Assembly (NCBI RefSeq): GCF_001888165.1
Contig: NZ_CP015455.1
Coordinates: 1,358,001-1,422,000 of the forward strand
Length of the DNA: 64,000 nucleotides
From: Syntrophotalea acetylenica
GTDB lineage: Bacteria > Desulfobacterota > Desulfuromonadia > Desulfuromonadales > Syntrophotaleaceae
Direction of reading: 5' to 3'
Shown here: positions 1 to 64,000 of the stretch, piece after piece
How positions within the stretch are numbered: position 1 is the stretch's first letter
Layout of the letters: every line of letters starts with the position of its first letter
Made by a program: the position numbers and the translations under genes
Notes under the pieces: generated by a model
The model's input: the letters and a program-made list of their open reading frames with translations, nothing else
The model's database searches: none
Told to the model about the DNA's origin: nothing

Positions 1-49
1 TTATCGAACACAGATAAAATCGGATAACAGCGGATAACGTCAAGGGCAT

Positions 50-170
50 GCACCACAGAGCCACAGAGGACACGGAGAACATCACAGAGCCAACCTCTGC
101 CGTTGCCTTTCCTCTGTGCACTCTGTGCCTCTAGCGAGAGAAGCGAGCGGGTGGTGAAGATTTCCAGCGG
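50..170. repeat. A-family palindromic CAGAG repeat, copy 1
   Basis: This non-coding unit begins with caccacagagccacagagg and ends with ctctagcgagagaagcgagc followed by gggtggtgaag. The outer ends (caccac / gtggtg) and the inner CAGAG / CTCTG tracts are inverted, so the unit can fold on itself. Closely related copies lie at 25489, 25746, 38585, 38849 and 39113. The flanking bases (ggataacagcggataac on the left, cgcgtcccg tracts on the right) also recur at the other copies. Nothing else recognisable lies in positions 1-420. Confidence 0.85.
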
Positions 171-424
171 TCTTGCAAAAAAGGTTTTTCGCGTCCCGCA
201 AACCGCAAACCGCGTCCCGGAATCTAAGGTTTCCGAATGAAGGCTGTGCTCCCAGGGTTTGGGTGGGGCCGTTAACGGTAGCGAGATTTAATAATTAAAA
301 CACTTGCATTGTAAAAACTTCAGTAATAAGGTGCTTGCCGTTGTGTGACGTAAGTTGCAGCGCTCCGTCTGGGGCCTGCCGGGCATCGTGGTCAGTATTC
401 GGGACAGGAGCGGGAACCGCGAAC

Positions 425-526
425 ATGTGTGGAATTGTCGGCTACATCGGAGTCCGTCAGTCTCCGCCCATTATCCTCGAAGGTCTGAAAAACCTTGAGT
501 ACCGTGGATACGACTCCGCCTGGTGA
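425..526 (+). pseudogene. glmS: 5' fragment of glmS (34 codons)
   Basis: The frame starts MCGIVGYIG, the hallmark N-terminus of glucosamine-fructose-6-phosphate aminotransferase, whose Cys2 becomes the N-terminal nucleophile of the glutaminase domain. Identity to the family continues to RGYDSA, then a stop follows where the family continues GIA. Only the first 34 of roughly 600 codons remain. Sequence past about 520 is unrelated and leads into an IS30 fragment, so this is a break point. It cannot make an active enzyme. A complete glmS presumably exists elsewhere, because the enzyme is needed for peptidoglycan precursor synthesis. Confidence 0.85.
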
Positions 527-581
527 GAGAATATTGGGGAGATTAAAACTACCGACGAGGTTAATTAACAAATAAACAACG

Positions 582-944
582 TCCCCTCCTCGGCCCCTGA
601 CCGAAGAATGCATCAAAGCCTTTGGGCCTATCCCTCGGGCGATGCGCCAAACTTTGACCCTGGACAATGGGTCGGAATTTGCGAATTTCAAAGAACTGGA
701 AAAGAAGACCCAACTGAAGGTTTACTTCGCTGATCCCTATGCCGCATGGCAACGAGGTGCCAACGAAAACTCCAATGGCTTACTGCGGCAATATTTTCCC
801 AAGGGAACCGACTTTCGCAAAATCGAGGAAGACGCAGTTGCTGATGCCGTCAAAAGGTTAAACAACAGGCCACGAAAATGTCTCGGATACCGGACACCCC
901 ATGAAGTGTTCTGGCCTATGGCCCGTGGTGCACTTGCAAATTGA
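582..944 (+). pseudogene. IS30-family transposase, C-terminal fragment
   Basis: About 120 codons resemble the DDE catalytic C-terminus of IS30-type transposases: LTLDNGSEF carries an acidic catalytic residue, followed by FADPYAAWQRGANENSNG with the final Glu, and by LNNRPRKCLGYRTPHEVF near the end. The N-terminal helix-turn-helix and the first catalytic Asp are missing, so the gene is truncated on its 5' side. The start given is only where recognisable frame begins. The gccccccggggg-type sequence just after the stop may be a remnant of the element's end. Confidence 0.85.
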
Positions 945-1075
945 ATTCACCCCCCGGGGGAACGTAATATATCCCTTATTTCTGTTGAAAGGGTTTTGCT
1001 TTTACCCCGCGTAATTACCATTATATATCGCTGGTGATTAGAATAAAATTTATGTTGCTTGCGAAAGTTCTATAA

Positions 1076-2590
1076 ATGTCGACCAAACGAAAAACCATTG
1101 TTTTTGCTTTTCTTCAATATGCCCAACTCGCACTGACAATGGCTTATGGTGTTTTTCTTTTGCCTGTATATATTAAGTATCTAAATGCTGATATGTATGG
1201 CGCATGGTTGGCATCTGGCAATATTGTGAGCTGGTTGCAAATTATTGTTCCGGATTGCGGGCAAGTGCTGATGCAACGCTTGGGGGATGCATATGCACGC
1301 AAGGACATCCCTCGTTTTTCTGGAATGGCGACAACAGGTAATCTTGTGACTCTAACCCTCGGACTGGTCATTGTCTTGTTTGCTTGGCTTGTGGGAAACC
1401 ATCTGGATATTTTGCTGAAATTACCCAGTTCAGTTGACGCTCAGAAGCTTGGTACCGCATTTGTGTTAACGGCTATAGGTACGGGGATGATTGTTTATAC
1501 ACAAGCCTATAGTTCTGCCAATTTGGCTTTGCAGGCGACTGGATATTATGGCGTAATAAACCTTGCAGCCTCTTTTATTCGAATCCTCGTGATAATATAT
1601 GGTCTTTTTGTTGCAAAACAGGGTGTGCTTACTCTTGGGATGGGAAATCTTATCTATGGAGCATGTTTGTTGTTGGGGCATTCAGGGGTTTATTTGAAAG
1701 TCTGTTTTCGTAAGAAAATATCAATCGTAGCAAAACCTACATCGTTAAAAGAGCTCGCTTCCCTTTTTTCGTTTTCTACATTTGCCCGTATTGGTGAAAC
1801 ATTTGCTCGCAATGTTGATTACTTTCTGGTTGCACGATTTTTTGGCCCAGAAGTTACAACTTCGTTAAAACTTATCAAATCTGTACCGGAGGCAATTTTA
1901 CCATTTATTCGTACAACAACTCACTCAATTCTCCCACCTTTGATTCAACAGATTGCTAACGGTAGAATTAAACAGAATAAATCCATCTTAATGGAATTTA
2001 CCGGAAAGTTGCTCATGTTCTGTTGTTTTGTTCTAGGTGGAATTTCGGTTCTAAATAAAGCATTTATTGGTTTGTGGATTCCTGGTTCCCAATTCTTATT
2101 TGGCTATATCTCTTTCCTTATTATAGCCGGATTGGTTTTAGCCTCTGCGTCTGATGTATTTCGCAGTTATGTGATGGCTGCCGGGTGCATAAATGATGTT
2201 TCACTAATTATTGGAATATCTTCATTGGTACAAGCGTTGTGCTTATATGTGATGACCTGGCAATTTGGGCTAATTGGCTTGGCAGTTATTCCTTTGTGTA
2301 TTTATATCGCTACTATCTCACTATTCATTATTCGTTTTAAAAAGGAACTGCAGTTGCAGTGGTCTGATTTTAAAGGTGTAGCTGCAGATGTGACGGTTGG
2401 TTCTTTTCTAGCGTTGCTTGCTGGTTTAACGATAATTAAAATGCCAGCAGACACTTGGGGAGCGTTTTTTAAATCGGTAGTGATCTACATAGGGATGTTT
2501 CTTTTGTTGGGGCTTTTGGGGTCAAGGGATTTACGGAGATTGTCTAGACGTGTCTGGCGAAAAATGCCTTTAGCAGGTAGTAAAGTATAA
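1076..2590 (+). CDS. wzx: Wzx-like oligosaccharide flippase
   Basis: This 504-residue polytopic inner-membrane protein has about 12-14 hydrophobic segments spread along its length and a short basic N-terminus (MSTKRKTIVF). Size and hydropathy match the Wzx/MATE-type polysaccharide exporters that flip undecaprenyl-linked O-units to the periplasm. It is AT-rich relative to the genes right of 12.6 kb and opens the glycan island, with an acetyltransferase 33 bp downstream. The ATG at 1076 lacks a strong Shine-Dalgarno. The wzx symbol is by family and context, and the exact substrate cannot be read. Confidence 0.85.
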   Translation: MSTKRKTIVFAFLQYAQLALTMAYGVFLLPVYIKYLNADMYGAWLASGNIVSWLQIIVPDCGQVLMQRLGDAYARKDIPRFSGMATTGNLVTLTLGLVIVLFAWLVGNHLDILLKLPSSVDAQKLGTAFVLTAIGTGMIVYTQAYSSANLALQATGYYGVINLAASFIRILVIIYGLFVAKQGVLTLGMGNLIYGACLLLGHSGVYLKVCFRKKISIVAKPTSLKELASLFSFSTFARIGETFARNVDYFLVARFFGPEVTTSLKLIKSVPEAILPFIRTTTHSILPPLIQQIANGRIKQNKSILMEFTGKLLMFCCFVLGGISVLNKAFIGLWIPGSQFLFGYISFLIIAGLVLASASDVFRSYVMAAGCINDVSLIIGISSLVQALCLYVMTWQFGLIGLAVIPLCIYIATISLFIIRFKKELQLQWSDFKGVAADVTVGSFLALLAGLTIIKMPADTWGAFFKSVVIYIGMFLLLGLLGSRDLRRLSRRVWRKMPLAGSKV

Positions 2591-2623
2591 ACTTTATTTT
2601 GTTATTGCAAATTCTTATGGATA

Positions 2624-3259
2624 GTGACAATTATGGATATTGAAAATATTGAGATTGTGAGTTATGACTCTAGTATAGTTTCTAGAAGTAAGTTACATTT
2701 TTTGATTGGATTGGGACCTAGAATAAAAAAATACGTATATTACACACTTGTTAGAGCTATTGCAAGACACAGGGGAGCGAAAATTGGAAAGTGTACAGTT
2801 TTGCCTTATGCCTTAGCAAAAAAAGCTAATGCAAACTTAATTATTGGTGATCATTGTTGTATATCTTCACCGGATTTGGATATTAGGGCTCCATTAACTA
2901 TTGGCAATTTTGTAATTATTGGACATGGTGCTTGCATTATTAATGCATCACATAATGTAGATAGCCCTTATTTTGAAACAACTTACAATTCCTTGACTAT
3001 TGAGGATTACTGTTGGGTGATTAATTGTACTGTCCTACCTGGTGTATCTAAAATAGGAAGAGGTGCTGTATGTGGTACGGGTGCGGTAGTTGTTCGGGAT
3101 GTCTCGGAAATGGCTGTGGTAGGTGGGAATCCGGCAAAGGTAATAAGGCGGCGAGCATGTGTTCATGATCAATATCCTCCCGAAGCATTAGCTGCAGGAG
3201 ACCTGCTGATATACCTAAATAAATGGATCGGCAATGTGAGAAAAAAAAGGAAAGCATAA
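2624..3259 (+). CDS. Left-handed beta-helix (hexapeptide) acyltransferase
   Basis: This 211-residue protein has hexapeptide repeats from about residue 60 (IGDHCCISS, IRAPLTIGNFVIIGHG) and the typical C-terminal coil VLPGVSKIGRGAVCGTGAVV followed by VGGNPAKVIRRR. These features mark O-acetyltransferases of the WbbJ/LacA/NodL type. The conserved His is likely in IINASHN. It would acetylate a sugar of the O-unit, using acetyl-CoA in the cytoplasm. The start is GTG at 2624 or ATG at 2633; neither has a clear ribosome-binding site. It follows wzx closely and the unit is probably co-transcribed. Confidence 0.85.
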   Translation: MTIMDIENIEIVSYDSSIVSRSKLHFLIGLGPRIKKYVYYTLVRAIARHRGAKIGKCTVLPYALAKKANANLIIGDHCCISSPDLDIRAPLTIGNFVIIGHGACIINASHNVDSPYFETTYNSLTIEDYCWVINCTVLPGVSKIGRGAVCGTGAVVVRDVSEMAVVGGNPAKVIRRRACVHDQYPPEALAAGDLLIYLNKWIGNVRKKRKA

Positions 3260-3772
3260 TCTTTTCCGTATTTAATACGAAAGACCTTTGTGGCTTTGCT
3301 GGTGAACCAGGAATTTTAAAGGCTAGCCATGGTCGACGAATCACAAAAAAATAAATTGCACTTGAGAATTTTAATTAATAATCGGTCGTTACGAATAGAT
3401 TAGGACATTTTCAGCAACAGTGCTCGCAAAATCTTATCTGGCAGAACTGAAGATTCACCGTTATGTGGATGCATCTCACTGAATGAGGCCGCCAGACATA
3501 CTAGTGCGTTATCGATCATGATTTACAGAGGACAAAGGATGCCCCATCAGTGTCAGTGCTTCCGGGGAAATATAGTTGAACACCGCCTTCTGATATTGAT
3601 CTTAGCAGCGCATCTTGTAATATGAACTCATTATGCGCAAGATTATATTAAAATTGTAACGGCACCCATGTTTAATCAAGGGTTTGCGGTATTTGAATTC
3701 CAAAATCCTTTTAATGTGACTTTTAGATTTTGTTTAAAAATAGAGGTATCTAAGCGTTGAGCTTCATATAAG
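3260..3772. other. Gene-free stretch of about 510 bp
   Basis: No plausible gene was seen on either strand; the only open frames are short and resemble nothing recognisable. The middle part (3400-3600) has a more balanced base composition than its AT-rich surroundings, which would fit a degraded insertion, but no transposase motif or terminal repeat could be identified. Confidence 0.5.
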
Positions 3773-3781
3773 GTGAACAAC

Positions 3782-4859
3782 ATGAAAAAAATAGCTTTTT
3801 TAGTGCCTACCTTAAGATTTGGTGGAGGAGAAAGAGTTGCAATTAATTTAATCAACGGCATATCTGATTTAGAATGTTATGAGGTTAGTGTAATAGTTTA
3901 TGATAGCCAGATAGACTATGATCTTAATCTTGGAATTGAAGTAATATCACTAAATGAAAAAACAGATTTAAAGAATAAAATTTCTAGATTTTGTTCATTT
4001 TTCAGAAAATCTATTAAAGTTGACAAAATACTTAAAAAAAAGAAATTGATATAGCGATATCAGTAATGTCAAGTATGAACATACTGTTGCTTCTAGCTAG
4101 ACATAACTGCCATAAAATTGTCACTGAGCACAATATATTAATGTCTAAAACAGTAGACGATTTTATTACAATCTTACTAAAAAAATTCTTTACCGTAAGG
4201 CAAATCATGTTGTAGCCGTTTCTTCTGGGGTTAAAGAAAGCCTACTTAAGTATGTGAAGGGAATTCTGGTCCATGTTATATATAACCCCTTAGAGTTAAA
4301 TCTGATACGAAAGTTGTCTGAAGAAAAGTTAAATTGTGATCTCGGAAAATATATTGTAGGTGTTGGTAGGTTACATAGGCAAAAAGGATTCGATTTGTTG
4401 ATTAAAGCTTTTTCTCTGGTTGGCGATCATGAGTTGAAGCTAGTGTTGGTTGGGGAAGGGGAAGAAAAAAAGAAGTTGTACAATCTTTGTGTAGAGCTTG
4501 GGGTTGAGGATAGAGTCCTCTTTAAAGGTTTTTCAAGAAATCCGTATAAGTATATGCGAAATGCCAAATGCTTTGTCTTGTCATCTCGATGGGAAGGGTT
4601 TGGTTTAGTTTTAGCCGAGGCATTAGCCTCAAAAACTAAGGTCGTGGCTTTTAATTGCAAATCCGGTCCTTCTGAGATTTTAGATAATGGAAAATACGGC
4701 ATTCTTGTTGAACCAGGAAATGTCAATCAACTTTCAAAGTGTATCGCTAAATTGATTTATGAAGACACTTCTATAACTATTTTAGATAATGAAAATGCTG
4801 TATCCAGATTTGATATGTATAAAGTTGTTGGCCAATATGCCAAATTGTTAATTAGCTAA
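3782..4859 (+). pseudogene. GT4-family glycosyltransferase, two frameshifts
   Basis: Three frames join into one GT-B glycosyltransferase of about 355 residues. The N-terminus MKKIAFLVPTLRFGGGERVA is the usual GT4 glycine loop. The middle (IAISVMSSMNILLLLARHNC, then TEHN) is in a second frame after an A8 run near 4035. The third frame, entered near the A7 run at 4182, carries ANHVVAVSSGVKESLL and the C-terminal donor-site motif RWEGFGLVLAEALASKTKVV. Both shifts sit in poly-A tracts, so they may be real decay or read errors. The ATG at 3782 is preceded by aaggtg. If intact, it would add a sugar to the O-unit. Confidence 0.8.
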
Positions 4860-4949
4860 TAGTGTCAAAAAGTTATATATCTGACCTTCCCCCGAGATTG
4901 TGGACAGTCCGAAAAGCTGCAACAACAGCACCAGGAGGACTGGCATGTT

Positions 4950-5240
4950 TCGAAGAGAAGACGTTATACCCGCGAATTCAAGATCAGGACGGTTCGTTTG
5001 ATAACCGACAGCGATCAGTCTGTGTCGGAGGTGGTCAGAGATCTGGAGATTCACCCCAACACGTTTTACAAATGGATTCACCAATACGGGGAGAATCCCA
5101 AGGAAGCCTTTTCCGGCAGGGGGAGGCAAGTTTCCGAAGCTGATGAGCTCAGCCGCCTCAGGCGTGAAAATCAGCGCCTGAAAATGGAGCGCGACATCCT
5201 AAAAAAAGCGATGGCCATCTTCTCCAAAGACCCGAAGTGA
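4950..5240 (+). pseudogene. IS3 OrfA (helix-turn-helix subunit), start lost
   Basis: The frame reads SKRRRYTREFKIRTVRLITD and continues through the helix-turn-helix (VVRDLEIHPNTFYKWIHQY) to the leucine-zipper-like tail with [19 protein letters not shown], as in IS3 OrfA. The natural ATG (4945) is one base out of frame because of an apparent extra T, so normal initiation is lost; internal ATG 4998 remains. The aaaaaaag run near 5200 is the usual -1 frameshift site that fuses OrfA to OrfB. Confidence 0.75.
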
Positions 5241-5491
5241 TTTTCCGTTTCATGCAGCAACATCAAACGGAATTCCCCATTTCGATTATGTGTGATGTGC
5301 TGTCGGTTTCCCGTAGTGGCTATTACGCTTGGCTTAGAAGGCCCGGTCCCAAGCGGCCACAAGCCAACGCAAAACTGCGGGAAAAGATCCGTACCGTACA
5401 TCATGACAGCGGGGAGGCTTACGGCAGCCCCCGTGTTTATCAGGCGCTCAAAAAGCAGGGAGAGCCCTGCAGCTTAACCCGGTGTCCATAA
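5237..5491 (+). pseudogene. IS3 OrfB, N-terminal fragment
   Basis: About 80 codons match the start of IS3-family OrfB: FRFMQQHQTEFPISIMCDVL, SVSRSGYYAWLRR and YGSPRVYQALKKQGEPC. The DDE integrase core is absent. The frame runs directly into the right terminal repeat of the element, so a deletion of roughly 600-700 bp removed the catalytic region while keeping the end. Confidence 0.8.
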
Positions 5492-5625
5492 AACCGGGGG
5501 AACGTCAATCCTAAATTTCGAGTTGAAGTAGTTAGGTAATGATAAGTCTCATAAGTATTGTAAATTGACAAAATTAAAAATTATTTTGTTATAAATATAT
5601 TCTTTTCAATAGGTATAGGTGTGCA

Positions 5626-6828
5626 TTGAAGATAATTGTATCTCATTCCCAAAAGCAGCACGTTTATAGACTTGTCGAGGCACTTCAAAGAAAAATTTTA
5701 TTGAAATATTTTTTTACTGGTATCTTTGTGTCATGTAAAGGGGGAATAATAAAAAAACTATGTAAATTTCAGTTTATTGAAAAATTAGCTATTAAGCGTG
5801 GATCTGCAAACATTGATCCGCGTTTAGTTAAATGCACCTTTTTACCAGAGATATTATATCAAATATTTTTAAAACTTAATAATAAAAAAAAAGTCTATTG
5901 CTTTGATAGGGTGCATGATTTTTTAGTTTCTATAGCATTGTTGGTTATAAAATTTGATATCTTGATTTCTTATGAAAAAATGTCGTTGTTTTCTTTCTGT
6001 GTTTCTAAATGGTTAGGTAAAATAAACCTGTTAGATTTATGTACAATACATCCTGATAAGATTATAGAAATTAATGAAAAATATAATGGTGTAGTTATCG
6101 GTTGTACTAATTCAAGGTATTTGTACAAAGAGTCTAAACTAAAGAAAAAAGAGTACATTAAAGCCAATTATATGATTTCTCTTTCTGAATTCGCAAAACA
6201 GTCTTATGTAGACGCAGGAATCGCTTCTGATAAAATATTTGTTGTGAATTTGGGCGTGGACACAAATAAATTTTCTCCAAAAAAAGAAAAAAAAATAGAC
6301 GCTTTTGAAATCTTATTTGTTGCTGGCATCCGATACTTGAAGGGTATCAAGGATCTTATTGAAGTTTTTAAAGAATTATGTTTAGAAAATTCAAAATTGA
6401 CAATTGTCGGTGGTTGTGGCGATGCGATTGAGTATGTGAAGCAAAACATATCTGAAAATATCGAGTATATTCCTTATTTGGAACACTCTTTTTTAAGAGA
6501 AGTTTATAGAAGGGCATCTGTTTTTGCTTTGCCATCATATATGGATAGCTGGGGGCAAGTTGTCGTCGAAGCCTTATCTTCTGGATTACCCGTTATTATA
6601 AGCGAGAATACAGGAGCAAAGGAATTGTTATCTCATGGAGAAAACGGATTTATCATAAAAGTCGGTGATAGAAATGAATTGAAGAAATATATTTTATACT
6701 GTTATAACAATAAAGATAGGCTTGAAATAATGAGCCGTAATGCAAGGAAAAGTGTTGAGAAATTGACTTGGGAAAATTATTATCAACAGATTGATTCAAT
6801 CATAGAGCATATCAAACGTGAAATTTAA
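5626..6828 (+). CDS. GT4-family glycosyltransferase
   Basis: This 400-residue GT-B glycosyltransferase starts at TTG 5626; the frame begins exactly where the family starts (MKIIVSHSQKQH) and no upstream in-frame ATG exists. The C-terminal nucleotide-sugar domain shows FEILFVAGIRYLKGIKDLIE, ASVFALPSYMDSWGQVVVEA and SGLPVIISENTGAKEL, including the E-x7-E-type motif. It acts at the cytoplasmic membrane face in glycan assembly. Its 3' end overlaps the next (polymerase) frame by 11 bp, implying one operon. The region is strongly AT-rich, as is common for O-antigen islands acquired by transfer. Donor and acceptor are unknown. Confidence 0.85.
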   Translation: MKIIVSHSQKQHVYRLVEALQRKILLKYFFTGIFVSCKGGIIKKLCKFQFIEKLAIKRGSANIDPRLVKCTFLPEILYQIFLKLNNKKKVYCFDRVHDFLVSIALLVIKFDILISYEKMSLFSFCVSKWLGKINLLDLCTIHPDKIIEINEKYNGVVIGCTNSRYLYKESKLKKKEYIKANYMISLSEFAKQSYVDAGIASDKIFVVNLGVDTNKFSPKKEKKIDAFEILFVAGIRYLKGIKDLIEVFKELCLENSKLTIVGGCGDAIEYVKQNISENIEYIPYLEHSFLREVYRRASVFALPSYMDSWGQVVVEALSSGLPVIISENTGAKELLSHGENGFIIKVGDRNELKKYILYCYNNKDRLEIMSRNARKSVEKLTWENYYQQIDSIIEHIKREI

Positions 6829-8127
6829 AACTTTAATATATATAACACTTTTTGTAATATTGCTTGAAGGAATTCTGAGGAAATATATACTACCAGGATA
6901 TACTCAGCATTTGTTTGTGGTCAAGCTAGTATTTTTGTTTTTATTATGGGGTAAGATTTTATATAGTAAAGTAAGTAAAGAGTTTAGAAAGTCTGATTAC
7001 CCTTATCATGTCTTGTTTTTTTTATTTTTGGTTACTGTGTTTTTAATATTTTTATATCATCTTTCGACCCACTTGTTTGGTTTATTGGTTTAATATCTTA
7101 CTTTTTCTATGCAGTTTACGCTCTTGCGGTACCAATTGGTTTTAAATCCGAAAATAATATTTTATATTTCATGAAGGCAGTAATTTGTGTTTCTTTTGTG
7201 TGTTATATTTTTGGAATTTTGCAGTATTATCTGCCACCCTCTCATTTCCTTAATAGGTATGCTAGTGATTCAAGTGAGTATATTGCTTTAGCAGGTGGCT
7301 CGGTTAGGATTACCTCAATATTTAACTATATTGCAGGATTTACAACGTTTATTTCTTTTTCTTTGCCTATAACTTTTTTGGGGTATTTAATAAGTGATCG
7401 AATATGGCCAAAATTATTTTGTCTTATGGTGCTCTCGATTGGTCTTTTCAATGTTTTTGCTACTGGTTCTAGAGCGATTGTTGCTTATGTCTTCATTAGC
7501 AAGATGATTGTATTGTTTTCATACAATAATCTTTTTAGATTGAAGTCAAAGATTAAAAGTCTTGGATTTGCAACATTCTTTGTAGCTGTACTTTTTTTTC
7601 TTTTTGCAAATAATTATTTTGACTTTGATTCTTACTATACATTTAACGATAGACTATCTGGAGTGAATGATAGTTCTGTTGGTAGAGTATTCTGGATGTT
7701 GTCTGCTGTTCCTGATGCTTTCGACAAAGTGGGTTTTGGTGGTCTTGGTTTGGGTGGAACAAATAATATTGTTTTATCAATGGGGAAAGGTTTGGGCAGT
7801 GGGGATAACTTGTGGTTTTTAACTAATGAGCTTGATCAGCTTTTATCTAGAATAATCATTGAGATTGGATTGTCTGGGTTTTTCATTTATGCATCTATGA
7901 TGATTTTTATGATGTATGATATTTGCAAAAAAACATCAGCTATAAAAGACCCCAACTTAAAAATATTATCAATTACTTTGGCGTCTACTATAATTCAATA
8001 TTTTACCATGATGAATAGTAATTTGTTTAATTGGTTGGGGTCGGTTCATTTTAGTCTTGTAGTTGGTTTTATTATTTGTATCTATAATGTAGATAAAACA
8101 AAAATAAATAATTATAAAAATGTCTGA
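6818..8127 (+). pseudogene. wzy: Wzy/O-antigen ligase-like polymerase, frameshifted
   Basis: Two frames together make a polytopic membrane protein of about 436 residues. Frame one gives MKFKTLIYITLFVILLEGIL and stops at 7093. Frame two, entered upstream of FDPLVWFIGLISYFFYAVYA near 7040-7060, continues through the large periplasmic segment (DRLSGVNDSSVGRVFWML) to the end at 8127. The shift falls near T-rich runs. Overall shape and position match Wzy polymerases or WaaL-type ligases. If the shift is real, O-unit polymerisation by this protein is lost. The start overlaps the preceding glycosyltransferase by 11 bp. Confidence 0.75.
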
Positions 8128-8219
8128 GTAATAGTGTTTTTTTGTTGGCAAAGCCTTGTTTCGTCGAGAGCTCTTATATTTTTATGAATGCCATAAAATA
8201 CACAAATCCTTTGGCGTAA

Positions 8220-9042
8220 GATTTCTCGTCAAGCAGACAGTTGAAAATTGGCGTTTCCTGCGTTCTTTGACATGTTTTCAATTGGCGTCAAATTCTTCAC
8301 GGAGTCATGAGGGTGCTGTTCATTGTTATCGATGATCCACCAGTAAGTTGCCTCTCGGACTTTTGAGAGACATGCGGAACATGTACAGGTCCTGCAGCTT
8401 GTTCCGATGAGTTCGGCCGAAGCGTTCGATGTAAACGTTTTGGTTCGGCTCGCCAGTCTTAATGTACTTAATCATCATTCCGGTAGCTTAGGCCCAGGGC
8501 ACAAAATAGCCACTGTGAAATCCAGGGCCATTGTAAGTTCGTCAAGTATCCGGTAGACCGCGGTCTAGGCGAATGCGCTCAAAGATTAGGATCAGCCGTT
8601 TTGCCTTAATCGAAGAATCGATTTCAACGTGCAGCAATTCGCTGTTGAAATCGTCAATAACGTTAAAGGTGCGGAACCGCTTGCCAGCATAGAGCGTCTC
8701 GCTCATAAATTGGGCTGACTAGATTTGTTTTGGCAGTTGAGGCACTAGCAGAGGCTGTTTCACCCGTTTTGGCAAACGTTTTTTAGCTCGGCGCTTCTGT
8801 TTCATGCGCAATTCGCAGTAAACACGGTAAACGCGCTTGTTGTTCCAATGATGGTCTTTGTGTCGCAGGGCCTTGACGTTTTCCAAACCCCCAACGGGGA
8901 TTTTTATCTATGTTCCTGGTGATCGATGCCATAATGTTGGTACCACGATCATTCCCTTGGGTATCTGATAATAGACCATCCGAGACAGTCTGATGCAGTT
9001 GCAACTTCTCTGCACAGACAGTTGGTGCTTAGCGATTAGGTA
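8220..9042 (-). pseudogene. IS3 OrfB remnant
   Basis: Read on the minus strand this shows SRMVYYQIPKG, NKRVYRVYCELRMKQKRRAK, FMSETLYAGKRFRTFNVIDD, the RLDRGLPDTLRTYNGPGF region (the expected Asp-Asn-Gly is Tyr-Asn-Gly) and IERFGRTHRNKLQDLYMF. These are the landmarks of IS3 OrfB DDE transposases. In-frame stops and several frameshifts interrupt it, and a catalytic residue appears substituted. Confidence 0.75.
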
Positions 9043-10725
9043 GTGTCTATCCGGAAAGTCATAAGCTGTTGTAATTACGAACAAAATACACGTTTTTGTA
9101 CTTGAATTCTTGAGCGTGGCATGACAATATAACCCTCTAACCTATTGAATTTATTCGACTTCAATACGGTCAGGAGGGCTCGTGAGGCGAAAAATCAATC
9201 GACAAATGTCCATCTTCGAACTCATGCATACCAGCGCCATCGCCAAAGAGCTGCGCCGCATTTCGCAGACTCTGGATCACACGCCGGATATTCTCGATGC
9301 CGTTCACCGCGATCTGCTTCAGGGTCGGCGCGAGGATACCGGGCGCTGCGGACTGACGGCTGACCAGGTGCTGCGCTGCGCCGTTCTCAAACAGTATCGC
9401 GAGCTGACCTATGAGGAACTGGCCTTCTACCTGGAAGATTCCGTCGCCTTCCGCTCTTTTGCTCGCCTTGAGATGGGCGTTTATCCCCGCAAGTCGATCC
9501 TCCAGGACAGTATCAAGAGCTTGACGGAGTCAACCTGGGAGGCCTTGCACCACCTGATCCTCGGCTACGCCGCCGGGACGAGAATCGAGACGGGCAAGAA
9601 GGTGCGCATCGACTCCACCGCCATTGAGACCAACATCCATCATCCCACCGACTCCTCGCTGCTGTGGGACGGTATTCGGATCATGACCCGTTGGATGGTC
9701 GAGGGCCATCAGCTCAGGCCTCGTCCGGATTACCCATTTTCCGATCATCGCCGGGTAGCCAAAAAGCGCGCCCTAACCATCCTCAATGCCCGCAAGCAGG
9801 AAACCCGCGTGGCCGCTTACCGCGACCTGGTGGAGGTAGCCCGCAAGGTCTGCGGCTATGCCCGGGAGGCGATCCCCGTTCTGGGCGCCTACCAGGGCGA
9901 CAGCTTCCAAGACGGCTGCACCGCGCACCTTCTGGCACAGCAGCTGGAGCGCGCCCTGCGCATTCTCGAAAAGGTCATCGACCAGACCAAGCGGCGTGTT
10001 TTTCGCGACGAAAAGGTTCCGGCTTCGGAGAAAATCATCTCCTTTTTCGAGAGCCACAGCGACATCATCGTCAAGTCGCGCCGCGAAACCGAGTACGGTC
10101 ACAAGGTCTTTTTTACCGGTGGCGCCTCCAATCTGATTCTGGACTGCGTGATTGCCCGCGGCAATCCCGCCGACAGCGATCAATACATCGACATGCTGGA
10201 GCGCCATCAGCAACGTTTCGGCACCATGCCGCGCCAGGCCAGCGCCGATGGGGGCTTTGCCTCCAAGGACAATCTGTCGTTTGCCAAAGAGCATCAGGTC
10301 AAGGATGCCGTCTTCTCCAAGCGGCGCGGCCTTGGGGTGCTCGACATGGCCAAGAGCCATTGGGTCTACAAGCGCCTGAAGCACTTTCGCGCCGGGATCG
10401 AGGCCAATATTTCCGCCCTGAAACGGCGCTTTGGCCTGACCCGCTGTACCTGGAGCGGATGGCGCGGATTCAGGCGCTATGTCTGGAGCAATGTCGTCTC
10501 GTAGAACCTGCTGGTTCTGGCACGCATCGAACTGGCCCAGGGCTAACGCGACAAAAAAGGCTGTAAAACTCGCCCCCGACAGGAATCGTGCGTCCTTATG
10601 CCGCACTTTTTGGATAAATCGGGGGCGCTATGAGACTCAACAATTTCGAAACCCTGCGGATCTGGCATTTGTCTTGCCGCCAGAGTGGCCACGCCTGACA
10701 AAAACCGGGGTTTCCGGATGGACAC
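9043..10725 (+). mobile_element. ISNCY-like insertion sequence
   Basis: Terminal inverted repeats gtgtctatccggaaa and, inward, gtgtccatccggaaa bound the element. A direct repeat taggta flanks it (9037-9042 and 10726-10731), matching a 6-bp (possibly 7-bp) target duplication. It carries one transposase gene and is much GC-richer than its surroundings, so it is a recent arrival. It sits inside an older IS3 element. Confidence 0.85.
9182..10504 (+). CDS. ISNCY-like DDE transposase, premature amber near C-terminus
   Basis: This 440-residue transposase begins MRRKINRQMSIFELMHTSAI and contains VLRCAVLKQYRELTYEELAF and VRIDSTAIETNIHHP (probable first Asp), then QASADGGFASKDN (second Asp) and HFRAGIEANISALKRRFG (likely Glu). 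This is the pattern of the transposase group usually filed under ISNCY. A TAG at 10502 replaces what in relatives is a Tyr codon; the same frame continues NLLVLARIELAQG to a TAA at 10546. The protein therefore lacks its last 14 residues, and activity may or may not survive. The catalytic residue assignment is from memory of the family. Confidence 0.8.
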   Translation: MRRKINRQMSIFELMHTSAIAKELRRISQTLDHTPDILDAVHRDLLQGRREDTGRCGLTADQVLRCAVLKQYRELTYEELAFYLEDSVAFRSFARLEMGVYPRKSILQDSIKSLTESTWEALHHLILGYAAGTRIETGKKVRIDSTAIETNIHHPTDSSLLWDGIRIMTRWMVEGHQLRPRPDYPFSDHRRVAKKRALTILNARKQETRVAAYRDLVEVARKVCGYAREAIPVLGAYQGDSFQDGCTAHLLAQQLERALRILEKVIDQTKRRVFRDEKVPASEKIISFFESHSDIIVKSRRETEYGHKVFFTGGASNLILDCVIARGNPADSDQYIDMLERHQQRFGTMPRQASADGGFASKDNLSFAKEHQVKDAVFSKRRGLGVLDMAKSHWVYKRLKHFRAGIEANISALKRRFGLTRCTWSGWRGFRRYVWSNVVS

Positions 10726-11031
10726 TAGGTAGGTAACTGCTTCGCGTTTCTCCGGCGAACTTAAAACTTTTTTTCGAACAGGTCTTTCATGGCTTGGTTT
10801 CCAAGGGCTATATTAGCGTACATACGTTTTAGCTGAGAGAGTTCATGCTCCATCTCTTTCAGACGTTTTAAATGAGATGCATTCATGCCGCTGTACTTCG
10901 ACCTCCAGTTGTAATAGGTGCATCAGAGATCCATACTTGCGGCAGATCTCATTGATCTGAATCCCGGCATCGGCCTCTTTGAGAATTGCAACAATCTGTA
11001 TTTAGGTAAAACGTGACTTTTTTATCAGAGC
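10726..11031 (-). pseudogene. IS3 OrfA remnant
   Basis: On the minus strand the frame gives KKSRFT, stop, IQIVAILKEADAGIQINEIC, RKYG, then frameshifted pieces ending in KKVLSSPEKREAVTYL. This is the OrfA (helix-turn-helix subunit) of the IS3 element whose OrfB lies at 8220-9042. The start codon has become ATA and an early stop is present, so the gene is dead. Confidence 0.75.
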
Positions 11032-11140
11032 CTCCTTGTTGCATTGTGCCAGAAAACTCTACTTTTACTATGTCCATCATTTAGGTAAACTTCCGACTAG
11101 ATTGTTGAACATTTCCAGATGCTTTATAGAAAGATCCCTC

Positions 11141-12424
11141 ATGTTGGTTAAACATATTATTCCTTCATTGTCTGCCTCAAGTGGAGGGCCTGCTAGGAGT
11201 GTCCCTTTACTTTGTGTTGCGCTTGCTGAATATGCGAATATTGATATTTTAACTGTTTTTAGTTCTGATGAAGTGGTTATTCCAGACTCTGTTTCAGTTC
11301 ATTCCTTTCTTGGGTCTTATTCAAGATTGCCAATTGGTTGTTCTATTGCCTTACGTGAACATTTGATGAGAATCAATTTTGATGTTATCAATGCTCATGG
11401 TTTATGGCTTATGTCAACGCATTATGCTGTAAAATCAGCCAGTAAGCTCAACAAGCCGATTGTGATTTCGCCAAGGGGTATGTTAGAACCCGGGGCGCTT
11501 CAGTTTTCACGGTGGAAGAAGCAATTGGCAGGATGGTTGTGGCAGAACCGTGATTTGCAACGATCAACATGTATCCATGTGACTTCACCGATGGAAGCTG
11601 ATAATTGTCGGAAATATGGGCTGAAAAATCCAATCGCTGTTGTCCCCAACGGTATTGATTTGGATGAATATTCGTTGAAGGGGAGTTTATTTCCGAAAGA
11701 TGGCAGGGAAGCAGGTAAAGAGTCTGTATTAACCAGTTTGAAAACTTCAACAATTCAGAAGCGCAAGTTACTTTTCCTAAGTCGCATCCATCCGAAAAAA
11801 GGGCTGACATATCTTTTAGAAGCCTGGGCACAGTTGAAGCCGTTTCATGATGAATGGCAGTTAGTTATTGCTGGGAATGATGATGGAGGGCATGAAGCCG
11901 CGTTGAAACGCCTTGCTTCAAAACTCAAACTCAGGTGGATAGAGAGCTTTAATCAGAGCACAGATAACAGGAATTTTACATCAAAAAATAACACTCTGGA
12001 GTCAGACATTAACGTCGAAGAAGCGTTAATCGTCTTTGCTGGACCGCTATTTGGTGATGAAAAGGTGAAGGCATATCAAGATGCAGATCTTTTTGTTTTG
12101 CCAACGCTAAGTGAAAACTTTGGGATGGTTGTGCCAGAGGCGTTAGCTTGTGGAACACCGGTCATTACAACCAAAGGCGCTCCTTGGCATGAGTTGACTG
12201 AGACTGAATCTGGGTGGTGGATTGAAGTTGGTACAGAGCCGCTAAGAGCGTGTCTGCACGAAGCGTTAGCAAAATCTACGGTTGAGTTGAATGAAATGGG
12301 GCTTCGTGGGCGAAAACTAGTAGAGGATAACTATTCCATTGCTTCAGTAGCTAAGCAGATGATGCAGGTGTATGAGTGGTGTCTTACCCAAAAAAATCCC
12401 CCTAAGTATATGAGTTTTTTCTGA
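11141..12424 (+). CDS. GT4-family glycosyltransferase
   Basis: This GT-B glycosyltransferase has about 427 residues. The ATG at 11141 (MLVKHIIPSLSASSGGPARS) fits the family start better than the upstream ATG at 11036, which would add 35 unrelated residues. The donor domain shows RKLLFLSRIHPKKGLTYLLE, the helix with QDADLFVLPTLSENFGMVVP and EALACGTPVITTKGAPW. It probably transfers a hexose in glycan assembly. Between about residues 265 and 295 (NQSTDNRNFTSKNNTLESD) there is an unusually long polar loop, absent from most relatives as far as I recall. It follows the split IS3 element directly. Confidence 0.85.
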   Translation: MLVKHIIPSLSASSGGPARSVPLLCVALAEYANIDILTVFSSDEVVIPDSVSVHSFLGSYSRLPIGCSIALREHLMRINFDVINAHGLWLMSTHYAVKSASKLNKPIVISPRGMLEPGALQFSRWKKQLAGWLWQNRDLQRSTCIHVTSPMEADNCRKYGLKNPIAVVPNGIDLDEYSLKGSLFPKDGREAGKESVLTSLKTSTIQKRKLLFLSRIHPKKGLTYLLEAWAQLKPFHDEWQLVIAGNDDGGHEAALKRLASKLKLRWIESFNQSTDNRNFTSKNNTLESDINVEEALIVFAGPLFGDEKVKAYQDADLFVLPTLSENFGMVVPEALACGTPVITTKGAPWHELTETESGWWIEVGTEPLRACLHEALAKSTVELNEMGLRGRKLVEDNYSIASVAKQMMQVYEWCLTQKNPPKYMSFF

Positions 12425-12594
12425 GTTTAAAAAAATCTCTGAGATGTGGTTTGCGGATGTAGGTGTTAGGCCCCGCATTATTGCTGACCTGTTTGTTGAA
12501 TAGTTCACCTGGCCAAACATTGCTGCCCAAATAAATGCCAACTATCATTGTGGACTGGTCGGTGGGCAGGCCTTGATTGCGTAAGGTTTGACTG
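12425..12594. other. Short intergenic stretch
   Basis: No gene or repeat is supported here. A weak open frame exists on the minus strand but resembles nothing known and overlaps the start of the next gene. Base composition shifts here from the AT-rich island to a more GC-balanced region. Confidence 0.4.
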
Positions 12595-13154
12595 ATGGAA
12601 AATTCTACACTCGATATCAAAGCTAACCGCAAGGCAGTCAAATACTCGCGACCTGAAATTATCCGCAGGGTTCTTTGGGGGGGGGCAAACCTCTATTTTC
12701 TTATAGCCCGCGCCCGTTATTTGCGTGGAGGGCTTTTCTGCTAAGACTGTTTGGGGCTAAAGTTGGGCGGAATGTTCACATCTATAATTCAGCCAACATA
12801 TATTTCCCATGGAATCTGGAAATTGGTGACCACTCTGCAATAGGTGAGAATGCCTATATCTACAACCTGGGACACGTAATCATTGGCAATAAAACAACCA
12901 TTTCACAGCGGGCTCACCTGTGTGCGGGTACCCATGATTTTTCCGACCCAGCCTTACCATTACTAAAGCCGCCGATTGTTATTGACCATCAAGCGTGGAT
13001 CTGTGCGGATGCTTTTGTCGGGCCAGGAGTCAAAGTCGGCGAAGGAGCCATTGTTGGTGCCCGAGCTGTCGTGACCAGGGATGTCGACCCCTGGGTTATC
13101 GTCGCTGGAAATCCTGCAGTATTTATCAAACGCCGCGAAATGAAAGAAGAATGA
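12595..13154 (+). pseudogene. WcaF-like acetyltransferase with a single frameshift
   Basis: From ATG 12595 the frame reads MENSTLDIKANRKAVKYSRP and IIRRVLWGGANLYF. The rest (SYSPRPLFAWRAFLLRLFGA, KVGRNVHIYNSA, then hexapeptide repeats to VAGNPAVFIKRR) is in another frame. The join lies between a G9 run at 12677-12685 and a T-run near 12697. Together they make a colanic-acid-type WcaF O-acetyltransferase of about 185 residues. A shortened protein from ATG 12675 would keep the catalytic beta-helix. The stop overlaps the next start (ATGA), so it is in an operon with the GT2 genes. The indel may be real or a homopolymer error. Confidence 0.75.
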
Positions 13155-13987
13155 CAATACCTGTCTCCGTACTTATTCTGACCCTGGATGAAGAGATCAA
13201 CCTGCCTCGTTGCCTGGCCTCCCTGCAATGGTGCGATGATGTTGTCGTCCTTGATTCCGGTAGCCAGGATGCCACGCAAAACATCGCAACCGAGTGGGGC
13301 GCGCGAATGGTTGAACGCCCCTTTGATAATTATGCCAGACAGCGTAACTTCGGTCTGGAAAAGATCCCTTACAAACATCCTTGGGTTCTTATGGTTGACG
13401 CCGATGAAGAGGTGCCATCTGAACTTGTCGAAGAAATGAATAAGACGATTGCTGGATGCTGCGAAAAAACGACCCTCTACCGTATGCGACGGAAAGATTT
13501 TTTTCTTGGCCGTTGGATCAAGCGCAGCAGCGGATACCCTACATGGTTCGGGCGCCTCATAAAAGTCGGGCATGTTAGGGTCGAGCGGGCTATCAACGAG
13601 GAATATAATACCGATGGGTATATCGGCTTTCTTCAGGGACATCTCCATCACTATCCTTTTAACAAGGGGTTTTCTGCCTGGCTTGAAAAGCACAATCGTT
13701 ATTCAACGATGGAGGCCGACCTGATGGTGAAAGGGGGGATCGATACCCCTGCCTTGTCTGACCTTTTTGGTAGCGACCCTGCTAATCGTAGACGCGCAAT
13801 TAAATCCCTTGTCTATCGCATGCCGTTCAGGCCTCTTCTGATGTTTGTTGCCTTGTATGTCTTTCGTGGCGGTTTTCTGGATGGGAGGGCTGGATTGAGC
13901 TTTTGTTTGCTTCGGTCCTTTTATGAATTTATGATCAACTGTAAGGCGCAAGAGGTCCATTTGCGTCAGAATGATATGCCACTTTAA
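13151..13987 (+). CDS. GT2-family glycosyltransferase (WaaE/KdtX-like)
   Basis: This 278-residue GT-A enzyme has the N-terminal nucleotide-binding strand VSVLILTLDEEINLPRCLAS, then VVVLDSGSQDAT, ARQRNFGLEKI and a metal-binding DXD in VLMVDADEEVP. The order matches lipopolysaccharide-core WaaE-type transferases. The C-terminus has hydrophobic stretches near PFRPLLMFVALYVF, suggesting membrane association. It starts with ATGA overlap to the acetyltransferase and ends 2 bp before the next GT2, so the three are co-translated. The sugar donor is not readable. Confidence 0.85.
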   Translation: MTIPVSVLILTLDEEINLPRCLASLQWCDDVVVLDSGSQDATQNIATEWGARMVERPFDNYARQRNFGLEKIPYKHPWVLMVDADEEVPSELVEEMNKTIAGCCEKTTLYRMRRKDFFLGRWIKRSSGYPTWFGRLIKVGHVRVERAINEEYNTDGYIGFLQGHLHHYPFNKGFSAWLEKHNRYSTMEADLMVKGGIDTPALSDLFGSDPANRRRAIKSLVYRMPFRPLLMFVALYVFRGGFLDGRAGLSFCLLRSFYEFMINCKAQEVHLRQNDMPL

Positions 13988-13989
13988 TT

Positions 13990-14829
13990 ATGTCGCTGAT
14001 TTCTATAGTTACCGGTACCTACAATGCTGCTTCAACCTTACGTGGCAATCTGGATTGTCTGAACAACCAGTCCCTTCAGCCCGAGCATATCCTTGTTGAT
14101 GGCTGTTCCACTGATGGCACCCTTGATATCTTAAAAAAGGACTCTTCCCCTAAAAGGCGCTATATCTCCGAACCCGACAAAGGCATTTATGACGCCATGA
14201 ACAAGGGGATTTGCCTCGCTACCGGTGATGTGATTGGCATTCTTAACGCCGATGATTTTTACGCCGGGCCCAGTGTCCTGTCCAAAGTAGCCAAGGCCTT
14301 CGAAGACCCCGAAGTGGATGCGTGTTATGGGGATCTGGTTTATGTCAGAGAGACCCAAGTGATTAGTGACTCGTTATTAGTGATTGGTGAGACATCTTTA
14401 AAGAAAAAATCACCAATCACTGATCACCAATCACCGGCTTTCAAGATTCTCCGCTACTGGAAATCCGGCTCTTTCTCCCCCGAAAAGTTCAAATGGGGCT
14501 GGATGCCACCGCACCCGACGTTCTTTGTCCGCCGCTCTGTTTATGAACGTTTCGGCTTGTTCAATCTCGATCTCGGTTCTGCTGCCGATTATGAGCTGAT
14601 GCTTCGCTTCCTTCTCAGGCACCGCATCAATGTTAAATATATTCCCGAAGTCCTTGTTTATATGCGTGTAGGTGGTGCCAGCAACGAATCCATCAAAGCT
14701 CGCATCAAGGCCAACCGCAACGATCGTAAGGCCTGGGAGGTAAATGGCCTCAAGCCCTATCCGTGGACGCTTTGGATGAAACCTCTCAGGAAAATTCCGC
14801 AGTATTTTTTGAGGCCACCAAAGGCGTAA
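13990..14829 (+). CDS. GT2-family glycosyltransferase carrying an in-frame heptamer insertion
   Basis: This 279-residue GT-A enzyme shows SIVTGTYNAASTLRGNLDCL, VDGCSTDGTLD, EPDKGIYDAMNKGI and the metal site LNADDFYAG. The conserved acceptor region WGWMPPHPTFFVRRSVYERF follows. Between YGDLVYVRE and FKILRYWKSGSFSPEKFKWG lie about 25 extra residues (TQVISDSLLVIGETSLKKKS...) encoded by a heptamer palindrome like those between the genes here. The reading frame is kept. Relatives pass directly from VYV to RYWKSG as far as I recall. The loop is probably surface-exposed, and function may be retained. Confidence 0.85.
   Translation: MSLISIVTGTYNAASTLRGNLDCLNNQSLQPEHILVDGCSTDGTLDILKKDSSPKRRYISEPDKGIYDAMNKGICLATGDVIGILNADDFYAGPSVLSKVAKAFEDPEVDACYGDLVYVRETQVISDSLLVIGETSLKKKSPITDHQSPAFKILRYWKSGSFSPEKFKWGWMPPHPTFFVRRSVYERFGLFNLDLGSAADYELMLRFLLRHRINVKYIPEVLVYMRVGGASNESIKARIKANRNDRKAWEVNGLKPYPWTLWMKPLRKIPQYFLRPPKA
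14358..14440. repeat. Heptamer palindrome inside a GT2 gene
   Basis: Arm one is a run of related 7-mers: gtgatta, gtgactc, gttatta, gtgattg, gtgagac. Arm two is caccaat, cactgat, caccaat, cacc. The segments gtgattggtga and tcaccaatcac are perfect 11-bp complements, so a long hairpin can form. The same 7-mers occur between genes at 14830-15420 and 22475-23152. Its boundaries are approximate. Confidence 0.85.
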
Positions 14830-14928
14830 TTGGTGATCTGTGATTGGTGATTTGTTTTCTGATTTTGGACCAAAAAACCAATTTGTGTAATGAGTCGTGT
14901 CAGTCACTCGTTTCTCAAGGGAGGGGGA
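14830..14928. repeat. Heptamer array left of the first four-helix-bundle gene
   Basis: Period-7 units ttggtga, tctgtga, ttggtga, tttg follow the GT2 stop. A looser opposite arm (gtgtcagtcactcg) lies before the strong ribosome-binding site aagggaggggg of the next gene. Confidence 0.75.
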
Positions 14929-15294
14929 ATGAGAAATCACAAGGACCTGGAGGTTTGGAAAAAAGCCATAGAACTCGCTACTGACTGTTATCGGGTAACA
15001 AATGGTTTTCCCATTGACGAGAAATACGGCCTGACTTCGCAAATGCGTCGAGCGGCTGTTTCCATCGCATCCAATATCGCCGAAGGGGCTGCGCGAACCA
15101 GTCAGAAAGAATTCCTGCAGTTTCTATCCTTCGCCGCAGGGTCGGCAAGTGAACTGAACACCCAGATCCTTATCTCAAGGCGGATAGGAATCGGCGATGC
15201 TGCAGATCTGGACGATTTGGAAGAGAAAACAAATCTGGCTTCAAGAATGCTTCAGGGCCTTATTAGATCAATCAGGAACAAAACCTGTGATTAG
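14929..15294 (+). CDS. Four-helix-bundle protein (S23/TIGR02436-like)
   Basis: This 121-residue, all-helical protein begins MRNHKDLEVWKKAIELATDC and carries the family signature YGLTSQMRRAAVSIASNIAE followed by GAAR. It belongs to the S23 ribosomal intervening-sequence / four-helix-bundle family, whose distant relatives include the Avd accessory protein of diversity-generating retroelements. The cellular function of the family is not established. ATG 14929 is preceded by gggaggggga. It interrupts the glycan operon, is flanked on both sides by heptamer palindromes, and has a paralogue at 22668 on the other strand in the same setting. No reverse transcriptase is seen nearby. Confidence 0.85.
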   Translation: MRNHKDLEVWKKAIELATDCYRVTNGFPIDEKYGLTSQMRRAAVSIASNIAEGAARTSQKEFLQFLSFAAGSASELNTQILISRRIGIGDAADLDDLEEKTNLASRMLQGLIRSIRNKTCD

Positions 15295-15420
15295 TTGTTG
15301 GTAATTTGTTGTTTGTTCCGAATAACTAATTACCAATCACGTATGACTGTTTTTTAAAAAAAGGAGGTAAGTGATTAAAGATTGGCACCAATTACTACTC
15401 ACCAGTCACTAATCACGAAT
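15287..15420. repeat. Heptamer arrays between the four-helix-bundle gene and gmd
   Basis: The first palindrome has gtgatta, gttgttg, gtaattt, gttgttt and the return arm aactaattaccaatcac. The second runs gtgattaaagattgg ... caattac, tactcac, cagtcac, taatcac. They lie between an ideal Shine-Dalgarno (15361) and the gmd ATG. A T8/A8 stretch (tttttaaaaaaagg) at about 15350 separates the two. Confidence 0.8.
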
Positions 15421-15425
15421 TCACC
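15361..15425 (+). promoter_or_regulatory. gmd Shine-Dalgarno separated from its ATG by a hairpin
   Basis: The ideal SD aaggagg (15361-15367) is 58 nt from the gmd ATG at 15426, too far for normal initiation. The intervening heptamer element starts gtgatta (15371-15377) and ends taatcac (15410-15416), which are complementary. If that stem forms, SD and ATG come within about 10-12 nt. Alternatively a 13-codon frame starting GTG 15371 and ending at 15412 could couple translation to gmd. Confidence 0.55.
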
Positions 15426-16604
15426 ATGAAAAAAACCGCACTCATCACCGGCATCACCGGCCAGGACGGCGCCTATCTCGCCGAATTCCTGCTTAAAAAA
15501 GGCTACATCGTCCACGGCATCAAGCGCCGCACGTCGCTGTTCAATACCGATCGCATCGATCACCTCTACCAGGATCCGCACATCGAGAACCGCAATTTCA
15601 TCCTCCACTACGGCGATCTCACCGACTCCACCAACTTGATTCGCATCATCCAGTTGGTACAGCCCGACGAAATTTATAACTTGGCGGCCATGTCTCACGT
15701 GGCGGTCTCCTTCGAGACCCCGGAGTATACCGCCAATGCCGACGGCATCGGAACGCTGCGAATTTTGGAAGCGATTCGTATCCTGGGACTGGAGAAAAAG
15801 ACCCGCTTTTACCAGGCCTCCACCAGCGAGCTCTACGGTTTGGTGCAGGAGACCCCCCAGAAGGAGACGACTCCTTTCTACCCCCGCTCCCCTTATGCTG
15901 TCGCCAAGCTCTACGGTTACTGGATCACCGTCAACTATCGCGAGGCGTACGGCATCTACGCCTGTAACGGTATTCTCTTCAACCATGAATCGCCTTTACG
16001 GGGAGAGACCTTCGTCACCCGTAAGATCACCCGCGCCGTTGCTCGTATAGCCCTCGGTCTGCAGGATTGTCTCCATTTGGGCAACATGAACTCTCTGCGT
16101 GACTGGGGCCATGCCCGCGATTATGTGGAAATGCAGTGGCTGATGCTGCAGCAGGATAAGCCGGAAGACTACGTTATTGCTACTGGTGTTCAGTATTCCG
16201 TCCGTGATTTTGTCAATGCCGCTGCCAATGAACTTGGGATTACCCTGCGCTGGGAAGGCGAGGGGGTTGATGAAATCGGCATAGTGGAGAGCGTTAAGAG
16301 TGGGTCAGAACCGGGGAGGAGTAAGGAGTTAGGTGTTAGGTGTGAAGGCGATAACCCCTCACCCCTCACGTCTCACCCCTCACCCGGCGATATCATCGTC
16401 CGCGTCGATCCGCGCTACTTCCGTCCGACCGAGGTTGAAACCTTGCTTGGCGATCCGACCAAGGCCAAGGAAAAGCTCGGGTGGACACCGAGAACTTCTT
16501 TTGAGGAGTTGGTGGCCGAGATGGTACGGGGAGATTTCGAAGAAGCGCAGAAGGATGAACTTTGTCGGAGGCATGGGTTCAATACCTTCAATTACCACGA
16601 GTAA
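15426..16604 (+). CDS. gmd: GDP-mannose 4,6-dehydratase
   Basis: This 392-residue short-chain dehydrogenase converts GDP-mannose to GDP-4-keto-6-deoxymannose, the first step to GDP-L-fucose. It has the NADP-binding [15 protein letters not shown], a catalytic-region Thr/Ser in [11 protein letters not shown], YxxxK in [14 protein letters not shown], and the Gmd signatures [19 protein letters not shown] and [20 protein letters not shown]. It is longer than usual because a heptamer-type insertion encodes about 25 residues ([20 protein letters not shown]...) before [13 protein letters not shown]. Frame is kept and all core motifs are present. fcl, the next pathway enzyme, lies 2.8 kb downstream, beyond repeats and an IS. 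Confidence 0.95.
16312..16386. repeat. Heptamer palindrome inside gmd
   Basis: Arm one contains taaggag, ttaggtg, ttaggtg, tgaaggc. Arm two contains aacccct, cacccct, cacgtct, cacccct, caccc. They are imperfectly complementary (ggtgtga / tcaccc types) and keep the 7-bp period. The 7-mer sequence differs from the gtgatta class, but the architecture is the same. Boundaries are approximate. Confidence 0.8.
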
Positions 16605-16880
16605 AGGCGATCTCTCGCCCGCTCCTTACAGTCGCTAGAGACGCAGAGTACGCAGAGAGATCATAAAATCTGGGTTTCTGGTTTAATCTCTGAGATCTCT
16701 GTGACTCGAGTGAGTAAAGCGAACGGGCGTGAGGCGATTTAAAAGGCGATCTCTCGCCCGCTCCTTACAGTCGCTAGAGGCGCAGAGTACGCAGAGAAAT
16801 CATAAAATCTGGGTTTCTGGTTTAATCTCTGAGATCTCTGTGACTCGAGTGAGCAAAGCGAACGGGCGTGAAGCGGGTTT
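16605..16880. repeat. B repeats, two near-identical tandem copies
   Basis: Each unit of about 135 bp runs from ctctcgcccgctccttacag through gacgcagagtacgcagagag to ctcgagtgagtaaagcgaac and gggcgtgag. The ends ctcgcccg / cgggcgtgag are inverted, as are the internal CGCAGAG and CTCTG tracts. The two copies differ at only a few positions. They directly precede the GxxExxY gene. Confidence 0.9.
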
Positions 16881-16889
16881 GGAGGGGGA

Positions 16890-17276
16890 ATGGATTTCAA
16901 GGCAATTACATCAAAGATCATTGGTGCCGCGATAGCTGTTCACCGGGAACTCGGGCCTGGGCTTTTGGAGTCTGTTTATCAGACCTGCCTCGCCATCCAA
17001 CTTCAGGAGGAAGGCCTTCATGTCCGAACAGAAGTGCCTGTTTCTGTGATGTACTGCGGTCGCACCATTACTGAGCATGGATTCCGCGTTGATATTCTGG
17101 TTGAGGATCAAATTGTAATTGAACTTAAGTCGGTGGAAAAGGTCCAACCTGTTTATATCAAGCAGTTGTTGACCTACTTGCGGCTTGCCGATAAGCCACT
17201 TGGTCTTCTGATTAATTTCAACGAGTCATTGGTTAAAAATGGGATTACTCGCGTTGCCAACGGCGTTGATATCTAA
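16890..17276 (+). CDS. GxxExxY family protein (PD-(D/E)XK-like)
   Basis: This 128-residue protein has the name-giving motif in HRELGPGLLESVYQTCLAIQ. It also has a nuclease-like core, HGFRVDILVEDQIVIELKSV, with Asp, then Glu-x-Lys as in PD-(D/E)XK enzymes, followed by YIKQLLTYLRLADKPLGLLI and NFNESLVKNGITR. The family is widespread, often multi-copy, and has no assigned function. A nuclease role is inferred from the fold motif only. ATG 16890 is preceded by ggaggggga. B repeats flank it on both sides, and no partner gene is next to it. Confidence 0.9.
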   Translation: MDFKAITSKIIGAAIAVHRELGPGLLESVYQTCLAIQLQEEGLHVRTEVPVSVMYCGRTITEHGFRVDILVEDQIVIELKSVEKVQPVYIKQLLTYLRLADKPLGLLINFNESLVKNGITRVANGVDI

Positions 17277-17535
17277 ATTTAAAAGCAATCTCTCGCAGAG
17301 ACGCAGAGTCACAGATAAGGTCATAACAAAATAGATCTTTGGGTTTTATCTCTGAGGGCTCTGCGGCTCAAGTGAGTGAAACGAACGGGCGTGAGGTGAT
17401 TTTAAAGGCGATTTCTCGCCCGCTCCTTACAGTCGCTAGAGACGCAGAGTGCGCAGAGAGACCTTAAAACCTGGACTTTTGGTTTAACCTTTGAGGACTC
17501 TGCGGCTCGAGTGAGTGAAACGAACGGGCGTGATG
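17277..17535. repeat. B repeats right of the GxxExxY gene
   Basis: Two more B units follow, each with gacgcagag tracts, a central ggtttt/ggtttaacc segment, and the terminal gtgagtgaaacgaacgggcg followed by tga. The second unit is interrupted or bounded by an IS3 element starting at 17536. Confidence 0.85.
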
Positions 17536-17596
17536 TGGCTACACTATCCCGGACACACAAAATGAGGCAAAATACCTGACCATGGAGGTGTGTCCG

Positions 17597-17881
17597 ATGC
17601 CATCGAAGTACTCGCCAGAATTTAAGCAAGACGCCGTGAAGTTGGCCGTCGATTCTGATCAGCCGATTTCCCAGACGGCCAGAGCGCTGGGGGTCAATCC
17701 GAACACTCTGTATACCTGGGTTGCAAAGTATCATCAGCCCCAAACCGTGGACGAAGAAGGCGCGGGGGACAAGCATCCCTACGAAGAGCTTAAGCGCTTG
17801 CGGCGCGAAATTGCCCAACTCAAAGAGGAGCGTGACATCCTAAAAAAAGCGGCGGCGTACTTTGCAAAGAACAGTCGGTAA
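17597..17881 (+). CDS. IS3 OrfA
   Basis: This 94-residue helix-turn-helix subunit begins [20 protein letters not shown] and includes [20 protein letters not shown] and a coiled region, [20 protein letters not shown]. It binds the inverted repeats and forms the N-terminus of the OrfAB transposase after -1 frameshifting at the A-rich run. ATG 17597 is chosen over 17582 because ggaggt lies 8 nt upstream. Confidence 0.85.
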
Positions 17882-17892
17882 AGTACGCCTGG

Positions 17893-18738
17893 ATGAGACA
17901 GCAGACTGAATTCGGCGTCCAGGCCATGTGTCGTGTTCTGCAAGTTTCCCGAAGCGGCTACTATGAGAGCTTGAGCCGAGCGCCCAGCAACCGCAGCCTT
18001 GCCGATGACGCGCTTCGCCCCCAAATCAAAGGGGTATTCGAAAAAGGCCGAAAAACCTATGGCACCCGGCGAATCAAAGACGATCTGGACAAGCAAGGTA
18101 CGGTCATCAGCCGCCGGCGCATCGCCCGGCTCATGCAGGAAGAAGGTTTGGCGGTCAAAACCAAGCGCAAATTTAAGCCGACAACCAATTCCAAACATGA
18201 CAAGCCCATTGCGCCTAATCTGCTTGAGCGCGAATTTAACGTCGAAACGCCCGACACCGCTTATGTCGGCGATATCACCTATATTCCGACGCGTGAAGGC
18301 TGGCTGTACCTGGCCGTTGTCATAGATCTCTTCTCTCGGGCCGTGGTCGGCTGGGCCATGGGTTCACGGATCAACGCCGCGCTGGTCAATGATGCCCTGC
18401 GAATGGCGATCTGGAAGCGCAAGCCAGCCCGGGGCCTGATTTTTCACAGTGATCGCGGCAGTCAATATGCTTCTGAGAGCCATCGGAAAATTCACCTCAC
18501 CCACGGCATTTTGGCCAGCATGAGCAAAAAGGGTGATTGCTGGGACAATGCTGTCGCTGAGAGTTTTTTCCATACTCTGAAAACTGAACTGGTCCATCAT
18601 TGCGACTACGAAAGCCGCGTCGAAGCCAGAGCGTCGATCTTCGAGTACATCGAAGTGTTTTACAATCGCCAGCGGCGTCACTCCGCCAACGGAAACGAAG
18701 CTCCGCTGGTCTTTGAGGCCATGAAAAAAGCTGCGTAA
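17893..18738 (+). CDS. IS3 OrfB (DDE transposase)
   Basis: This 281-residue catalytic subunit has [39 protein letters not shown], the first Asp in [20 protein letters not shown], the second in [11 protein letters not shown], and the Glu in [20 protein letters not shown], ending in the usual [11 protein letters not shown]. All three catalytic residues are present, so the element may be active. It is normally made as a fusion with OrfA. Confidence 0.9.
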
Positions 18739-18763
18739 TCATGTGTCCGGAAAAGTGTTGACA

Positions 18764-19386
18764 GATCAGGCGTGATAATGGTTCGCCTGCAAAGTATTCT
18801 CTGTAAAAATCAAAAATCATCTCTCGCAGAGACGCAGAGCACGCAGAGAAGGTCAAAACAAAATATATCTTTGGGTGTTTTTCTCTGAGGGCTCTGCGGC
18901 TCAAGTGAGTGAAACGAACGGGCGTGAGGTGATTTTAAAGGCGATTTCTCGCCCGCTGATTTCTCGCCCGCTCCTTACAGTCGCTAGAGACGCAGAGTGC
19001 GCAGAGAGACCTTAAAACCTGGACTTTTGGTTTAACCTTTGAGGGCTCTGCGGCTCAAGTGAGTGAAACGAACGGGCGTGAGGTGATTTTAAAGGCGATT
19101 TCTCGCCCGCTGATTTCTCGCCCGCTCCTTACAGTCGCTAGAGACGCAGAGTGCGCAGAGAGACCTTAAAACCTGGACTTTTGGTTTAACCTTTGAGGGC
19201 TCTGCGGCTCGAGTGAGTGAAACGAACGGGCGTGATAATGGTTCGCCTGCAAAGTATTTTCTTTAAAAATCAAAAATCATCTCTCGCAGAGACGCAGAGT
19301 CACAGAGAAGGTCAAAACAAAATGATCTATGGGTTTTATCTCTGAGGGCTCTGCGGCTCGAGTGAGTGAAACGAACGGGCGTGATA
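18764..19386. repeat. B repeats, four units between IS3 and fcl
   Basis: Four B units follow one another with partly doubled starts (gatttctcgcccgctgatttc near 18945 and 19098). Each ends in gtgagtgaaacgaacgggcg. The last unit ends at the fcl start codon, so its tail supplies the fcl 5' region (cgggcgtgataATG). No gene lies in these 620 bp. Confidence 0.85.
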
Positions 19387-20454
19387 ATGGATTTGAATGG
19401 GAAAATATTTGTCGCTGGTCACAGGGGACTGGTCGGATCGGCTATTGTTCGCCAGTTACAAAACGCCGGCTACACCAACCTGATCACCCGCACGCATACC
19501 GAACTGGACCTCACTGATCAGTTGGCAGTTGCCGACTTTTTTGGAAAAGAAAAACCCGACTACGTCTTCCTCGCTGCGGCGAAGGTGGGGGGGATTATCG
19601 CCAACAACACCTACCGGGCCGATTTCATCTACGAGAACCTGGCGATTCAGAACAACGTCATCCACCAGAGTTATCTGCATGGCGTGAAGAAACTGCTGTT
19701 CCTCGGCAGTACCTGCATCTATCCCCGCGAGTGTCCGCAGCCGATGAAAGAGGAGTCGTTGCTGACCAGCCCGCTGGAATACACCAACGAACCTTACGCC
19801 ATCGCCAAGATCGCGGGGATCAAGCTGTGTGAAAGCTACAACCTGCAGTACGGCACCAACTTTATCTCGGTGATGCCGACCAATCTGTATGGTCCCGGGG
19901 ATAATTTCGATCTGGAGAAGTCGCACGTTTTACCGGCGATGGTGCGTAAAATGCACCTTGCCAAATTGATGGAATCCGGCGACCTGCAGGCGGTGGTGGC
20001 GGATCTGCAGGTGCCGAACGAAGATGAGGCGCTGGCAATCCTTGGCAAGTTTGGCGTATCTTCCACAAGCGTTCAGATCTGGGGGACAGGCAAGCCCCGC
20101 AGGGAGTTTCTCTGGAGCGAGGATATGGCTGCAGCCTGTGTGTATCTGATGCAGGAGCGGGATTTTGCCGATACCTATGCGCCCGGTAGCAAAGAGGTGC
20201 GCAATACCCATATCAACATCGGCACCGGAGAGGATGTCAGCATCGCCGAACTGGCCGAGCTGGTACGACAGACCGTTGGTTTTGGCGGGGAGTTGGTTTT
20301 TGACGCCAGCAAGCCGGATGGGACCTTACGCAAGCTGACCGATGTGAGTAAGTTGCATGCTCTTGGGTGGCGGCATCAGGTTGATTTGGGAGAAGGGGTG
20401 CAGAAGCTCTATTCCTGGTATCTGAATAACGATCAGATGCGAAGAGGCGTTTAA
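19387..20454 (+). CDS. fcl: GDP-L-fucose synthase
   Basis: This 355-residue short-chain epimerase/reductase turns GDP-4-keto-6-deoxymannose into GDP-L-fucose with NADPH. It has GKIFVAGHRGLVGSAIVRQL, AAAKVGGIIANNTYRADFIY, the Ser-Tyr-Lys region LGSTCIYPRECPQP and YAIAKIAGIKLCE, and VMPTNLYGPGDNFDLEKSHV. The segment MESGDLQAVVADLQVPNEDE makes it the longer subtype. The start is ATG 19387; the frame upstream is B-repeat sequence. There is no good Shine-Dalgarno because the repeat abuts the start. It forms the GDP-fucose pathway with gmd, manC and manB. Confidence 0.95.
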   Translation: MDLNGKIFVAGHRGLVGSAIVRQLQNAGYTNLITRTHTELDLTDQLAVADFFGKEKPDYVFLAAAKVGGIIANNTYRADFIYENLAIQNNVIHQSYLHGVKKLLFLGSTCIYPRECPQPMKEESLLTSPLEYTNEPYAIAKIAGIKLCESYNLQYGTNFISVMPTNLYGPGDNFDLEKSHVLPAMVRKMHLAKLMESGDLQAVVADLQVPNEDEALAILGKFGVSSTSVQIWGTGKPRREFLWSEDMAAACVYLMQERDFADTYAPGSKEVRNTHINIGTGEDVSIAELAELVRQTVGFGGELVFDASKPDGTLRKLTDVSKLHALGWRHQVDLGEGVQKLYSWYLNNDQMRRGV

Positions 20455-20459
20455 AACCC

Positions 20460-20930
20460 TTATCACGCCCGTTCGCTGCGCTCACTCGAGGCGCAGAGAT
20501 CGCAGAGGACATCGGACAGGGTTTTCCCTGCGCTCTCCGTGGCTTTAGCGACTGCAAGGAGCGGGCGTGAGATAGTTTTTGCAGTGAGCTGGCAAAAGCC
20601 TTTAAATCCTTATCACGCCCGTTCGCTGTCCTCACTCGAGGCACAGAGGTCGCAGAGAAAAACCTGGATTTGGGTTTCTCTGTGTTCTCTGCGACTCTAG
20701 CGACTGAAAGGAGCGGGCGCGAGACGCTTTTTGTCGGGTTACCAGGGGTTATGGGACAACCTGGATAACATCTTAAAACCAATTTCTCGCCCGTTTGCTT
20801 CGCGCACTCGAGGCGCAGAGTTCGCAGAGAAAAACCTGGCTCTGGGTTTCTCTGAGTTCTCCGTGGCTCTAGCGACTGCAAGGAGCGGGCGTGAGATGTA
20901 TATCATTGTTTTTGTGTAGGGCGTAACTGC
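20460..20930. repeat. B repeats in opposite orientation, three units
   Basis: Three units of about 110-150 bp start tcacgcccgttcgctgcgct or close variants and end gactgcaaggagcgggcgtg followed by ag. They are inverted relative to the units left of fcl, so fcl lies between inverted blocks. The core ctctagcgactgcaaggagc parallels the A-repeat core ctctagcgagagaatcgagc. Confidence 0.85.
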
Positions 20931-20963
20931 CCAATGAATATTTGCGTAAAATGCGGAGGAAAA

Positions 20964-22469
20964 ATGATCGTCCCGGTAATCATGTCCGGTGGGGCTGGTA
21001 CCCGACTCTGGCCTTTATCCCGCGAGCTTTATCCCAAGCAGCTGCTGCCGCTGGTCAACGATTGCACCATGCTGCAGGAGACCCAGCTGCGCCTGAACGG
21101 TCTGCAGAACCTGGCCGAGCCGCTGGTGGTGTGCAACGAAAGCCATCGGTTTATGGTGGCGGAGCAGATGCGTCAGGCGGGGTGCCCGGCCGGGGCGATT
21201 TTGCTGGAGCCGGTGGGGCGCAATACCGCCCCGGCGGTGGCGGTGGCGGCGTTGCAGGCGCAGAGAGCAGGGGCTGATCCGGTGCTGCTGGTGTTGCCGG
21301 CGGATCATGTGATTGTCGATGCCGAGACGTTTCGGGGGGCGGTGGTTGCCGGCGCGGAGCTTGCCCGGGACGGCAAGCTGGTGACTTTCGGGATTGTGCC
21401 GACGAAAGCTGAGACGGGGTACGGTTACATCCGTGCCGCGGAGCGGCTCGGATGTAACCGTAGTGCTGAGGGCCGAGTAACGAGTGCTGAGGAATATCAA
21501 AGCCCTGCAGTTAAAGAACTTCACTCAGCACTCAGCACTCAGCACCCGGCACTAACGGGATATACCGTCGCTTCTTTTGTCGAAAAACCCGATCTTCCTA
21601 CCGCTGAATCCTACCTCGCTTCCGGCGACTACTACTGGAACAGCGGCATGTTCATGTTCCGTGCCTCGCGCTATCTGGAGGAGTTGGAGACGTTTGCGCC
21701 GCAGATGCTGGATTGTTGCCGCGAGGCTCTGGAGAAGGCGCAGCGGGATCTCGATTTTGTGCGGCTGGATGCCGAGGCGTTCGGGGCCTGTCCGAAGGAT
21801 TCCATCGACTATGCGGTGATGGAGAAGACCGCCGAGGCGGTGGTGATCCCGCTGGATGCCGGGTGGAGCGATGTCGGTTCCTGGTCGGCGCTGTGGGAGG
21901 TCGGGCAGGCTGACGGGGCCGGTAACGTGATGCGCGGCGATGTTTTGACCCATGACAGCCGCAACTGTTACCTGCACTCCAGCGGGCGCATGGTGGCGGC
22001 GGTGGGGCTGGAGGATCATGTGGTGGTGGAAACCGCCGATGCGGTGCTGGTGGCGCGGCGCGACCGGGCCCAGGATGTCAAGGCCATTGTCGAACAGCTC
22101 AAGGCGCAGGGCCGGGGCGAGGCGCTGCTGCACCGGCGCGTCAACCGCCCCTGGGGCAGCTACGAGAGCATCGATCACAGCGAGCGTTTCCAGGTCAAGC
22201 GCATCACAGTCAACCCCGGCGCGAGCCTGTCGCTGCAGATGCATCATCACCGTGCCGAACACTGGATCGTGGTCAAGGGCACCGCCCGCATCACCCGGGG
22301 CGACGATACCCTGGTCATCTCCGAAAACCAGTCGACCTACATTCCCCTCGGTGTGAAACACCGCCTGGAGAATCCTGGTCTGATTCCGCTTGAGCTGATC
22401 GAAGTGCAGTCCGGGGCGTATCTCGGGGAGGATGATATTGTGCGTTTTGAGGACAAATACGGAAGGTAA
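20964..22469 (+). CDS. manC: Mannose-1-phosphate guanylyltransferase / mannose-6-phosphate isomerase
   Basis: This 501-residue bifunctional type II enzyme has the N-terminal guanylyltransferase signature [40 protein letters not shown] and [15 protein letters not shown]. Its C-terminal cupin isomerase has [20 protein letters not shown] and [23 protein letters not shown] 20964 has gcggaggaaa upstream; the earlier ATG at 20934 adds only 10 unlikely residues. It is longer than usual because a heptamer insertion encodes about 35 residues ([20 protein letters not shown]...) between [11 protein letters not shown] and [11 protein letters not shown]. It makes GDP-mannose for gmd. Confidence 0.95.
21452..21556. 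repeat. Heptamer palindrome inside manC
   Basis: Arm one is gtgctga, gggccga, gtaacga, gtgctga. Arm two is cactcag cactcag cactcag caccc. The segment cgagtgctgag pairs with ctcagcactcag-type sequence, so a hairpin can form. The gtgctga class recurs right after the WecA-like gene near 42938. The reading frame is kept through the insertion. Confidence 0.85.
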
Positions 22470-22474
22470 CTTCG

Positions 22475-22665
22475 GTGATTGGTAATTATAAGGCGGTGAT
22501 TAGTGATTAGTTGAAAAATCAAAATCAAAGCAAAAATTAAAGAAGTGATTAGTAATTAGTGATTAGTGATTGGTTTAAAAAACAAACAAAATCAAAGCAA
22601 AAATTAAAGCAGTGATTGTTGCTAGTCACAAGTCACTAATCACTTGTCACTGTTTATATAACAAG
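22475..22665. repeat. Heptamer arrays between manC and the second four-helix-bundle gene
   Basis: Runs of gtgatta, gtaatta, gtgatta, gtgattg occur at 22490-22515 and 22545-22575, separated by an internal 28-bp near-duplicate (aaaatcaaagcaaaaattaa at 22518 and 22589). The opposite arm agtcaca, agtcact, aatcact, tgtcact is at 22625-22652. It lies just past the 3' end of the minus-strand gene. Confidence 0.85.
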
Positions 22666-22667
22666 TA

Positions 22668-23027
22668 TTATCGACTTTTTTCCAACGAACGAATAAGACC
22701 CTTGAGCATTCGGGATATTTGGGAAAGCTCTTGTTGAGCTTCCAGGAGGCTCTTTTGATTTCCCATATTAATCAATCTGGCGATTTCAATTTGGGTATCC
22801 AACTCGCTTGCTGAGCCTGAAGAAATATGGAGAAAGTGGATAAATTCCTTCACTGTATGTCGTGCCGCACCTTCAGCAATATTGCTGGGTATGGAAACAG
22901 CCGCCCGACACATTTGAGAGGTTAATCCGTATTTCTCTTCCGGTGGAAAGTCTCGTGTCGCTGAGTATATTGCTCCAGCCAAAGCTACGGATCGCTTCCA
23001 AACTTCCAATTGCTTATGGTGTTTCAT
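22668..23027 (-). CDS. Four-helix-bundle protein (S23/TIGR02436-like)
   Basis: This 119-residue helical protein begins MKHHKQLEVWKRSVALAGAI and has the signature YGLTSQMCRAAVSIPSNIAE plus GAAR. It is a clear paralogue of the 14929 gene (same length and motifs) but on the opposite strand. It lies between manC and manB, in a gap otherwise made of heptamer arrays. No strong Shine-Dalgarno precedes the ATG. Function is unknown; the family was first noted in 23S rRNA intervening sequences. Its setting suggests that it moved together with the repeats. Confidence 0.85.
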   Translation of the reverse strand: MKHHKQLEVWKRSVALAGAIYSATRDFPPEEKYGLTSQMCRAAVSIPSNIAEGAARHTVKEFIHFLHISSGSASELDTQIEIARLINMGNQKSLLEAQQELSQISRMLKGLIRSLEKSR

Positions 23028-23114
23028 TGATTTCGATATTGGACTCTGCTGAATAGGGTTAGATAGCTACCATCGCCAACTTACCTGAGATAAAACATTA
23101 AGTAAATCTATTTT

Positions 23115-23152
23115 TCTAATCACTAATCACCAGTCACGAATCACTTTTATTC
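23115..23152. repeat. Heptamer array between the second four-helix-bundle gene and manB
   Basis: Units aatcact, aatcacc, agtcacg, aatcact keep the 7-bp period. This array is the same orientation class as the arm at 22625-22652, so the gene at 22668-23027 has heptamers on both sides. Confidence 0.8.
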
Positions 23153-23170
23153 ATAATGGACTATTGACAA

Positions 23171-24520
23171 ATGACGATTTTGCCTTGCTTCAAAGCCTAC
23201 GATATTCGCGGTCGGCTGCCGGATGAACTGAACGAAGACATCGCTTACCGCATCGGCCGGGCCTATGCCGCGTACCTGCGGCCGGGCAGGGTGGTGGTGG
23301 GGCGCGATGTTCGGCTTGGTAGCGCGGCGCTGTGTGATGCGCTGGCGGCCGGACTCATGGATGGCGGGGCGGAGGTGTTCGATATCGGTTTGTGCGGTAC
23401 GGAGGAGATCTATTTCGCCACCTTTGCCGAGGACATGGATGGCGGCATCATGGTGACGGCCAGCCATAACCCCATGGATTACAACGGCATGAAGCTGGTG
23501 CGGCAGGGGGCGCGGCCCATCAGCGGCGACAGCGGCCTGCAGACCATCCGGGAACTGGCTCAGGGCAACCAATTCACTCCGGTGGCGAAAAGCGGTACCC
23601 GTGTGGCACTGGAGACCCGGCCGCGTTATATCGAGCATCTGCTTGGGTACATTGACCGGCAGCAGTTGCGGCCGTTGAAGGTCGTGGTCAATGCCGGCAA
23701 CGGCTGTGCCGGACCGGTGCTGGATCAGTTGGAGCGACATCTGCCCTTTGAATTTATCAAGGTCCATCATGAACCGGATGGCAGTTTTCCCAACGGCATC
23801 CCCAATCCCTTGCTGCCGGAAAACCGCTCGGCTACGGCCGAGGCGGTGGTGGCCCATGGCGCGGATCTGGGGATTGCCTGGGACGGCGATTTCGACCGCT
23901 GTTTCCTGTTCGACGAGCAGGGGAGCTTTATCGAGGGTTATTACGTGGTGGGCCTGCTGGCGGCGGCGTTTTTGCAGCACCACCCCGGCGCCCGCATCAT
24001 CCACGATCCGCGCCTGACCTGGAACACCATGGATCTGGTCGGTGAGCTCGGCGGCACGCCGGTCATGAGCAAGACCGGCCATGCCTTTATCAAGGAACGC
24101 ATGCGTCAGGAGGACGCGGTGTATGGCGGGGAGATGAGCGCCCACCATTATTTCCGCGATTTCGCCTATTGCGACAGCGGCATGATCCCCTGGCTGCTGG
24201 TCACGGAGCTGATGAGCCGCAACGGACAGCCCCTGTCGCGCCTGGTCGGCGCGCGCATCGCTCGCTACCCGGCCAGCGGCGAAATTAACCGCCGCCTCAG
24301 TGACCCCGCGGCAACTCTGGCGCGCATCGAGACCCATTACCGCTGTTGCGCCCGAGGCGCGGATTATACCGACGGGTTGAGCATGGAATTCGATCGCTGG
24401 CGCTTCAACCTGCGCTGCTCCAACACCGAGCCGGTGGTGCGGCTGAATGTGGAGAGCCGTGGCGATCAGATGTTGATGGAACAGAAGACACAGGAAATCC
24501 TGGCCATGATGGAAGGGTGA
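23171..24520 (+). CDS. manB: Phosphomannomutase/phosphoglucomutase
   Basis: This 449-residue alpha-D-phosphohexomutase interconverts mannose-6-phosphate and mannose-1-phosphate, feeding ManC. It has [20 protein letters not shown] at the N-terminus, the phosphoserine loop [16 protein letters not shown], the metal loop [14 protein letters not shown], sugar binding [13 protein letters not shown], and the C-terminal phosphate loop [15 protein letters not shown]. All landmarks are intact. It sits directly after heptamers with no obvious Shine-Dalgarno, and a glycosyltransferase follows after 20 bp. Confidence 0.95.
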
Positions 24521-24540
24521 TTAGCGAGACGGATTTAGGT

Positions 24541-25449
24541 ATGAATGACGTAAAGATGCTGCATGGCTGGTTGCCGAAAATAATCCATCAAACCTATCGG
24601 GATCATCAGCTGCCCTCCTGGTATGAGCAGAACATTGCGCGTATCAGGGAGTTATGCCCTGGCTGGGAGTATCGTTTTTATGACAACCAGGACATTCAAA
24701 ATTATATTTCCCGCAATTTTCCCGATTATTTGGGGTATTACAATCGCATCGACAAAGCGTATGGCGCAGCCAGGGCCGATTTTTTTCGATATCTGGTGTT
24801 ATACAATGAAGGCGGCGTCTATCTTGATATAAAAAGCAGCATCACAAAACCATTGGATGAAGTGCTGCCCCGCGACGCGGTCTATCTGTTGTCCCATTGG
24901 CAAAACGGTCCCGGGGAAAAATATGAAGACTGTGGCTTGTTTCCGGCGCTGCAAAAGGAACCGGAACCCTGGCCCGATCGAGGGGAATTCCAGCAATGGT
25001 TTATCGTGGCACCACCCCGGCATCCTTTTTTGCAACGGACCATCGAACGGGTGTGTGAAAATATAGACAAGTATCGATATTTTACCGGAGCAACAGGTGG
25101 CATGGGCGTGCTTAGACTGACGGGACCCATTGCCTATACACGCGCGATTCTGTCATTGATGGATACCGTTGAGCACTCGATTGTCGATGCGGAAACGGAT
25201 TTGGGGTTTCGTTATACCATTTTGCCCGGCATGAAATCACATAGAGCCTGCTCCGGGTACAAACATTATTCCAAACAAAAAATTCCAATTGTAAAGCCAG
25301 AAGGAGCGATGATCATCTTTGGCTTTCTCGGCCGCCCCCTTGCCTGTGTGACCTCGACATTCAAAAGAATCCGGAAGAGCATCACCAAGCGCGCAAACAA
25401 ATTGATCAACAAAAGTGGGACGATGTTCAGGCTTCCGAACTGGCATTGA
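24541..25449 (+). CDS. GT32-type capsular/O-antigen glycosyltransferase
   Basis: This 302-residue protein has the DXD-sugar family signature. LPKIIHQTYRDHQLPSWYEQ opens it, then YGAARADFFRYLVLYNEGGV and YLDIKS with the DXD-like metal site, and GPIAYTRAIL later. These features match bacterial mannosyl/galactosyltransferases of the Och1/GT32 type. ATG 24541 is used because the family start PKIIHQ follows closely; the open frame upstream overlaps manB in another frame. It is the last gene of the sugar-nucleotide cluster, and A repeats follow. Confidence 0.8.
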   Translation: MNDVKMLHGWLPKIIHQTYRDHQLPSWYEQNIARIRELCPGWEYRFYDNQDIQNYISRNFPDYLGYYNRIDKAYGAARADFFRYLVLYNEGGVYLDIKSSITKPLDEVLPRDAVYLLSHWQNGPGEKYEDCGLFPALQKEPEPWPDRGEFQQWFIVAPPRHPFLQRTIERVCENIDKYRYFTGATGGMGVLRLTGPIAYTRAILSLMDTVEHSIVDAETDLGFRYTILPGMKSHRACSGYKHYSKQKIPIVKPEGAMIIFGFLGRPLACVTSTFKRIRKSITKRANKLINKSGTMFRLPNWH

Positions 25450-26118
25450 TAAAACCGGATAACAGCGGATTTTAACCCCAAAGGCTTTCACCACAGAGAC
25501 ACAGAGGACACAGAGAACATCACAGAGCCAACCTCTGCCTCTCCTCTGTGCTCTCTGTGCCTCTAGCGAGAGAATCGAGCGGGTGGTGAAGGTTTGTGAT
25601 TAAAATCCGCGAAAATCCGCGCGCATCAGATTTGATCCGCGTTCTATTCAGGCCCCAGTCCTGCAAACCAAGATTTTCGCGTCCCGCGTGCCGCAAACCG
25701 CGTCCCGGAATTTAAAACCAATAGAACACGGATTGCCAAAACTTTCACCACAGAGCCACAGAGGACACAGAGAACATCACAGAGCCAACCTCTGCCGTTG
25801 TCTCTCCTCTGTGCTCTCTGTGCCTCTAGCGAGAGAATCGAGCGGGTGGTGAAGGTTTTTGTCAAAGGACAATCATGGCCGGGGCTCATGGCCGGGGTAT
25901 GACCAAGGTAACTCCTTGATTCCCCAGCGAAAACCTTGAAAATCATCGCCAAAAACAGGTTTAAAAGCCCATTTTCGGGGTTAAAATTGCGGGTCTAAGA
26001 TGTTCTTTTTTTTCATGCACTTTGCGCAATGATCTTTTCAATGGGAATGGGGGGGATAAGCAAGGTCTTGCGCTTGAGGCCCGTCCGGCCAGGTTGGGGG
26101 AGGCAAGGCAGCCAAAGA
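25450..26118. repeat. A repeats, two copies, then gene-free sequence
   Basis: A units begin at 25489 and 25746 (257 bp apart) with the spacer gattaaaatccgcgaaaatc, cagtcctgcaaaccaagatt and caatagaacacggattgcca shared with the 38.5-kb array. Positions 25870-26118 hold no supported gene. The block separates the glycan genes from the toxin-antitoxin island. Confidence 0.85.
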
Positions 26119-26119
26119 A

Positions 26120-26410
26120 TCAATCCTTTACCCGCCTTCCCGCCGTTTTGTATACCGATAGATTTTCCCGCTTACCCACTGCTACGACGATAACTACCAC
26201 CCGGTTGTCGTCCACCTGGTAAACCAGCCGGTAACCGGCATTTTTCAGCTTGATCTTGTAGCAGTCAGGTATCCCCTTAAGTCTGGCAGCTTCGACATGA
26301 GGTCTGCCGAGGCGTTCCGCCAGCTTTTTCTTGAATTGCTCCCGGATTCCACCATCCAGTTTTTTCCATTCCTTCAGAGCGGATCCTTTGAATTCAAGGC
26401 TATAACTCAT
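26120..26410 (-). CDS. RelE-family mRNA interferase toxin
   Basis: This 96-residue toxin begins MSYSLEFKGSALKEWKKLDG, with EQFKKKLAERLGRPHVEAAR, LKGIPDCYKIKLKNAGYRLV and YQVDDNRVVVIVVAVGKREN, the normal RelE/StbE layout. The basic residues and the Tyr/Arg of the active-site region (YKIKLKNAGYRLVYQV) are present. RelE toxins cleave mRNA on the ribosome. It starts 10 bp inside the preceding antitoxin frame, so the pair is co-translated. A partial duplicate of this module lies at 34069-34281. Confidence 0.9.
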   Translation of the reverse strand: MSYSLEFKGSALKEWKKLDGGIREQFKKKLAERLGRPHVEAARLKGIPDCYKIKLKNAGYRLVYQVDDNRVVVIVVAVGKRENLSVYKTAGRRVKD

Positions 26411-26645
26411 CGAGCGATACCGGGATTGTGGATTCCTTTTCCCGCTCTTTGACCAGGCGGGAGAGTTCATAATCCTCGAGCTGCTCCATAAGGGCCTCAA
26501 AGGCTTTGGCAGGTACGAGGTATGCGCTGGGTTTGTTGTGATTCAAAATTGCGACCGGCGTGCCCTCGGCTTCGTTGATGATCCGGGAAGGGTTCTTTTT
26601 CAGATCGCTGATGCTGACTGATGCACGGGCATAAAGACGTTCCAT
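26400..26645 (-). CDS. StbD/Phd-YefM-family antitoxin
   Basis: This 81-residue protein, MERLYARASVSISDLKKNPS, has the DNA-binding RIINEAEGTPVAILNHNKPS and AYLVPAKAFEALMEQLEDYE that mark Phd/YefM antitoxins of the StbD type. The acidic C-terminal tail would wrap the RelE toxin encoded downstream. Autoregulation is expected; a candidate operator with repeated aaatata half-sites lies at 26668-26692, just upstream. Confidence 0.9.
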   Translation of the reverse strand: MERLYARASVSISDLKKNPSRIINEAEGTPVAILNHNKPSAYLVPAKAFEALMEQLEDYELSRLVKEREKESTIPVSLDEL

Positions 26646-26866
26646 ATCGACCTCATTTGTGTGCGAAATATAGTGCTAAATATAGACTATTTTTTAGAGA
26701 TTGGCAAGCTTGAAACTGGGGCAACCATTCTTAAAAAACTAACTTTAAGTAAAGGACCGTGGGGTTCATCTCGTCAATGACTGTTTGTTGTCTATGCTTG
26801 TTTCATTTCTGTAATCCATGTGATATCCTGCATACAGTGAATACGGACATTTTAAAGGAGCATTCC

Positions 26867-27094
26867 ATGGCTACGTCTATACGCTTAGATCCAGAAGTAG
26901 AAGAGAGGTTGAATTTTCTCGCAACCCAGACTGGGCGAACCAAGGCCTTTTATCTTCGTGAACTCATTACCCGAGGGATGGAGGACCTTGAGGATTACTA
27001 CCTGGCGGCCGATGTTCTAGAAAGAGTCCGCAAGGGCGAGGAAGAGGTTCTTTCGTCCTCCGATGTAAGGAGATCCCTTGAGCTGGACGATTGA
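26867..27094 (+). CDS. Ribbon-helix-helix antitoxin (RelB/DinJ-like)
   Basis: This 75-residue protein, MATSIRLDPEVEERLNFLAT, followed by GRTKAFYLRELITRGMEDLE, has a ribbon-helix-helix DNA-binding domain and an acidic tail (EEEVLSSSDVRRSLELDD). ATG 26867 has aaaggag 8 nt upstream. The RelE gene begins inside its last codons (17-bp overlap), so the two are translationally coupled. Confidence 0.9.
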   Translation: MATSIRLDPEVEERLNFLATQTGRTKAFYLRELITRGMEDLEDYYLAADVLERVRKGEEEVLSSSDVRRSLELDD

Positions 27095-27344
27095 ATACAC
27101 CAGAACAGCTGAAACCCAGCTTCGGAAACTGGACAGGCCGGTCGCAAGACATATCCTTAATTATATGGATGACAAAATAGCGCCCCTTGAAAATCCACGG
27201 ACTCGTGGGAAGGCTCTATCCGGCCCCCTTGGGGAACTGTGGAGATATCGGATTGGAGACTATCGAGTGCTCTGCGAAATTCAGGATAGCATTATGCGGA
27301 TTCTGGTCGTAGAAGCAGGCCACCGAAGGCAAATATACAAGTAG
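27078..27344 (+). CDS. RelE-family toxin
   Basis: This 88-residue toxin, MSWTIEYTRTAETQLRKLDR, shows GKALSGPLGELWRYRIGDYR and ILVVEAGHRRQIYK, a classic RelE sequence with the catalytic-type Arg/Tyr residues. It starts at TTG 27078 inside the antitoxin gene. It is probably a ribosome-dependent mRNA endonuclease held inactive by its partner. Confidence 0.9.
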   Translation: MSWTIEYTRTAETQLRKLDRPVARHILNYMDDKIAPLENPRTRGKALSGPLGELWRYRIGDYRVLCEIQDSIMRILVVEAGHRRQIYK

Positions 27345-27598
27345 CTGAGTTGTTGAACTTTTAAGATCCTGGTGGGACGGTGTTTATTTGTCAATTTCAG
27401 ATGTGTAACATATTGATTTTACATTATGCGAACCTTTGGACGCTGATTTGCACCGAAAGAGCATGCTTTCGGTTCAACGTAAAAAGTGATATTTACAGGG
27501 ATACATGGGATGCAAGGGATAGGGCCAAGTCAAAATCGACAGGCTGGTGAATGTTTGTGCTGGAAGCGAGAAAAAATCTGACTCTTCTGATTCCAGAT
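27345..27598. other. Gap between convergent toxin-antitoxin pairs
   Basis: These 250 bp between the 3' ends of two converging modules contain no recognisable gene, repeat or strong terminator. Confidence 0.4.
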
Positions 27599-27898
27599 TC
27601 AATGATAATCTTCTTCGCGTTGATGCCGTACGGTCAGAATGGTTACTGTCTCAGCGTTCTCAATTTCGAAGAGGAGGACATAGCCTTTTGATCCAAACGG
27701 GATGATCATTTCTCTCAATAGCGGATCTTCTGTTGACGCTTTTCTGCAGGTAAAAGGAAAATCCTTGAGGAATTCAGTCCCTTTTTGAATGGCTGTGAGG
27801 GCTTTGCGGGCGGCGGCAATATCTTGCTTGATGAGAAAACTATAAAGGCGCACGAGGTCATCTTTTGCGGCCTGGGTGTAGCGGAGCTGGTACCTCAT
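27599..27898 (-). CDS. ParE/RelE-superfamily toxin
   Basis: This 99-residue protein, MRYQLRYTQAAKDDLVRLYS, contains FLIKQDIAAARKALTAIQKG, FPFTCRKASTEDPLLREMII and ILTVRHQREEDYH, the ParE/RelE fold with the typical R-H-x-R-E-x-x-Y ending. It could act on gyrase or mRNA; the sequence does not decide. It overlaps the antitoxin stop by 4 bp. Confidence 0.85.
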   Translation of the reverse strand: MRYQLRYTQAAKDDLVRLYSFLIKQDIAAARKALTAIQKGTEFLKDFPFTCRKASTEDPLLREMIIPFGSKGYVLLFEIENAETVTILTVRHQREEDYH

Positions 27899-28167
27899 TT
27901 GGCGTTCTGCTGTTCTGCATGAGTCAGCATGTTCTCTAGTTCATCAAGGACTGTCTCCGCAGAATGAAATACCCCTGTTTGTTTTGCCTCGTCTCTTGCT
28001 GCCAGACCCCGTACCAGAAATTCTTGTTGGGCTTTTCGATGCAGGATCCCTGCACGGAGAGATTCTACCATGAAGCTGGAGAGGGTTTCACCTTCATGTA
28101 ATATTTTTTCTGCGGCTTGGCGAAGCTCTGGCTCGACCCTTATGGCTGGAATTGTTGAAGTTTTCAT
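27895..28167 (-). CDS. Ribbon-helix-helix-type antitoxin
   Basis: This 90-residue protein, MKTSTIPAIRVEPELRQAAE, has SSFMVESLRAGILHRKAQQE and a charged tail (ETVLDELENMLTHAEQQNAK), the arrangement of RHH antitoxins that pair with ParE-type toxins (YlcI/YnfO-like). ATG 28167 follows aaggag. It is chosen over 28200, which adds 11 basic residues before it without a better site. Confidence 0.8.
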   Translation of the reverse strand: MKTSTIPAIRVEPELRQAAEKILHEGETLSSFMVESLRAGILHRKAQQEFLVRGLAARDEAKQTGVFHSAETVLDELENMLTHAEQQNAK

Positions 28168-28437
28168 CTTGGATCTCCTTGAGGTGCATTTGTAATTCAT
28201 TTTAGCCTAAGTCGTCTCTGTAGGCAATGGCTAAAAGGGAAACTGAAGGTTTCAGACCTACGTGGTGTTATCAACGCGAAGGCATGTGCGAAGAAGGAGG
28301 TAGGGCAAGGGTTAGGCGACCGAATTTGGTGAGTATTCTGTTGCCGGCGAAAAAGAATTTGACTCGGAATATAAGAGAATGCAAAAATTTAAACAGATGG
28401 ATATAGGAGATGTTTTTCTAAATTGAGGAGATGGATA

Positions 28438-28659
28438 ATGCCCACTGCCAAGGAATTGGTCCAGGAGATTGAAAAACTTTCCCCCGCTGAACGGGTGCGG
28501 CTTATCGATAAGGTTGTTCGCGATACCATAAGACCCGATGTTGAAATTGAGGGCGTATGGGTGAAAGAGGTGGAGGCGCGTTGGAAGGCGTTTGAAAGTG
28601 GTGAAATTGCGACGGTATCTTATGAATTCGTGATGGATAAGTACCGAAATCAACGATGA
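28438..28659 (+). CDS. Addiction-module antitoxin (TIGR02574-like)
   Basis: This 73-residue protein, MPTAKELVQEIEKLSPAERV, contains LIDKVVRDTIRPDVEIEGVW and EVEARWKAFESGEIATVSYE, the usual sequence of the addiction-module component family (Trp-x-x-Glu-Val-x-x-Arg). ATG 28438 has a strong aggagatgg site. Its stop overlaps the toxin start (ATGA). Confidence 0.9.
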   Translation: MPTAKELVQEIEKLSPAERVRLIDKVVRDTIRPDVEIEGVWVKEVEARWKAFESGEIATVSYEFVMDKYRNQR

Positions 28660-28952
28660 AAATCTTTTTCCTTCCTCCGGCACAAGCCGAACTTGATGAT
28701 GCTTTTTCCTGGTATGAAGAGCAAGCTGTCGGACTCGGCTACGAGTTTCTCAATGAGCTTGATCTATCCCTTCGACTGGTTGCGACCTTCCCTGAATTTC
28801 AAACTCAAGTGATCAAGAAAATCAGGCGCTGCCTGGTCAACCGATTCCCCTATGGCATTTACTACGGTTTAAAGGATGATACCATCGTCGTGATAGCCGT
28901 TGCCCACCTGAAGAGGAAGCCTTCCTACTGGATAACAAGAATGATGGAGTAG
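28656..28952 (+). CDS. ParE-family toxin
   Basis: This 98-residue protein, MKIFFLPPAQAELDDAFSWY, contains EEQAVGLGYEFLNELDLSLR, CLVNRFPYGIYYGLKDDTIV and VIAVAHLKRKPSYW, the ParE/RelE-type toxin regularly paired with TIGR02574 antitoxins. The 4-bp overlap indicates translational coupling. The first E element follows 8 bp after its stop. Confidence 0.9.
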   Translation: MKIFFLPPAQAELDDAFSWYEEQAVGLGYEFLNELDLSLRLVATFPEFQTQVIKKIRRCLVNRFPYGIYYGLKDDTIVVIAVAHLKRKPSYWITRMME

Positions 28953-28960
28953 ACAGTCTG

Positions 28961-28999
28961 GGACCCCGGATGGGACGTAGGTGATTTGTTGATTAATCG
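28961..28999 (+). repeat. E element, copy 1
   Basis: The unit begins gaccccggatgggacgtagg and continues tgatttgttgattaatcg. A short cccc/gggg-type hairpin is followed by the invariant acgtaggtga. It marks the boundary between the ParE module and the IS21 remnant. Confidence 0.85.
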
Positions 29000-29170
29000 A
29001 TGGGATGCGTATTCCGGACGAATCCGGCCACGGTTCCGACGGGAAAGCGTCCACCGTTCCGACACGAATCCGGCCACCATTCCGATTCGATTCCGGCCAC
29101 CATTCCGGAGCAATCCGGCCAGTGTGATTTGAGAGTGTAGTCGCGGGGTAACTCCACGGGTATCCTGCCG
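29000..29170. repeat. IS21-type left-end repeats
   Basis: Several repeats of the form attccggccaccattccg and gttccgacacgaatccggcc lie upstream of istA, as in the multiple terminal repeats of IS21-family elements. The outer end of the element is not clearly preserved. Confidence 0.65.
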
Positions 29171-29194
29171 TCCTTGATTTTTTCAAAGGAGGGC

Positions 29195-30556
29195 ATGATG
29201 CCGAGAGAAAGAGTTGCCATGCGAAAAATACGTGAGATCCTGCGCCTGGTCTGGGGTTGTAACCAGAGCCGGCGCGATACGGCCAAAGCCTGCGGTGTCG
29301 GCAAGAGCACCGTGAACGATACGATCAACAGGGCCATTGCCGCCGGGCTGTCCTGGCCGGTGGCGATGGATGACGAAACCCTTGAAAAGCGCCTCTATCC
29401 CCCTCTTCGGCCTCCCTCATCCCGGAAACTGCGTCAGCCCGACTGGCAGGCCTTGCATGATGAACTGACCGGCCACAAACACCTCACCCTCATGCTGCTG
29501 TGGCAGGAGTACAAAGAGGGCGAACCTTCCGGTTACCAGTACAGCCAGTTTTGCGAACTCTATCGTCAGTGGCGCAAGAAGCTGGACCGCTCCATGCGCC
29601 AGGAGCACCGCGCCGGCGATAAGTTTTTCGTCGACTACAGCGGGTCGACCCTGCCCATTGTGGATGCCTCAACGGGGGAGATCAGGGAATCCCAAGTCTT
29701 CGTCGGGGTCATGGGCAACAGCAACCTGACCTTCGCCGAGGTAACTTGGACCCAAGGTTTGCCCGACTGGATCGGCTCCCACGTCCGGGCCTTTAGCTAT
29801 CTCGGCGCCGTTCCCCATTGCGTGGTTCCGGACAACCTGCGCTCCGGGGTCACCAAGGCCTGCCGCTACGAGCCGGACCTCAATCCCAGCTACGCCGAAT
29901 GTGCCGACCATTACAGCACCGCCATCATCCCCGCTCGCGTTCGCCGTCCCAAGGACAAGGCCAAGGTCGAAGGGGGTGTGCTGATCGCCCAGCGCTTTAT
30001 CCTGGCCGGGCTTCGTCATCGTACCTTCTTCAGTCTGGCTGCGGCCAACGCCGCCATCCGGCAGCGGCTGGAATTGCTGAACAACCGCCCCTTCCGCAAA
30101 CTCCCCGGCAGTCGGCGCAGCCGTTTCGAAGAGTTCGACCGGCCGGCGATGCTGCCGCTGCCCGAGACCCCGTACCAACTCTCCCTCTGGATCAAAGCCC
30201 GGGTCCATATCGATTACCATGTCGAGGTGGACCACCATTTCTACAGCGTTCCCCATCGTCTGGTGGGCGAGCAACTGGATGTCCGTTCCACCGCGACCAC
30301 GGTCGAATGCCTGCACAAGGGGAACCGGGTGGCTTCTCATGTCCGTTCGTTTCTTGCGGGCAAGCACACCACCTTGCCGGAACACATGCCCAAGGCCCAC
30401 CGGGAATACGCCGAGTGGACGCCGCAGCGCATCGTGGCCTGGGCGGCCCAGACCGGAGCGGCCACGGCCGCCGTCGTGGAGCAGATCCTCTCGCGCAAGG
30501 CCTACCCCGAGCACGGATTCCGCTCCTGCATGGAACCCCTGAGGGGACGTAGGTGA
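29195..30556 (+). pseudogene. istA: IS21 transposase IstA, 3'-truncated
   Basis: The frame from ATG 29195 (preceded by aaaggagg) gives MMPRERVAMRKIREILRLVW, a helix-turn-helix (DTAKACGVGKSTVNDTINRA), the integrase core with FFVDYSGSTLPIVD and the DDE-type KAKVEGGVLIAQRFILAGLR, and VEVDHHFYSVPHRLVGEQLD. The protein ends at FRSCMEPLRGRR. IstA normally continues about 50 residues and is followed by the ATPase gene istB, which is absent. The last codons are E-element sequence, so truncation occurred at that element. The remnant is unlikely to be active. Confidence 0.85.
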
Positions 30557-30571
30557 CTTGTTGACTAATCG
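30533..30571 (+). repeat. E element, copy 2
   Basis: The copy gaacccctgaggggacgtag followed by gtgacttgttgactaatcg overlaps the broken 3' end of istA and precedes higBA. Confidence 0.85.
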
Positions 30572-30713
30572 TTGTGAGGCAAATAATCAATCATTGGTAA
30601 ATAATAAATAAAGAAATTTACTTACCGCAGGGTATCAGGTACTCTGCAGTCACTCAGAGCACTCCCGAGGGTAAACGCTGGTTCTTGCAAACTATAGCAC
30701 TGGGTGATATGCT

Positions 30714-31103
30714 ATGTCATGCATAATACTAAAAACCCGACACTTCCATCGCTGGGCAAGGAAAGCGGGATTGTCGGATAGGGCTTTATTTCATGCTGTT
30801 ATCGAGATGAGCAATGGACTGATTGATGCCGACCTTGGCGGGGGTGTTGTGAAGAAGCGAATCGCTTTGCCAGGGCAGGGGAAGCGTGGCAGCACGAGGA
30901 CGTTGTTGGCAACTAATCGTGACGATAGATGGATATTCGTATTCGGTTTTGAGAAACATGATCGGGCGAATGTTGCCGTGAAGGAACTGGAAGCGTTAAA
31001 ATTGCTCGCCGGGGATCTGCTGGCATTAAATGCAGCACAGATCTCTGAAGCGCTCGATAGCGGGAATCTCCTGGAGGTAAGCGATGAAGCATGTGAAAGC
31101 TGA
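30714..31103 (+). CDS. higB: HigB-like (RelE superfamily) toxin
   Basis: This 129-residue protein has KTRHFHRWARKAGLSDRALF, DADLGGGVVKKRIALPGQGK, RGSTRTLLAT and WIFVFGFEKHDRANVAVKEL, the pattern of HigB-2/PF06296-type toxins in which the toxin gene precedes the antitoxin. It is probably a ribosome-dependent RNase. A promoter-like ttgcaa / gatatgctat pair lies at 30690-30715. The antitoxin starts 20 bp before its stop. Confidence 0.85.
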   Translation: MSCIILKTRHFHRWARKAGLSDRALFHAVIEMSNGLIDADLGGGVVKKRIALPGQGKRGSTRTLLATNRDDRWIFVFGFEKHDRANVAVKELEALKLLAGDLLALNAAQISEALDSGNLLEVSDEACES

Positions 31104-31407
31104 AAAGAGCCGAATTCTTGAAGCGGTGCATGAGACCGCCCTGGATCTGTATGGCCTGGGCTTTATCGATAAACGAGCATTGCGGCGCTATGATGCACTC
31201 TGTCTGGAGCCGATTCCTCCATATTCCGCGGATGAGATACGTTCACTGCGGGAACGGTACCGGATCAGCCAGGCGGTGCTGGCTTCAATTCTCAATACCA
31301 GTCTCTCTACCGTACAGAAGTGGGAGATCGGCGAAAAACACCCTAGCGGTTCATCGCTAAAACTGCTTAACCTTCTGGATCGTAAGGGGCTTGATACCTT
31401 GATGTGA
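31084..31407 (+). CDS. higA: HigA-like XRE-family antitoxin
   Basis: This 107-residue protein carries a helix-turn-helix at about residues 55-90: EIRSLRERYRISQAVLASIL, then STVQKWEIGEKHPSG. This is typical of HigA antitoxins (NadS type) that follow HigB. It should bind both the toxin and its own promoter. The 20-bp overlap and the toxin-first order support the pairing. Confidence 0.9.
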   Translation: MKHVKAEKSRILEAVHETALDLYGLGFIDKRALRRYDALCLEPIPPYSADEIRSLRERYRISQAVLASILNTSLSTVQKWEIGEKHPSGSSLKLLNLLDRKGLDTLM

Positions 31408-31420
31408 TCCATAAGGTCAG

Positions 31421-31544
31421 GAACCCCGGAGGGGACGTAGGTGACTTGTTGACTTAACTGTCCATCTCAACACGTCCGCAAGTTTGGTGTTCAGCGACAA
31501 CGGCGGTTTGCAGGGAAGCCGGGTTGGGGGCCAGCGAGTATTAT
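31421..31544 (+). repeat. E element, copy 3, in a 124-bp exact-looking repeat
   Basis: It starts gaaccccggaggggacgtag and continues through ctgtccatctcaacacgtcc and ggtgttcagcgacaacggcg to cgagtattat. The same 124 bp recur at 32287-32410. The part after the hairpin resembles a decayed IS3-type transposase fragment (SDNGG-like), but this is weak. Confidence 0.85.
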
Positions 31545-31715
31545 TGTTTTGCCTGAGCTGGAAATGGAGAATTGCTCCTGGTGGCAAAAGGATTGCAACG
31601 AAGGCGGCAGGGGATAAACCTTCTTTCTGGTCCAGGGTTGTCTTTCCTTAGGGTCTGTGATACTTTTAATCGTACTATTATCCGTACCATGAAGGGATTT
31701 GTAGAGGGCTGGGTT

Positions 31716-31970
31716 ATGAAAGCGATTACGGCAAATGAATTGAAGACCAGGGGTGTTGCATCCATCGATGCAGCCTTAAAAGATCAGGATGAAGCTTTCA
31801 TCTCGGTACGTGGAAAGGATTGCTACGTAGTGATGGATGTGGAAACCTATAACAGGCTTCGGGTTTGTGAACTGGAGGCCGCCCTTTATCAGGCCAGACA
31901 AGAGATTGCCGATGGAAAGGCGGTGGAGGAAAGTGTAGAGGAACACATTGAGCGAATCAAGAAGCTTTGA
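31716..31970 (+). CDS. Phd/YefM-family antitoxin
   Basis: This 84-residue protein, MKAITANELKTRGVASIDAA, has the DNA-binding start followed by AFISVRGKDCYVVMDVETYN and a helical, charged tail ending HIERIKKL. ATG 31716 has agaggg upstream; an in-frame ATG at 31689 is also possible. A palindrome-like gtactattatccgtac at 31673-31688 is a candidate operator. Confidence 0.85.
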   Translation: MKAITANELKTRGVASIDAALKDQDEAFISVRGKDCYVVMDVETYNRLRVCELEAALYQARQEIADGKAVEESVEEHIERIKKL

Positions 31971-31972
31971 TC

Positions 31973-32251
31973 ATGAGTTTTCGGATTCTTTACACCCCTT
32001 CCTATAACAAGCGGGCCTCCCGTTTCCTGAAAAGGCATCCTGACCTTCTTCCTCAATACGAAAAAACCCTCAAGCTTTTGGAGTTGAACCCTTACCACCC
32101 GTCCTTGCGATTGCATCGGCTCAAAGGCCCTTTGAGTGAACTTCATTCTGTGTCCATCAATATCGGGTATCGAATAACCCTTGAGTTGGTCATACAGGAT
32201 CAGTGCATTATTCTCCTCGATGTTGGCAGCCACGATGAAGTATACCGCTAA
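31973..32251 (+). CDS. RelE/YafQ-like toxin
   Basis: This 92-residue protein, MSFRILYTPSYNKRASRFLK, contains LELNPYHPSLRLHRLKGPLS, SVSINIGYRITLELV and a C-terminal DVGSHDEVYR. These features match YafQ/RelE mRNA interferases, where the terminal His-Asp/Tyr region is catalytic. It lies 2 bp after the antitoxin stop. Confidence 0.9.
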   Translation: MSFRILYTPSYNKRASRFLKRHPDLLPQYEKTLKLLELNPYHPSLRLHRLKGPLSELHSVSINIGYRITLELVIQDQCIILLDVGSHDEVYR

Positions 32252-32286
32252 CATGTGTAGACCGTAGTAGGGACGCTCTTAAAAAA

Positions 32287-32410
32287 GAACCCCGGAGGGG
32301 ACGTAGGTGACTTGTTGACTTAACTGTCCATCTCAACACGTCCGCAAGTTTGGTGTTCAGCGACAACGGCGGTTTGCAGGGAAGCCGGGTTGGGGGCCAG
32401 CGAGTATTAT
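32287..32410 (+). repeat. E element, copy 4, second 124-bp repeat
   Basis: Apparently identical over its length to 31421-31544, so the RelE module at 31716-32251 is bracketed by direct repeats and could be lost or gained by recombination between them. Confidence 0.9.
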
Positions 32411-32451
32411 GAGCGGGTGGGGGGGGGCGTGACTGAATAGACCACTCGTTG

Positions 32452-32682
32452 TCAGGATGCTTTCTCCAGACGGTCCGCAATCCATAATTTGATGATTGCC
32501 TGGCGCGGCACACCAAGTCGCTTGGCCTCTCGATCAAGAGACTGAATCATCCAGAGCGGGAAATCGACATTGACCCGTTTTTGCTCATATTCAGGACGGC
32601 GTGCGTTATCCAGGTCCAGATCCGAGGTGATATCTTCGCCATCGTCGAATTTTTTGTCGAAATCACAAGCTTTTGTTTTCAT
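32452..32682 (-). CDS. brnA: BrnA-like antitoxin
   Basis: This 76-residue protein starts at ATG 32682, MKTKACDFDKKFDDGEDITS. It continues DNARRPEYEQKRVNVDFPLW and ends in the helix SLDREAKRLGVPRQAIIKLW. That is a BrnA/CopG-type antitoxin with a C-terminal ribbon-helix-helix. It follows the toxin gene and overlaps it by 20 bp. Confidence 0.9.
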   Translation of the reverse strand: MKTKACDFDKKFDDGEDITSDLDLDNARRPEYEQKRVNVDFPLWMIQSLDREAKRLGVPRQAIIKLWIADRLEKAS

Positions 32683-32932
32683 AAAGGGCGACCTCTTCCG
32701 GGCGGGAACGCCGGATGGAAATGATACGGATGACGTTCCGGCGGTAAGTGATGACTCCTGACCAATATTTGCCATCGATTTTACCGAGAATTAAGAAGCG
32801 GGGCTCATCGATGGTTCGAGCGGGGATTTCCAGCAGATCCGGATCGGCCCAGAGTGCTTGAGCTTCGTCGAAATCGATGCCGTGTTTGGCCTTATTGGAA
32901 GCACTTTTTTGAGGGTCGAATTTGAATCTCAT
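32663..32932 (-). CDS. brnT: BrnT-like toxin
   Basis: This 89-residue protein, MRFKFDPQKSASNKAKHGID, contains FDEAQALWADPDLLEIPART, FLILGKIDGKYWSGVITYRR and IRIISIRRSRPEEVALYE. This is the BrnT family (RelE-like fold, ribonuclease) with its N-x-x-KHGI-x-F and SxRxA/P-x-E-like motifs. Transcription would start right of 32932, where an operator-like palindrome lies. Confidence 0.9.
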   Translation of the reverse strand: MRFKFDPQKSASNKAKHGIDFDEAQALWADPDLLEIPARTIDEPRFLILGKIDGKYWSGVITYRRNVIRIISIRRSRPEEVALYENKSL

Positions 32933-32962
32933 GGTATAAAAAATATACCTTTATGGTATGAG
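32933..32962 (-). promoter_or_regulatory. Probable BrnTA operator
   Basis: Positions 32935-32951 read ggtataaaaaatatacc, a near-perfect inverted repeat, followed by a third half-site ggtat. It lies right at the start of brnT and fits autoregulation by the BrnA ribbon-helix-helix protein. Confidence 0.6.
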
Positions 32963-32979
32963 GATGTCAAGATTATCGG

Positions 32980-33046
32980 GGACCCCAGAGGGGACGTAGG
33001 TGATTTGGGACCCCAGAGGGGACGTAGGTGATTTGTTGACTAACTG
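32980..33046 (+). repeat. E elements, tandem copies 5a and 5b
   Basis: A short copy ggaccccagaggggacgtag (ending tgattt) is followed directly by a full copy with the same start and the ttgttgactaactgttcatc continuation. This is the only place where two copies touch. Confidence 0.85.
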
Positions 33047-33049
33047 TTC

Positions 33050-33196
33050 ATCTCAACATGATGGCCAGTTGGTTCACACCGACAGCGGCGGTCTGCTGGA
33101 GGAAAAACGTCGCCCCAACCTCTACCAGCAAAAGCTGGAATCAGGGGGAATCTTTCATTCGCTAACTCGCCAGGGGCAATTCTCCATTTCCAGCTG
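33050..33196 (+). pseudogene. Possible IS3-type transposase scrap
   Basis: A short frame with VHTDSGGLLEEKRRPNLYQQ and SGGIFHSLTRQGQ resembles the second-Asp region of IS3 OrfB (HTDRG...). It is too short and divergent to be certain. It follows E copy 5, as a similar scrap follows copies 3 and 4. Confidence 0.35.
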
Positions 33197-33422
33197 AGGC
33201 AAATAAAGGAATGGGTGTTGGCGTTGTGATTAACCTATGGGATTCAATATCTTGATTTTGAGTTATTGCGATTTTCAAACTCGTGCTATAAAAAGCTTAT
33301 AGGGTACTTGTTTGAAAAGTGGGAGCCGCAAAACTCCTATTTCTTTCAGATTTGACCCACATGCCGATCTCTTGCCAGGCGGGAACAGCTTGGATGGATA
33401 CGGTTTCCGAAAGGAATATGCC

Positions 33423-33716
33423 ATGCAACGAGAGCAGGTCATCCAGATTCTTTCACAACATATGGAAGAAATCCGTCAAAAATTTGATGTTCAATCGCTG
33501 TCTCTTTTTGGTTCGGTTGCCAGAGGAGAATCCAGACCGGATAGCGATCTCGATATACTTGTTACCTACAGTCAAGTTCCTGGGTTGTTTAAGTACTTGG
33601 ATTTAAAAGAGTATCTCGAAGACTTGTTTCACCAACCGGTCGATCTGGTGACCATGAAGGCCCTTAAAAAGCAACTTCGCGATGAAATCCTTGGGGAGGC
33701 TGTTCATGTCCACTAG
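33423..33716 (+). CDS. mntA: MntA-like minimal nucleotidyltransferase (antitoxin)
   Basis: This 97-residue protein, MQREQVIQILSQHMEEIRQK, has the nucleotidyltransferase motif SLFGSVARGESRPDSDLDIL (GSxAxG-x9-DxD). Later DQ/PVDLVTMKALKKQLRDEI is typical of the family. In HepT/MntA systems this protein AMPylates the HEPN toxin and neutralises it. ATG 33423 is chosen because the longer upstream frame has no family similarity. A promoter-like ttgcga / tataaa pair lies near 33266-33292. Confidence 0.9.
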   Translation: MQREQVIQILSQHMEEIRQKFDVQSLSLFGSVARGESRPDSDLDILVTYSQVPGLFKYLDLKEYLEDLFHQPVDLVTMKALKKQLRDEILGEAVHVH

Positions 33717-34044
33717 GGGGTGGAGGTTTCGGATTGAGGACATTCTGGAGGCAATTACTCGTATTCAGGAATATTCCGCCGGCCTTGATTATCCTAATTG
33801 GCAACAGGACCAAAAAACCGTTGATGCGGTTATACGTAATTTTGAGATTATTGGAGAAGCAGCCAATCATGTGCCTTTCGAGGTTCAAGAACGTTTCCGA
33901 AAAATTCCCTGGGCGAAGATGAGAGGCATTAGAAATGTTTTGATTCACGAGTACTTTGGCGTGGACGCAGAAGTTGTTTGGCGGACAATTCAGGATGATT
34001 TGCCAGGCTTGAAAATGCTTTTGATGGAGATTGACAAAGACTGA
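33706..34044 (+). CDS. hepT: HepT-like HEPN toxin (DUF86)
   Basis: This 112-residue helical protein, MSTRGWRFRIEDILEAITRI, contains FEIIGEAANHVPFEVQERFR and the HEPN catalytic motif RNVLIHEYFG (R-x4-H-x-Y). It is a predicted RNase and its Tyr is the site modified by MntA in studied systems. It overlaps the mntA stop by 11 bp. Confidence 0.9.
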   Translation: MSTRGWRFRIEDILEAITRIQEYSAGLDYPNWQQDQKTVDAVIRNFEIIGEAANHVPFEVQERFRKIPWAKMRGIRNVLIHEYFGVDAEVVWRTIQDDLPGLKMLLMEIDKD

Positions 34045-34068
34045 ACCAAGGCTCTCTAAGTGAAGATA

Positions 34069-34281
34069 TCTGGCAGCTTCGACATGAGGTCTGCCGAGGC
34101 GTTCCGCCAGCTTTTTCTTGAATTGCTCCCGGATTCCACCATCCAGTTTTTTCCATTCCTTCAGAGCGGATCCTTTGAATTCAAGGCTATAGCTCATCGA
34201 GCGATACCGGGATTGTGGATTCCTTTTCCCGCTCTTTGACCAGGCGGGAGAGTTCATAATCCTCAAGCTGTTCCATAAGGG
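34069..34281 (-). pseudogene. Internal fragment of a StbD/RelE module
   Basis: These 213 bp are nearly identical to 26280-26495: the first 43 codons of the RelE toxin (MSYSLEFKGSALKEWKKLDG to GRPHVEAAR) and the C-terminal third of the antitoxin. Both genes are cut, on one side next to hepT and on the other exactly at E copy 6. It is a broken duplicate and cannot make either protein complete. Confidence 0.9.
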
Positions 34282-34318
34282 ACCCCGGAGGGGACGTAGG
34301 TGACTTGTTGACTTACCA
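34280..34318 (+). repeat. E element, copy 6
   Basis: It starts ggaccccggaggggacgtag and continues gtgacttgttgacttacca. It begins a 650-bp segment duplicated at 36872 and abuts the broken toxin-antitoxin fragment on its left. Confidence 0.9.
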
Positions 34319-34457
34319 CGGCAGAATGTTGGACGAACACCCATGGCAAGAGTTTGCATTAACATTCAGACTCCCACCCGGTATTTCGTGGCTCTGCCAA
34401 GTGAATAATTGACAAGGTGGAGCACAAGTGGCACACTGACGAAAAAGGAGATTTGCC

Positions 34458-34685
34458 ATGCCTGCAAAAAACCCAAGAGTCAACGTAGTCCTTGAAAAAC
34501 CCCTCTATAATGCCCTCCATGACCTCGCCGAAGACGAAGGTGTCTCCATGTCCATGTTGATGCGGGACCTGGTAAGGGAGGCCCTCGAAATCCGGGAAGA
34601 TCGAGCACTGGCCGATTTAGCCGCCGAACGGGAAAATGGTTTTGACCGCCGTAAGGCTGTAAGCCATGAAGATGTCTGGGGGTAG
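34458..34685 (+). CDS. Ribbon-helix-helix antitoxin (copy 1)
   Basis: This 75-residue protein, MPAKNPRVNVVLEKPLYNAL, is followed by the helix pair AEDEGVSMSMLMRDLVREAL and an acidic tail. It is a CopG/RHH antitoxin. ATG 34458 follows aaaggag. It overlaps the toxin gene by 14-20 bp. An almost identical copy lies at 37050. Confidence 0.85.
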   Translation: MPAKNPRVNVVLEKPLYNALHDLAEDEGVSMSMLMRDLVREALEIREDRALADLAAERENGFDRRKAVSHEDVWG

Positions 34686-34962
34686 GGTGGCATTTTCGGT
34701 CATCTATCATCCCGATGTCAAAGGGCGAGACATCCCTAAGATAAACGGCGATGTCCGGGTGCGGATCAAAAAAGCGATCGAAACCCGACTCATGGTTGCC
34801 CCTCAAGAATATGGTGAACCATTGCGAAAGACCCTTAAGGGCTACTGGAAACTCAGGGTCGGGGATTGCCGCATTGTATTCAAGATTGACGGCGACGAAA
34901 TTCTTATCCTCGGAATCTGCCATCGCAAGGGAGTTTATCCGCTGATGGAAAGCCGACAGTGA
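34666..34962 (+). CDS. RelE-family toxin (copy 1)
   Basis: This 98-residue protein (ATG 34666; ATG 34672 also possible) has FSVIYHPDVKGRDIPKINGD and GYWKLRVGDCRIVFKIDGDE, then ILILGICHRKGVYPLM, a complete RelE layout with the terminal His/Tyr. This copy has the family-like C-terminus and is probably the functional one, unlike copy 2 at 37258. Confidence 0.9.
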   Translation: MKMSGGRVAFSVIYHPDVKGRDIPKINGDVRVRIKKAIETRLMVAPQEYGEPLRKTLKGYWKLRVGDCRIVFKIDGDEILILGICHRKGVYPLMESRQ

Positions 34963-35027
34963 AAAAACCGTTTTTATGAGGCTGCGGGGTCAGGTCTTGC
35001 AATGCCACTTTTCACGCTAAACTACCG

Positions 35028-35202
35028 ATGGAAAGAGAGGGGAAAGTTACGGCTCGTCCCTTACGCATTGAATTCCCTGGGGCTGTTTATCACCTTATCT
35101 CGCGTGGTAACGCCCGGCAGGGAATCTTTGAAGACGACAAAGACCGCGAGGTTTTCCTTAAATTCCTCAGTAAGGTCGTTCGAAAATATCGCTGGCTTTG
35201 TC
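35028..35202 (+). pseudogene. REP-associated tyrosine transposase (RAYT), N-terminal fragment
   Basis: Fifty-eight codons, TARPLRIEFPGAVYHLISRG followed by NARQGIFEDDKDREVFLKFL, match the start of IS200/IS605-related Y1 transposases of the RAYT group. The His-hydrophobic-His motif and catalytic Tyr are absent because the frame is cut at 35202, where E-element sequence begins. Not functional. Confidence 0.85.
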
Positions 35203-35228
35203 CGTAGGTGATTTGTTGATTAATCGTG
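35201..35228 (+). repeat. E element, copy 7 (half)
   Basis: Only the right part, ccgtaggtgatttgttgatt followed by aatcg, is present; the cccc/gggg hairpin is missing. It is joined to the broken RAYT gene. Confidence 0.75.
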
Positions 35229-35270
35229 TGGTAACAGAGGCTGGAGAGGGGTAGGATGGTCCATTGTCTC

Positions 35271-35600
35271 TTAAACTCTTACGGCTCGCTGTATCAAAAC
35301 CTGTTCAACATCCCTGCGGCCATCGATACAGGCCAATATGTGAACGGCGTTGTCCAGCACTTTATATATAATCCGATAAGGACCGTTGGTGATTTCTTGG
35401 ATGTCCTGGATCCCCATCGGTGCCAGTTCCGGCAATGCGTGGCCGCGGTCCGGGAAGTTTTTGAGCTGTCGAGCGGCTTTTTCCAGTTTTTTTACCAAAT
35501 CCCTGGCTCTTTCCTTGCCATCTCTGAGGGCCACATATCGATAGAGCTCAAAAAGATCGGAAAGGAAATCGGGGGCAAGCACAACCTGGTAGGTTTTCAT
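35271..35600 (-). CDS. ParE/RelE-family toxin
   Basis: This 109-residue protein, MKTYQVVLAPDFLSDLFELY, contains ERARDLVKKLEKAARQLKNF, PDRGHALPEL and ITNGPYRIIYKVLDNAVHIL with ACIDGRRDVEQVL, the ParE/RelE fold with its usual GPYRIIY strand. It starts 4 bp inside the antitoxin stop on the minus strand. Confidence 0.9.
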   Translation of the reverse strand: MKTYQVVLAPDFLSDLFELYRYVALRDGKERARDLVKKLEKAARQLKNFPDRGHALPELAPMGIQDIQEITNGPYRIIYKVLDNAVHILACIDGRRDVEQVLIQRAVRV

Positions 35601-35884
35601 TCCTTTTTTTCCTCATGGTCAATTTTTTTCCAGAGCTCTTCAAATCCCTCATCCAAAGTTTTTCCGCGACCTTCCCGGAGGCTGCGCTCGCTTTGCGCCA
35701 GCAGCTGCATGAGCGCAATGGTGTCTTTAAGGCGTTCATATTCACGGATGCCCATGATCACGGCTTTCGCTTCGCCATTTTGAGTAATAACCAGGGCGTT
35801 GCCATCCTGGTTGAGATGGTCCAAAACCTCAGCCGAATGGGCCTTGAAATAAGTAATCGGTTTAACGGATTCGCTCAGTTTCAT
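35597..35884 (-). CDS. Phd/YefM-family antitoxin
   Basis: This 95-residue protein, MKLSESVKPITYFKAHSAEV, contains LDHLNQDGNALVITQNGEAK and AVIMGIREYERLKDTIALMQ, a standard Phd antitoxin. ATG 35884 is preferred over 35899 because the family starts with MKLSES-type sequence. Overlap with the toxin gene indicates an operon. Confidence 0.9.
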   Translation of the reverse strand: MKLSESVKPITYFKAHSAEVLDHLNQDGNALVITQNGEAKAVIMGIREYERLKDTIALMQLLAQSERSLREGRGKTLDEGFEELWKKIDHEEKKE

Positions 35885-35929
35885 CGCTGGAGCCTCCAAG
35901 TTTCTAACTGAATTCAGTTTAAATTAAGT

Positions 35930-36110
35930 TCGGCCAGAAGGCAAGACATGGCGCAACTCCTTGGATCCCTAAAACCTTTTTACACCCTGAACATGACGCG
36001 GATAACGTGTTGATGCACGCATCTTCGCGGATTCAAAGCGTTAAACCAGGGCTTGTGGTTAGGGATCCCGGAGGGCGGGCGCTGGGACTTGTGGATTATA
36101 CATTTTGACT
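35930..36110. other. Gap with a degenerate E-like element
   Basis: No gene is supported. At 36062-36101 the sequence agggatcccggagggcgggc followed by gctgggacttgtggattata looks like a diverged E element. If so, it separates the Phd/ParE and the HepT/MntA modules. Confidence 0.4.
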
Positions 36111-36482
36111 TTAATAAGAGGATGAGAAATTTTTGGCTGAAGCAATCTGCAGGATCAGTCTGTCGAGATAGGTGGTCACGGTGTCCCAGATGATTGTCAG
36201 GTCCAACTCGTAATAGCCGTGTGCCATGCGGTTTCGGATTCCGCGCATTTCGCGCCAGGGAATATCTGGATGGGCGGCGACAAAATCCGGATATTCGTTG
36301 ATGATTTGGGTGGCTGCTTCGCCAATAATCATGATGTTGTATATGACCGCTGGTTGCGTTTTCCTGTCGTCCAGAAAAGTGCGCCTGGTCATGTCCCGGA
36401 CGTACCCGGTTGCCAAGGTCGCTGCTTGTTCTATGTGATCGAGGTAATCCTCTACCGACAGATGTCGTTTCTTCGCGATCAT
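36111..36482 (-). CDS. hepT: HepT-like HEPN toxin (DUF86)
   Basis: This 123-residue helical protein, MIAKKRHLSVEDYLDHIEQA, contains YNIMIIGEAATQIINEYPDF and the HEPN motif RNRMAHGYYELD (R-x4-H-x-Y). It is a predicted RNase toxin. Unlike the 33706 pair, the nucleotidyltransferase lies upstream on the minus strand with a 4-bp overlap. Confidence 0.9.
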   Translation of the reverse strand: MIAKKRHLSVEDYLDHIEQAATLATGYVRDMTRRTFLDDRKTQPAVIYNIMIIGEAATQIINEYPDFVAAHPDIPWREMRGIRNRMAHGYYELDLTIIWDTVTTYLDRLILQIASAKNFSSSY

Positions 36483-36769
36483 ATCTCTTTCGCTTCGTGA
36501 AGAACCTTGTCCCGAAACTTGGCCGGTAAATCCCCAGGGGTTAAAAGGTCAACCGGAACGCCAAGAATCTCTTCAAGGTCAACCTGGAGGCCTCCTAATT
36601 CGAAAAGGGTCGTGCCGGGCAACGTATCAACTAGCAGGTCGAGATCGCTTCCTTCTGTGTCTGTGCCCGCGAGAACAGAGCCAAAGATACGGGCATTGAA
36701 TGCCTTTCGGGCACGGACAGCTTTTTTAACTTCCTCGCGGTGTATTTTGAGGGCGTATGATGGTTTCAT
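36479..36769 (-). CDS. mntA: MntA-like nucleotidyltransferase (antitoxin)
   Basis: This 96-residue protein, MKPSYALKIHREEVKKAVRA, has IFGSVLAGTDTEGSDLDLLV (GS-x10-DxD) and VPVDLLTPGDLPAKFRDKVL. It is the partner of the HEPN gene just downstream and presumably AMPylates it. It is distinct in sequence from the 33423 copy, so the two modules came separately. Confidence 0.9.
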   Translation of the reverse strand: MKPSYALKIHREEVKKAVRARKAFNARIFGSVLAGTDTEGSDLDLLVDTLPGTTLFELGGLQVDLEEILGVPVDLLTPGDLPAKFRDKVLHEAKEI

Positions 36770-36871
36770 GTGGGTCCTTGATACAAGGCAATTTTGCTAT
36801 TTACGTTGTTTTTCTTAATATATGACAACATGCTACAGTCGTCAATGAATCAAGTAATACAATAGATGCCA

Positions 36872-36910
36872 GGACCCCAGAGGGGACGTAGGTGACTTGT
36901 TGACTTACCA
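36872..36910 (+). repeat. E element, copy 8
   Basis: It starts ggaccccagaggggacgtag and continues gtgacttgttgacttacca. It opens the second copy of the 650-bp RHH/RelE segment. Confidence 0.9.
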
Positions 36911-37049
36911 CAGCAGAATGTTGGACGAACACCCATGGCAAGAGTTTGCATTAACATTCAGGCTCCCACTCGGCATTTCGTGATTCTACCAGGTGAATAT
37001 TTGATAAGGTGGAGCACAAGTGGCACACTGACGAAAAAGGAGATTTGCC

Positions 37050-37277
37050 GTGCCTGCAAAAAACCCAAGAGTCAACGTAGTCCTTGAAAAACCCCTCTAT
37101 AATGCCCTCCATGACCTCGCCGAAGACGAAGGTGTCTCCATGTCCATGTTGATGCGGGACCTGGTGAGGGAGGTCCTCGAAATCCGGGAAGATCGAGCAC
37201 TGGCCGATTTAGCCGCCGAACGGGAAAACGGTTTTGACCGCCGTAAGGCTGTGGGCCATGAAGATGTCTGGGGGTAG
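37050..37277 (+). CDS. Ribbon-helix-helix antitoxin (copy 2)
   Basis: This 75-residue near-identical copy of the 34458 protein (differences include REVLEI for REALEI and AVGHEDV for AVSHEDV) starts at GTG rather than ATG because of one base change. aaaggag is conserved upstream. It could cross-protect against copy 1 toxin. Confidence 0.85.
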   Translation: MPAKNPRVNVVLEKPLYNALHDLAEDEGVSMSMLMRDLVREVLEIREDRALADLAAERENGFDRRKAVGHEDVWG

Positions 37278-37599
37278 GGTGGTATTTTCGGTCATCTATC
37301 ATCCCGACGTCAAAGGGCGAGATATCCCGAAGATAAACGGCGATGTCCGGGTGCGGATCAAAAAAGCGATCGAAACCCGACTCATGGTTGCCCCCCAGGA
37401 ATATGGTGAACCTTTGCGAAAGACTCTCAAGAGCTACTGGAAACGCAGGGTCGGGGATTGCCGCATTGTATTCAAGATTGACGGCGACGAAATTCTTATC
37501 CTTGGAATTTGCCTTCGCAAGGCCATTTGGGGTGTCGGGATGGGCGCTATAAAAAACGGGACATCTCGTAAGAAATGTCCCGTGTCGAAGGGCGCATGA
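37258..37599 (+). CDS. RelE-family toxin (copy 2) with a foreign C-terminus
   Basis: The first 87 or so residues match copy 1, then after ILILGICLRK the frame reads into unrelated sequence (AIWGVGMGAIKNGTSRKKCP), part of which is the terminator hairpin of the neighbouring gene. The normal ending HRKGVYPL is lost, including the terminal His/Tyr. Toxicity is probably reduced or lost. The insertion thus stopped just short of the outer-membrane protein gene. Confidence 0.75.
   Translation: MKMSGGRVVFSVIYHPDVKGRDIPKINGDVRVRIKKAIETRLMVAPQEYGEPLRKTLKSYWKRRVGDCRIVFKIDGDEILILGICLRKAIWGVGMGAIKNGTSRKKCPVSKGA
37548..37583 (-). terminator. Intrinsic terminator of the outer-membrane protein gene
   Basis: On the minus strand cgggacat pairs with atgtcccg around a 10-nt loop and is followed by a T6 run. 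It lies 56 bp past the stop of the 37639-38217 gene. Confidence 0.85.
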
Positions 37600-37638
37600 T
37601 TGGCTTTCCAGAGGCATTGTGCTCTGACGATGAAAAAA

Positions 37639-38217
37639 TCAGAAGTAGTAGTGGATACCGAAGGTGGCGCCAACGCCTTTCAGTTCGATATCGACTTCAG
37701 GGCCGCTGCTGCCATAGGGTTTGTCTTCGTAGAAGTAATGCTTGTAGCCAACGTCGAAGTTGAAGCCCAGTTCGGGAATTTCCTGGAAATGGAACTCGCT
37801 ACCGATAAAGACGCCGAATCCGTAGATTTCATCCTTGTAGTCGATCAGATCGCCATCGAGCTCGAACTGCCCGATGCTGCCTTGAGCACCAATGTAGAAT
37901 TTGCTGTATTCGCGAACGATGGGCGCATACATCAGCTTGATTTCGCCAACGTACAGATCGGCTTCCTCATGCTCGTTATAGTCGTAGTCGACCTCAAAAT
38001 CCACGCCGCCATAGAAGAAGTTGCCTTCGATACCGAAACGATCCTGGTACCAGGCGCGGGCTGAAATGCCGTTGAGGAATTCTCCGGCCCACATGGCTTG
38101 ATAACCGGCGCCAACTTTCCAGTCGGAAGCCTGGTCAGCGGCCAGGGCAGGACTGCACAGTAACAGGGCGGCCAGAATGGCCGTGGAAATACTTGTACAA
38201 ACGCTGTTGATTTTCAT
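37639..38217 (-). CDS. Outer-membrane beta-barrel protein
   Basis: This 192-residue precursor has a signal peptide, INSVCTSISTAILAALLLCS, ending PALAADQ. It is followed by alternating amphipathic strands rich in Tyr/Phe/Gly (AGYQAMWAGEF, FFYGGVDFEVDYDY, FIGSEFHFQEIP) and a C-terminal Phe in GATFGIHYYF, the usual barrel-assembly signal. About eight strands are likely, as in OmpX/OmpW-size barrels; function is unknown. ATG 38217 has aaaggggg upstream. The gene has its own terminator, and the toxin-antitoxin island ends beside it. Confidence 0.85.
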   Translation of the reverse strand: MKINSVCTSISTAILAALLLCSPALAADQASDWKVGAGYQAMWAGEFLNGISARAWYQDRFGIEGNFFYGGVDFEVDYDYNEHEEADLYVGEIKLMYAPIVREYSKFYIGAQGSIGQFELDGDLIDYKDEIYGFGVFIGSEFHFQEIPELGFNFDVGYKHYFYEDKPYGSSGPEVDIELKGVGATFGIHYYF

Positions 38218-38459
38218 AAAACCCCCTTTAATTGAATACGGAAATCTTGCATGCCGCAGGATGATTCCGCCGGTCATCAGTCTGACCGGATAGCCTTGGC
38301 ACCAATTTCATGCCGCCTTCATAAAAAATTTAGGGAAAACATGTCAGATTACAACTGTTTTCCCCTAGAACATTTCAAGTCTGACAACTCTAAGTTTTTA
38401 TTTGTTAAAAGTCAACCATTCCGTTTGTTTTTATTCACGAAAAAACGATAGGATTTAAT

Positions 38460-39410
38460 CCGCGAAAATCCGCGCGCATCAGATTTGATCCGCGTTCCAT
38501 TCAGGCCCCAGTCCTGCAAAGCAAGATTTTCGCGTCCCGCGTCCCGGAATTTAAAACCAATAGAACACGGATTGCCAAAACTCTCACCACAGAGCCACAG
38601 AGGACACAGAGAACATCACAGAGTCAACCTCTGCCCTTTGCCTCTCCTCTGTGCTCTCTGTGCCTCTAGCGAGAGAATCGAGCGGGTGGTGAAGGTTTGT
38701 GATTAAAATCCGCGTAAATCCGTGCGCATCAGATTTGATCCGCGTTCCATTCAGGCCCCAGTCCTGCGAACCAAGATTTTCGCGTCCCGCGTCCCGCAAA
38801 CCGCGTCCCGGAATTTAAAACCAATAGAACACGGATTGCCAAAACTTTCACCACAGAGCCACAGAGGACACAGAGAACATCACAGAGCCAACCTCTGCCC
38901 TTTGCCTCTCCTCTGTGCTCTCTGTGCCTCTAGCGAGAGAATCGAGCGGGTGGTGAAGGTTTGTGATTAAAATCCGCGTAAATCCGAGCGCATCAGATTT
39001 GATCCGCGTTCCATTCAGGCCCCAGTCCTGCGAACCAAGATTTTCGCGGCCCGCGTCCCGCAAACCGCGTCCCGGAATTTAAAACCAATAGAACACGGAT
39101 TGCCAAAACTTTCACCACAGAGCCACAGAGGACACAGAGAACATCACAGAGCCAACCTCTGCCTTTGCCTCTCCTCTGTGCTCTCTGTGCCTCTAGCGAG
39201 AGAATCGAGCGGGTGGTGAAGGTTTGTGATTAAAATCCGCGAAAATCCGCGCGCATCAGATTTGATCCGCGTTCCATTCAGGCCCCAGTCCTGCAAACCA
39301 AGATTTTCGCGTCCCGCGTCCCGCAAACCGCGTCCCGGAATTTCTCCGTCTTCTCTGCGTCCCCTGGCGAATGCAATGAGCGGGCTGTGAAGGCTTATGA
39401 TTAAAATCCG
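38460..39410. repeat. A-repeat tandem array, 264-bp period
   Basis: The motif caccacagagccacagagg begins at 38585, 38849 and 39113, exactly 264 bp apart. Each period holds the CAGAG palindrome plus the spacer gatttgatccgcgttccatt, cgcgtcccg tracts and caatagaacacggattgcca. A fourth, partial spacer follows at 39230-39410 and ends in a diverged unit (ttctctgcgtcccctggcga). No gene is supported inside. Confidence 0.9.
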
Positions 39411-39469
39411 CGCAAATCCGTGCGCATCGTGTGTTCTGTGCATATAACCATGCTGCGCACGAATATGAA

Positions 39470-39500
39470 TTGACAATAACAATGAGTTTGTGTTTATAAT
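39470..39500 (+). promoter_or_regulatory. Sigma-70-type promoter for the beta-CASP gene
   Basis: TTGACA (39470-39475) and TATAAT (39495-39500) are both consensus but 19 bp apart, slightly longer than optimal. The start codon of the next gene is 137 bp downstream. Confidence 0.6.
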
Positions 39501-39636
39501 CCGCCCAAGTTTCCAGCGACGCTCTTTTCGCCTCGTCCTTCGCTTCTCATGATATGCAAGCCGATCCCGGCTTTGCATACAACCTGGTTTTCAGGGGAAT
39601 CCTTCCACTGCAAACCAGCTCATCGCCAATTTCACC

Positions 39637-41124
39637 ATGTCTTTTCAGCTCCTTCACCATGGCGCCGTTGACGGCGTGACCGGGTCCTGCCACGAGTTGC
39701 GGCTGCAGGAAGGTCCCGGCATCCTCGTCGATTGCGGGATGTTTCAAGGGCAGGAGTGCTCTTCCGGCGGGGCCTGCGAAGAGCATCCGGGCATCGAGTT
39801 TGCCGTCGGGCATATCCGCGCGCTGGTGGTGACCCACGTGCATCTGGATCACGTCGGGCGCATCCCTTACCTGATGGCGGCGGGGTTTGCAGGGCCGATT
39901 CTGTGCAGCGAACCGTCAGCCCTGCTGCTTCCGCTGGTGCTGGAGGATGCGGTCAAAACCGGCATCACGCGGGATGCGGGCTTGCTGCAAAGCTTTTTGA
40001 CACGGTTGCAAGCCTTGATCGTGCCTCTGCCTTACGGAAAGTGGCGGGACATTGACACCGGCACCACCACCACCCTGTCCGTCAAGTTGCAGCCCGCCGG
40101 GCATATCCTTGGGTCGGCCTATGTTCTCGCCAGGGTGAAGACAGGTGCACGGAGCCAGGTCTTGGGTGCTGAGGAGATACCCGGGGGAAACCACCCTCCG
40201 GGCTCATCCATGGCGCCAACCACCGGTATGCCATCCCTGATCTGCTTCTCCGGCGATCTGGGCGCGCCCCATGCGCCACTGCTGCCGGCGCCAAGACCGC
40301 CCTGGCGGGCCGATGTGCTGGTGCTGGAGAGCACCTACGGCGATCGCCTGCACGAGGGCCGGCGCACCCGACGGGTTCGGTTGCAGGGGATTATCGAAAC
40401 CGCGCTGCGGGATCGTGGGGTGGTGCTGATTCCGGCTTTCAGCATTGGGCGCACCCAGGAGCTGCTGTACGAAATCGAGGACATCATTCATCGCAATCGC
40501 GAGCGCTTCGCCGCGCAAGGCCTGACCTGGGAGGATCTGGAGATCATTGTCGATTCGCCGTTGGCGCTGCGCTATACGCAGGTCTACCGTCAGTTGCAGA
40601 ACTTCTGGGATCAGGAAGCGCAGCGCCGGGTGAGGGCGGGGCGGCATCCGCTCTCCTTCGAGCAGATGACAGTCATCGACCGGCATGAGGATCATCTGGC
40701 CGCTGTCGATTATCTGCAGCGCAAGGCCCGTCCCTGCGTGGTTATCGCCGCTTCGGGCATGTGCAGCGGCGGCAGGATTGTCAATTATTTGAAAGCCCTG
40801 CTGGGCGACCCCCGCACCGATGTGGTGTTTGTCGGGTATCAGGCGCAGGGCACCCCCGGCCGGGACATCCAGACCTGGGGGCCGCGGGGCGGATATGTTT
40901 TTCTGGAAGGAAACCGCTACGATATACGCGCTCGCATCCATACCCTGACGGGGTATTCAGCGCATGCGGACCGCAGCAATCTGGTTAATTTTGTCAAAGG
41001 TATGCGTCGGCGTCCCGTGGAGGTACGTCTTGTGCATGGGGACAGGCAGGCGCGGCAAGTCCTGGCGGCGGAGCTGCGCAAGGTGTTGAGGCCGGCTATC
41101 GGTCGCATTGTCGAACATTGCTGA
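39637..41124 (+). CDS. Metallo-beta-lactamase/beta-CASP RNase-like protein
   Basis: This 495-residue enzyme has the metal site VVTHVHLDHVGRIPYLMAAG, PAGHILGSAYV, CFSGDLG, LVLESTYGDR, then the beta-CASP part RGVVLIPAFSIGRTQELLYE, DSPLALRYTQVY, IAASGMCSGGRIVNYLKALL and the final HGD in RLVHGDRQARQVL. It resembles the bacterial relatives of CPSF-73/Ysh1 (exo/endoribonucleases). Between HILGSAYVLARV and LICFSGDLG there are about 35 residues (KTGARSQVLGAEEIPGGNHP...) more than I expect. These look like an insertion but do not show clear heptamers. Confidence 0.9.
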   Translation: MSFQLLHHGAVDGVTGSCHELRLQEGPGILVDCGMFQGQECSSGGACEEHPGIEFAVGHIRALVVTHVHLDHVGRIPYLMAAGFAGPILCSEPSALLLPLVLEDAVKTGITRDAGLLQSFLTRLQALIVPLPYGKWRDIDTGTTTTLSVKLQPAGHILGSAYVLARVKTGARSQVLGAEEIPGGNHPPGSSMAPTTGMPSLICFSGDLGAPHAPLLPAPRPPWRADVLVLESTYGDRLHEGRRTRRVRLQGIIETALRDRGVVLIPAFSIGRTQELLYEIEDIIHRNRERFAAQGLTWEDLEIIVDSPLALRYTQVYRQLQNFWDQEAQRRVRAGRHPLSFEQMTVIDRHEDHLAAVDYLQRKARPCVVIAASGMCSGGRIVNYLKALLGDPRTDVVFVGYQAQGTPGRDIQTWGPRGGYVFLEGNRYDIRARIHTLTGYSAHADRSNLVNFVKGMRRRPVEVRLVHGDRQARQVLAAELRKVLRPAIGRIVEHC

Positions 41125-41166
41125 ATTTTATTAGAAAGCTTGAAAAAAATTTGTTTTGATCTACTG

Positions 41167-41199
41167 TAGTGTCCATCCTGAAACGCCGGATGGACACTA
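41167..41199. repeat. 33-bp palindrome made of ISNCY-like ends
   Basis: tagtgtccatcctgaaacgc followed by cggatggacacta has arms matching the outer ends of the 9043-10725 element (tagtgtccatcc and ccggatggacacta). The two ends lie back to back with nothing between. It could also serve as a terminator-like hairpin for the gene ending at 41124. Confidence 0.75.
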
Positions 41200-41252
41200 T
41201 ATGTGTTCTGATTTTGCATTAAATATTTTTATGGCATGTGGAGGCATATAAA

Positions 41253-42908
41253 ATGGGTTGGCTGCATCAACTCTATATTTTCATGACGGCCCTGTTCATG
41301 GCGCTCATCATGGTGCCGGCACTGCGCCGCTGGGCAATCGAGAAACGCCAGTTCGACGTTCCCAACGGGCGCAAGGTGCATGTAAGGCCCAAGCCGCGTC
41401 TCGGCGGGGTGGCGATCTTTATCGCGTTTCTCTTCGCGATGCTGGTTTTCGATGACATCGCCCGGCCCGTCAAGGGGATCCTGGCCGGCTCGCTGATCAT
41501 GTTTGCCACCGGTCTGGTGGATGATCTGTACGGCATCTCGCCGAAGAAGAAGTTTCTCGGCGAAATTTTCGCCTGCCTGGTCACGATCTTTGTCGGAAAC
41601 CTGCATATTGCGCATCTCGGCAACCTTTTCGGCACCGGGTCGGTGGAGCTGCCGCTGTGGCTGGGGGTGCCTTTTACGGTATTCGCCATTGTCGGTGTGG
41701 TCAATGCCCTCAACCTTCTCGACGGTCTCGATGGCCTGGCCGGCGGTTTCGCGGCCGTGGCGCTGGGCGCTTTTCTGCTGTTGGGATTCAATGACGGCAA
41801 CCTGGCGGTGATGTCCCTGTGCGCGGCGCTGGTCGGCGGCATTTTTGGATTTTTGCGTTATAACGCCTATCCGGCGCGGATTTTCATGGGGGACGCAGGC
41901 AGCCTGACGGTCGGGTTTCTGCTGGGTTTTCTGGCGGTCAGCCTGACCCAGGGGCCGGGGGCGACGGTGAAGCCGGTCATTCCCTTTATCATCCTCGGTC
42001 TGCCGATTATCGATACGGTGCGGGTCATGAGCGAACGCATCCTGCGGCGCGGCAACCCCTTCGCGCCCGACCGCACGCATGTCCACCACCGTTTTCTGGA
42101 CCTTGGCTTTCATCACCGTTTTACGGTGCTGGTGATTCATGGCCTGACCCTGTTCTGGGCCGTGGTGGCGCTGCTGTGCCGTGATTTTCCCGCTTATTGG
42201 CTGCTTTTCGGTTACATTGTTCTGAGCGTACTTTTTTATGCCGGCCTGCGGTTGTCCCTCAAATTCAGGGACAAGCTGCCGCTGCTCAGTCGGGACTCGG
42301 ACCGCAGTCTTCGCGAGTCTCAGGTTTTCCAAACCCTGGCGCGGTGGAACCACCATGTCGAGCCGGTTCTGGCGGGGCTGATGCTGATGTTTTTTGCCTG
42401 GACGGCTCTCAGTCCCCTGGATATCAGCAACCAGGTGTTTCGCATCTCTCTTGCGCTGCTGCTGGTCAGTTGCGTCGCGTTTTTCCTGTCTCGGGATCTG
42501 CGCAATCCTTTTCTGATGGCGCTGCTTTTCATGTCCGGCATGGTGATCGCTTTTCAAAGCGAACAGCTTGCGCTGTCTGGCAGTGACGGTTTTCTGTCGC
42601 AGGCGGCGTTTCGCAATGTGCTGTTTGCGGTTGGCGGGCTGCTGGTGTTTTACAAGTTCGCGTTCCGCAATGGCGAAAAGGTGCTGCATCATCCTTCCCT
42701 GGATTTTCTGCTGTTTGCCATGTCCCTGTCCCTGGCGATCCTGTCCCCGGAATTGAAACTGGCCTACCGTCTTCAGGAAGTGATTCTCAAGGGCATGGTG
42801 TTGTTTATCTCCTTCAAGATTCTGGCCGTACATTCGCGCTATATGCTGCGCTGGGTGTTCTGGGGGATTCATGGGTTGCTGCTTACTTTTGTGTTGCGGG
42901 GGATGTGA
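41253..42908 (+). CDS. WecA/MraY-family sugar-phosphate transferase with C-terminal membrane extension
   Basis: This 551-residue polytopic protein has the family motifs KVHVRPKPRLGGVAIFIAFL, GLVDDLYGISPKKKFLGEIF (Asp-Asp), NALNLLDGLDGLAGG, RIFMGDAGSLTVGF and DRTHVHHRFLDLGFHHR. It transfers a sugar-1-phosphate to undecaprenyl phosphate and could start the glycan made by the genes at 1-25 kb. The last 200 residues are additional membrane segments beyond the usual 340-residue length. ATG 41253 has ggagg 7 nt upstream. It stands outside the glycan island and reads like a core gene. Confidence 0.9.
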   Translation: MGWLHQLYIFMTALFMALIMVPALRRWAIEKRQFDVPNGRKVHVRPKPRLGGVAIFIAFLFAMLVFDDIARPVKGILAGSLIMFATGLVDDLYGISPKKKFLGEIFACLVTIFVGNLHIAHLGNLFGTGSVELPLWLGVPFTVFAIVGVVNALNLLDGLDGLAGGFAAVALGAFLLLGFNDGNLAVMSLCAALVGGIFGFLRYNAYPARIFMGDAGSLTVGFLLGFLAVSLTQGPGATVKPVIPFIILGLPIIDTVRVMSERILRRGNPFAPDRTHVHHRFLDLGFHHRFTVLVIHGLTLFWAVVALLCRDFPAYWLLFGYIVLSVLFYAGLRLSLKFRDKLPLLSRDSDRSLRESQVFQTLARWNHHVEPVLAGLMLMFFAWTALSPLDISNQVFRISLALLLVSCVAFFLSRDLRNPFLMALLFMSGMVIAFQSEQLALSGSDGFLSQAAFRNVLFAVGGLLVFYKFAFRNGEKVLHHPSLDFLLFAMSLSLAILSPELKLAYRLQEVILKGMVLFISFKILAVHSRYMLRWVFWGIHGLLLTFVLRGM

Positions 42909-42929
42909 GGGGGAGGTTGGGGGCTGTAA

Positions 42930-45265
42930 GCTGAGTGCTGAGTGCTGAGTGCTGAACCTTTTAGTTCAACTTCGCCGGTCCCGGCCGGCAGCCGGCATAC
43001 TTTCTTTACTCGTCTAAAGAAAGTATGGAAAGAAAGGACGTAGGGTCGGCTATCGCCATTATGATAGGCTCCGGCTCTATGGGCGCTGGCTTTTGGCACC
43101 GGCGCTGCCCGTTTGGTGGGGTTGCGCTGCGTAGGGCTTTTGCGTATCGGTAGTGCGTCGCCAGTTTTTCAGTTAAGCTGTTGCAGAAACCGGTGCTGCT
43201 AGATTGGTTTACGGCAAACCTGGTTTGCCGTCCATTTCCCCTTGTGACGCCGCCGGAGTGCAGGGGCCGACGGGCGAAACAGGCGGAAATCTGAGCGTGA
43301 GCGAATCATTTCCGCCCGCCCGGCGGGTGCTGCACGGAGGGAACCCGCCGCAGGCGGGCCAGGAGCCGGGGTGCCCTTTTTCTGTTTACTCTTTTTGGGC
43401 AAGCAAAAAGAGTAAAGCGCCGGGCGGGGGCGCCACCCCGCGGTATTGAAGTTAAAGGTTGAGGACTGATAGCTGCGAGCTGCGAGCTGCGAGCTGCGAG
43501 CTCAGGTCAAAACCTTTTACTTCAACTTCGCCGGTCCCGGCCGGCAGCCGGCATACTTTCTTTACTCGTCTAAAGAAAGTATGGAAAGAAAGGACAGTAG
43601 GGTCGGCTATCGCCATTATGATAGGCTCCGATGCCAAGGGCGCTGCCTTCTTGCGCTGTCGCTGCCTGTTTGTCGGGGTTGCGCTGCGTAGGGCTTTTGC
43701 GTGACCGTATCGCGTCGCCGGTTTTGGTGGCAGGCTGTTGCAGAAACCGGCGCTGCGTGATTGGGTTACGGCAAACCCGGTTTGCCGTTATGCCGTTTCT
43801 TCCCCCTTGTGACGCCGCCGGAGTGCGGTGGCCGACGGGCGAAACAGGCGGAAATCTGAGCGTTAGCGAATCATTTCCGCCCGCCCGGCGGGTGCTGCGC
43901 GGAGGGAACCTGCCGCAGGCGGGCCAGGAGCCGGGGTGCCCTTTTTCTGTTTACTCTTTTTGGGCAAGCAAAAAGAGTAAAGCGCCGGGCGGGGGCGCCA
44001 CCCCGCGGTATTGAAGTTAAAGGTTGAGGGCTGAGGACTGCAAGCTGATAGCTGCGAGCTGAAAGCTGTAAGCTGCGAGCTGAGGTCAAATGTTTTTACT
44101 TCAACTTCGCCGGTCCCGGCCGGCAGCCGGCATACTTTCTTTACTCGTCTAAAGAAAGTATGGAAAGAAAGGACGCAGGGTCGGCTATCGCCATTATGAT
44201 AGGCTCTGGCTCCAAGGGCGCTGCCTTTTGGCACCGGCGCTGCCTGTTTGTCGGGGTTGCTCTGCGTAGGGCTTTTGCGTGACCGTATTGCGTCGCCGGT
44301 TTTGGTGGCAGGCTGTTGCAGAAACCGGCGCTGCTAGATTGGTTTACGGCAAACCTGGTTTGCCGTCTTTTGCCCCTTGTGACGCCGCCGGAGTGCGGTG
44401 GCCGACGGGCGAAAAAGGCGGAAATCTGAGCGTAGCGAATCATTTCCGCCCGCCCGGCGGGTACTGCGCGGAGGGAACCCGCCGCAGGCGGGCCAGGAGC
44501 CGGGGTGCCCTTTTTCTGTTTACTCTTTTTGGGCAAGCAAAAAGAGTAAAGCGCCGGGCGGGGGCGCCACCCCGCGGTATTGAAGTTAAAGGTTGAGAAC
44601 TGAGAACTGAGAACTGAAAGCTGATAGCTGCAAACTGCAAGCTGAGGTCAAAACCTTTTACTTCAACTTCGCCGGTCCCGGCCGGCAGCCGGCATACTTT
44701 CTTTACTCGTCTAAAGAAAGTATGGAAAGAAAGGACGCAGGGTCGGCTATCGCCATTATGATAGGCTCCGGCTCCAAGGGCGCTGCCTTTTGGCACCGGC
44801 GCTGAGAATCCATACCGGTTGCGCTGCGTAGGGCTTTTGCGTGACCGTGTTGCGTCGCCAGTTTTGCTGGCAGGCTGTTGCAGAAACCGGCGCTGCGAGA
44901 TTGATTTAAAACGGCGCAGCCGTTTTATCCCCCCTTGTGACGCTGCCGGAGGGCAGTGACCGACGGGCCAGGAGCTGGGATGGTACGATTCATATTCATA
45001 GGTAACACTTCGGTTCAGGTACATGGGTAACACTTTTGTCAGCGGCGCTGCGATTCCATAACGATTGCGCTGCGTAGGGCTTTTGCGTATCGGTTGCGCG
45101 TCGCCAGTTTTTCAATTGGGCTGTTGCAGAAACCGGCGCTGCGAGATTGATTTAAAACGGCGCAGCCGTTTTATCCCCCTTGTGACGCCGCCCCGCGGTA
45201 TTGAAGTTAAGGGTTAAGGACTGAGGACTGCAAGCTGGGGGCTGTAAGCTGAAACCTGAGGGCTG
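42930..45265. repeat. D-repeat array: about four 560-bp multi-hairpin units
   Basis: The motif ttcaacttcgccggtcccgg begins at about 42965, 43521, 44100 and 44662. Each unit contains perfect hairpins tactttcttta/taaagaaagta and tttactcttttt/aaaaagagtaaa, a gcggaaat/atttccgc pair, and ends inverted to its start (ttgaagttaaaggtt versus aaccttttacttcaa). The linkers are heptamers (gctgcga, gtgctga, aactgag). The last unit is degenerate and includes an IS-like piece, ggtaacacttcggttcaggt, at 45001. No coding gene is supported in these 2.3 kb. Confidence 0.85.
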
Positions 45266-45310
45266 GGGCAAAAAGAAAAAACATGGGTCAGAAAAATCCG
45301 AATTTTTTTG

Positions 45311-45339
45311 TTGCATTGGGTTTGGCCATTTGCTATAAG
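45311..45339 (+). promoter_or_regulatory. Promoter of tRNA-Leu
   Basis: TTGCAT (45311-45316) and TATAAG (45334-45339) with a 17-bp spacer lie 15 bp before the tRNA. Confidence 0.75.
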
Positions 45340-45353
45340 TTGTCTCGCTTCAA

Positions 45354-45440
45354 GCCGAAGTGGTGGAATTGGTAGACACGCTAGGTTCAGGGTCTAGTGG
45401 CCGTAGGGCCGTGGGAGTTCGAGTCTCCCCTTCGGCACCA
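45354..45440 (+). tRNA. tRNA-Leu (CAG)
   Basis: An 87-nt class II tRNA including the encoded CCA. The acceptor gccgaag pairs with cttcggc, the anticodon stem ctagg/tctag encloses the loop ttcaggg with anticodon CAG, there is a long variable arm (tggccgtagggccgt), and the T-arm is gggagttcgagtctccc. A repeat array ends just upstream, as often found beside tRNA genes. Confidence 0.95.
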
Positions 45441-45451
45441 ACAAATGATGA

Positions 45452-45484
45452 AAGCCCGCAATCGTAAACGGTTGCGGGCTTTTT
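45452..45484 (+). terminator. Intrinsic terminator after tRNA-Leu
   Basis: agcccgcaa pairs perfectly with ttgcgggct around a 10-nt loop and is followed by T5. Confidence 0.9.
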
Positions 45485-45504
45485 GCTGTTATGTGCTGGC
45501 AGAT

Positions 45505-46926
45505 TCAGCACAGCGGCGCCTCCGGGCAGCTCTCGCACAGGGACAACTCCCGGGGCAGTCGGCCATCGTCGAGTTGCTGTGCCGCATCGCGCAATGCGGT
45601 GCGCAGGCCTTCTTCGAGGGTAGGATGGTAGAAAGGCATGGTCAGCAGGTCCGTGACGGTGAGTTTACGGTGGATGGCCAGGGCCAGCAGTTGGGCGAGA
45701 TGTTCGGCGCCCGGCACGATCATTTCCGCGCCGAGCAGGCGGCCATCGAGTTTGTCCACATATACATGCAGAAGGCCGCTGTTGCGCTGTTCGGCGATAG
45801 CGCGGGACTGTTCGGTGAAATCGGCCCGCCCGATGACGATGGCGGCGGCATCGAGCTTATCGATGGTTTGTCCCACCGCCGCCACCTGGGGGTCGCAGAA
45901 TACGATTTTGAGCGGTGTGCGGCGCTGGAACGGGCCGATGGCGCTCGCGGTGGCATTGACGCCGGCGATGTATCCTTCATCCTGGGCTTCGTGCAGGATC
46001 GGCAGGCATCCGTTGGCATCTCCGGCGATGAATATTGGCAGGTCGGCCACCTGCATGGTGTGCGGGTTGAAGGGCGGCAGGCCGCGCTTGTCCAGCTCGA
46101 TGCCTAGGTTCTCCAGTCCGAGGCCGGCGGTGTTGGGGGTTACGCCCAGCGCTGCGAGGATCGCATCGACCTCGATCTCCTTGCTGCCGTTGCGGATACG
46201 CAGGCCGTCAGCGGTGGGGGAGATGTGGGCTTCCGCGCCGGTGTAAAGCGGAAATTCCCGGCTCAGGGCGGCGATTGCCACATCATTTACCTCAGAATCG
46301 CGGATGCCGCAAATGTGCGGATTGCGGCCAAATCCCCATACCTGGATCCCCATGCGGGCCATGGCCTGGCCCAGCTCTATACCGATCAGTCCCAGCCCGA
46401 TCACCGCAAGGCGCCGTGGCAGATCCTGCTGCTCGAAAAAGCTGTCGGTGGTCAGAATGCGTTCCCGGAAGCCTTGCCATGGTTCGGGCACGGTCGGCCG
46501 CGAGCCCACCGCCAGGATGACCCGGGAACAGGCCATTTCGCTGTCGCCGACCCGCACCCGGCCGGGCCCGAGCAGGCGCGCCGATGCTTTTATCAGGCGT
46601 TCACCGGCGAGCCTGCGGGTCGCTTCGAGCATGCCGGTGGCAAAACCGTCGCGCAATTTCCGCACATGGGCCAGCACGGCGGGGATGTTGCAGGCCGGCG
46701 CTTTGCCGTCGACCAGTCCGGCTTTTGCCAGCCTGGCCGCCCCATGCAGATTGCCGGCGACCTTGATCAGCGCCTTGGAAGGCATGCATCCGACCCGCGC
46801 GCAGGTCGTGCCCAGGGGACCGTGGTCGATGAGCAGGTAGTTGTCGGTCGTTTTGCGGATCTGGCGTAGCGCCGCCAGCCCGGCGCTGCCCGCTCCGATA
46901 ATGATGACGTCGACTTTTTTTGCCAT
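45505..46926 (-). CDS. Dihydrolipoamide-dehydrogenase-like flavoprotein
   Basis: This 473-residue pyridine-nucleotide disulfide oxidoreductase has FAD binding VDVIIIGAGSAGLAALRQIR, the redox pair CARVGCMPSK (C-x4-C), NAD site LAVIGLGLIGIELGQAMARM, the second FAD contact LPIFIAGDAN and the His-Glu end FYHPTLEEGLR. It is a complete Lpd-type enzyme but no pyruvate/2-oxoglutarate dehydrogenase genes are adjacent, so the partner is unclear. The C-terminus carries an unusual tail, LCESCPEAPLC, with three cysteines. A Shine-Dalgarno (caaggaggtcccATG on the minus strand) supports the start. Confidence 0.9.
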   Translation of the reverse strand: MAKKVDVIIIGAGSAGLAALRQIRKTTDNYLLIDHGPLGTTCARVGCMPSKALIKVAGNLHGAARLAKAGLVDGKAPACNIPAVLAHVRKLRDGFATGMLEATRRLAGERLIKASARLLGPGRVRVGDSEMACSRVILAVGSRPTVPEPWQGFRERILTTDSFFEQQDLPRRLAVIGLGLIGIELGQAMARMGIQVWGFGRNPHICGIRDSEVNDVAIAALSREFPLYTGAEAHISPTADGLRIRNGSKEIEVDAILAALGVTPNTAGLGLENLGIELDKRGLPPFNPHTMQVADLPIFIAGDANGCLPILHEAQDEGYIAGVNATASAIGPFQRRTPLKIVFCDPQVAAVGQTIDKLDAAAIVIGRADFTEQSRAIAEQRNSGLLHVYVDKLDGRLLGAEMIVPGAEHLAQLLALAIHRKLTVTDLLTMPFYHPTLEEGLRTALRDAAQQLDDGRLPRELSLCESCPEAPLC

Positions 46927-47081
46927 GGGACCTCCTTGTCGATCGGATGTGTGCAGACCCCCGGCGGGCCTGCTTTGATACTATACCTGCTTAATTCCGG
47001 AACTCACCGGTTTGGAAAACCCCGCACGCTTTGTAAAATTGAATACAGATACAGGAGAATGCAAAGAGCGGGGGGCTCCTT

Positions 47082-48320
47082 ATGGCGATGCAGATCTGGC
47101 AGCAGTTCGGCATTTCTCTCGGCCTCGGGCTTCTGGTCGGGTTGCAGCGGGAATGGGCGGAACCGGAAGCTGCGGGGATTCGCAGCTTTGCGCTGATCAG
47201 CGTATTGGGCACGGCCTGTGCCCATCTGGCGGAACGCTTCGGGGGTTGGGTGCTGGCCGCCGGGGTGGTGGCGCTGGGCGGCGTGATGATCGCTGCCAAT
47301 TTTTCGCGGGCCGGTGCCCGGGATCCCCGGCCGGGTCCAACCACCGAGGTCGCGGCGCTGGTCATGTTTGCCGTCGGCGCCCTGCTGCAGAACGGCATGG
47401 TGGCCGAATCCGTTGCCATCGGCGGTGGCGTGGCGCTGCTGCTGCACTGGAAAAAGCCCTTGCACGGTTTTGTGGAGCGTATCGGTGCGACGGATATCCG
47501 CGCCGTGTTTCGCATGGTGCTTATCGCCCTGGTGGTGCTGCCGCTGCTGCCGGACAGGTCTTTTGGCCCTTATGCGGTGCTCAATCCTTTCCGCATCTGG
47601 CTGATGGTAGTGCTGATCGTGGGCATCAGCATCGCCGGCTACCTGACCTCTCGCTATATCGGCGCAAAGCCCGGGGCGATTCTCGCCGGTGTCCTCGGCG
47701 GTTTGATCTCCAGTACCGCCGCCACCGCAAGCTATGCCCGCATGTCCAGAACCGCGCCTGCGACTTCGCCGACGGCGACCCTGGTCATCATGATTGCTTC
47801 GACCATCGTGTTCGCCCGCGTGGCCTTTGAAGTGGCGGTTGTGGCACCGGGCATTTTCTGGAAAATATTCCCCCAATTCGGGTTGATGGGAGCCTGGATG
47901 GCGCTGATCGCCACGGTGGCCTGTTACCGACAGCGCCAGAAACAGGATCGCGCCCCGGTTCCGAAAGATCCGTCGAATCTCGGTGCCGCCGTGATTTTCG
48001 GCGGGTTGTATGCGCTGGTGTTGCTGGCCGTGGCTGCCGCCAGGCAGCATCTGGGCGAGGGGGGCCTCTACCTGGTGGCGTCCCTGTCGGGACTGACCGA
48101 TATGGACGCCATCACCCTGTCCACCGCCCAGTTGATAACCGCGGGCCGACTGGGTGTCGATACCGGCTGGCGCATGATGATGATCGGCGCGCTCTCCAAT
48201 ATCCTGTTCAAGGCGGGAGTTGTCGCTCTCATGGGCAGCCGGCGCCTGCTCGGCAGGATTGCGGCGCTGTTCGGATTGTCTCTGGCCGGCGGCATCCTGC
48301 TGCTCTGGTTCTGGCCCTGA
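47082..48320 (+). CDS. MgtC/SapB-DUF4010 membrane protein
   Basis: This 412-residue polytopic protein begins [20 protein letters not shown] with the MgtC-like [20 protein letters not shown] region, followed by a DUF4010-type C-terminal domain ([51 protein letters not shown]). About 10-12 membrane helices are likely. The role is unknown; the N-terminal family is linked to Mg2+/ATPase homeostasis. ATG 47082 has gagcggggggctcctt upstream, a plausible site. Confidence 0.85.
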
Positions 48321-48471
48321 GCGACGCTGCCAGCGGCCGGTCAGAATCGGCTTGAAGGGTCGTCTCAAACCTCCTATACTCAGCGTCCCGCCTTTTTCCT
48401 GCCATCGGCTGCGACCGGCTCGCATCGGGATCAGGCGTTTTGGATGGAACCCCTTCGAAGGAAGATACGGC

Positions 48472-48993
48472 ATGGTCAGCACCATTTATCTGGTTGGCGC
48501 CCGCGCCTCCGGCAAAACCACCGTCGGTCGCGCTCTGGCGCGTGAACTCGCCTTTGCCTTTGTCGATACGGATCAGTATCTGTGGGAAACGCTGCGCCTG
48601 AGCGTCGCCGAGCTGGTCGCCAGAGAGGGGTGGGAAGGTTTCCGCCGCAGGGAAACCGAAGCTCTGCAGGCGGTGACCGCGCCGGGCCGGGTCATCGCTA
48701 CCGGCGGCGGCATGGTGCTGTCGACGTTCAACCGCGAGTACATGCGGCGCAACGGTACGGTTTTTTATCTGCAGGTGCCTGTCGCGATTATGGCCCGGCG
48801 TCTTGAAAGCGACCCGAACGCGGCCCAGCGTCCCAGCCTGACCGGGCGCAGCATCACGGAAGAAATCCAGGAGGTGCTGGCGTCGCGCGAAGAGCTTTAC
48901 CGCGCGGCGGCGCATCATGCGCTCGATGGCGCCCGGTCCGTCTCCTGTGTCGTGAAGCAGGCCCTCGACCTGCTGAAAGTCCAGACGGGCTGA
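48472..48993 (+). CDS. aroK: Shikimate kinase (AroL/AroK family)
   Basis: This 173-residue kinase phosphorylates shikimate in aromatic amino acid synthesis. It has the P-loop [20 protein letters not shown], the Asp pair region [24 protein letters not shown], the GGG motif [12 protein letters not shown] and the lid [23 protein letters not shown] 48472 follows gaagga. It is a single gene without other shikimate genes nearby. Confidence 0.9.
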
Positions 48994-49056
48994 CCTGCCG
49001 AATCCCTGCGAAGGCCATATCCGGCCCCTGCGCCCGCTGTCGCCGCCGGATGAAAA

Positions 49057-49812
49057 CTACTTCGAAATTTCCAACGCCCGTTTCTGGGTATAGAGCAACC
49101 TCACCATTTCATATTCAAACGGCGAACCGGTCTGGTAGTAGCGGAACGGCTGGCGGTGCCGGCGGTCGACGCTGCTGACAGAGGTAAAGGCTTGCGAAGC
49201 GGTGCTGTTGTCCACCCAGGCGACCGGTCCGATGCCGGCAAAGCCGGCCGCGTCACCGGCGATGCCGAAGCTGTCGCGCAGGTTGGACGGCCCCAGAAGC
49301 GGCAAGACCAGATAGGGGCCGTTGCCGATACCGTAAAATCCCAGCGTCTGTCCGAAGTCCTCGGTCCGGCGCTGCAGGCCCCACCCGGTAGCCGGATCCC
49401 AGAGGCCGCCGATGCCGATGGTGCTGTTGATGATCAGCCGCGACAGGGTGATGCCCGCGCCTTTCCATTTGAGCTGCAAGAGATTGTTGAGCAGGTTGTT
49501 GAACTCGAAAACATTGTCGACAAAGCCGGAAATGCGGTCTTCCAGATAGTCCGGCAGCAGGAAATCATAGGTACGCACCACCGGCAGGAACAGGTATCGG
49601 TCGAAATAGTGGTTGAACCGATACACCCCCCGGTTGAACCCTTCCAGCGGATCGTAGACTTCCAGCGGATGCTGCCTGTCATCCACCAGCGCGTCATAGC
49701 TGCGCAGCGGCGGACGGCTCTGTTCCGTGGTGCGGGGCAGGGTGCTGCAACCGCCCAGATGGATTGACAGAAGCAGGAAAAACAGCAGACTTGTCGCTGT
49801 TTTGCGTGCCAT
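49057..49812 (-). CDS. mlaA: MlaA/VacJ outer-membrane lipoprotein
   Basis: This 251-residue precursor has a lipoprotein signal (LLFFLLLSIHLGGCSTL, lipobox LGGC), then YDPLEGFNRGVYRFNHYFDR, the donut-forming helices NVFEFNNLLNNLLQLKWKGA, GIGGLWDPATGWGLQRRTED and GPYLVLPLLGPSNLRDSFG. MlaA removes mislocalised phospholipids from the outer leaflet with the Mla system. The alpha/beta-hydrolase gene lies 3 bp upstream on the same strand, so they form an operon. The other mla genes are not in the window. Confidence 0.95.
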   Translation of the reverse strand: MARKTATSLLFFLLLSIHLGGCSTLPRTTEQSRPPLRSYDALVDDRQHPLEVYDPLEGFNRGVYRFNHYFDRYLFLPVVRTYDFLLPDYLEDRISGFVDNVFEFNNLLNNLLQLKWKGAGITLSRLIINSTIGIGGLWDPATGWGLQRRTEDFGQTLGFYGIGNGPYLVLPLLGPSNLRDSFGIAGDAAGFAGIGPVAWVDNSTASQAFTSVSSVDRRHRQPFRYYQTGSPFEYEMVRLLYTQKRALEISK

Positions 49813-49815
49813 GAT

Positions 49816-51105
49816 TCAGTCCTTGCCTTGGTTGAAAAAGTCGGTCATGTAGTTGACCACTTCGGGATGCGCCAGGTTGCCGCAGTGTCCTCCCAGGGGG
49901 AAGATTCTGGCGCGCCGGCCGAAAGTTTCCCGCAGCCAGTCGATATCCCCCGCATCCAGAATGATGTCGTCACGGTTGTGCATGACGCCGATTTTTTCCG
50001 TTGCCCGAAGATACCCGCCGATATGGTGCAGGCTGAGCCTGGCGATCAGCTGCGCCTCGGTGAGGCCGGGGTGCCTGCGGCGCAGGCGCGGATACAGGTA
50101 TTCATGAAAGTAGTCGGTAAAACCGGTTCGGCAGGCAACCATGGCATAGGGTGTCAGGCTGGTGGTCGGGGTGATTTCCGCATGGGTAGGGGTGATGTAA
50201 CCGCCGCCGTTCATGATGTCGGCGGAGAAGATCATGTTGGATGACGACATGCGGAAGGAAAGCCCGATGATGGCGCGCAGAAAAGGATCGCGATGCGGGT
50301 AGCGCTCATGCACCCGGTGGATGTAATCTCCGGAAAACTCGAAATAGCCCAACTCCTGATAGATGTCCGACAGATTCAGCATCACCTCGTCCAGCCAGGT
50401 CTGGAAATTGTTGAGTCCGCCGGGGATGTTGTCGTCCAGCAACCGGTCGAGGATGGTAACGGAACGGTAGAGGCTGACCGGCGGGTTGATGAGCAGCACC
50501 TTGCGAAAACCGAAGCGCTGCCGATCTTCATCCAGTCGGGAAACGAAGGCCGCCTGGATACCGCCCAGGCTGTAGCCGGTAAGGTAGTAGTCGCTTACGG
50601 CGATGTGGCGGCCGATCGCTTGCCGGGCGCGCTCCATGACCCGGTAGAGGTCGCCGGCATCATCTTCGAGGTTGCCGGGAGCCATGCTTTCCGAAGCGTT
50701 GATGACAAAATCCATATGCGTCGGCGAGGACAGGGAAAGCACATGGAATCCTGCCTGATAAAACACCTTTTGTAAATCGAGCATTTTGGGGGCGTCGTAG
50801 CGGGCGCCGGTGCCGGCGATGATAAAAATAAGGGGCGCCTCATGCCGCTGGCGGATCAGGGAGCAGGGCAGGCCGTCCTGATACCAGAAAATTTCGGGGA
50901 TCCGCCGGTCGGGAAAGATGCGCAGGTTGATGGTGCTGGTCGGCAGAGCGGCGGGCAGTTTTGCGCGGTACTCGCTCGGGGTTTCGATGACCGTGGCGGC
51001 GTAGGGGTCGGTAATCGGGTAGTCGAAGGCGCTGACGCTGCGGTACGCGCCTTTCGCGCCCATCAGAACCATGAGCATGATCGAAATAAGACGGAGAATT
51101 GTCAT
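49816..51105 (-). CDS. Alpha/beta-hydrolase, MlaA-associated
   Basis: This 429-residue exported protein has an N-terminal hydrophobic segment (LRLISIMLMVLMGAKGAYRS). The hydrolase core PLIFIIAGTGARYDAPKMLD is followed by a nucleophile elbow, YYLTGYSLGGIQAAF, and a late His in FPLGGHCGNLAHPEVV. Homologues next to mlaA are often annotated as serine/threonine kinases by mistake; the GYSLG motif fits a lipase/esterase. It probably works in the periplasm on lipids together with MlaA (inference from gene order). Confidence 0.85.
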   Translation of the reverse strand: MTILRLISIMLMVLMGAKGAYRSVSAFDYPITDPYAATVIETPSEYRAKLPAALPTSTINLRIFPDRRIPEIFWYQDGLPCSLIRQRHEAPLIFIIAGTGARYDAPKMLDLQKVFYQAGFHVLSLSSPTHMDFVINASESMAPGNLEDDAGDLYRVMERARQAIGRHIAVSDYYLTGYSLGGIQAAFVSRLDEDRQRFGFRKVLLINPPVSLYRSVTILDRLLDDNIPGGLNNFQTWLDEVMLNLSDIYQELGYFEFSGDYIHRVHERYPHRDPFLRAIIGLSFRMSSSNMIFSADIMNGGGYITPTHAEITPTTSLTPYAMVACRTGFTDYFHEYLYPRLRRRHPGLTEAQLIARLSLHHIGGYLRATEKIGVMHNRDDIILDAGDIDWLRETFGRRARIFPLGGHCGNLAHPEVVNYMTDFFNQGKD

Positions 51106-51378
51106 GGCCTCCTCTGGAAACAGGCTGGTGTCTCTGCTCCGGAATTATGCGGCAAACCGGACAAGGACGCAATGATGAATGTTTTTAAACCTTTCCGACG
51201 TCTGTTGGCGAGGGTCGGCGGGTGCATTTCGGCGCGGTGATGCACCGGTTGTTTCGACGAATAAAAAAATGTTTGGAAGAGATTGCATTAGGAAGGGTTT
51301 TTTGTAATATAGTTGTTGTCCCTTTGGAACCGCCGGGGGACATCCAATTCGATGCTACGCATCTGTCAGGGGGTCGCC

Positions 51379-51624
51379 ATGTCAAAAGAGGGTTTTGCCT
51401 TGCAACGACACCAGGAATACGCTCAGAGTCTCAGGGAAATGTACTTCAGGCTCGGACAGATGGCGGGCGAATTGACCCCCGTCTACGGCAAACCCTCGGC
51501 CTATTATGCCAGAAAAGCCCAGGATGCCATAGAGCGCCTGGGAGACATGCTGGGCGAGGCCCTGTACGCCGAGCATCCCGAACTCGAGAACGATGAAACG
51601 GGGCTCCTGTATACCCGTCCCTGA
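51379..51624 (+). CDS. Small protein of unknown function
   Basis: This 81-residue, mostly helical protein begins MSKEGFALQRHQEYAQSLRE and includes KPSAYYARKAQDAIERLGDM. No family recognised. ATG 51379 has caggggg upstream; the longer frame from 51313 lacks a site. It lies between divergent mlaA-operon genes and a reductase gene, and could be in an operon with the latter (150 bp gap). Confidence 0.6.
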   Translation: MSKEGFALQRHQEYAQSLREMYFRLGQMAGELTPVYGKPSAYYARKAQDAIERLGDMLGEALYAEHPELENDETGLLYTRP

Positions 51625-51774
51625 CCCTGTCCGCAGCCTTTCTCCGGGCCTCTTTCCAAGTCCTGTCTCTTGACCTTTGCCTTTGGCTGGAGCATATTGG
51701 GGCATCCGACACGTCCCGGCGGCGTCGTTTTGTGCGTTGCCCGCCCGTCAACTTTCAAGCCAAGGATATGCCTG

Positions 51775-53115
51775 ATGCCAGACTTTTCCGCTATCGACTA
51801 TCAGACCTTCAAGATCAACGGTGTCTACCGCCAGGGCGGGGACGGCGCCCTGATGGTGCGGGCCAAGCTTCCCGGCGGGTTGTTTTCCGCGCCGCAGGCC
51901 GAAGCGCTCTGCTCCGTGGCGGAGGATTTTGGCGGCGGCAAGCTGCATCTGACCTGTCGGGGCAATATCGAGGTTCACGGCTTGCGCGGCGAGCAGTTGC
52001 CGACGGTGCAGCGGCGCTACCAGGCGGTGGGACTGACCACCCGGGGCGCCTGCGGCGGGGCGGTGCGCGGCGTTGCCTGCGCGCTGGACGGTGGGGAGAG
52101 CTCTGCGCGCATCCAGCTGCTGGTCAGGCGGCTGCACGCACATTTCACCGGCAATCCGCATTTCGAGGGATTGCCCAAAAAGTTCAAGCTGGCCGTGGAG
52201 AACGGCTATTGCGGCGCCCGGCATTTGTGCCAGGACCTGGCCATGGTGTATCTGGGCCGCGATGCGGGGAGGGATCTGTGTGACGTCTGGGTGGCCGGCG
52301 GCCTGGGACGGCAGCCCCGGGAAGGTTTTCTGCTGGCGGGGAGGGTTCCCTTCGAGCGCCTGATTCCGCTTGTGGAGGGCGTGATCCGGGTGTACATGCA
52401 GCATGCTCCGGCAGGTAAACGGCTCAAGCACCTGCTGACCGATATCGGCGAAGCCGAATTTCGCGCCCTGCTGGCCCGTGAGACAGACGGCACGACGCCT
52501 TGCCCCGTCGCCAGCCCATTTGACGACGCCCTTGGCGAACTGGCGTGCCCCGGCACCCGCGGCTGGATCGCGGTACCGGTGCCGGCGGGGCGGCTCGCGG
52601 CCGCCGATCTGCGCCGGATCGCCACTATCGCCGCCACAAACGGGGACGGCTGGCTGGCCGTCAGCCGTGACCAGGATGTGCTGGTTTCGGTGGCGGCGGA
52701 CAGCGACGGCGCGGCGCTGCGGGAGGCACTGCAAAACGCCGGACTGCTGCGGCCTGGCACGGGGTTGCGCTGCCGCGTCTGTCCCGGCAGTGCGGTCTGC
52801 CCCAAAGGGCTGGTGCCGACCCGCGAGCTGGCAGCGCAGCTGAACGAATGTTTCCCGGATTCCGGGCGCGATCTGGAATGGGCGGTGTGCGGTTGTTCCA
52901 ACAGCTGTTCGGGGCCGCAGCTGGCCGATATCGGCATCGTCGGGGCGCGCAAGGCGACCGGCGGCAGGCCGGCCCTGTTCGATCTGTACCGGCGTACCGG
53001 CGAAGGCTTCGGCACGGCGGTCGCGACAGGGCTCACCCTGGAGGAACTGTTGACGGCGGTCGGGCAGCTGCTGCACCCCGTGACGAAGGAGTGCTGCCAG
53101 CAGGTCGAACCCTGA
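51775..53115 (+). CDS. Nitrite/sulfite reductase-like sirohaem protein
   Basis: This 446-residue protein of the NirA/CysI-type family has two half-domains: GGLFSAPQAEALCSVAEDFG and LHLTCRGNIEVHGL, then PKKFKLAVENGYCGARHLCQ. Cysteine ligands for the [4Fe-4S]-sirohaem site are visible as CPGSAVCPKG (C-x5-C, about residue 333) and CSNSCSGPQ (C-x3-C, about residue 376). It is shorter than the assimilatory enzymes and has no adjacent partner genes, so the substrate is open: nitrite, sulfite, or precorrin as in CobG. ATG 51775 follows aagga. Confidence 0.85.
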   Translation: MPDFSAIDYQTFKINGVYRQGGDGALMVRAKLPGGLFSAPQAEALCSVAEDFGGGKLHLTCRGNIEVHGLRGEQLPTVQRRYQAVGLTTRGACGGAVRGVACALDGGESSARIQLLVRRLHAHFTGNPHFEGLPKKFKLAVENGYCGARHLCQDLAMVYLGRDAGRDLCDVWVAGGLGRQPREGFLLAGRVPFERLIPLVEGVIRVYMQHAPAGKRLKHLLTDIGEAEFRALLARETDGTTPCPVASPFDDALGELACPGTRGWIAVPVPAGRLAAADLRRIATIAATNGDGWLAVSRDQDVLVSVAADSDGAALREALQNAGLLRPGTGLRCRVCPGSAVCPKGLVPTRELAAQLNECFPDSGRDLEWAVCGCSNSCSGPQLADIGIVGARKATGGRPALFDLYRRTGEGFGTAVATGLTLEELLTAVGQLLHPVTKECCQQVEP

Positions 53116-53133
53116 TTTTATCGCGGAGATTGG

Positions 53134-53472
53134 CTATTCCCACAGGCGGATCAAATCGGTAGATTTTCTTATCCCGGAACCATGCCATAGCGTAACCAGC
53201 CCTAAACAGTTGTCGTCAATATGGTACACCAGACAGTATTTTGCAGGGCCAGAAGAAAAATAAAGTTCTCTCAATACGACTTTTTCCCCCAAAATGATAT
53301 ATGGGGCAAGAGAGCCGACCTCATTGTTCTCAAAAATTCTTTTTTCAGCCTGCCCGACGTCTTTAAGGAATACGCCTGCTATCTCTGGTCTATAACGGCC
53401 GGCAAGGTTTCTGGCGTATTCGCGAACCTTTCCCTTGTACTCGAGTGAGCGCTTAAGAGGGCGTGGGCTCAT
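53134..53472 (-). CDS. RelE/ParE-like toxin
   Basis: This 112-residue protein, MSPRPLKRSLEYKGKVREYA, contains LKDVGQAEKRIFENNEVGSL, ELYFSSGPAKYCLVYHIDDN and LGLVTLWHGSGIRKS, resembling RelE/ParE toxins that pair with RHH proteins. It starts 20 bp before the end of the antitoxin gene. Catalytic residues are not certain. Confidence 0.7.
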   Translation of the reverse strand: MSPRPLKRSLEYKGKVREYARNLAGRYRPEIAGVFLKDVGQAEKRIFENNEVGSLAPYIILGEKVVLRELYFSSGPAKYCLVYHIDDNCLGLVTLWHGSGIRKSTDLIRLWE

Positions 53473-53728
53473 TATTGATATCTTTCATGATTTCATCAAA
53501 AAAGTCATCCTCCTCGGTCACAATTTCGCCCAGACCTGATTTAAGCTCAACCCATCCCCTCTCAACAGACTTAATGAAATTCATTTGATCCAAAAACTCT
53601 TTGGCGTATTTGCGAAAGGAATATCGCAGGATTTCCTGCTCGGAGCGCCCTTGCGCCTCGGCCATAAACTTAAGAGTTGCTTCGTCAGAGTTGTCGAGTC
53701 TCAGATTAATTTGCTTCTCCATCGCCAT
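53453..53728 (-). CDS. Ribbon-helix-helix antitoxin
   Basis: This 91-residue protein, MAMEKQINLRLDNSDEATLK, has the helix FMAEAQGRSEQEILRYSFRK and an acidic tail (EEDDFFDEIMKDINNEPTPS). ATG 53728 fits the RHH start; the frame from 53758 adds 10 residues. This is the only toxin-antitoxin pair outside the 26-37.6 kb island, and no E element lies near it. Confidence 0.75.
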   Translation of the reverse strand: MAMEKQINLRLDNSDEATLKFMAEAQGRSEQEILRYSFRKYAKEFLDQMNFIKSVERGWVELKSGLGEIVTEEDDFFDEIMKDINNEPTPS

Positions 53729-53832
53729 AGTTAAACCTCCGGATATTGATGCTATCAATATATATCGTTATGTGGCAAAACGCCAATACCCAATGGAGGC
53801 CTTCAGGCAGCATGTCACCCCGGCTTTTCAGG

Positions 53833-55968
53833 TCAGGAATCAAGCAGCCGCGCCAGTTGCTCCGGGGTGTTGGCCGGCGGCAGGCAGGTGCGGCCGCGGC
53901 ACAGGTAGGCGGTGGCCTTGCCGTCGAGCATGACCTTGTCCCTGGCCATGGGGGTGGTTTCGGACAGGGCAGCATCATCGGGACGCTGCCACAGGATCAT
54001 CAGCCGGGGACGGAATCCGCGGCGCGCTTCTTTGAGCATGGCGAGACCGTCCGGATCGTCGGCGGGGGCCGCGATTACCAGGATTTCCCGTTCCGACAGG
54101 GCCACATCCAGCGCCATCAGCAACTGACTGCAGCCGGTCGGTGTCTCCTTCCATGCCCGGGAAGAGGCCTGCAGTAGCTGTTCGGCCTGTTCTTCGAGGG
54201 CCGCGTCGCCGGTCATGGCGCCGAGGCGCAGAAACGCCATGGCGGCCATGGCATTGCCGGAAGGCATGGCGCCATCGTGCAGGGTGCGTTTGCGCACCAG
54301 CACCTGCTCCGCATCGCTGCCGGTGTCATGGAAAAGTCCTTCCGCGCTGCCGAACAGTTGCCGCATGTCGCCGGCAAGGCCCAGCGCCTCGGCCAGATAG
54401 CGGGTCTGGAATCCGGCCTGGTAGAGTTCGATCAGGCCCAGAATCAGCGCCGCGTAATCCTCCAGGAAAGCCGGAATACCGGCCTGTCCCCTGCGCCACC
54501 GCCGCAGCAGGCGTCCCTGTGTGTCGCGCATGTTTTCCAGAATGAAATCGGCCGCTTTCCCTGCCGCCCTCAGATATTCGGGATGCCCCAGCAAGGCGGT
54601 GGTACGGGCCATCGCGGCGATGGTCAGGCCGTTCCACGAGGTCAGCAGCTTGTCGTCGCGGTGCGGCCGGACGCGCTGGCCGCGGCCTTCGAGCAGCTTG
54701 CGCCGCCCATCCTCCAGGACCGGGGCAAGTTCCTCCACGCTGACGCCGAACCACTGCGCCCAGGCTTTCAGGTCCATTTCGAGGCGCGGGATGTTGCTCC
54801 CCTCGAAGTTTCCTTCTTCGGATATTTCGTAGCAGTTGCAGAAAATGGTGGCCTGCTCGTGCCCCAGAACCTCCTCTACCTGGGCGGTGGTCCAGAGGTA
54901 GTAGGTTCCCTCGGCGCCTTCACTGTCGGCGTCCTCGCCAGAGCAGAAACCGCCCTCGGGCAGCGCCAGGTCGCGCAGCACATAGGTCATGGTCTGGTCG
55001 GCAAGGGTGGCGAAGAAGGGATCCGCCGTGCTCTGGAAAGCGTCCAGCGCCGCCAGGGTCAGCAGCGCCTGATCGTAGAGCATCTTTTCGAAGTGGGGCA
55101 CCCGCCAGTAGGCATCGACGCTGTAGCGGTGCAGTCCGAAACCGATATGGTCGTAGATACCGCCGAGGCGGATGCGCTGCAGCGTGTTGACAACCATGGC
55201 GGTGGCGTCTTCCAGTTCGAATCGCGCGCCAATGTGACACAGCAGGGAGAGATTGTGGGGCATGGGAAATTTCGGTGCTTTGCCGAAGCCGCCGCGCTCT
55301 TCGTCAAAGGTCTCCCGAAAGTGGTCGAAGGCCTGCTGAAGGGGCGCCTCGTCCAGCGGACCGCCAGTCTCCGCGGGCCTGGTTTCGAGACGCGTCAGCG
55401 CTTCGCCGAGAGCCTTGCCGGTCTGCAGCAGCTTGTCGGGGTCGGATTGCCACATGGATCCGATTTTGGTGAGGATGGAAATGATGCCGGGCATCCCGCC
55501 TCGCGCATTCCGCGGCATGTAGGTCGCGGCGTAGAACGGCACCTTGTCCGGACTGAGGAACACGTTCAAGGGCCAGCCTCCGCCGCCGGTGATCATCTGG
55601 CAGGCCGTCATGTAGAGGTTGTCGATGTCGGGCCGTTCTTCCCGATCCACCTTGACCGGCACGAAAAGCTTGTTGAGCACCTCGGCGACTTCGGCGTCCT
55701 CGAAGGACTCCTGCTCCATGACGTGGCACCAGTGACAGGTCGAATAGCCGATGGAAACCAGCAGCGGCTTGTTTTTTTGCCGTGCCAGATCGAAGGCTTC
55801 AGGCCCCCAGGGGTGCCAGTCGACCGGATTGGTGGCGTGCTGCAGAAGGTAGGGGCTGCTCTCGAAGATCAGGCGGTTGTACCGGTCGCCGCCGTCAGGC
55901 GGTAATTGGCTGGTGTCGATTTCCGAAAGGCGATTGACCAGAGTTTTCCTGTCCGGCGTGTTGTCCAT
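53833..55968 (-). CDS. DUF255 thioredoxin-like / six-hairpin protein (YyaL/SPATA20 family)
   Basis: This 711-residue protein opens with the conserved [20 protein letters not shown], then a thioredoxin-like domain with [14 protein letters not shown] (C-x2-C) and [17 protein letters not shown] glycosidase-like helical barrel follows: [31 protein letters not shown] and [14 protein letters not shown]. The family (yyaL in Bacillus, SPATA20 in animals) is widespread but has no assigned reaction. Length is normal for the family. Confidence 0.95.
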
Positions 55969-56067
55969 GAAATCTCCTTGTCGGGATAAAAGGTTTTGTC
56001 AAGTTTATCAGTAAAGAAGCGGAGCGCAATTTCCGGCACCGGGACCTGCCGGTTTTGGCGGGCATGC

Positions 56068-56105
56068 AAAAAAGCCCCGTGGAGCAGGGTCTCCACGGGG
56101 CAAAA
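56068..56105 (-). terminator. Intrinsic terminator of the kamA operon
   Basis: On the minus strand gccccgtggag pairs perfectly with ctccacggggc around a 6-nt loop and is followed by T6. It ends the four-gene operon 59761-56127. Confidence 0.95.
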
Positions 56106-56126
56106 TCGTGCTGGCGGATCGCGGGG

Positions 56127-57209
56127 TCAGACGGCACGCACCATTGCATCTTCCAGCGGTTCCATGTCCGGTTGGGCGTTGCGGTAGGTATAGGAATCGC
56201 CCCGGTAGTTTTTCAGAAGTACCGTGTCGCCCAGTTGCTGCAGGTAATCGGGCAGCAGAGGGATCTTGCCGCCGCCGCCGGGGGCGTCGATGACGTAGGC
56301 CGGTACTGCCAGGCCGGAGGTGTGTCCCCGCAGGGCCTTTATCACTTCCAGTCCTTCCTCGACGGTGGTGCGGAAGTGTTCCGTGCCCTGCACCAGGTCG
56401 GCCTGGTAGATGTAGTAGGGCCGCACCCGGATGGCGAGCAGTTTCTGCATCAGGCGCTTCATCACCCGCGGATCGTCGTTGATGCCGCGCATCAGCACCG
56501 TCTGGTTGCCCAGCGGAATGCCGGCGTCGGCGAGGCGTGCGCAGGCTTTGGCGGAAGTCGGCGTGATCTCGTCCGGGTGGTTGAAATGAGTGTTGAGGTA
56601 CAGGGGGTGGTAGCGGCGCAGCAGCCGCACCAGGTTCGTGGTGATGCGCTGTGGCAGCACCACCGGCACCCGCGAACCGATGCGGATGATTTCCACACTC
56701 GGGATGCGGCGCAGCTGCTCCAGGATCTCTTCGAGGTTTTCGTCGCCCAGCAGCAGCGGATCGCCACCTGACAGGATCACGTCGCGAATTTGGGGGTTGG
56801 CGCGGATATAGTCGATGCCCGCGGCAATGGTCTCCCGGGTGACTCTCATATGCTCGCCGCCGACTTTGCGCTTGCGGGTGCAGAAGCGGCAATACATGGC
56901 GCATTCCGAGCAGACCATGAACAGCACCCGGTCGGGATAACGATGCACCAGGTTGGCCACCGGACTCTGCTCTTCTTCCGCCAGAGGGTCGGCACAGCAG
57001 ACGTGATCCTCGATTTCCAGTGCGGACGGAATGGCCTGCCGCCAGATGGGGTCGCCAACGGCGTGGATCAGGCCGAGATAATAAGGGTTGACCCGCATCG
57101 GATAACGCTCCACGACCGCTTCGAGGGGGGCCGGATCGATGCCGTAACGGCGCAGCAGGGCGCCGGGGCTGGTCACGCTTGCCTGCAATATTTTTTGCCA
57201 GGTTTCCAT
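56127..57209 (-). CDS. kamA: KamA-family radical SAM lysine 2,3-aminomutase-like protein
   Basis: This 360-residue radical-SAM, PLP-dependent enzyme has the cluster motif CAMYCRFCTRKR (C-x3-C-x2-C), DVILSGGDPLLL, RIGSRVPVVLPQRIT, THFNHPDEITP, LGNQTVLMRGINDD and YIYQADLVQGTEHFRT, as in lysine 2,3-aminomutase. It may make beta-lysine from lysine, although EF-P-type EpmB or other aminomutases share these motifs. It is shorter than clostridial KamA at the C-terminus. ATG 57209 is preferred over GTG 57221. It is the last gene of an operon with a GNAT and two ATP-grasp ligases. Confidence 0.85.
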   Translation of the reverse strand: METWQKILQASVTSPGALLRRYGIDPAPLEAVVERYPMRVNPYYLGLIHAVGDPIWRQAIPSALEIEDHVCCADPLAEEEQSPVANLVHRYPDRVLFMVCSECAMYCRFCTRKRKVGGEHMRVTRETIAAGIDYIRANPQIRDVILSGGDPLLLGDENLEEILEQLRRIPSVEIIRIGSRVPVVLPQRITTNLVRLLRRYHPLYLNTHFNHPDEITPTSAKACARLADAGIPLGNQTVLMRGINDDPRVMKRLMQKLLAIRVRPYYIYQADLVQGTEHFRTTVEEGLEVIKALRGHTSGLAVPAYVIDAPGGGGKIPLLPDYLQQLGDTVLLKNYRGDSYTYRNAQPDMEPLEDAMVRAV

Positions 57210-57239
57210 GGATGGTCTCACGACAGGAAAGATGTTGGT

Positions 57240-57722
57240 TTACAGATCAGGTGTTTGGTCCAATCGTTTGACAAAGGTGATGCGATCATCGCCGGGGCTG
57301 TAAAAATCCCGTATGCGGGATTCCTCCACGTATCCGGCCTGGCGGTAGAATCTCCGGGTGCGCTCATAACCTCCCTGGGAGGAGGTCTCCAGGCAGACGA
57401 GCCGGCCGCCGTGTTGCCGAGCGTATTCCTCAACCTGCGCCATCAGGCGTCTGCCGACGCCTCGGCATTGCGCCTCGGGGCACACCGCGATCCAGTACAG
57501 GGTGACGTTGCCGTCGGCCAGAGGGGTGGGACCGTACAGCACGTAGCCCTGGACGTCGCCGTCGGTCTGCGCCACCGCGACCCGATAGTCGATCTGGGCG
57601 GGGTCGTCCAGGACGATGGCCAGAAGTTCCATGGCGCAGGCGACCTCTGCCTCGGTAAAGGCGCCGGTACTGCGCAGGATGCGCTGCAGGTGCGGCAGGT
57701 CTGCAATTGTCAGGTCACGCAT
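57240..57722 (-). CDS. GNAT-family N-acetyltransferase
   Basis: This 160-residue protein, MRDLTIADLPHLQRILRSTG, contains VTLYWIAVCPEAQCRGVGRR (acetyl-CoA loop Q-x-x-G-x-G), LVCLETSSQGGYERTRRFYR and GYVEESRIRDFYSPGDDRI. It overlaps the ATP-grasp gene by 8 bp and precedes kamA by 30 bp, so it is co-translated. In methanogens an aminomutase/acetyltransferase pair makes N-epsilon-acetyl-beta-lysine; this enzyme is smaller than that acetyltransferase, so the analogy is only suggestive. Confidence 0.85.
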   Translation of the reverse strand: MRDLTIADLPHLQRILRSTGAFTEAEVACAMELLAIVLDDPAQIDYRVAVAQTDGDVQGYVLYGPTPLADGNVTLYWIAVCPEAQCRGVGRRLMAQVEEYARQHGGRLVCLETSSQGGYERTRRFYRQAGYVEESRIRDFYSPGDDRITFVKRLDQTPDL

Positions 57723-58725
57723 GACTCGGCTCCTTGCGTTGTATGGCCATCTGCACGATGCGTTCGATGAGCGCCGGGTAGGGGATTTCCGCGGTTTTGG
57801 CGGCTCTGGCCAGCCCGGCATCGGAGCAGATATCGGGATTGGCGTTGACTTCCAGGATGTAGGGTATGCCGTCGCGCAGGCGGATATCGACCCGGGCGTA
57901 ATCACGGCATTCCAGGATTTTGCAGGCGCGCAGCGCCACATCCCGCACCAGCATTTCTTCCCGCGTGCGCAGCGGCGCCGGGCACACCGGCCGGGTGCGG
58001 GCGAACTCTATGCTGGACTCCAGCCATTTGCCGTCATAACTGACGATGGGGTGGGGCAGGCCCTCCTCGAAGACGATTTCGGAAATCGGCAGCACCTCCA
58101 GGCGCCGGTCGCCCAGCACCGCCGCATTCAGCTCGCGGCCGTCGATGAATTCCTCGATCAGGGCTTCCTGGCGGTAGGTCTCGTGGATGAACCGCACCCG
58201 CTCGCGCAGGGCCCTGTCCGAGCCGACAACACTGTCGCTGGTGATGCCGAGGGAGGCGTCTTCAGCGCGCGGTTTGACGATCAGCGGAAACGCCATGTCA
58301 TGGGAGCGCAGCAGGTGCTGGCCCGGCCGGGCCACCGTGTATCCGGGCGTGGGCAGGTGGTAACGGAGCAGCAGATCCTTGGTGCGGACCTTGTCCTGGG
58401 TAAGGCCCAGGCTAAGGGGTGTGGAGCCGGTATAAGGCAGGCGCAGCAACTCGAACAGCGAGGCTACATGCATCTCCTGACGGCTTTCCCCCCAGAAGCC
58501 CTCACAGAGATTGAACGCCACCGCGGGCGACAACCGCCGAAGCGCGTCGACGAAACTGGCCGGATCCGGCCCCAGGGCCACCAGATGCGCGTCGTAGCCC
58601 CGGCTTTTCAAAGCCCGGGCCACTTCGGCGGCTTCCTTTTCCGCCCCCTGCTCGGAGATCAGGTCGGCGTCGCAGCCCTTAGCCGGCCGTGACGGCGCGC
58701 GATTGAAACAGACAGCTACTCTCAT
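57715..58725 (-). CDS. D-Ala-D-Ala-ligase-like ATP-grasp protein (second of two)
   Basis: This 336-residue ATP-grasp ligase has PAVAFNLCEGFWGESRQEMH, LPYTGSTPLSLGLTQDKVRT, FPLIVKPRAEDASLGITSDS, EALIEEFIDGRELNAAVLGD and the metal site YARVDIRLRDGIPYILEVNANPD (in two parts). It joins a carboxylate to an amine through an acyl phosphate. No mur or ddl partner genes lie nearby. Its start overlaps the end of the other ATP-grasp gene by 47 bp, unusually long, supporting coupled expression. Confidence 0.85.
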   Translation of the reverse strand: MRVAVCFNRAPSRPAKGCDADLISEQGAEKEAAEVARALKSRGYDAHLVALGPDPASFVDALRRLSPAVAFNLCEGFWGESRQEMHVASLFELLRLPYTGSTPLSLGLTQDKVRTKDLLLRYHLPTPGYTVARPGQHLLRSHDMAFPLIVKPRAEDASLGITSDSVVGSDRALRERVRFIHETYRQEALIEEFIDGRELNAAVLGDRRLEVLPISEIVFEEGLPHPIVSYDGKWLESSIEFARTRPVCPAPLRTREEMLVRDVALRACKILECRDYARVDIRLRDGIPYILEVNANPDICSDAGLARAAKTAEIPYPALIERIVQMAIQRKEPSHA

Positions 58726-59761
58726 GGTGATTTCCCGTAAGGTTCAGGCGTTTGACGGCGGCATCCACGACGGCCAGGATCAGGTCCGTATAAGACAGAC
58801 CGGCGGCGCGCGCGGCTTTGGGAAAACAACTGTTCTGTTCCGGGCGCGGCAGGATGCCCGGCAGGGGATTCAGCTCGATGATGTGGGGGCGGCCGTGTTG
58901 ATCGAGGCGCACATCGATGCGGCACCAGTCCCGGCATCCCAGCACCCGGAAGGCGCGGCGACACAGATCTTCGATGGCTTGCTGCAAGGCCGGTTCGAGC
59001 CGCGCCGGGCAGGTGAAGATCCGCAGCGGATCGTCCTCACGGTCCCAGATCCATTTGGCTTCGTAGGAATAGATGGGGTTGACGCCGGCCGGCAGGGCCT
59101 CGAAATTGATTTCGACAGCCGGCAGCACACGCAGATCCGCGCCGTTGCCCAGCACCGCCACGGTAAACTCCCTGCCGGGCAAAAATTCCTCGATCAGCGC
59201 CGGCTGACGATAAACTTCCAGCACCTGGCGCACCTGCCGCAACAGGGCTTTGCGGTCGCGAACCAGCGAGGCGTCGGGCACGCCTTTACTGGAGCCTTCG
59301 AGGATCGGCTTGACCATCTGCGGATAGCGCAGGCGGGCAGGCACCTGGTCCACGGCGGTAACCGTCGTGAAGCGTGGCGTGGCGATGCCGTGACAGGACA
59401 GGATTTCCTTGGTGCGGCGCTTGTCCAGACAGATGCCGAGAGTCACCGGATCGCTGCCGGTGTAGGCCAGGCCCAGCATGTCGAGCATGGCGGGCATCTG
59501 TGCTTCGCGGCTGGCGCCGAGGAGGCCCTCGGCCATGTTGAATACCAGGTCGGGTTTCAGCCTGCGCAGGTTGTCGAAAGCATCGAGATCGGCCTCCACC
59601 AGCGAAACCCGGTGCGCGCTCGCCAAGGCGTCCCGCACCGCTTCGATGGTGTGGATGTCGTCCCATTCGGCGTACAGATCGTCAACGGCGGAAGGAGGGT
59701 CGTCGGCGGAAGATACAGCGGTACGGTCAGCCTTCAGGTTGAAGGCGAGAGCGATATGCAT
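58679..59761 (-). CDS. D-Ala-D-Ala-ligase-like ATP-grasp protein (first of two)
   Basis: This 360-residue protein begins MHIALAFNLKADRTAVSSAD and contains PDLVFNMAEGLLGASREAQM, LAYTGSDPVTLGICLDKRRT, PQMVKPILEGSSKGVPDASL, PALIEEFLPGREFTVAVLGN and WCRIDVRLDQHGRPHIIELN. It is a diverged paralogue of the downstream ligase. Its ATG at 59761 has aaggggtt upstream, which is the right arm of an 11-bp inverted repeat in the leader. Substrates are unknown; two ligases plus an aminomutase suggest assembly of a small peptide-like compound. Confidence 0.85.
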   Translation of the reverse strand: MHIALAFNLKADRTAVSSADDPPSAVDDLYAEWDDIHTIEAVRDALASAHRVSLVEADLDAFDNLRRLKPDLVFNMAEGLLGASREAQMPAMLDMLGLAYTGSDPVTLGICLDKRRTKEILSCHGIATPRFTTVTAVDQVPARLRYPQMVKPILEGSSKGVPDASLVRDRKALLRQVRQVLEVYRQPALIEEFLPGREFTVAVLGNGADLRVLPAVEINFEALPAGVNPIYSYEAKWIWDREDDPLRIFTCPARLEPALQQAIEDLCRRAFRVLGCRDWCRIDVRLDQHGRPHIIELNPLPGILPRPEQNSCFPKAARAAGLSYTDLILAVVDAAVKRLNLTGNHHESSCLFQSRAVTAG

Positions 59762-59764
59762 GAC

Positions 59765-59865
59765 TGGAACCCCTTTTTAAAAGCCACGTGCGAAAAAAGC
59801 CCCCGAGGGGGATGCCGTTTTTCAGGGGCGGGGTGCCTGGCGGCGGGCGGCGATAAAAAGGGGTT
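59765..59865 (-). promoter_or_regulatory. Leader with anti-Shine-Dalgarno arm and terminator-like hairpin
   Basis: In the minus-strand transcript aaccccttttt (59865-59855) is exactly complementary to aaaaaggggtt (59778-59768), which contains the ribosome-binding site of the 59761 gene. Between them a gcccccgaggggg-type hairpin (59799-59813) is followed by a run of T residues (59798-59793) like a terminator. No known riboswitch class was recognised. The layout suggests control of translation or attenuation. Confidence 0.55.
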
Positions 59866-59921
59866 GCTTTTTATGTCGTTCGTCTGCTGTTCCCACCCTG
59901 AAACGGCGAATAATGGTTTGC

Positions 59922-59950
59922 TATATACTCCTGGCACATGGGGCTGTCAA
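59922..59950 (-). promoter_or_regulatory. Promoter of the ATP-grasp/kamA operon
   Basis: Minus-strand TTGACA (59950-59945) and TATATA (59927-59922) with a 17-bp spacer predict a start near 59915 and a leader of about 155 nt. Confidence 0.75.
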
Positions 59951-60109
59951 CTGGAAAAATGCTCTCTTTCAAGCTATTGAAAATAATAGGGAAAATCAGT
60001 TTCATGGGCGAATACCGCGGGGATTTCACAATGCGGCCGAAAACTTCCCGGCGTTTGCGCCGAAACGGTTTCGCATGCCCGGCATTTGCCGTGCAATGGG
60101 GCTTGCGTC

Positions 60110-60138
60110 TTGACAAACCGTCCAGCCGTTACTACATT
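60110..60138 (+). promoter_or_regulatory. Sigma-70-type promoter of htpG
   Basis: TTGACA (60110-60115) and TACATT (60133-60138) with a 17-bp spacer lie 46 bp before the htpG ATG. No clear sigma-32 or CIRCE-type site was seen. Confidence 0.65.
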
Positions 60139-60183
60139 CTGCGCACCAGACATCCTGAATTTTACAAGGAGGAATGACGAGTT

Positions 60184-62031
60184 ATGCCGGATAAAGCCAA
60201 GATGGAAAAAGGCCATATTTCCATCCACACCGAGAACATTTTCCCCATCATCAAAAAATGGCTCTACAGCGAAAAAGAGATTTTCCTGCGGGAGCTGGTT
60301 TCCAACGCCGTGGACGCCATCCACAAGCTTCAGCACATCAACCTCATCGAGGGTCTGCAGCTGGAGGACGAATACGCCATCGACATCACCGTCGACAAGG
60401 ACGCGGGCACCCTCTCCATCCGCGACAACGGCCTGGGCATGACGGCCGACGAGGTGCGCAAATACATCAACCAGGTCGCGTTTTCCTCGGCCGAGGAGTT
60501 TGTGGAAAAATTCAAGGACCTGGACGACAAGAACCAGATCATCGGCCATTTCGGCCTCGGGTTCTATTCGGCGTTCATGGTTTCGGATAAAGTGGAAATT
60601 TTCACCCGCTCCTATCAGAGCGACGCTGCGGCCGTGCACTGGGTATGCGAAGGCTCCACCGATTACCATCTCGAAGAGTGCGACAAGGCGGGGCGCGGCA
60701 CCGAGGTGGTGCTGCACTTGGGCGCCGAGGAGAAGGAGTTTCTCGAACCCTTCCGCATCCGTGAGATTCTCAAGCGTTTCTGCAATTTCCTGCCGGTGCC
60801 GATCCGCCTGGCCGGCGACGTGGTGAACGACCAGAACCCGCTGTGGACCCGCTCCGCCTCTGAGGTCAAGGACGAGGAATACCGCGACTTCTATAAAAAA
60901 CTCTATCCCCTGGCCGACGAGCCCCTGTTCTGGATCCATCTGAACATCGACTACCCCTTCAACCTCAAGGGGGTCCTGTATTTCCCCAGGCTGACCACCG
61001 AGTTCGACGTGGCCAAAAGCCATATCAAGCTGTTCTGCAACCAGGTGTTCGTTTCCGACAACTGCCCGGAGCTGATTCCCGAGTTCCTCAATCCGCTGCA
61101 GGGCTGTCTCGACGCGCCGGATCTGCCGCTCAACGTGTCGCGCAGCTATCTGCAGAACGAGCCGCAGGTGCGCAAGATCCGCGAGGTTATCAGCGGTCGC
61201 GTGGCGTCCAAGATCGTCGAACTTGCCAAGGGCGACCGCGCCGACTTTGTTCCGGTCTGGGAAAACATCCACACCTTCGTGAAATACGGCATGCTGCGCG
61301 ATGACAAGTTCCATGACAAGCTCAAGGACCACGTCATCTATCGCCTGGCCGGCAGCCAGGAATACGTCACCCTGCCGGAGTACCTGGAAAAAGCCGTCGC
61401 GAAGCACGCCGACAAGGTTTACTACACCAACAACGAAGCGGCGCAGAGCACCTATCTGAAGCTGTTCGCCAACCAGGGCATGGACGTGCTGGTTCTTGAC
61501 AGCCTTATCGACAGCCATTTCATCCAGTTTCTGGAGATGAAAAACGGCAAGGTCGCTTTTCAGCGCGTCGACAGCGACGTCACCGAAAATCTCATCGAAG
61601 AAGACCCCAAAATTCAGCTGCCTGGCAAGGACGAACGCAAGGCGCGTCTCGACCGCATCCGGCAGCTGTTCGAGGAAGCGATCAAGACCGACGGATTTTC
61701 GGTGCGTGTCGAGAATTTCAAGGATGACAGTGTACCCGGGATGGTGGTGCTGTCCGAGCAGACCCGGCGGCTGCAGGAGATGACCCGCATGCTGGGCCAG
61801 GGCGATGAAAATCCGTTTGGTGAGCACACCCTGTGCCTGAACGGCAAATCCCCGGTGGTCGATACCATTATCGGCCTCAAGGACCAGGGCCGCGACGAAG
61901 ACGCCGCCATGCTCATGCAGCAGATCTACGATCTGTCCATGCTGCCCCACTGCGCCTTCGACAGGGAACGCATGGCCGCTTTTCTGGAGCGCAGCAACCG
62001 GATTCTGTGCAAGTTCGGATCGCTTGGCTGA
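60184..62031 (+). CDS. htpG: Molecular chaperone HtpG (Hsp90 family)
   Basis: This 615-residue chaperone has the GHKL ATPase elements FLRELVSNAVDAIHKL, IRDNGLGMTADEV and GHFGLGFYSAFMVSDK, then the middle domain with FPRLTTEFDVAKSHIKLFCN and QVFVSDNCPELIPEFL, and a C-terminal dimerisation domain. Length is close to the E. coli protein. Signature positions such as NAVDAI (usually NASDAL) and GHFGLGF (usually GQFGVGF) mark a diverged subtype. aaggaggaatgacgag lies before ATG 60184. It is divergent from the ATP-grasp operon. Confidence 0.95.
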   Translation: MPDKAKMEKGHISIHTENIFPIIKKWLYSEKEIFLRELVSNAVDAIHKLQHINLIEGLQLEDEYAIDITVDKDAGTLSIRDNGLGMTADEVRKYINQVAFSSAEEFVEKFKDLDDKNQIIGHFGLGFYSAFMVSDKVEIFTRSYQSDAAAVHWVCEGSTDYHLEECDKAGRGTEVVLHLGAEEKEFLEPFRIREILKRFCNFLPVPIRLAGDVVNDQNPLWTRSASEVKDEEYRDFYKKLYPLADEPLFWIHLNIDYPFNLKGVLYFPRLTTEFDVAKSHIKLFCNQVFVSDNCPELIPEFLNPLQGCLDAPDLPLNVSRSYLQNEPQVRKIREVISGRVASKIVELAKGDRADFVPVWENIHTFVKYGMLRDDKFHDKLKDHVIYRLAGSQEYVTLPEYLEKAVAKHADKVYYTNNEAAQSTYLKLFANQGMDVLVLDSLIDSHFIQFLEMKNGKVAFQRVDSDVTENLIEEDPKIQLPGKDERKARLDRIRQLFEEAIKTDGFSVRVENFKDDSVPGMVVLSEQTRRLQEMTRMLGQGDENPFGEHTLCLNGKSPVVDTIIGLKDQGRDEDAAMLMQQIYDLSMLPHCAFDRERMAAFLERSNRILCKFGSLG

Positions 62032-62244
62032 GCTGTGTTTATCCGGAAACATCGGATGGAAGCAGCGCGGCTTTCATGTTAAAACCGGTCCTTTTCCGCT
62101 GTGGCGGCATCAATCGGCGGGAAAGGGCCGTCTCCGGGCGAAAACCAGCAAAAGCTATGGGTTGCGCTGGGATGGACGCCTCTGCTATCTTAGACAAATA
62201 ATGTTTTGAAATCGCAAACAGCTTATTCTGGGAGGATTGCCGAC

Positions 62245-62478
62245 ATGCTCTTTCGTAATAAATGCACCGCCTGTGATTTCTGGACCATTTTCGAGCTTAA
62301 AACCGAAGGCGAAAAGGCCTTTCAGGTATGCACCCACTGCATGGCGCAAACCGCCGTTGCCAACGACAGCCAGCTGGAAGCCCGCATCCGCGACGGTGAA
62401 AAGGACGTACAGGCTCTTGCCGGTCATTTCCCGGCCCTGTCCCGCTTGCAGGAGCGTGGCGATCACGTCAAGTTGTAA
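62245..62478 (+). CDS. Small double-CxxC protein (paralogue 1)
   Basis: This 77-residue protein, MLFRNKCTACDFWTIFELKT, has two C-x2-C pairs (CTAC, CTHC), suggesting a zinc ribbon, and ends LQERGDHVKL. It is a paralogue of the next gene (CPAC, CTYC, ending NPGDHIKLD). No known family recognised. ATG 62245 follows gggagg; the frame from 62206 lacks a site. The two genes are 53 bp apart. Confidence 0.75.
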   Translation: MLFRNKCTACDFWTIFELKTEGEKAFQVCTHCMAQTAVANDSQLEARIRDGEKDVQALAGHFPALSRLQERGDHVKL

Positions 62479-62531
62479 ACCACCTATAAAAGGAGAGGCG
62501 CCCGGACCGAAAAGTCCGGCCCTGCGGTGAC

Positions 62532-62798
62532 ATGGAAAAGAGAATAAAGGAAGTCGAGCCGATTCTGCATCGGCAGAAATGTCCTGCCTGCGAGTATTAC
62601 ACCGTGTACCGGGCGATTCCGGCCGGCGACAAGGCCCTTGACACCTGTACCTACTGCGGTCACCAGGTAGCCATCGCCTGGCACCATGAAATCAAGGCCG
62701 TATTCAAAAACACTGAGAAATTCCTCAAAAACATGGAAGAGATGTGTCCTGAACTCAAGGATCTCAAGAATCCCGGCGACCATATCAAACTGGACTGA
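62532..62798 (+). CDS. Small double-CxxC protein (paralogue 2)
   Basis: This 88-residue protein, KEVEPILHRQKCPACEYYTV, has a second pair in DTCTYCGHQVAIAWHHEIKA and ends LKDLKNPGDHIKLD. Like its neighbour it may bind zinc or iron through four cysteines. Tandem duplication is evident from the shared Cys spacing and the GDH-[VI]-KL ending. Function unknown. Confidence 0.75.
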   Translation: MEKRIKEVEPILHRQKCPACEYYTVYRAIPAGDKALDTCTYCGHQVAIAWHHEIKAVFKNTEKFLKNMEEMCPELKDLKNPGDHIKLD

Positions 62799-62861
62799 AC
62801 AATTTCCGTAATTGCGTATACGACAAAACATATCTGTTATGATAATCATAGGAGACTGGCA

Positions 62862-63134
62862 GTGAAAGCAACCTTGATCATCCCTGACGCCGAGGTGGCA
62901 GGAAAGTACGGTTTGGAAACGGTGACCGAACTGCGGTGCAACGAAGAGTTTTGTGCGACATCCTTCGGATATCCCGTGCTCCAGTTGCCCAACGGCGATA
63001 TTTTCGACTGCCCCACGTTTCGGGAAATCCGCGAGGCCTGCGATGCCACGCTGGAAACCGACAACCTGGTAAAAGTGTGCCTGGGGCTGGGCCTGCCTCG
63101 CAGCGAACCGGGGCTGGTGCTGGTAGAGGCCTGA
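62862..63134 (+). CDS. Small protein of unknown function
   Basis: This 90-residue protein starts at GTG 62862 (ggagac upstream), MKATLIIPDAEVAGKYGLET. It contains EEFCATSFGYPVLQLPNGDI and FDCPTFREIREACDATLETD with three of its cysteines. No family recognised. It is 63 bp after the double-CxxC pair and in the same direction, possibly one unit. Confidence 0.65.
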   Translation: MKATLIIPDAEVAGKYGLETVTELRCNEEFCATSFGYPVLQLPNGDIFDCPTFREIREACDATLETDNLVKVCLGLGLPRSEPGLVLVEA

Positions 63135-63259
63135 CCCGCCGCCGATTTTGTATTGGTTCGATTTGCGAACCGCTTGTTTTATGTCCGTTTTTATTCCAAG
63201 GAGAATCGGCAACAGTTTAAAAGAATACGTATGAAACCGCTTAAGAAAGGAATCCTGTC

Positions 63260-63463
63260 ATGATGATTGCGGTGCGGTTCAAAGACGGGACCTACGATCG
63301 GGTTAAGGACAGCTATCTCGATCGCCTTATCGGTGCTAACAAAGTAGAAATTTTCTGGAGATCCTCCGGTCCGGTCCTGGTCGGCCGCGACCCCGTGCGC
63401 GGCCGGTCGAATGCATGCTGTTACCGTGGAGTGGAGCGCAGGGCAGGGCGGCAATCTCAATGA
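63260..63463 (+). CDS. GSU3473-like small protein
   Basis: This 67-residue protein, MMIAVRFKDGTYDRVKDSYL, followed by RLIGANKVEIFWRSSGPVLV and GRDPVRG, resembles the GSU3473 family described from Geobacter (MIRVRY...GTYD-V...LD-LI....F-RS-GW). Function is unknown. The C-terminal 20 residues (SNACCYRGVERRAGRQSQ) are not family-like and could reflect a local change. aaaggaatc precedes the start. It is the best lineage hint in the window. Confidence 0.75.
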   Translation: MMIAVRFKDGTYDRVKDSYLDRLIGANKVEIFWRSSGPVLVGRDPVRGRSNACCYRGVERRAGRQSQ

Positions 63464-63494
63464 CAGGAATATTTACAGGAGTTAAAAAGGCGCT

Positions 63495-64000
63495 GTGGAT
63501 CTGAAGGAAGAAGATATCCTTGGAGACAGTATTGTTGACCATTGGTACTATGTATCAAAAGGTCGCGCTTTGCGTAAATTTCTTGGCGAAATAAAAACAC
63601 CTGAAATTTTAGATGTTGGCGCAGGGTCCGGGATTTTCTCTCGCCAGTTGCTGGATGCAGGGCAATGTAGCAGTGCAGTTTGTGTTGATCCTAATTATGT
63701 AAATGAAAAAACTGAGATATATCATGGTAAAAAAATAAATTTTGTTAAGTCTTTAAATAGTTGCTCCCATAGCCTTGTGCTAATGATGGATGTGTTGGAG
63801 CATGTATCAGACGATCTGGAGTTCTTGAAAAGTTACGCTAAAAATATGAAAAGTGGTGGATATGTTTTAATAACAGTTCCAGCATTTAATTTTTTATGGT
63901 CTGGTCACGATGTTTTCCTGGAGCATTTAAGGCGTTATACAATTAATGATATCGAGACTCTTGTTAAAGATGCTGGTCTCACTCCTGTGAAGAGTTGCTA
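63495..64000 (+). CDS. Class I SAM-dependent methyltransferase, cut by the window end
   Basis: From GTG 63495 the frame reads VDLKEEDILGDSIVDHWYYV, then motif I TPEILDVGAGSGIFSRQLLD and post-motif VLMMDVLEHVSDDLEFLKSY, KSGGYVLITVPAFNFLWSGH and VFLEHLRRYTINDIETLV. It is a methyltransferase_11/23-type enzyme often found in glycan clusters. The codon use is AT-rich like the 1-12 kb island and unlike the adjacent genes, suggesting the start of another transferred segment. The 3' end is outside the window. Confidence 0.8.
   Translation, partial: MDLKEEDILGDSIVDHWYYVSKGRALRKFLGEIKTPEILDVGAGSGIFSRQLLDAGQCSSAVCVDPNYVNEKTEIYHGKKINFVKSLNSCSHSLVLMMDVLEHVSDDLEFLKSYAKNMKSGGYVLITVPAFNFLWSGHDVFLEHLRRYTINDIETLVKDAGLTPVKSC

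Follow-up and report, generated by a model that had tools for sequence, protein, structure and literature searches.

Organization of the operon

The window analyzed here, the whole stretch of 64,000 nucleotides of Syntrophotalea acetylenica DNA, carries on its minus strand (59761-56127) an operon of four co-oriented genes encoding two ligases (LigA and LigB), an acetyltransferase (GNAT) and an aminomutase (KamA) (Table 1). LigA and LigB overlap by 47 nt, LigB and GNAT overlap by 8 nt, and 18 nt separate GNAT from KamA; the alignment of KamA with its relatives begins at the Met of METWQK (57209). The probable promoter was missing from the output of a consensus scanner; a TTGAC box upstream of LigA was picked in 26 of 27 loci, the pick in L025 being a wrong second box (the correct one is visible) and L044 being truncated by a contig end. 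The flanking genes look unrelated to the operon: a DUF255/thioredoxin-like gene follows it, and htpG lies upstream in divergent orientation.

Table 1. Features of the operon and its leader, in positions of the window
Feature	Position	Strand	Remarks
Probable promoter, TTGACA-N17-TATATA	59922..59950	-	Read from sequence
Structured leader RNA, model R1	59814..59909	-	Covariance model match 86.1 bits
P4 hairpin	59800..59812	-	Followed here by a T-run
Ribosome-binding segment TAAAAAGGGGTT	59768..59779	-	Complementary to AACCCCTTTTTA of P2 loop and 3′ arm
LigA, Ddl-like ATP-grasp ligase	58679..59761	-	360 aa; PF07478 1.1e-35; Ddl subfamily model 186 bits (cut-off 243)
LigB, second Ddl-like ATP-grasp ligase	57715..58725	-	336 aa; PF07478 1.5e-26; Ddl model 164 bits (cut-off 243)
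GNAT acetyltransferase	57240..57722	-	160 aa; PF00583 3.4e-13; closest solved structure 2r7h
KamA-family radical SAM aminomutase	56127..57221	-	364 aa from GTG; 2a5h_A 2e-118
Intrinsic terminator	56074..56101	-	G+C-rich hairpin, 11-pair stem, TTTTTT tail, directly past KamA

Distribution and gene order

LigB was found in 27 of the 58 genomes searched (S. acetylenica included), and LigA, LigB, GNAT and KamA lie together in the same order and on the same strand in all 27, so that their grouping is not due to chance. The single four-gene operon described in the first-pass annotation is supported. The flanks of the set vary among these carriers, KamA being cut by a contig end in one, and the overlap of LigA with LigB is present in 26. 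In a wider scan, in which 80 named loci were kept, LigA and LigB occur together in 76, with KamA as well in 66 and with all four genes in 52; several phyla are represented, and archaeal records are among the loci carrying the set. KamA was not seen in the stretch of sequence covered for 10 of the 76 named loci with both ligases, and each of the 20 examined LigB genomes that have no adjacent KamA has exactly one KamA-family match elsewhere.

The arrangement differs among lineages: the order KamA-LigA-LigB-GNAT occurs outside the 27 carriers, and in archaea LigB faces LigA-KamA, with a GNAT of a different subfamily nearby in seven archaeal loci. In L251, one open reading frame of 510 aa encodes both LigB and GNAT; apparent gene fusions in family f50 were rejected as an artefact of ORF picking, the genes being separate. 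The record titles of many carriers name groundwater, fen, lake or sediment. Neither this wide distribution nor the conserved leader RNA described below had been noticed in the first-pass annotation.

Properties of the enzymes

LigA and LigB score 123 and 94 bits against PF07478 (Dala_Dala_lig_C; cut-off 24) and are therefore ATP-grasp members. They resemble D-alanine-D-alanine ligase (Ddl) in retaining the conserved ATP-grasp Lys, Arg, Asp, Glu and Asn and, as judged from an AlphaFold2 model of LigB (pLDDT 87.9; best match 8evv_A, Z 35.2, rmsd 2.0 over 302 residues), in fold, whereas both miss the Ddl cut-off, which the true Ddl elsewhere in the genome passes with 388 bits. At the position of the active-site Tyr of Ddl, which we take to be Tyr216 of E. 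coli DdlB and which is Tyr in the S. acetylenica Ddl, LigB has Trp234 in 124 of 124 rows and LigA has Trp (98 of 119 rows) or Arg (21). Asp298 of LigB, found in 123 of 124 rows at a position presumably near the acceptor carboxylate site, stands in place of a Gly in the S. acetylenica Ddl, and LigA has a four-residue insertion relative to Ddl. The possibility that the two are ordinary Ddl enzymes was rejected because of the missed cut-off and the differing active-site residues.

KamA passes the curated cut-off of the KamA family (TIGR00238; 303.9 against 199.2 bits) and thus belongs to it, but falls under those of AblA (TIGR03820; 472.2 against 525.4) and EpmB (TIGR03821; 250.6 against 369.3) and covers just the first 58 of the 127 positions of LAM_C. 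When aligned to 2a5h, it conserves the radical SAM CxxxCxxC motif, the PLP Lys and two lysine-binding Asp residues. The positions of Asp293 and Asp330 of lysine 2,3-aminomutase (LAM), presumably the lysine-binding residues, and of Lys337, which we take to be the PLP Lys, are kept in 85 of 85, 84 of 84 and 84 of 84 rows with letters, rows that include the AblA and the EpmB-like paralogue of S. acetylenica itself. KamA thus has the features expected from the lysine 2,3-aminomutase mechanism, and this activity is predicted for it.

Other enzymes of this kind are encoded apart from the operon. The S. acetylenica genome has a separate ablA-ablB pair, both members of which pass their family cut-offs, and also EpmA and an EF-P-like frame with PGKG. 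A distinct KamA paralogue, whose orthologues adjoin EpmA and EF-P in 5 of the 7 genomes inspected, is itself under the EpmB cut-off (236 against 369.3 bits); the EpmB-like paralogue is the closest to the operon KamA among the other KamA genes of the genome (527 bits). In the KamA tree, the 11 operon KamAs of Desulfuromonadales form one clade separate from 8 EpmB-like proteins (support 100/98 and 100/99), and neither EpmA nor EF-P was found adjoining the operon KamA. Although the latter shares with EpmB, which acts with EpmA in the beta-lysylation of EF-P, membership of the KamA family and the lack of a full LAM tail, it differs in clade, neighbors and EpmB score. The idea that it acts on EF-P, considered in the first-pass annotation, was rejected because the EpmA-linked KamA is another paralogue, which is the probable EF-P enzyme of S. 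acetylenica. For the 18 operon KamAs of other lineages, the tree requires 5 label changes, at least 3 of them forced, under a label that omits the Desulfuromonadales operon KamAs and unlinked KamAs. Because of these omissions, and because the tree, with its one AblA row, is equally compatible with one ancient association that later gave rise to EpmB and AblA as branches, repeated recruitment of KamA is not claimed.

The family profile of the GNAT matches 2r7h_A (positions 2-150 of 160, 7.2e-42), and none of the nine families it matched is the AblB family TIGR03827. The set as found in other lineages contains a protein composed of GNAT and acetylpolyamine-amidohydrolase domains, or adjoins arginine decarboxylase genes. 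Both ligases adjoin the GNAT-deacetylase protein in 9 of 18 regions examined, 8 of which also have KamA, and the protein is in places fused to the GNAT of the cluster. Its deacetylase domain is closest to the acetylpolyamine amidohydrolases; in other families of the cluster this domain belongs to a fifth gene, in which it is joined to a GNAT domain and which accompanies KamA and the ligase pair, whereas the S. acetylenica operon lacks it. Among the 142 loci searched, in which some genomes are represented twice, 22 have arginine decarboxylase. The GNAT-deacetylase was not found in the S. acetylenica genome at E 1e-60, and PvlArgDC was found neither there nor in 24 of the 27 operon-carrying genomes. 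The wider context hints that the product is an N-acetylated amide of beta-lysine resembling a polyamine, and not a simple osmolyte.

A structured leader RNA

The leader comprises the closing helix P1, the hairpin P2 (AUAAAAA/UUUUUAU) with loop GCAACCCC, and P3 (GCC/GGC). A search with stricter filters, which lose weak matches, found it in 26 of the 27 operon carriers but not in any of the 31 genomes without the operon, and it invariably precedes the operon. Over 36 distinct rows, 79 double-change cells were counted, compared with 21.9 in shuffles, figures that lean towards R1 because structure and model were built from the same sequences. R1 was checked with shuffled and slid controls and with nine loci outside the model (L051, L057, L058, L062, L064, L067, L069, L070 and L163). 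RNAalifold on the unadjusted alignment gave mostly pairing of the loop with the ribosome-binding site and scarcely any covariation; P1-P2-P3 was then set by hand and counted against controls. The single-sequence fold has no extra stability (z -0.66; 51 of 200 shuffles as good), and the CCCC/GGGG pairing is invariant and hence outside the reach of the covariation test. In a search of 86 sources, part of the loci collected, the model had no match at E up to 1 in the close carriers L053, L065, L072 and L073 or in the distant operon carriers searched.

The complement to the ribosome-binding site is a perfect 12 nt in S. acetylenica and 9-15 nt in all 27 leaders when G-U pairs are allowed (mean 11.2 nt, compared with 7.1 in base-shuffled leaders). 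Covariation above controls and the fixed place before one operon argue that the leader is a structured cis-regulatory RNA, and it probably controls translation of the operon. A T-run follows P4 in 3 of 27 leaders, including that of S. acetylenica; P4 is therefore possibly an attenuator in this genus, whereas transcription attenuation as the common mode was rejected on the same count. Leader-peptide attenuation was also rejected: in a scan of ATG starts, 11 of 27 leaders, again including that of S. acetylenica, had no frame of at least 6 codons, and the frames of the others are mutually unlike.

tRNA alone exceeded the Rfam gathering score in the window and in 8 further loci, and the leader gave weak matches far under the gathering scores; a published account of such an RNA was not found among the best 20 of 303 matches. 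The leader resembles translational riboswitches that sequester the ribosome-binding site in its covarying fold and alternative pairing, but differs in reaching the threshold of no Rfam family, and its ligand is putative. This covarying RNA, unmatched in Rfam, is new in the present analysis.

Proposed pathway and its control

Gene content, order and overlaps, wide conservation, catalytic residues, the covarying RNA and the complement of the ribosome-binding site were all read from sequence, and we consider it somewhat more likely than not that they reflect a beta-lysine amide pathway of no described kind under translational control by a cis-acting RNA. The substrates, order of steps and product that we infer are as follows. 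KamA would convert L-lysine to beta-lysine by shifting its alpha-amino group to the beta carbon; with this, LigA and LigB would form one or two ATP-driven amide bonds between the carboxyl of beta-lysine (or of a partner) and an amine, supplied by another amino acid or a polyamine; and the GNAT would acetylate a leftover amino group, to give an N-acetylated amide on a beta-lysine scaffold. The small pathway suggested in the first-pass annotation accords with this predicted set, in which two ATP-dependent ligases and an acetyltransferase accompany an enzyme resembling lysine 2,3-aminomutase. A published pathway with this set was not found among the literature matches listed (for example, the best 25 of 101), in agreement with the view taken there that none is described.

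The leader may alternate between its own P1-P2-P3 fold and pairing of the P2 loop and arm with the ribosome-binding site, thereby setting translation of LigA and, as the genes overlap and would be translationally coupled, that of the whole operon. The direction of control and the ligand are likewise proposals; the likeliest signal would be a small molecule, most simply the product of the pathway. More tentatively, and with less confidence than the pathway itself, the leader might represent a new riboswitch class sensing an N-acetylated beta-lysyl-polyamine or beta-lysyl peptide not yet described, in a pathway common to bacteria and archaea in which the ligase pair is constant and the KamA and GNAT partners and gene order vary. 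If true, the proposal would mean that widespread microbes of sediments and the subsurface have a further metabolite with its own control, and would place the solved structure 2r7h, as well as Ddl look-alike ligases that are not Ddl, in a candidate pathway. Because the adjoining genes leave few chemical possibilities, the ligand of this orphan riboswitch candidate can be searched for directly.

Alternative explanations

A special case of the proposed pathway, which may hold but is on balance doubtful, is conjugation of beta-lysine with putrescine- or spermidine-like amines, acetylation being set by the GNAT and the acetylpolyamine amidohydrolase. The GNAT-deacetylase protein within the cluster, the 22 loci with arginine decarboxylase and Asp298 of LigB are consistent with it, whereas the S. 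acetylenica operon has no GNAT-deacetylase gene, arginine decarboxylase was not found in the genome, and gene adjacency does not by itself give the substrate. It is unlikely that the product is a compatible solute, an acetylated dipeptide of beta-lysine that would protect cells from salt stress and be akin in purpose to N-epsilon-acetyl-beta-lysine or NAGGN. Such a pathway would use the same types of enzyme: ablA-ablB also has a lysine 2,3-aminomutase adjoining a GNAT, and in NAGGN synthesis a GNAT and an ATP-grasp enzyme make a capped small peptide by the same logic. The ablA-ablB pair is without ligases and has a GNAT of another family, and NAGGN synthesis, compared by description, has an amidotransferase where the operon has KamA. 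The compatible-solute product of the first-pass annotation is weakened by the separate ablA-ablB pair and by the wider context pointing to polyamine-type chemistry, and the habitats do not suggest a salt-specific trait, as far as record titles tell.

Streptothricin-type clusters contain beta-lysine and GNAT resistance enzymes, and the operon GNAT weakly matches the streptothricin acetyltransferase model (19.7 bits; cut-off 420). Synthesis of such an antibiotic-like beta-lysine peptide is nevertheless improbable, as the recurring set lacks a transporter or peptide synthetase and spans several phyla, including archaea. Least credible of all is a set of unrelated genes, in which the ligases would make a cell-wall variant and KamA would serve EF-P. 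The Ddl-like fold and family of the ligases and the PGKG frame would suit it, but the genome has a separate Ddl, EpmA and a KamA paralogue with EpmA-adjoining orthologues, and the four-gene order, kept in 27 of 27 carriers, is accompanied by the occurrence of the set in archaeal records; this reading is already contradicted by the present results.

Gene set and its distribution

The four genes, which encode two Ddl-like ATP-grasp ligases (LigA and LigB; Ddl, D-alanine–D-alanine ligase), a GNAT acetyltransferase and KamA, a radical-SAM aminomutase-family protein, constitute a real, conserved pathway, apparently previously undescribed. The enzyme families are already known; what is new is the arrangement of the genes and the structured leader RNA ahead of LigA. 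In the window, LigB shares 47 nt with LigA and 8 nt with GNAT, a strong terminator lies 3′ of KamA, and the flanking genes appear unrelated to the operon. Of the 27 loci compared, 26 have a LigA-LigB overlap of 23 or 47 nt, a pattern suggestive of translational coupling.

Positions of the operon, its leader and the sole Rfam match in the window
Feature	Position	Strand
LigA-LigB-GNAT-KamA, four consecutive genes	59761 to 56127	minus
Leader RNA (helices P1, P2, P3)	59909-59814	minus
tRNA gene (sole Rfam match within the window)	45354-45437	

Full-length orthologues of LigB (53-100% identity) were found in 27 of 58 genomes, the window's own genome being counted, and the weaker matches of this search in the remaining genomes were of the Ddl type. 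The order and strand of the four genes are identical in all 27, with KamA cut by a contig end in one. A scan of a public genome collection found a relative encoded at 242 places; among the best 80 of these, some of which are records of genomes already in the 58-genome search, LigA and LigB occur in 76, together with KamA in 66, and all four genes in 52. Record titles among these best 80 include Bathyarchaeota, Thaumarchaeota, Ignavibacteria, other Bacteroidetes, Nitrospinota, Planctomycetota and several deltaproteobacterial lineages. Gene order differs from group to group, seven archaeal loci have a GNAT of a different subfamily nearby (annotation based on one member), and at locus L251 of a single genome LigB and GNAT form one 510-aa reading frame. 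In Syntrophaceae-type loci (L157-L162), LigA is separated from KamA-LigB by response-regulator-like genes, and at L090, L112 and L118 a third, RimK-like ATP-grasp gene, adjoining arginine decarboxylase, is located directly 5′ of LigA.

Ligases and acetyltransferase

Both ligases are Ddl-like and both fall below the Ddl cut-off. The predicted structure of LigB (pLDDT 87.9) matches 8evv_A with a Z of 35.2 and an rmsd of 2.0 over 302 residues. In contrast to the Ddl of the same genome, LigB has an invariant Trp at a Ddl Tyr position, where LigA has Trp (98/119) or Arg (21/119), and Asp (123/124) at a Ddl Gly position, near which the Ddl pocket holds the acceptor carboxylate. An acid in the acceptor pocket of LigB would suit an amine. 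The GNAT belongs to the family of structure 2r7h, whose deposited name, putative D-alanine N-acetyltransferase, was, we suspect, derived from Ddl-like neighbours.

Identity and history of KamA

KamA aligns to the lysine 2,3-aminomutase 2a5h (2e-118). The residues at the positions of Asp293 and Asp330, which we take to bind the lysine side chain, and of Lys337, presumably PLP-binding, are kept in 85/85, 84/84 and 84/84 rows with letters, respectively, rows that take in AblA and the EpmB-like paralogue of the window's genome. Because KamA falls below the cut-off of the AblA family (AblA and AblB being the N-epsilon-acetyl-beta-lysine pair) and its match to LAM_C covers no more than the first 58 of the domain's 127 positions, beta-lysine is its likely, not certain, product.

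The window's genome has three further KamA-family genes: an AblA adjoining AblB, each above its own cut-off; a paralogue whose orthologues, in 5 of the 7 genomes inspected, adjoin EpmA, of the EF-P beta-lysylation system, and a PGKG-containing EF-P-like frame, the window genome's own EpmA and EF-P-like frame lying ~20 kb away; and a distant relative. A tree of 44 KamA proteins divides at its deepest split into a part that contains AblA and a part that contains the EpmB-like paralogues, and KamAs partnering the ligases occur in both. Ligase-linked KamAs may have been recruited more than once, or AblA and EpmB may have split off from a single old ligase-KamA association; the tree, with its single AblA row, fits the second history as well as the first.

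Among 395 genomes sampled from the phylum, 40 have a LigB match scoring over 300 bits, and every one of these also has a KamA-family match (1e-100), as do 168 of the remaining 355; because these counts, compared by hand, include AblA and EpmB, the co-occurrence lends weak support to the ligase-KamA link. Where the ligases lack an adjacent KamA, one KamA-family match is found elsewhere in 20/20 genomes, and in 16 of these 20 loci (L172-L191; judged by eye) the unlinked KamA lies beside a ~90-aa MerR-like frame (IDIPRxKLYYLEQKG) that may encode a regulator dedicated to KamA. At L253, two different KamA genes flank a gene whose protein combines a GNAT and a histone-deacetylase-type domain (GNAT-deacetylase), and no ligase was found within the 8.7 kb contig.

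Possible product

Other families of the phylum carry GNAT-deacetylase as part of the cluster; the deacetylase-type domain of this protein is closest to acetylpolyamine amidohydrolases (2e-74). Of 18 examined regions that encode it, 9 have the two ligases alongside and 8 of these KamA too; the regions were chosen from 38 genomes, partly for nearby KamA or ligase matches, which makes the fraction no survey. Two Desulfuromonadales genomes (G026, G042) encode GNAT-deacetylase at a distance of some 10-20 kb from the operon. The operon-type GNAT is fused to the end of GNAT-deacetylase in four proteins, one of which (G065) has its gene immediately 5′ of the leader RNA and LigA. Of 142 loci, among which some genomes appear twice, 22 have a pyruvoyl-dependent arginine decarboxylase alongside the ligases, often also with an agmatinase or deoxyhypusine-synthase-like gene. 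Arginine decarboxylase was found neither in the window's genome nor in 24 of the 27 operon-bearing genomes, and GNAT-deacetylase was not found in the window's genome. On balance, the favoured product is an N-acetylated beta-lysine amide, in which beta-lysine would be joined to either a polyamine or an amino acid.

Leader RNA

The sequence 5′ of LigA is conserved across the 27 loci despite differing genes further upstream, and has no match in Rfam. Covariation of its three-helix fold is well above controls: over 36 distinct rows, 79 cells changed on both sides (21.9 when shuffled, 9-26 with slid partners) and 86.9% of cells are paired (30-53% with slid partners); inner P1 has double changes in 8/8 pairs. 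A covariance model finds the leader once in each of 26 of the 58 genomes, all operon-bearing, and not in any of the 31 that lack the operon; the 27th carrier (G054, locus L038) gives a weak match of 24.3 bits. In the phylum sample it occurs in 6 of 395 genomes, each time 5′ of the operon. The model finds nothing at E up to 1 in the close carriers L053, L065, L072 and L073 or in the distant carriers given to the search, which speaks against generality of the leader.

The P2 loop and 3′ arm are complementary to the ribosome-binding site (RBS) of LigA, the longest complement being 9-15 nt in 27/27 leaders (mean 11.2, versus 7.1 in base-shuffled leaders). For the window leader, whose single-sequence stability is ordinary (z -0.66), the predicted minimum-energy fold contains the P2-RBS pairing and the predicted centroid fold contains P1 and P2 in its place. 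The leader would thus have two folds that exclude each other, like a translational switch.

At Bacteroidetes and Ignavibacteria loci, the LigA start is preceded by a common GAAAGGTATCCAAAA...TTTTGGTAC-like segment, within the last 50 nt 5′ of LigA (L085, L088, L095, L096, L099, L100, L104 and, in varied form, L122). This segment is unlike the Desulfuromonadales leader, could form an RBS hairpin and is possibly another control element.
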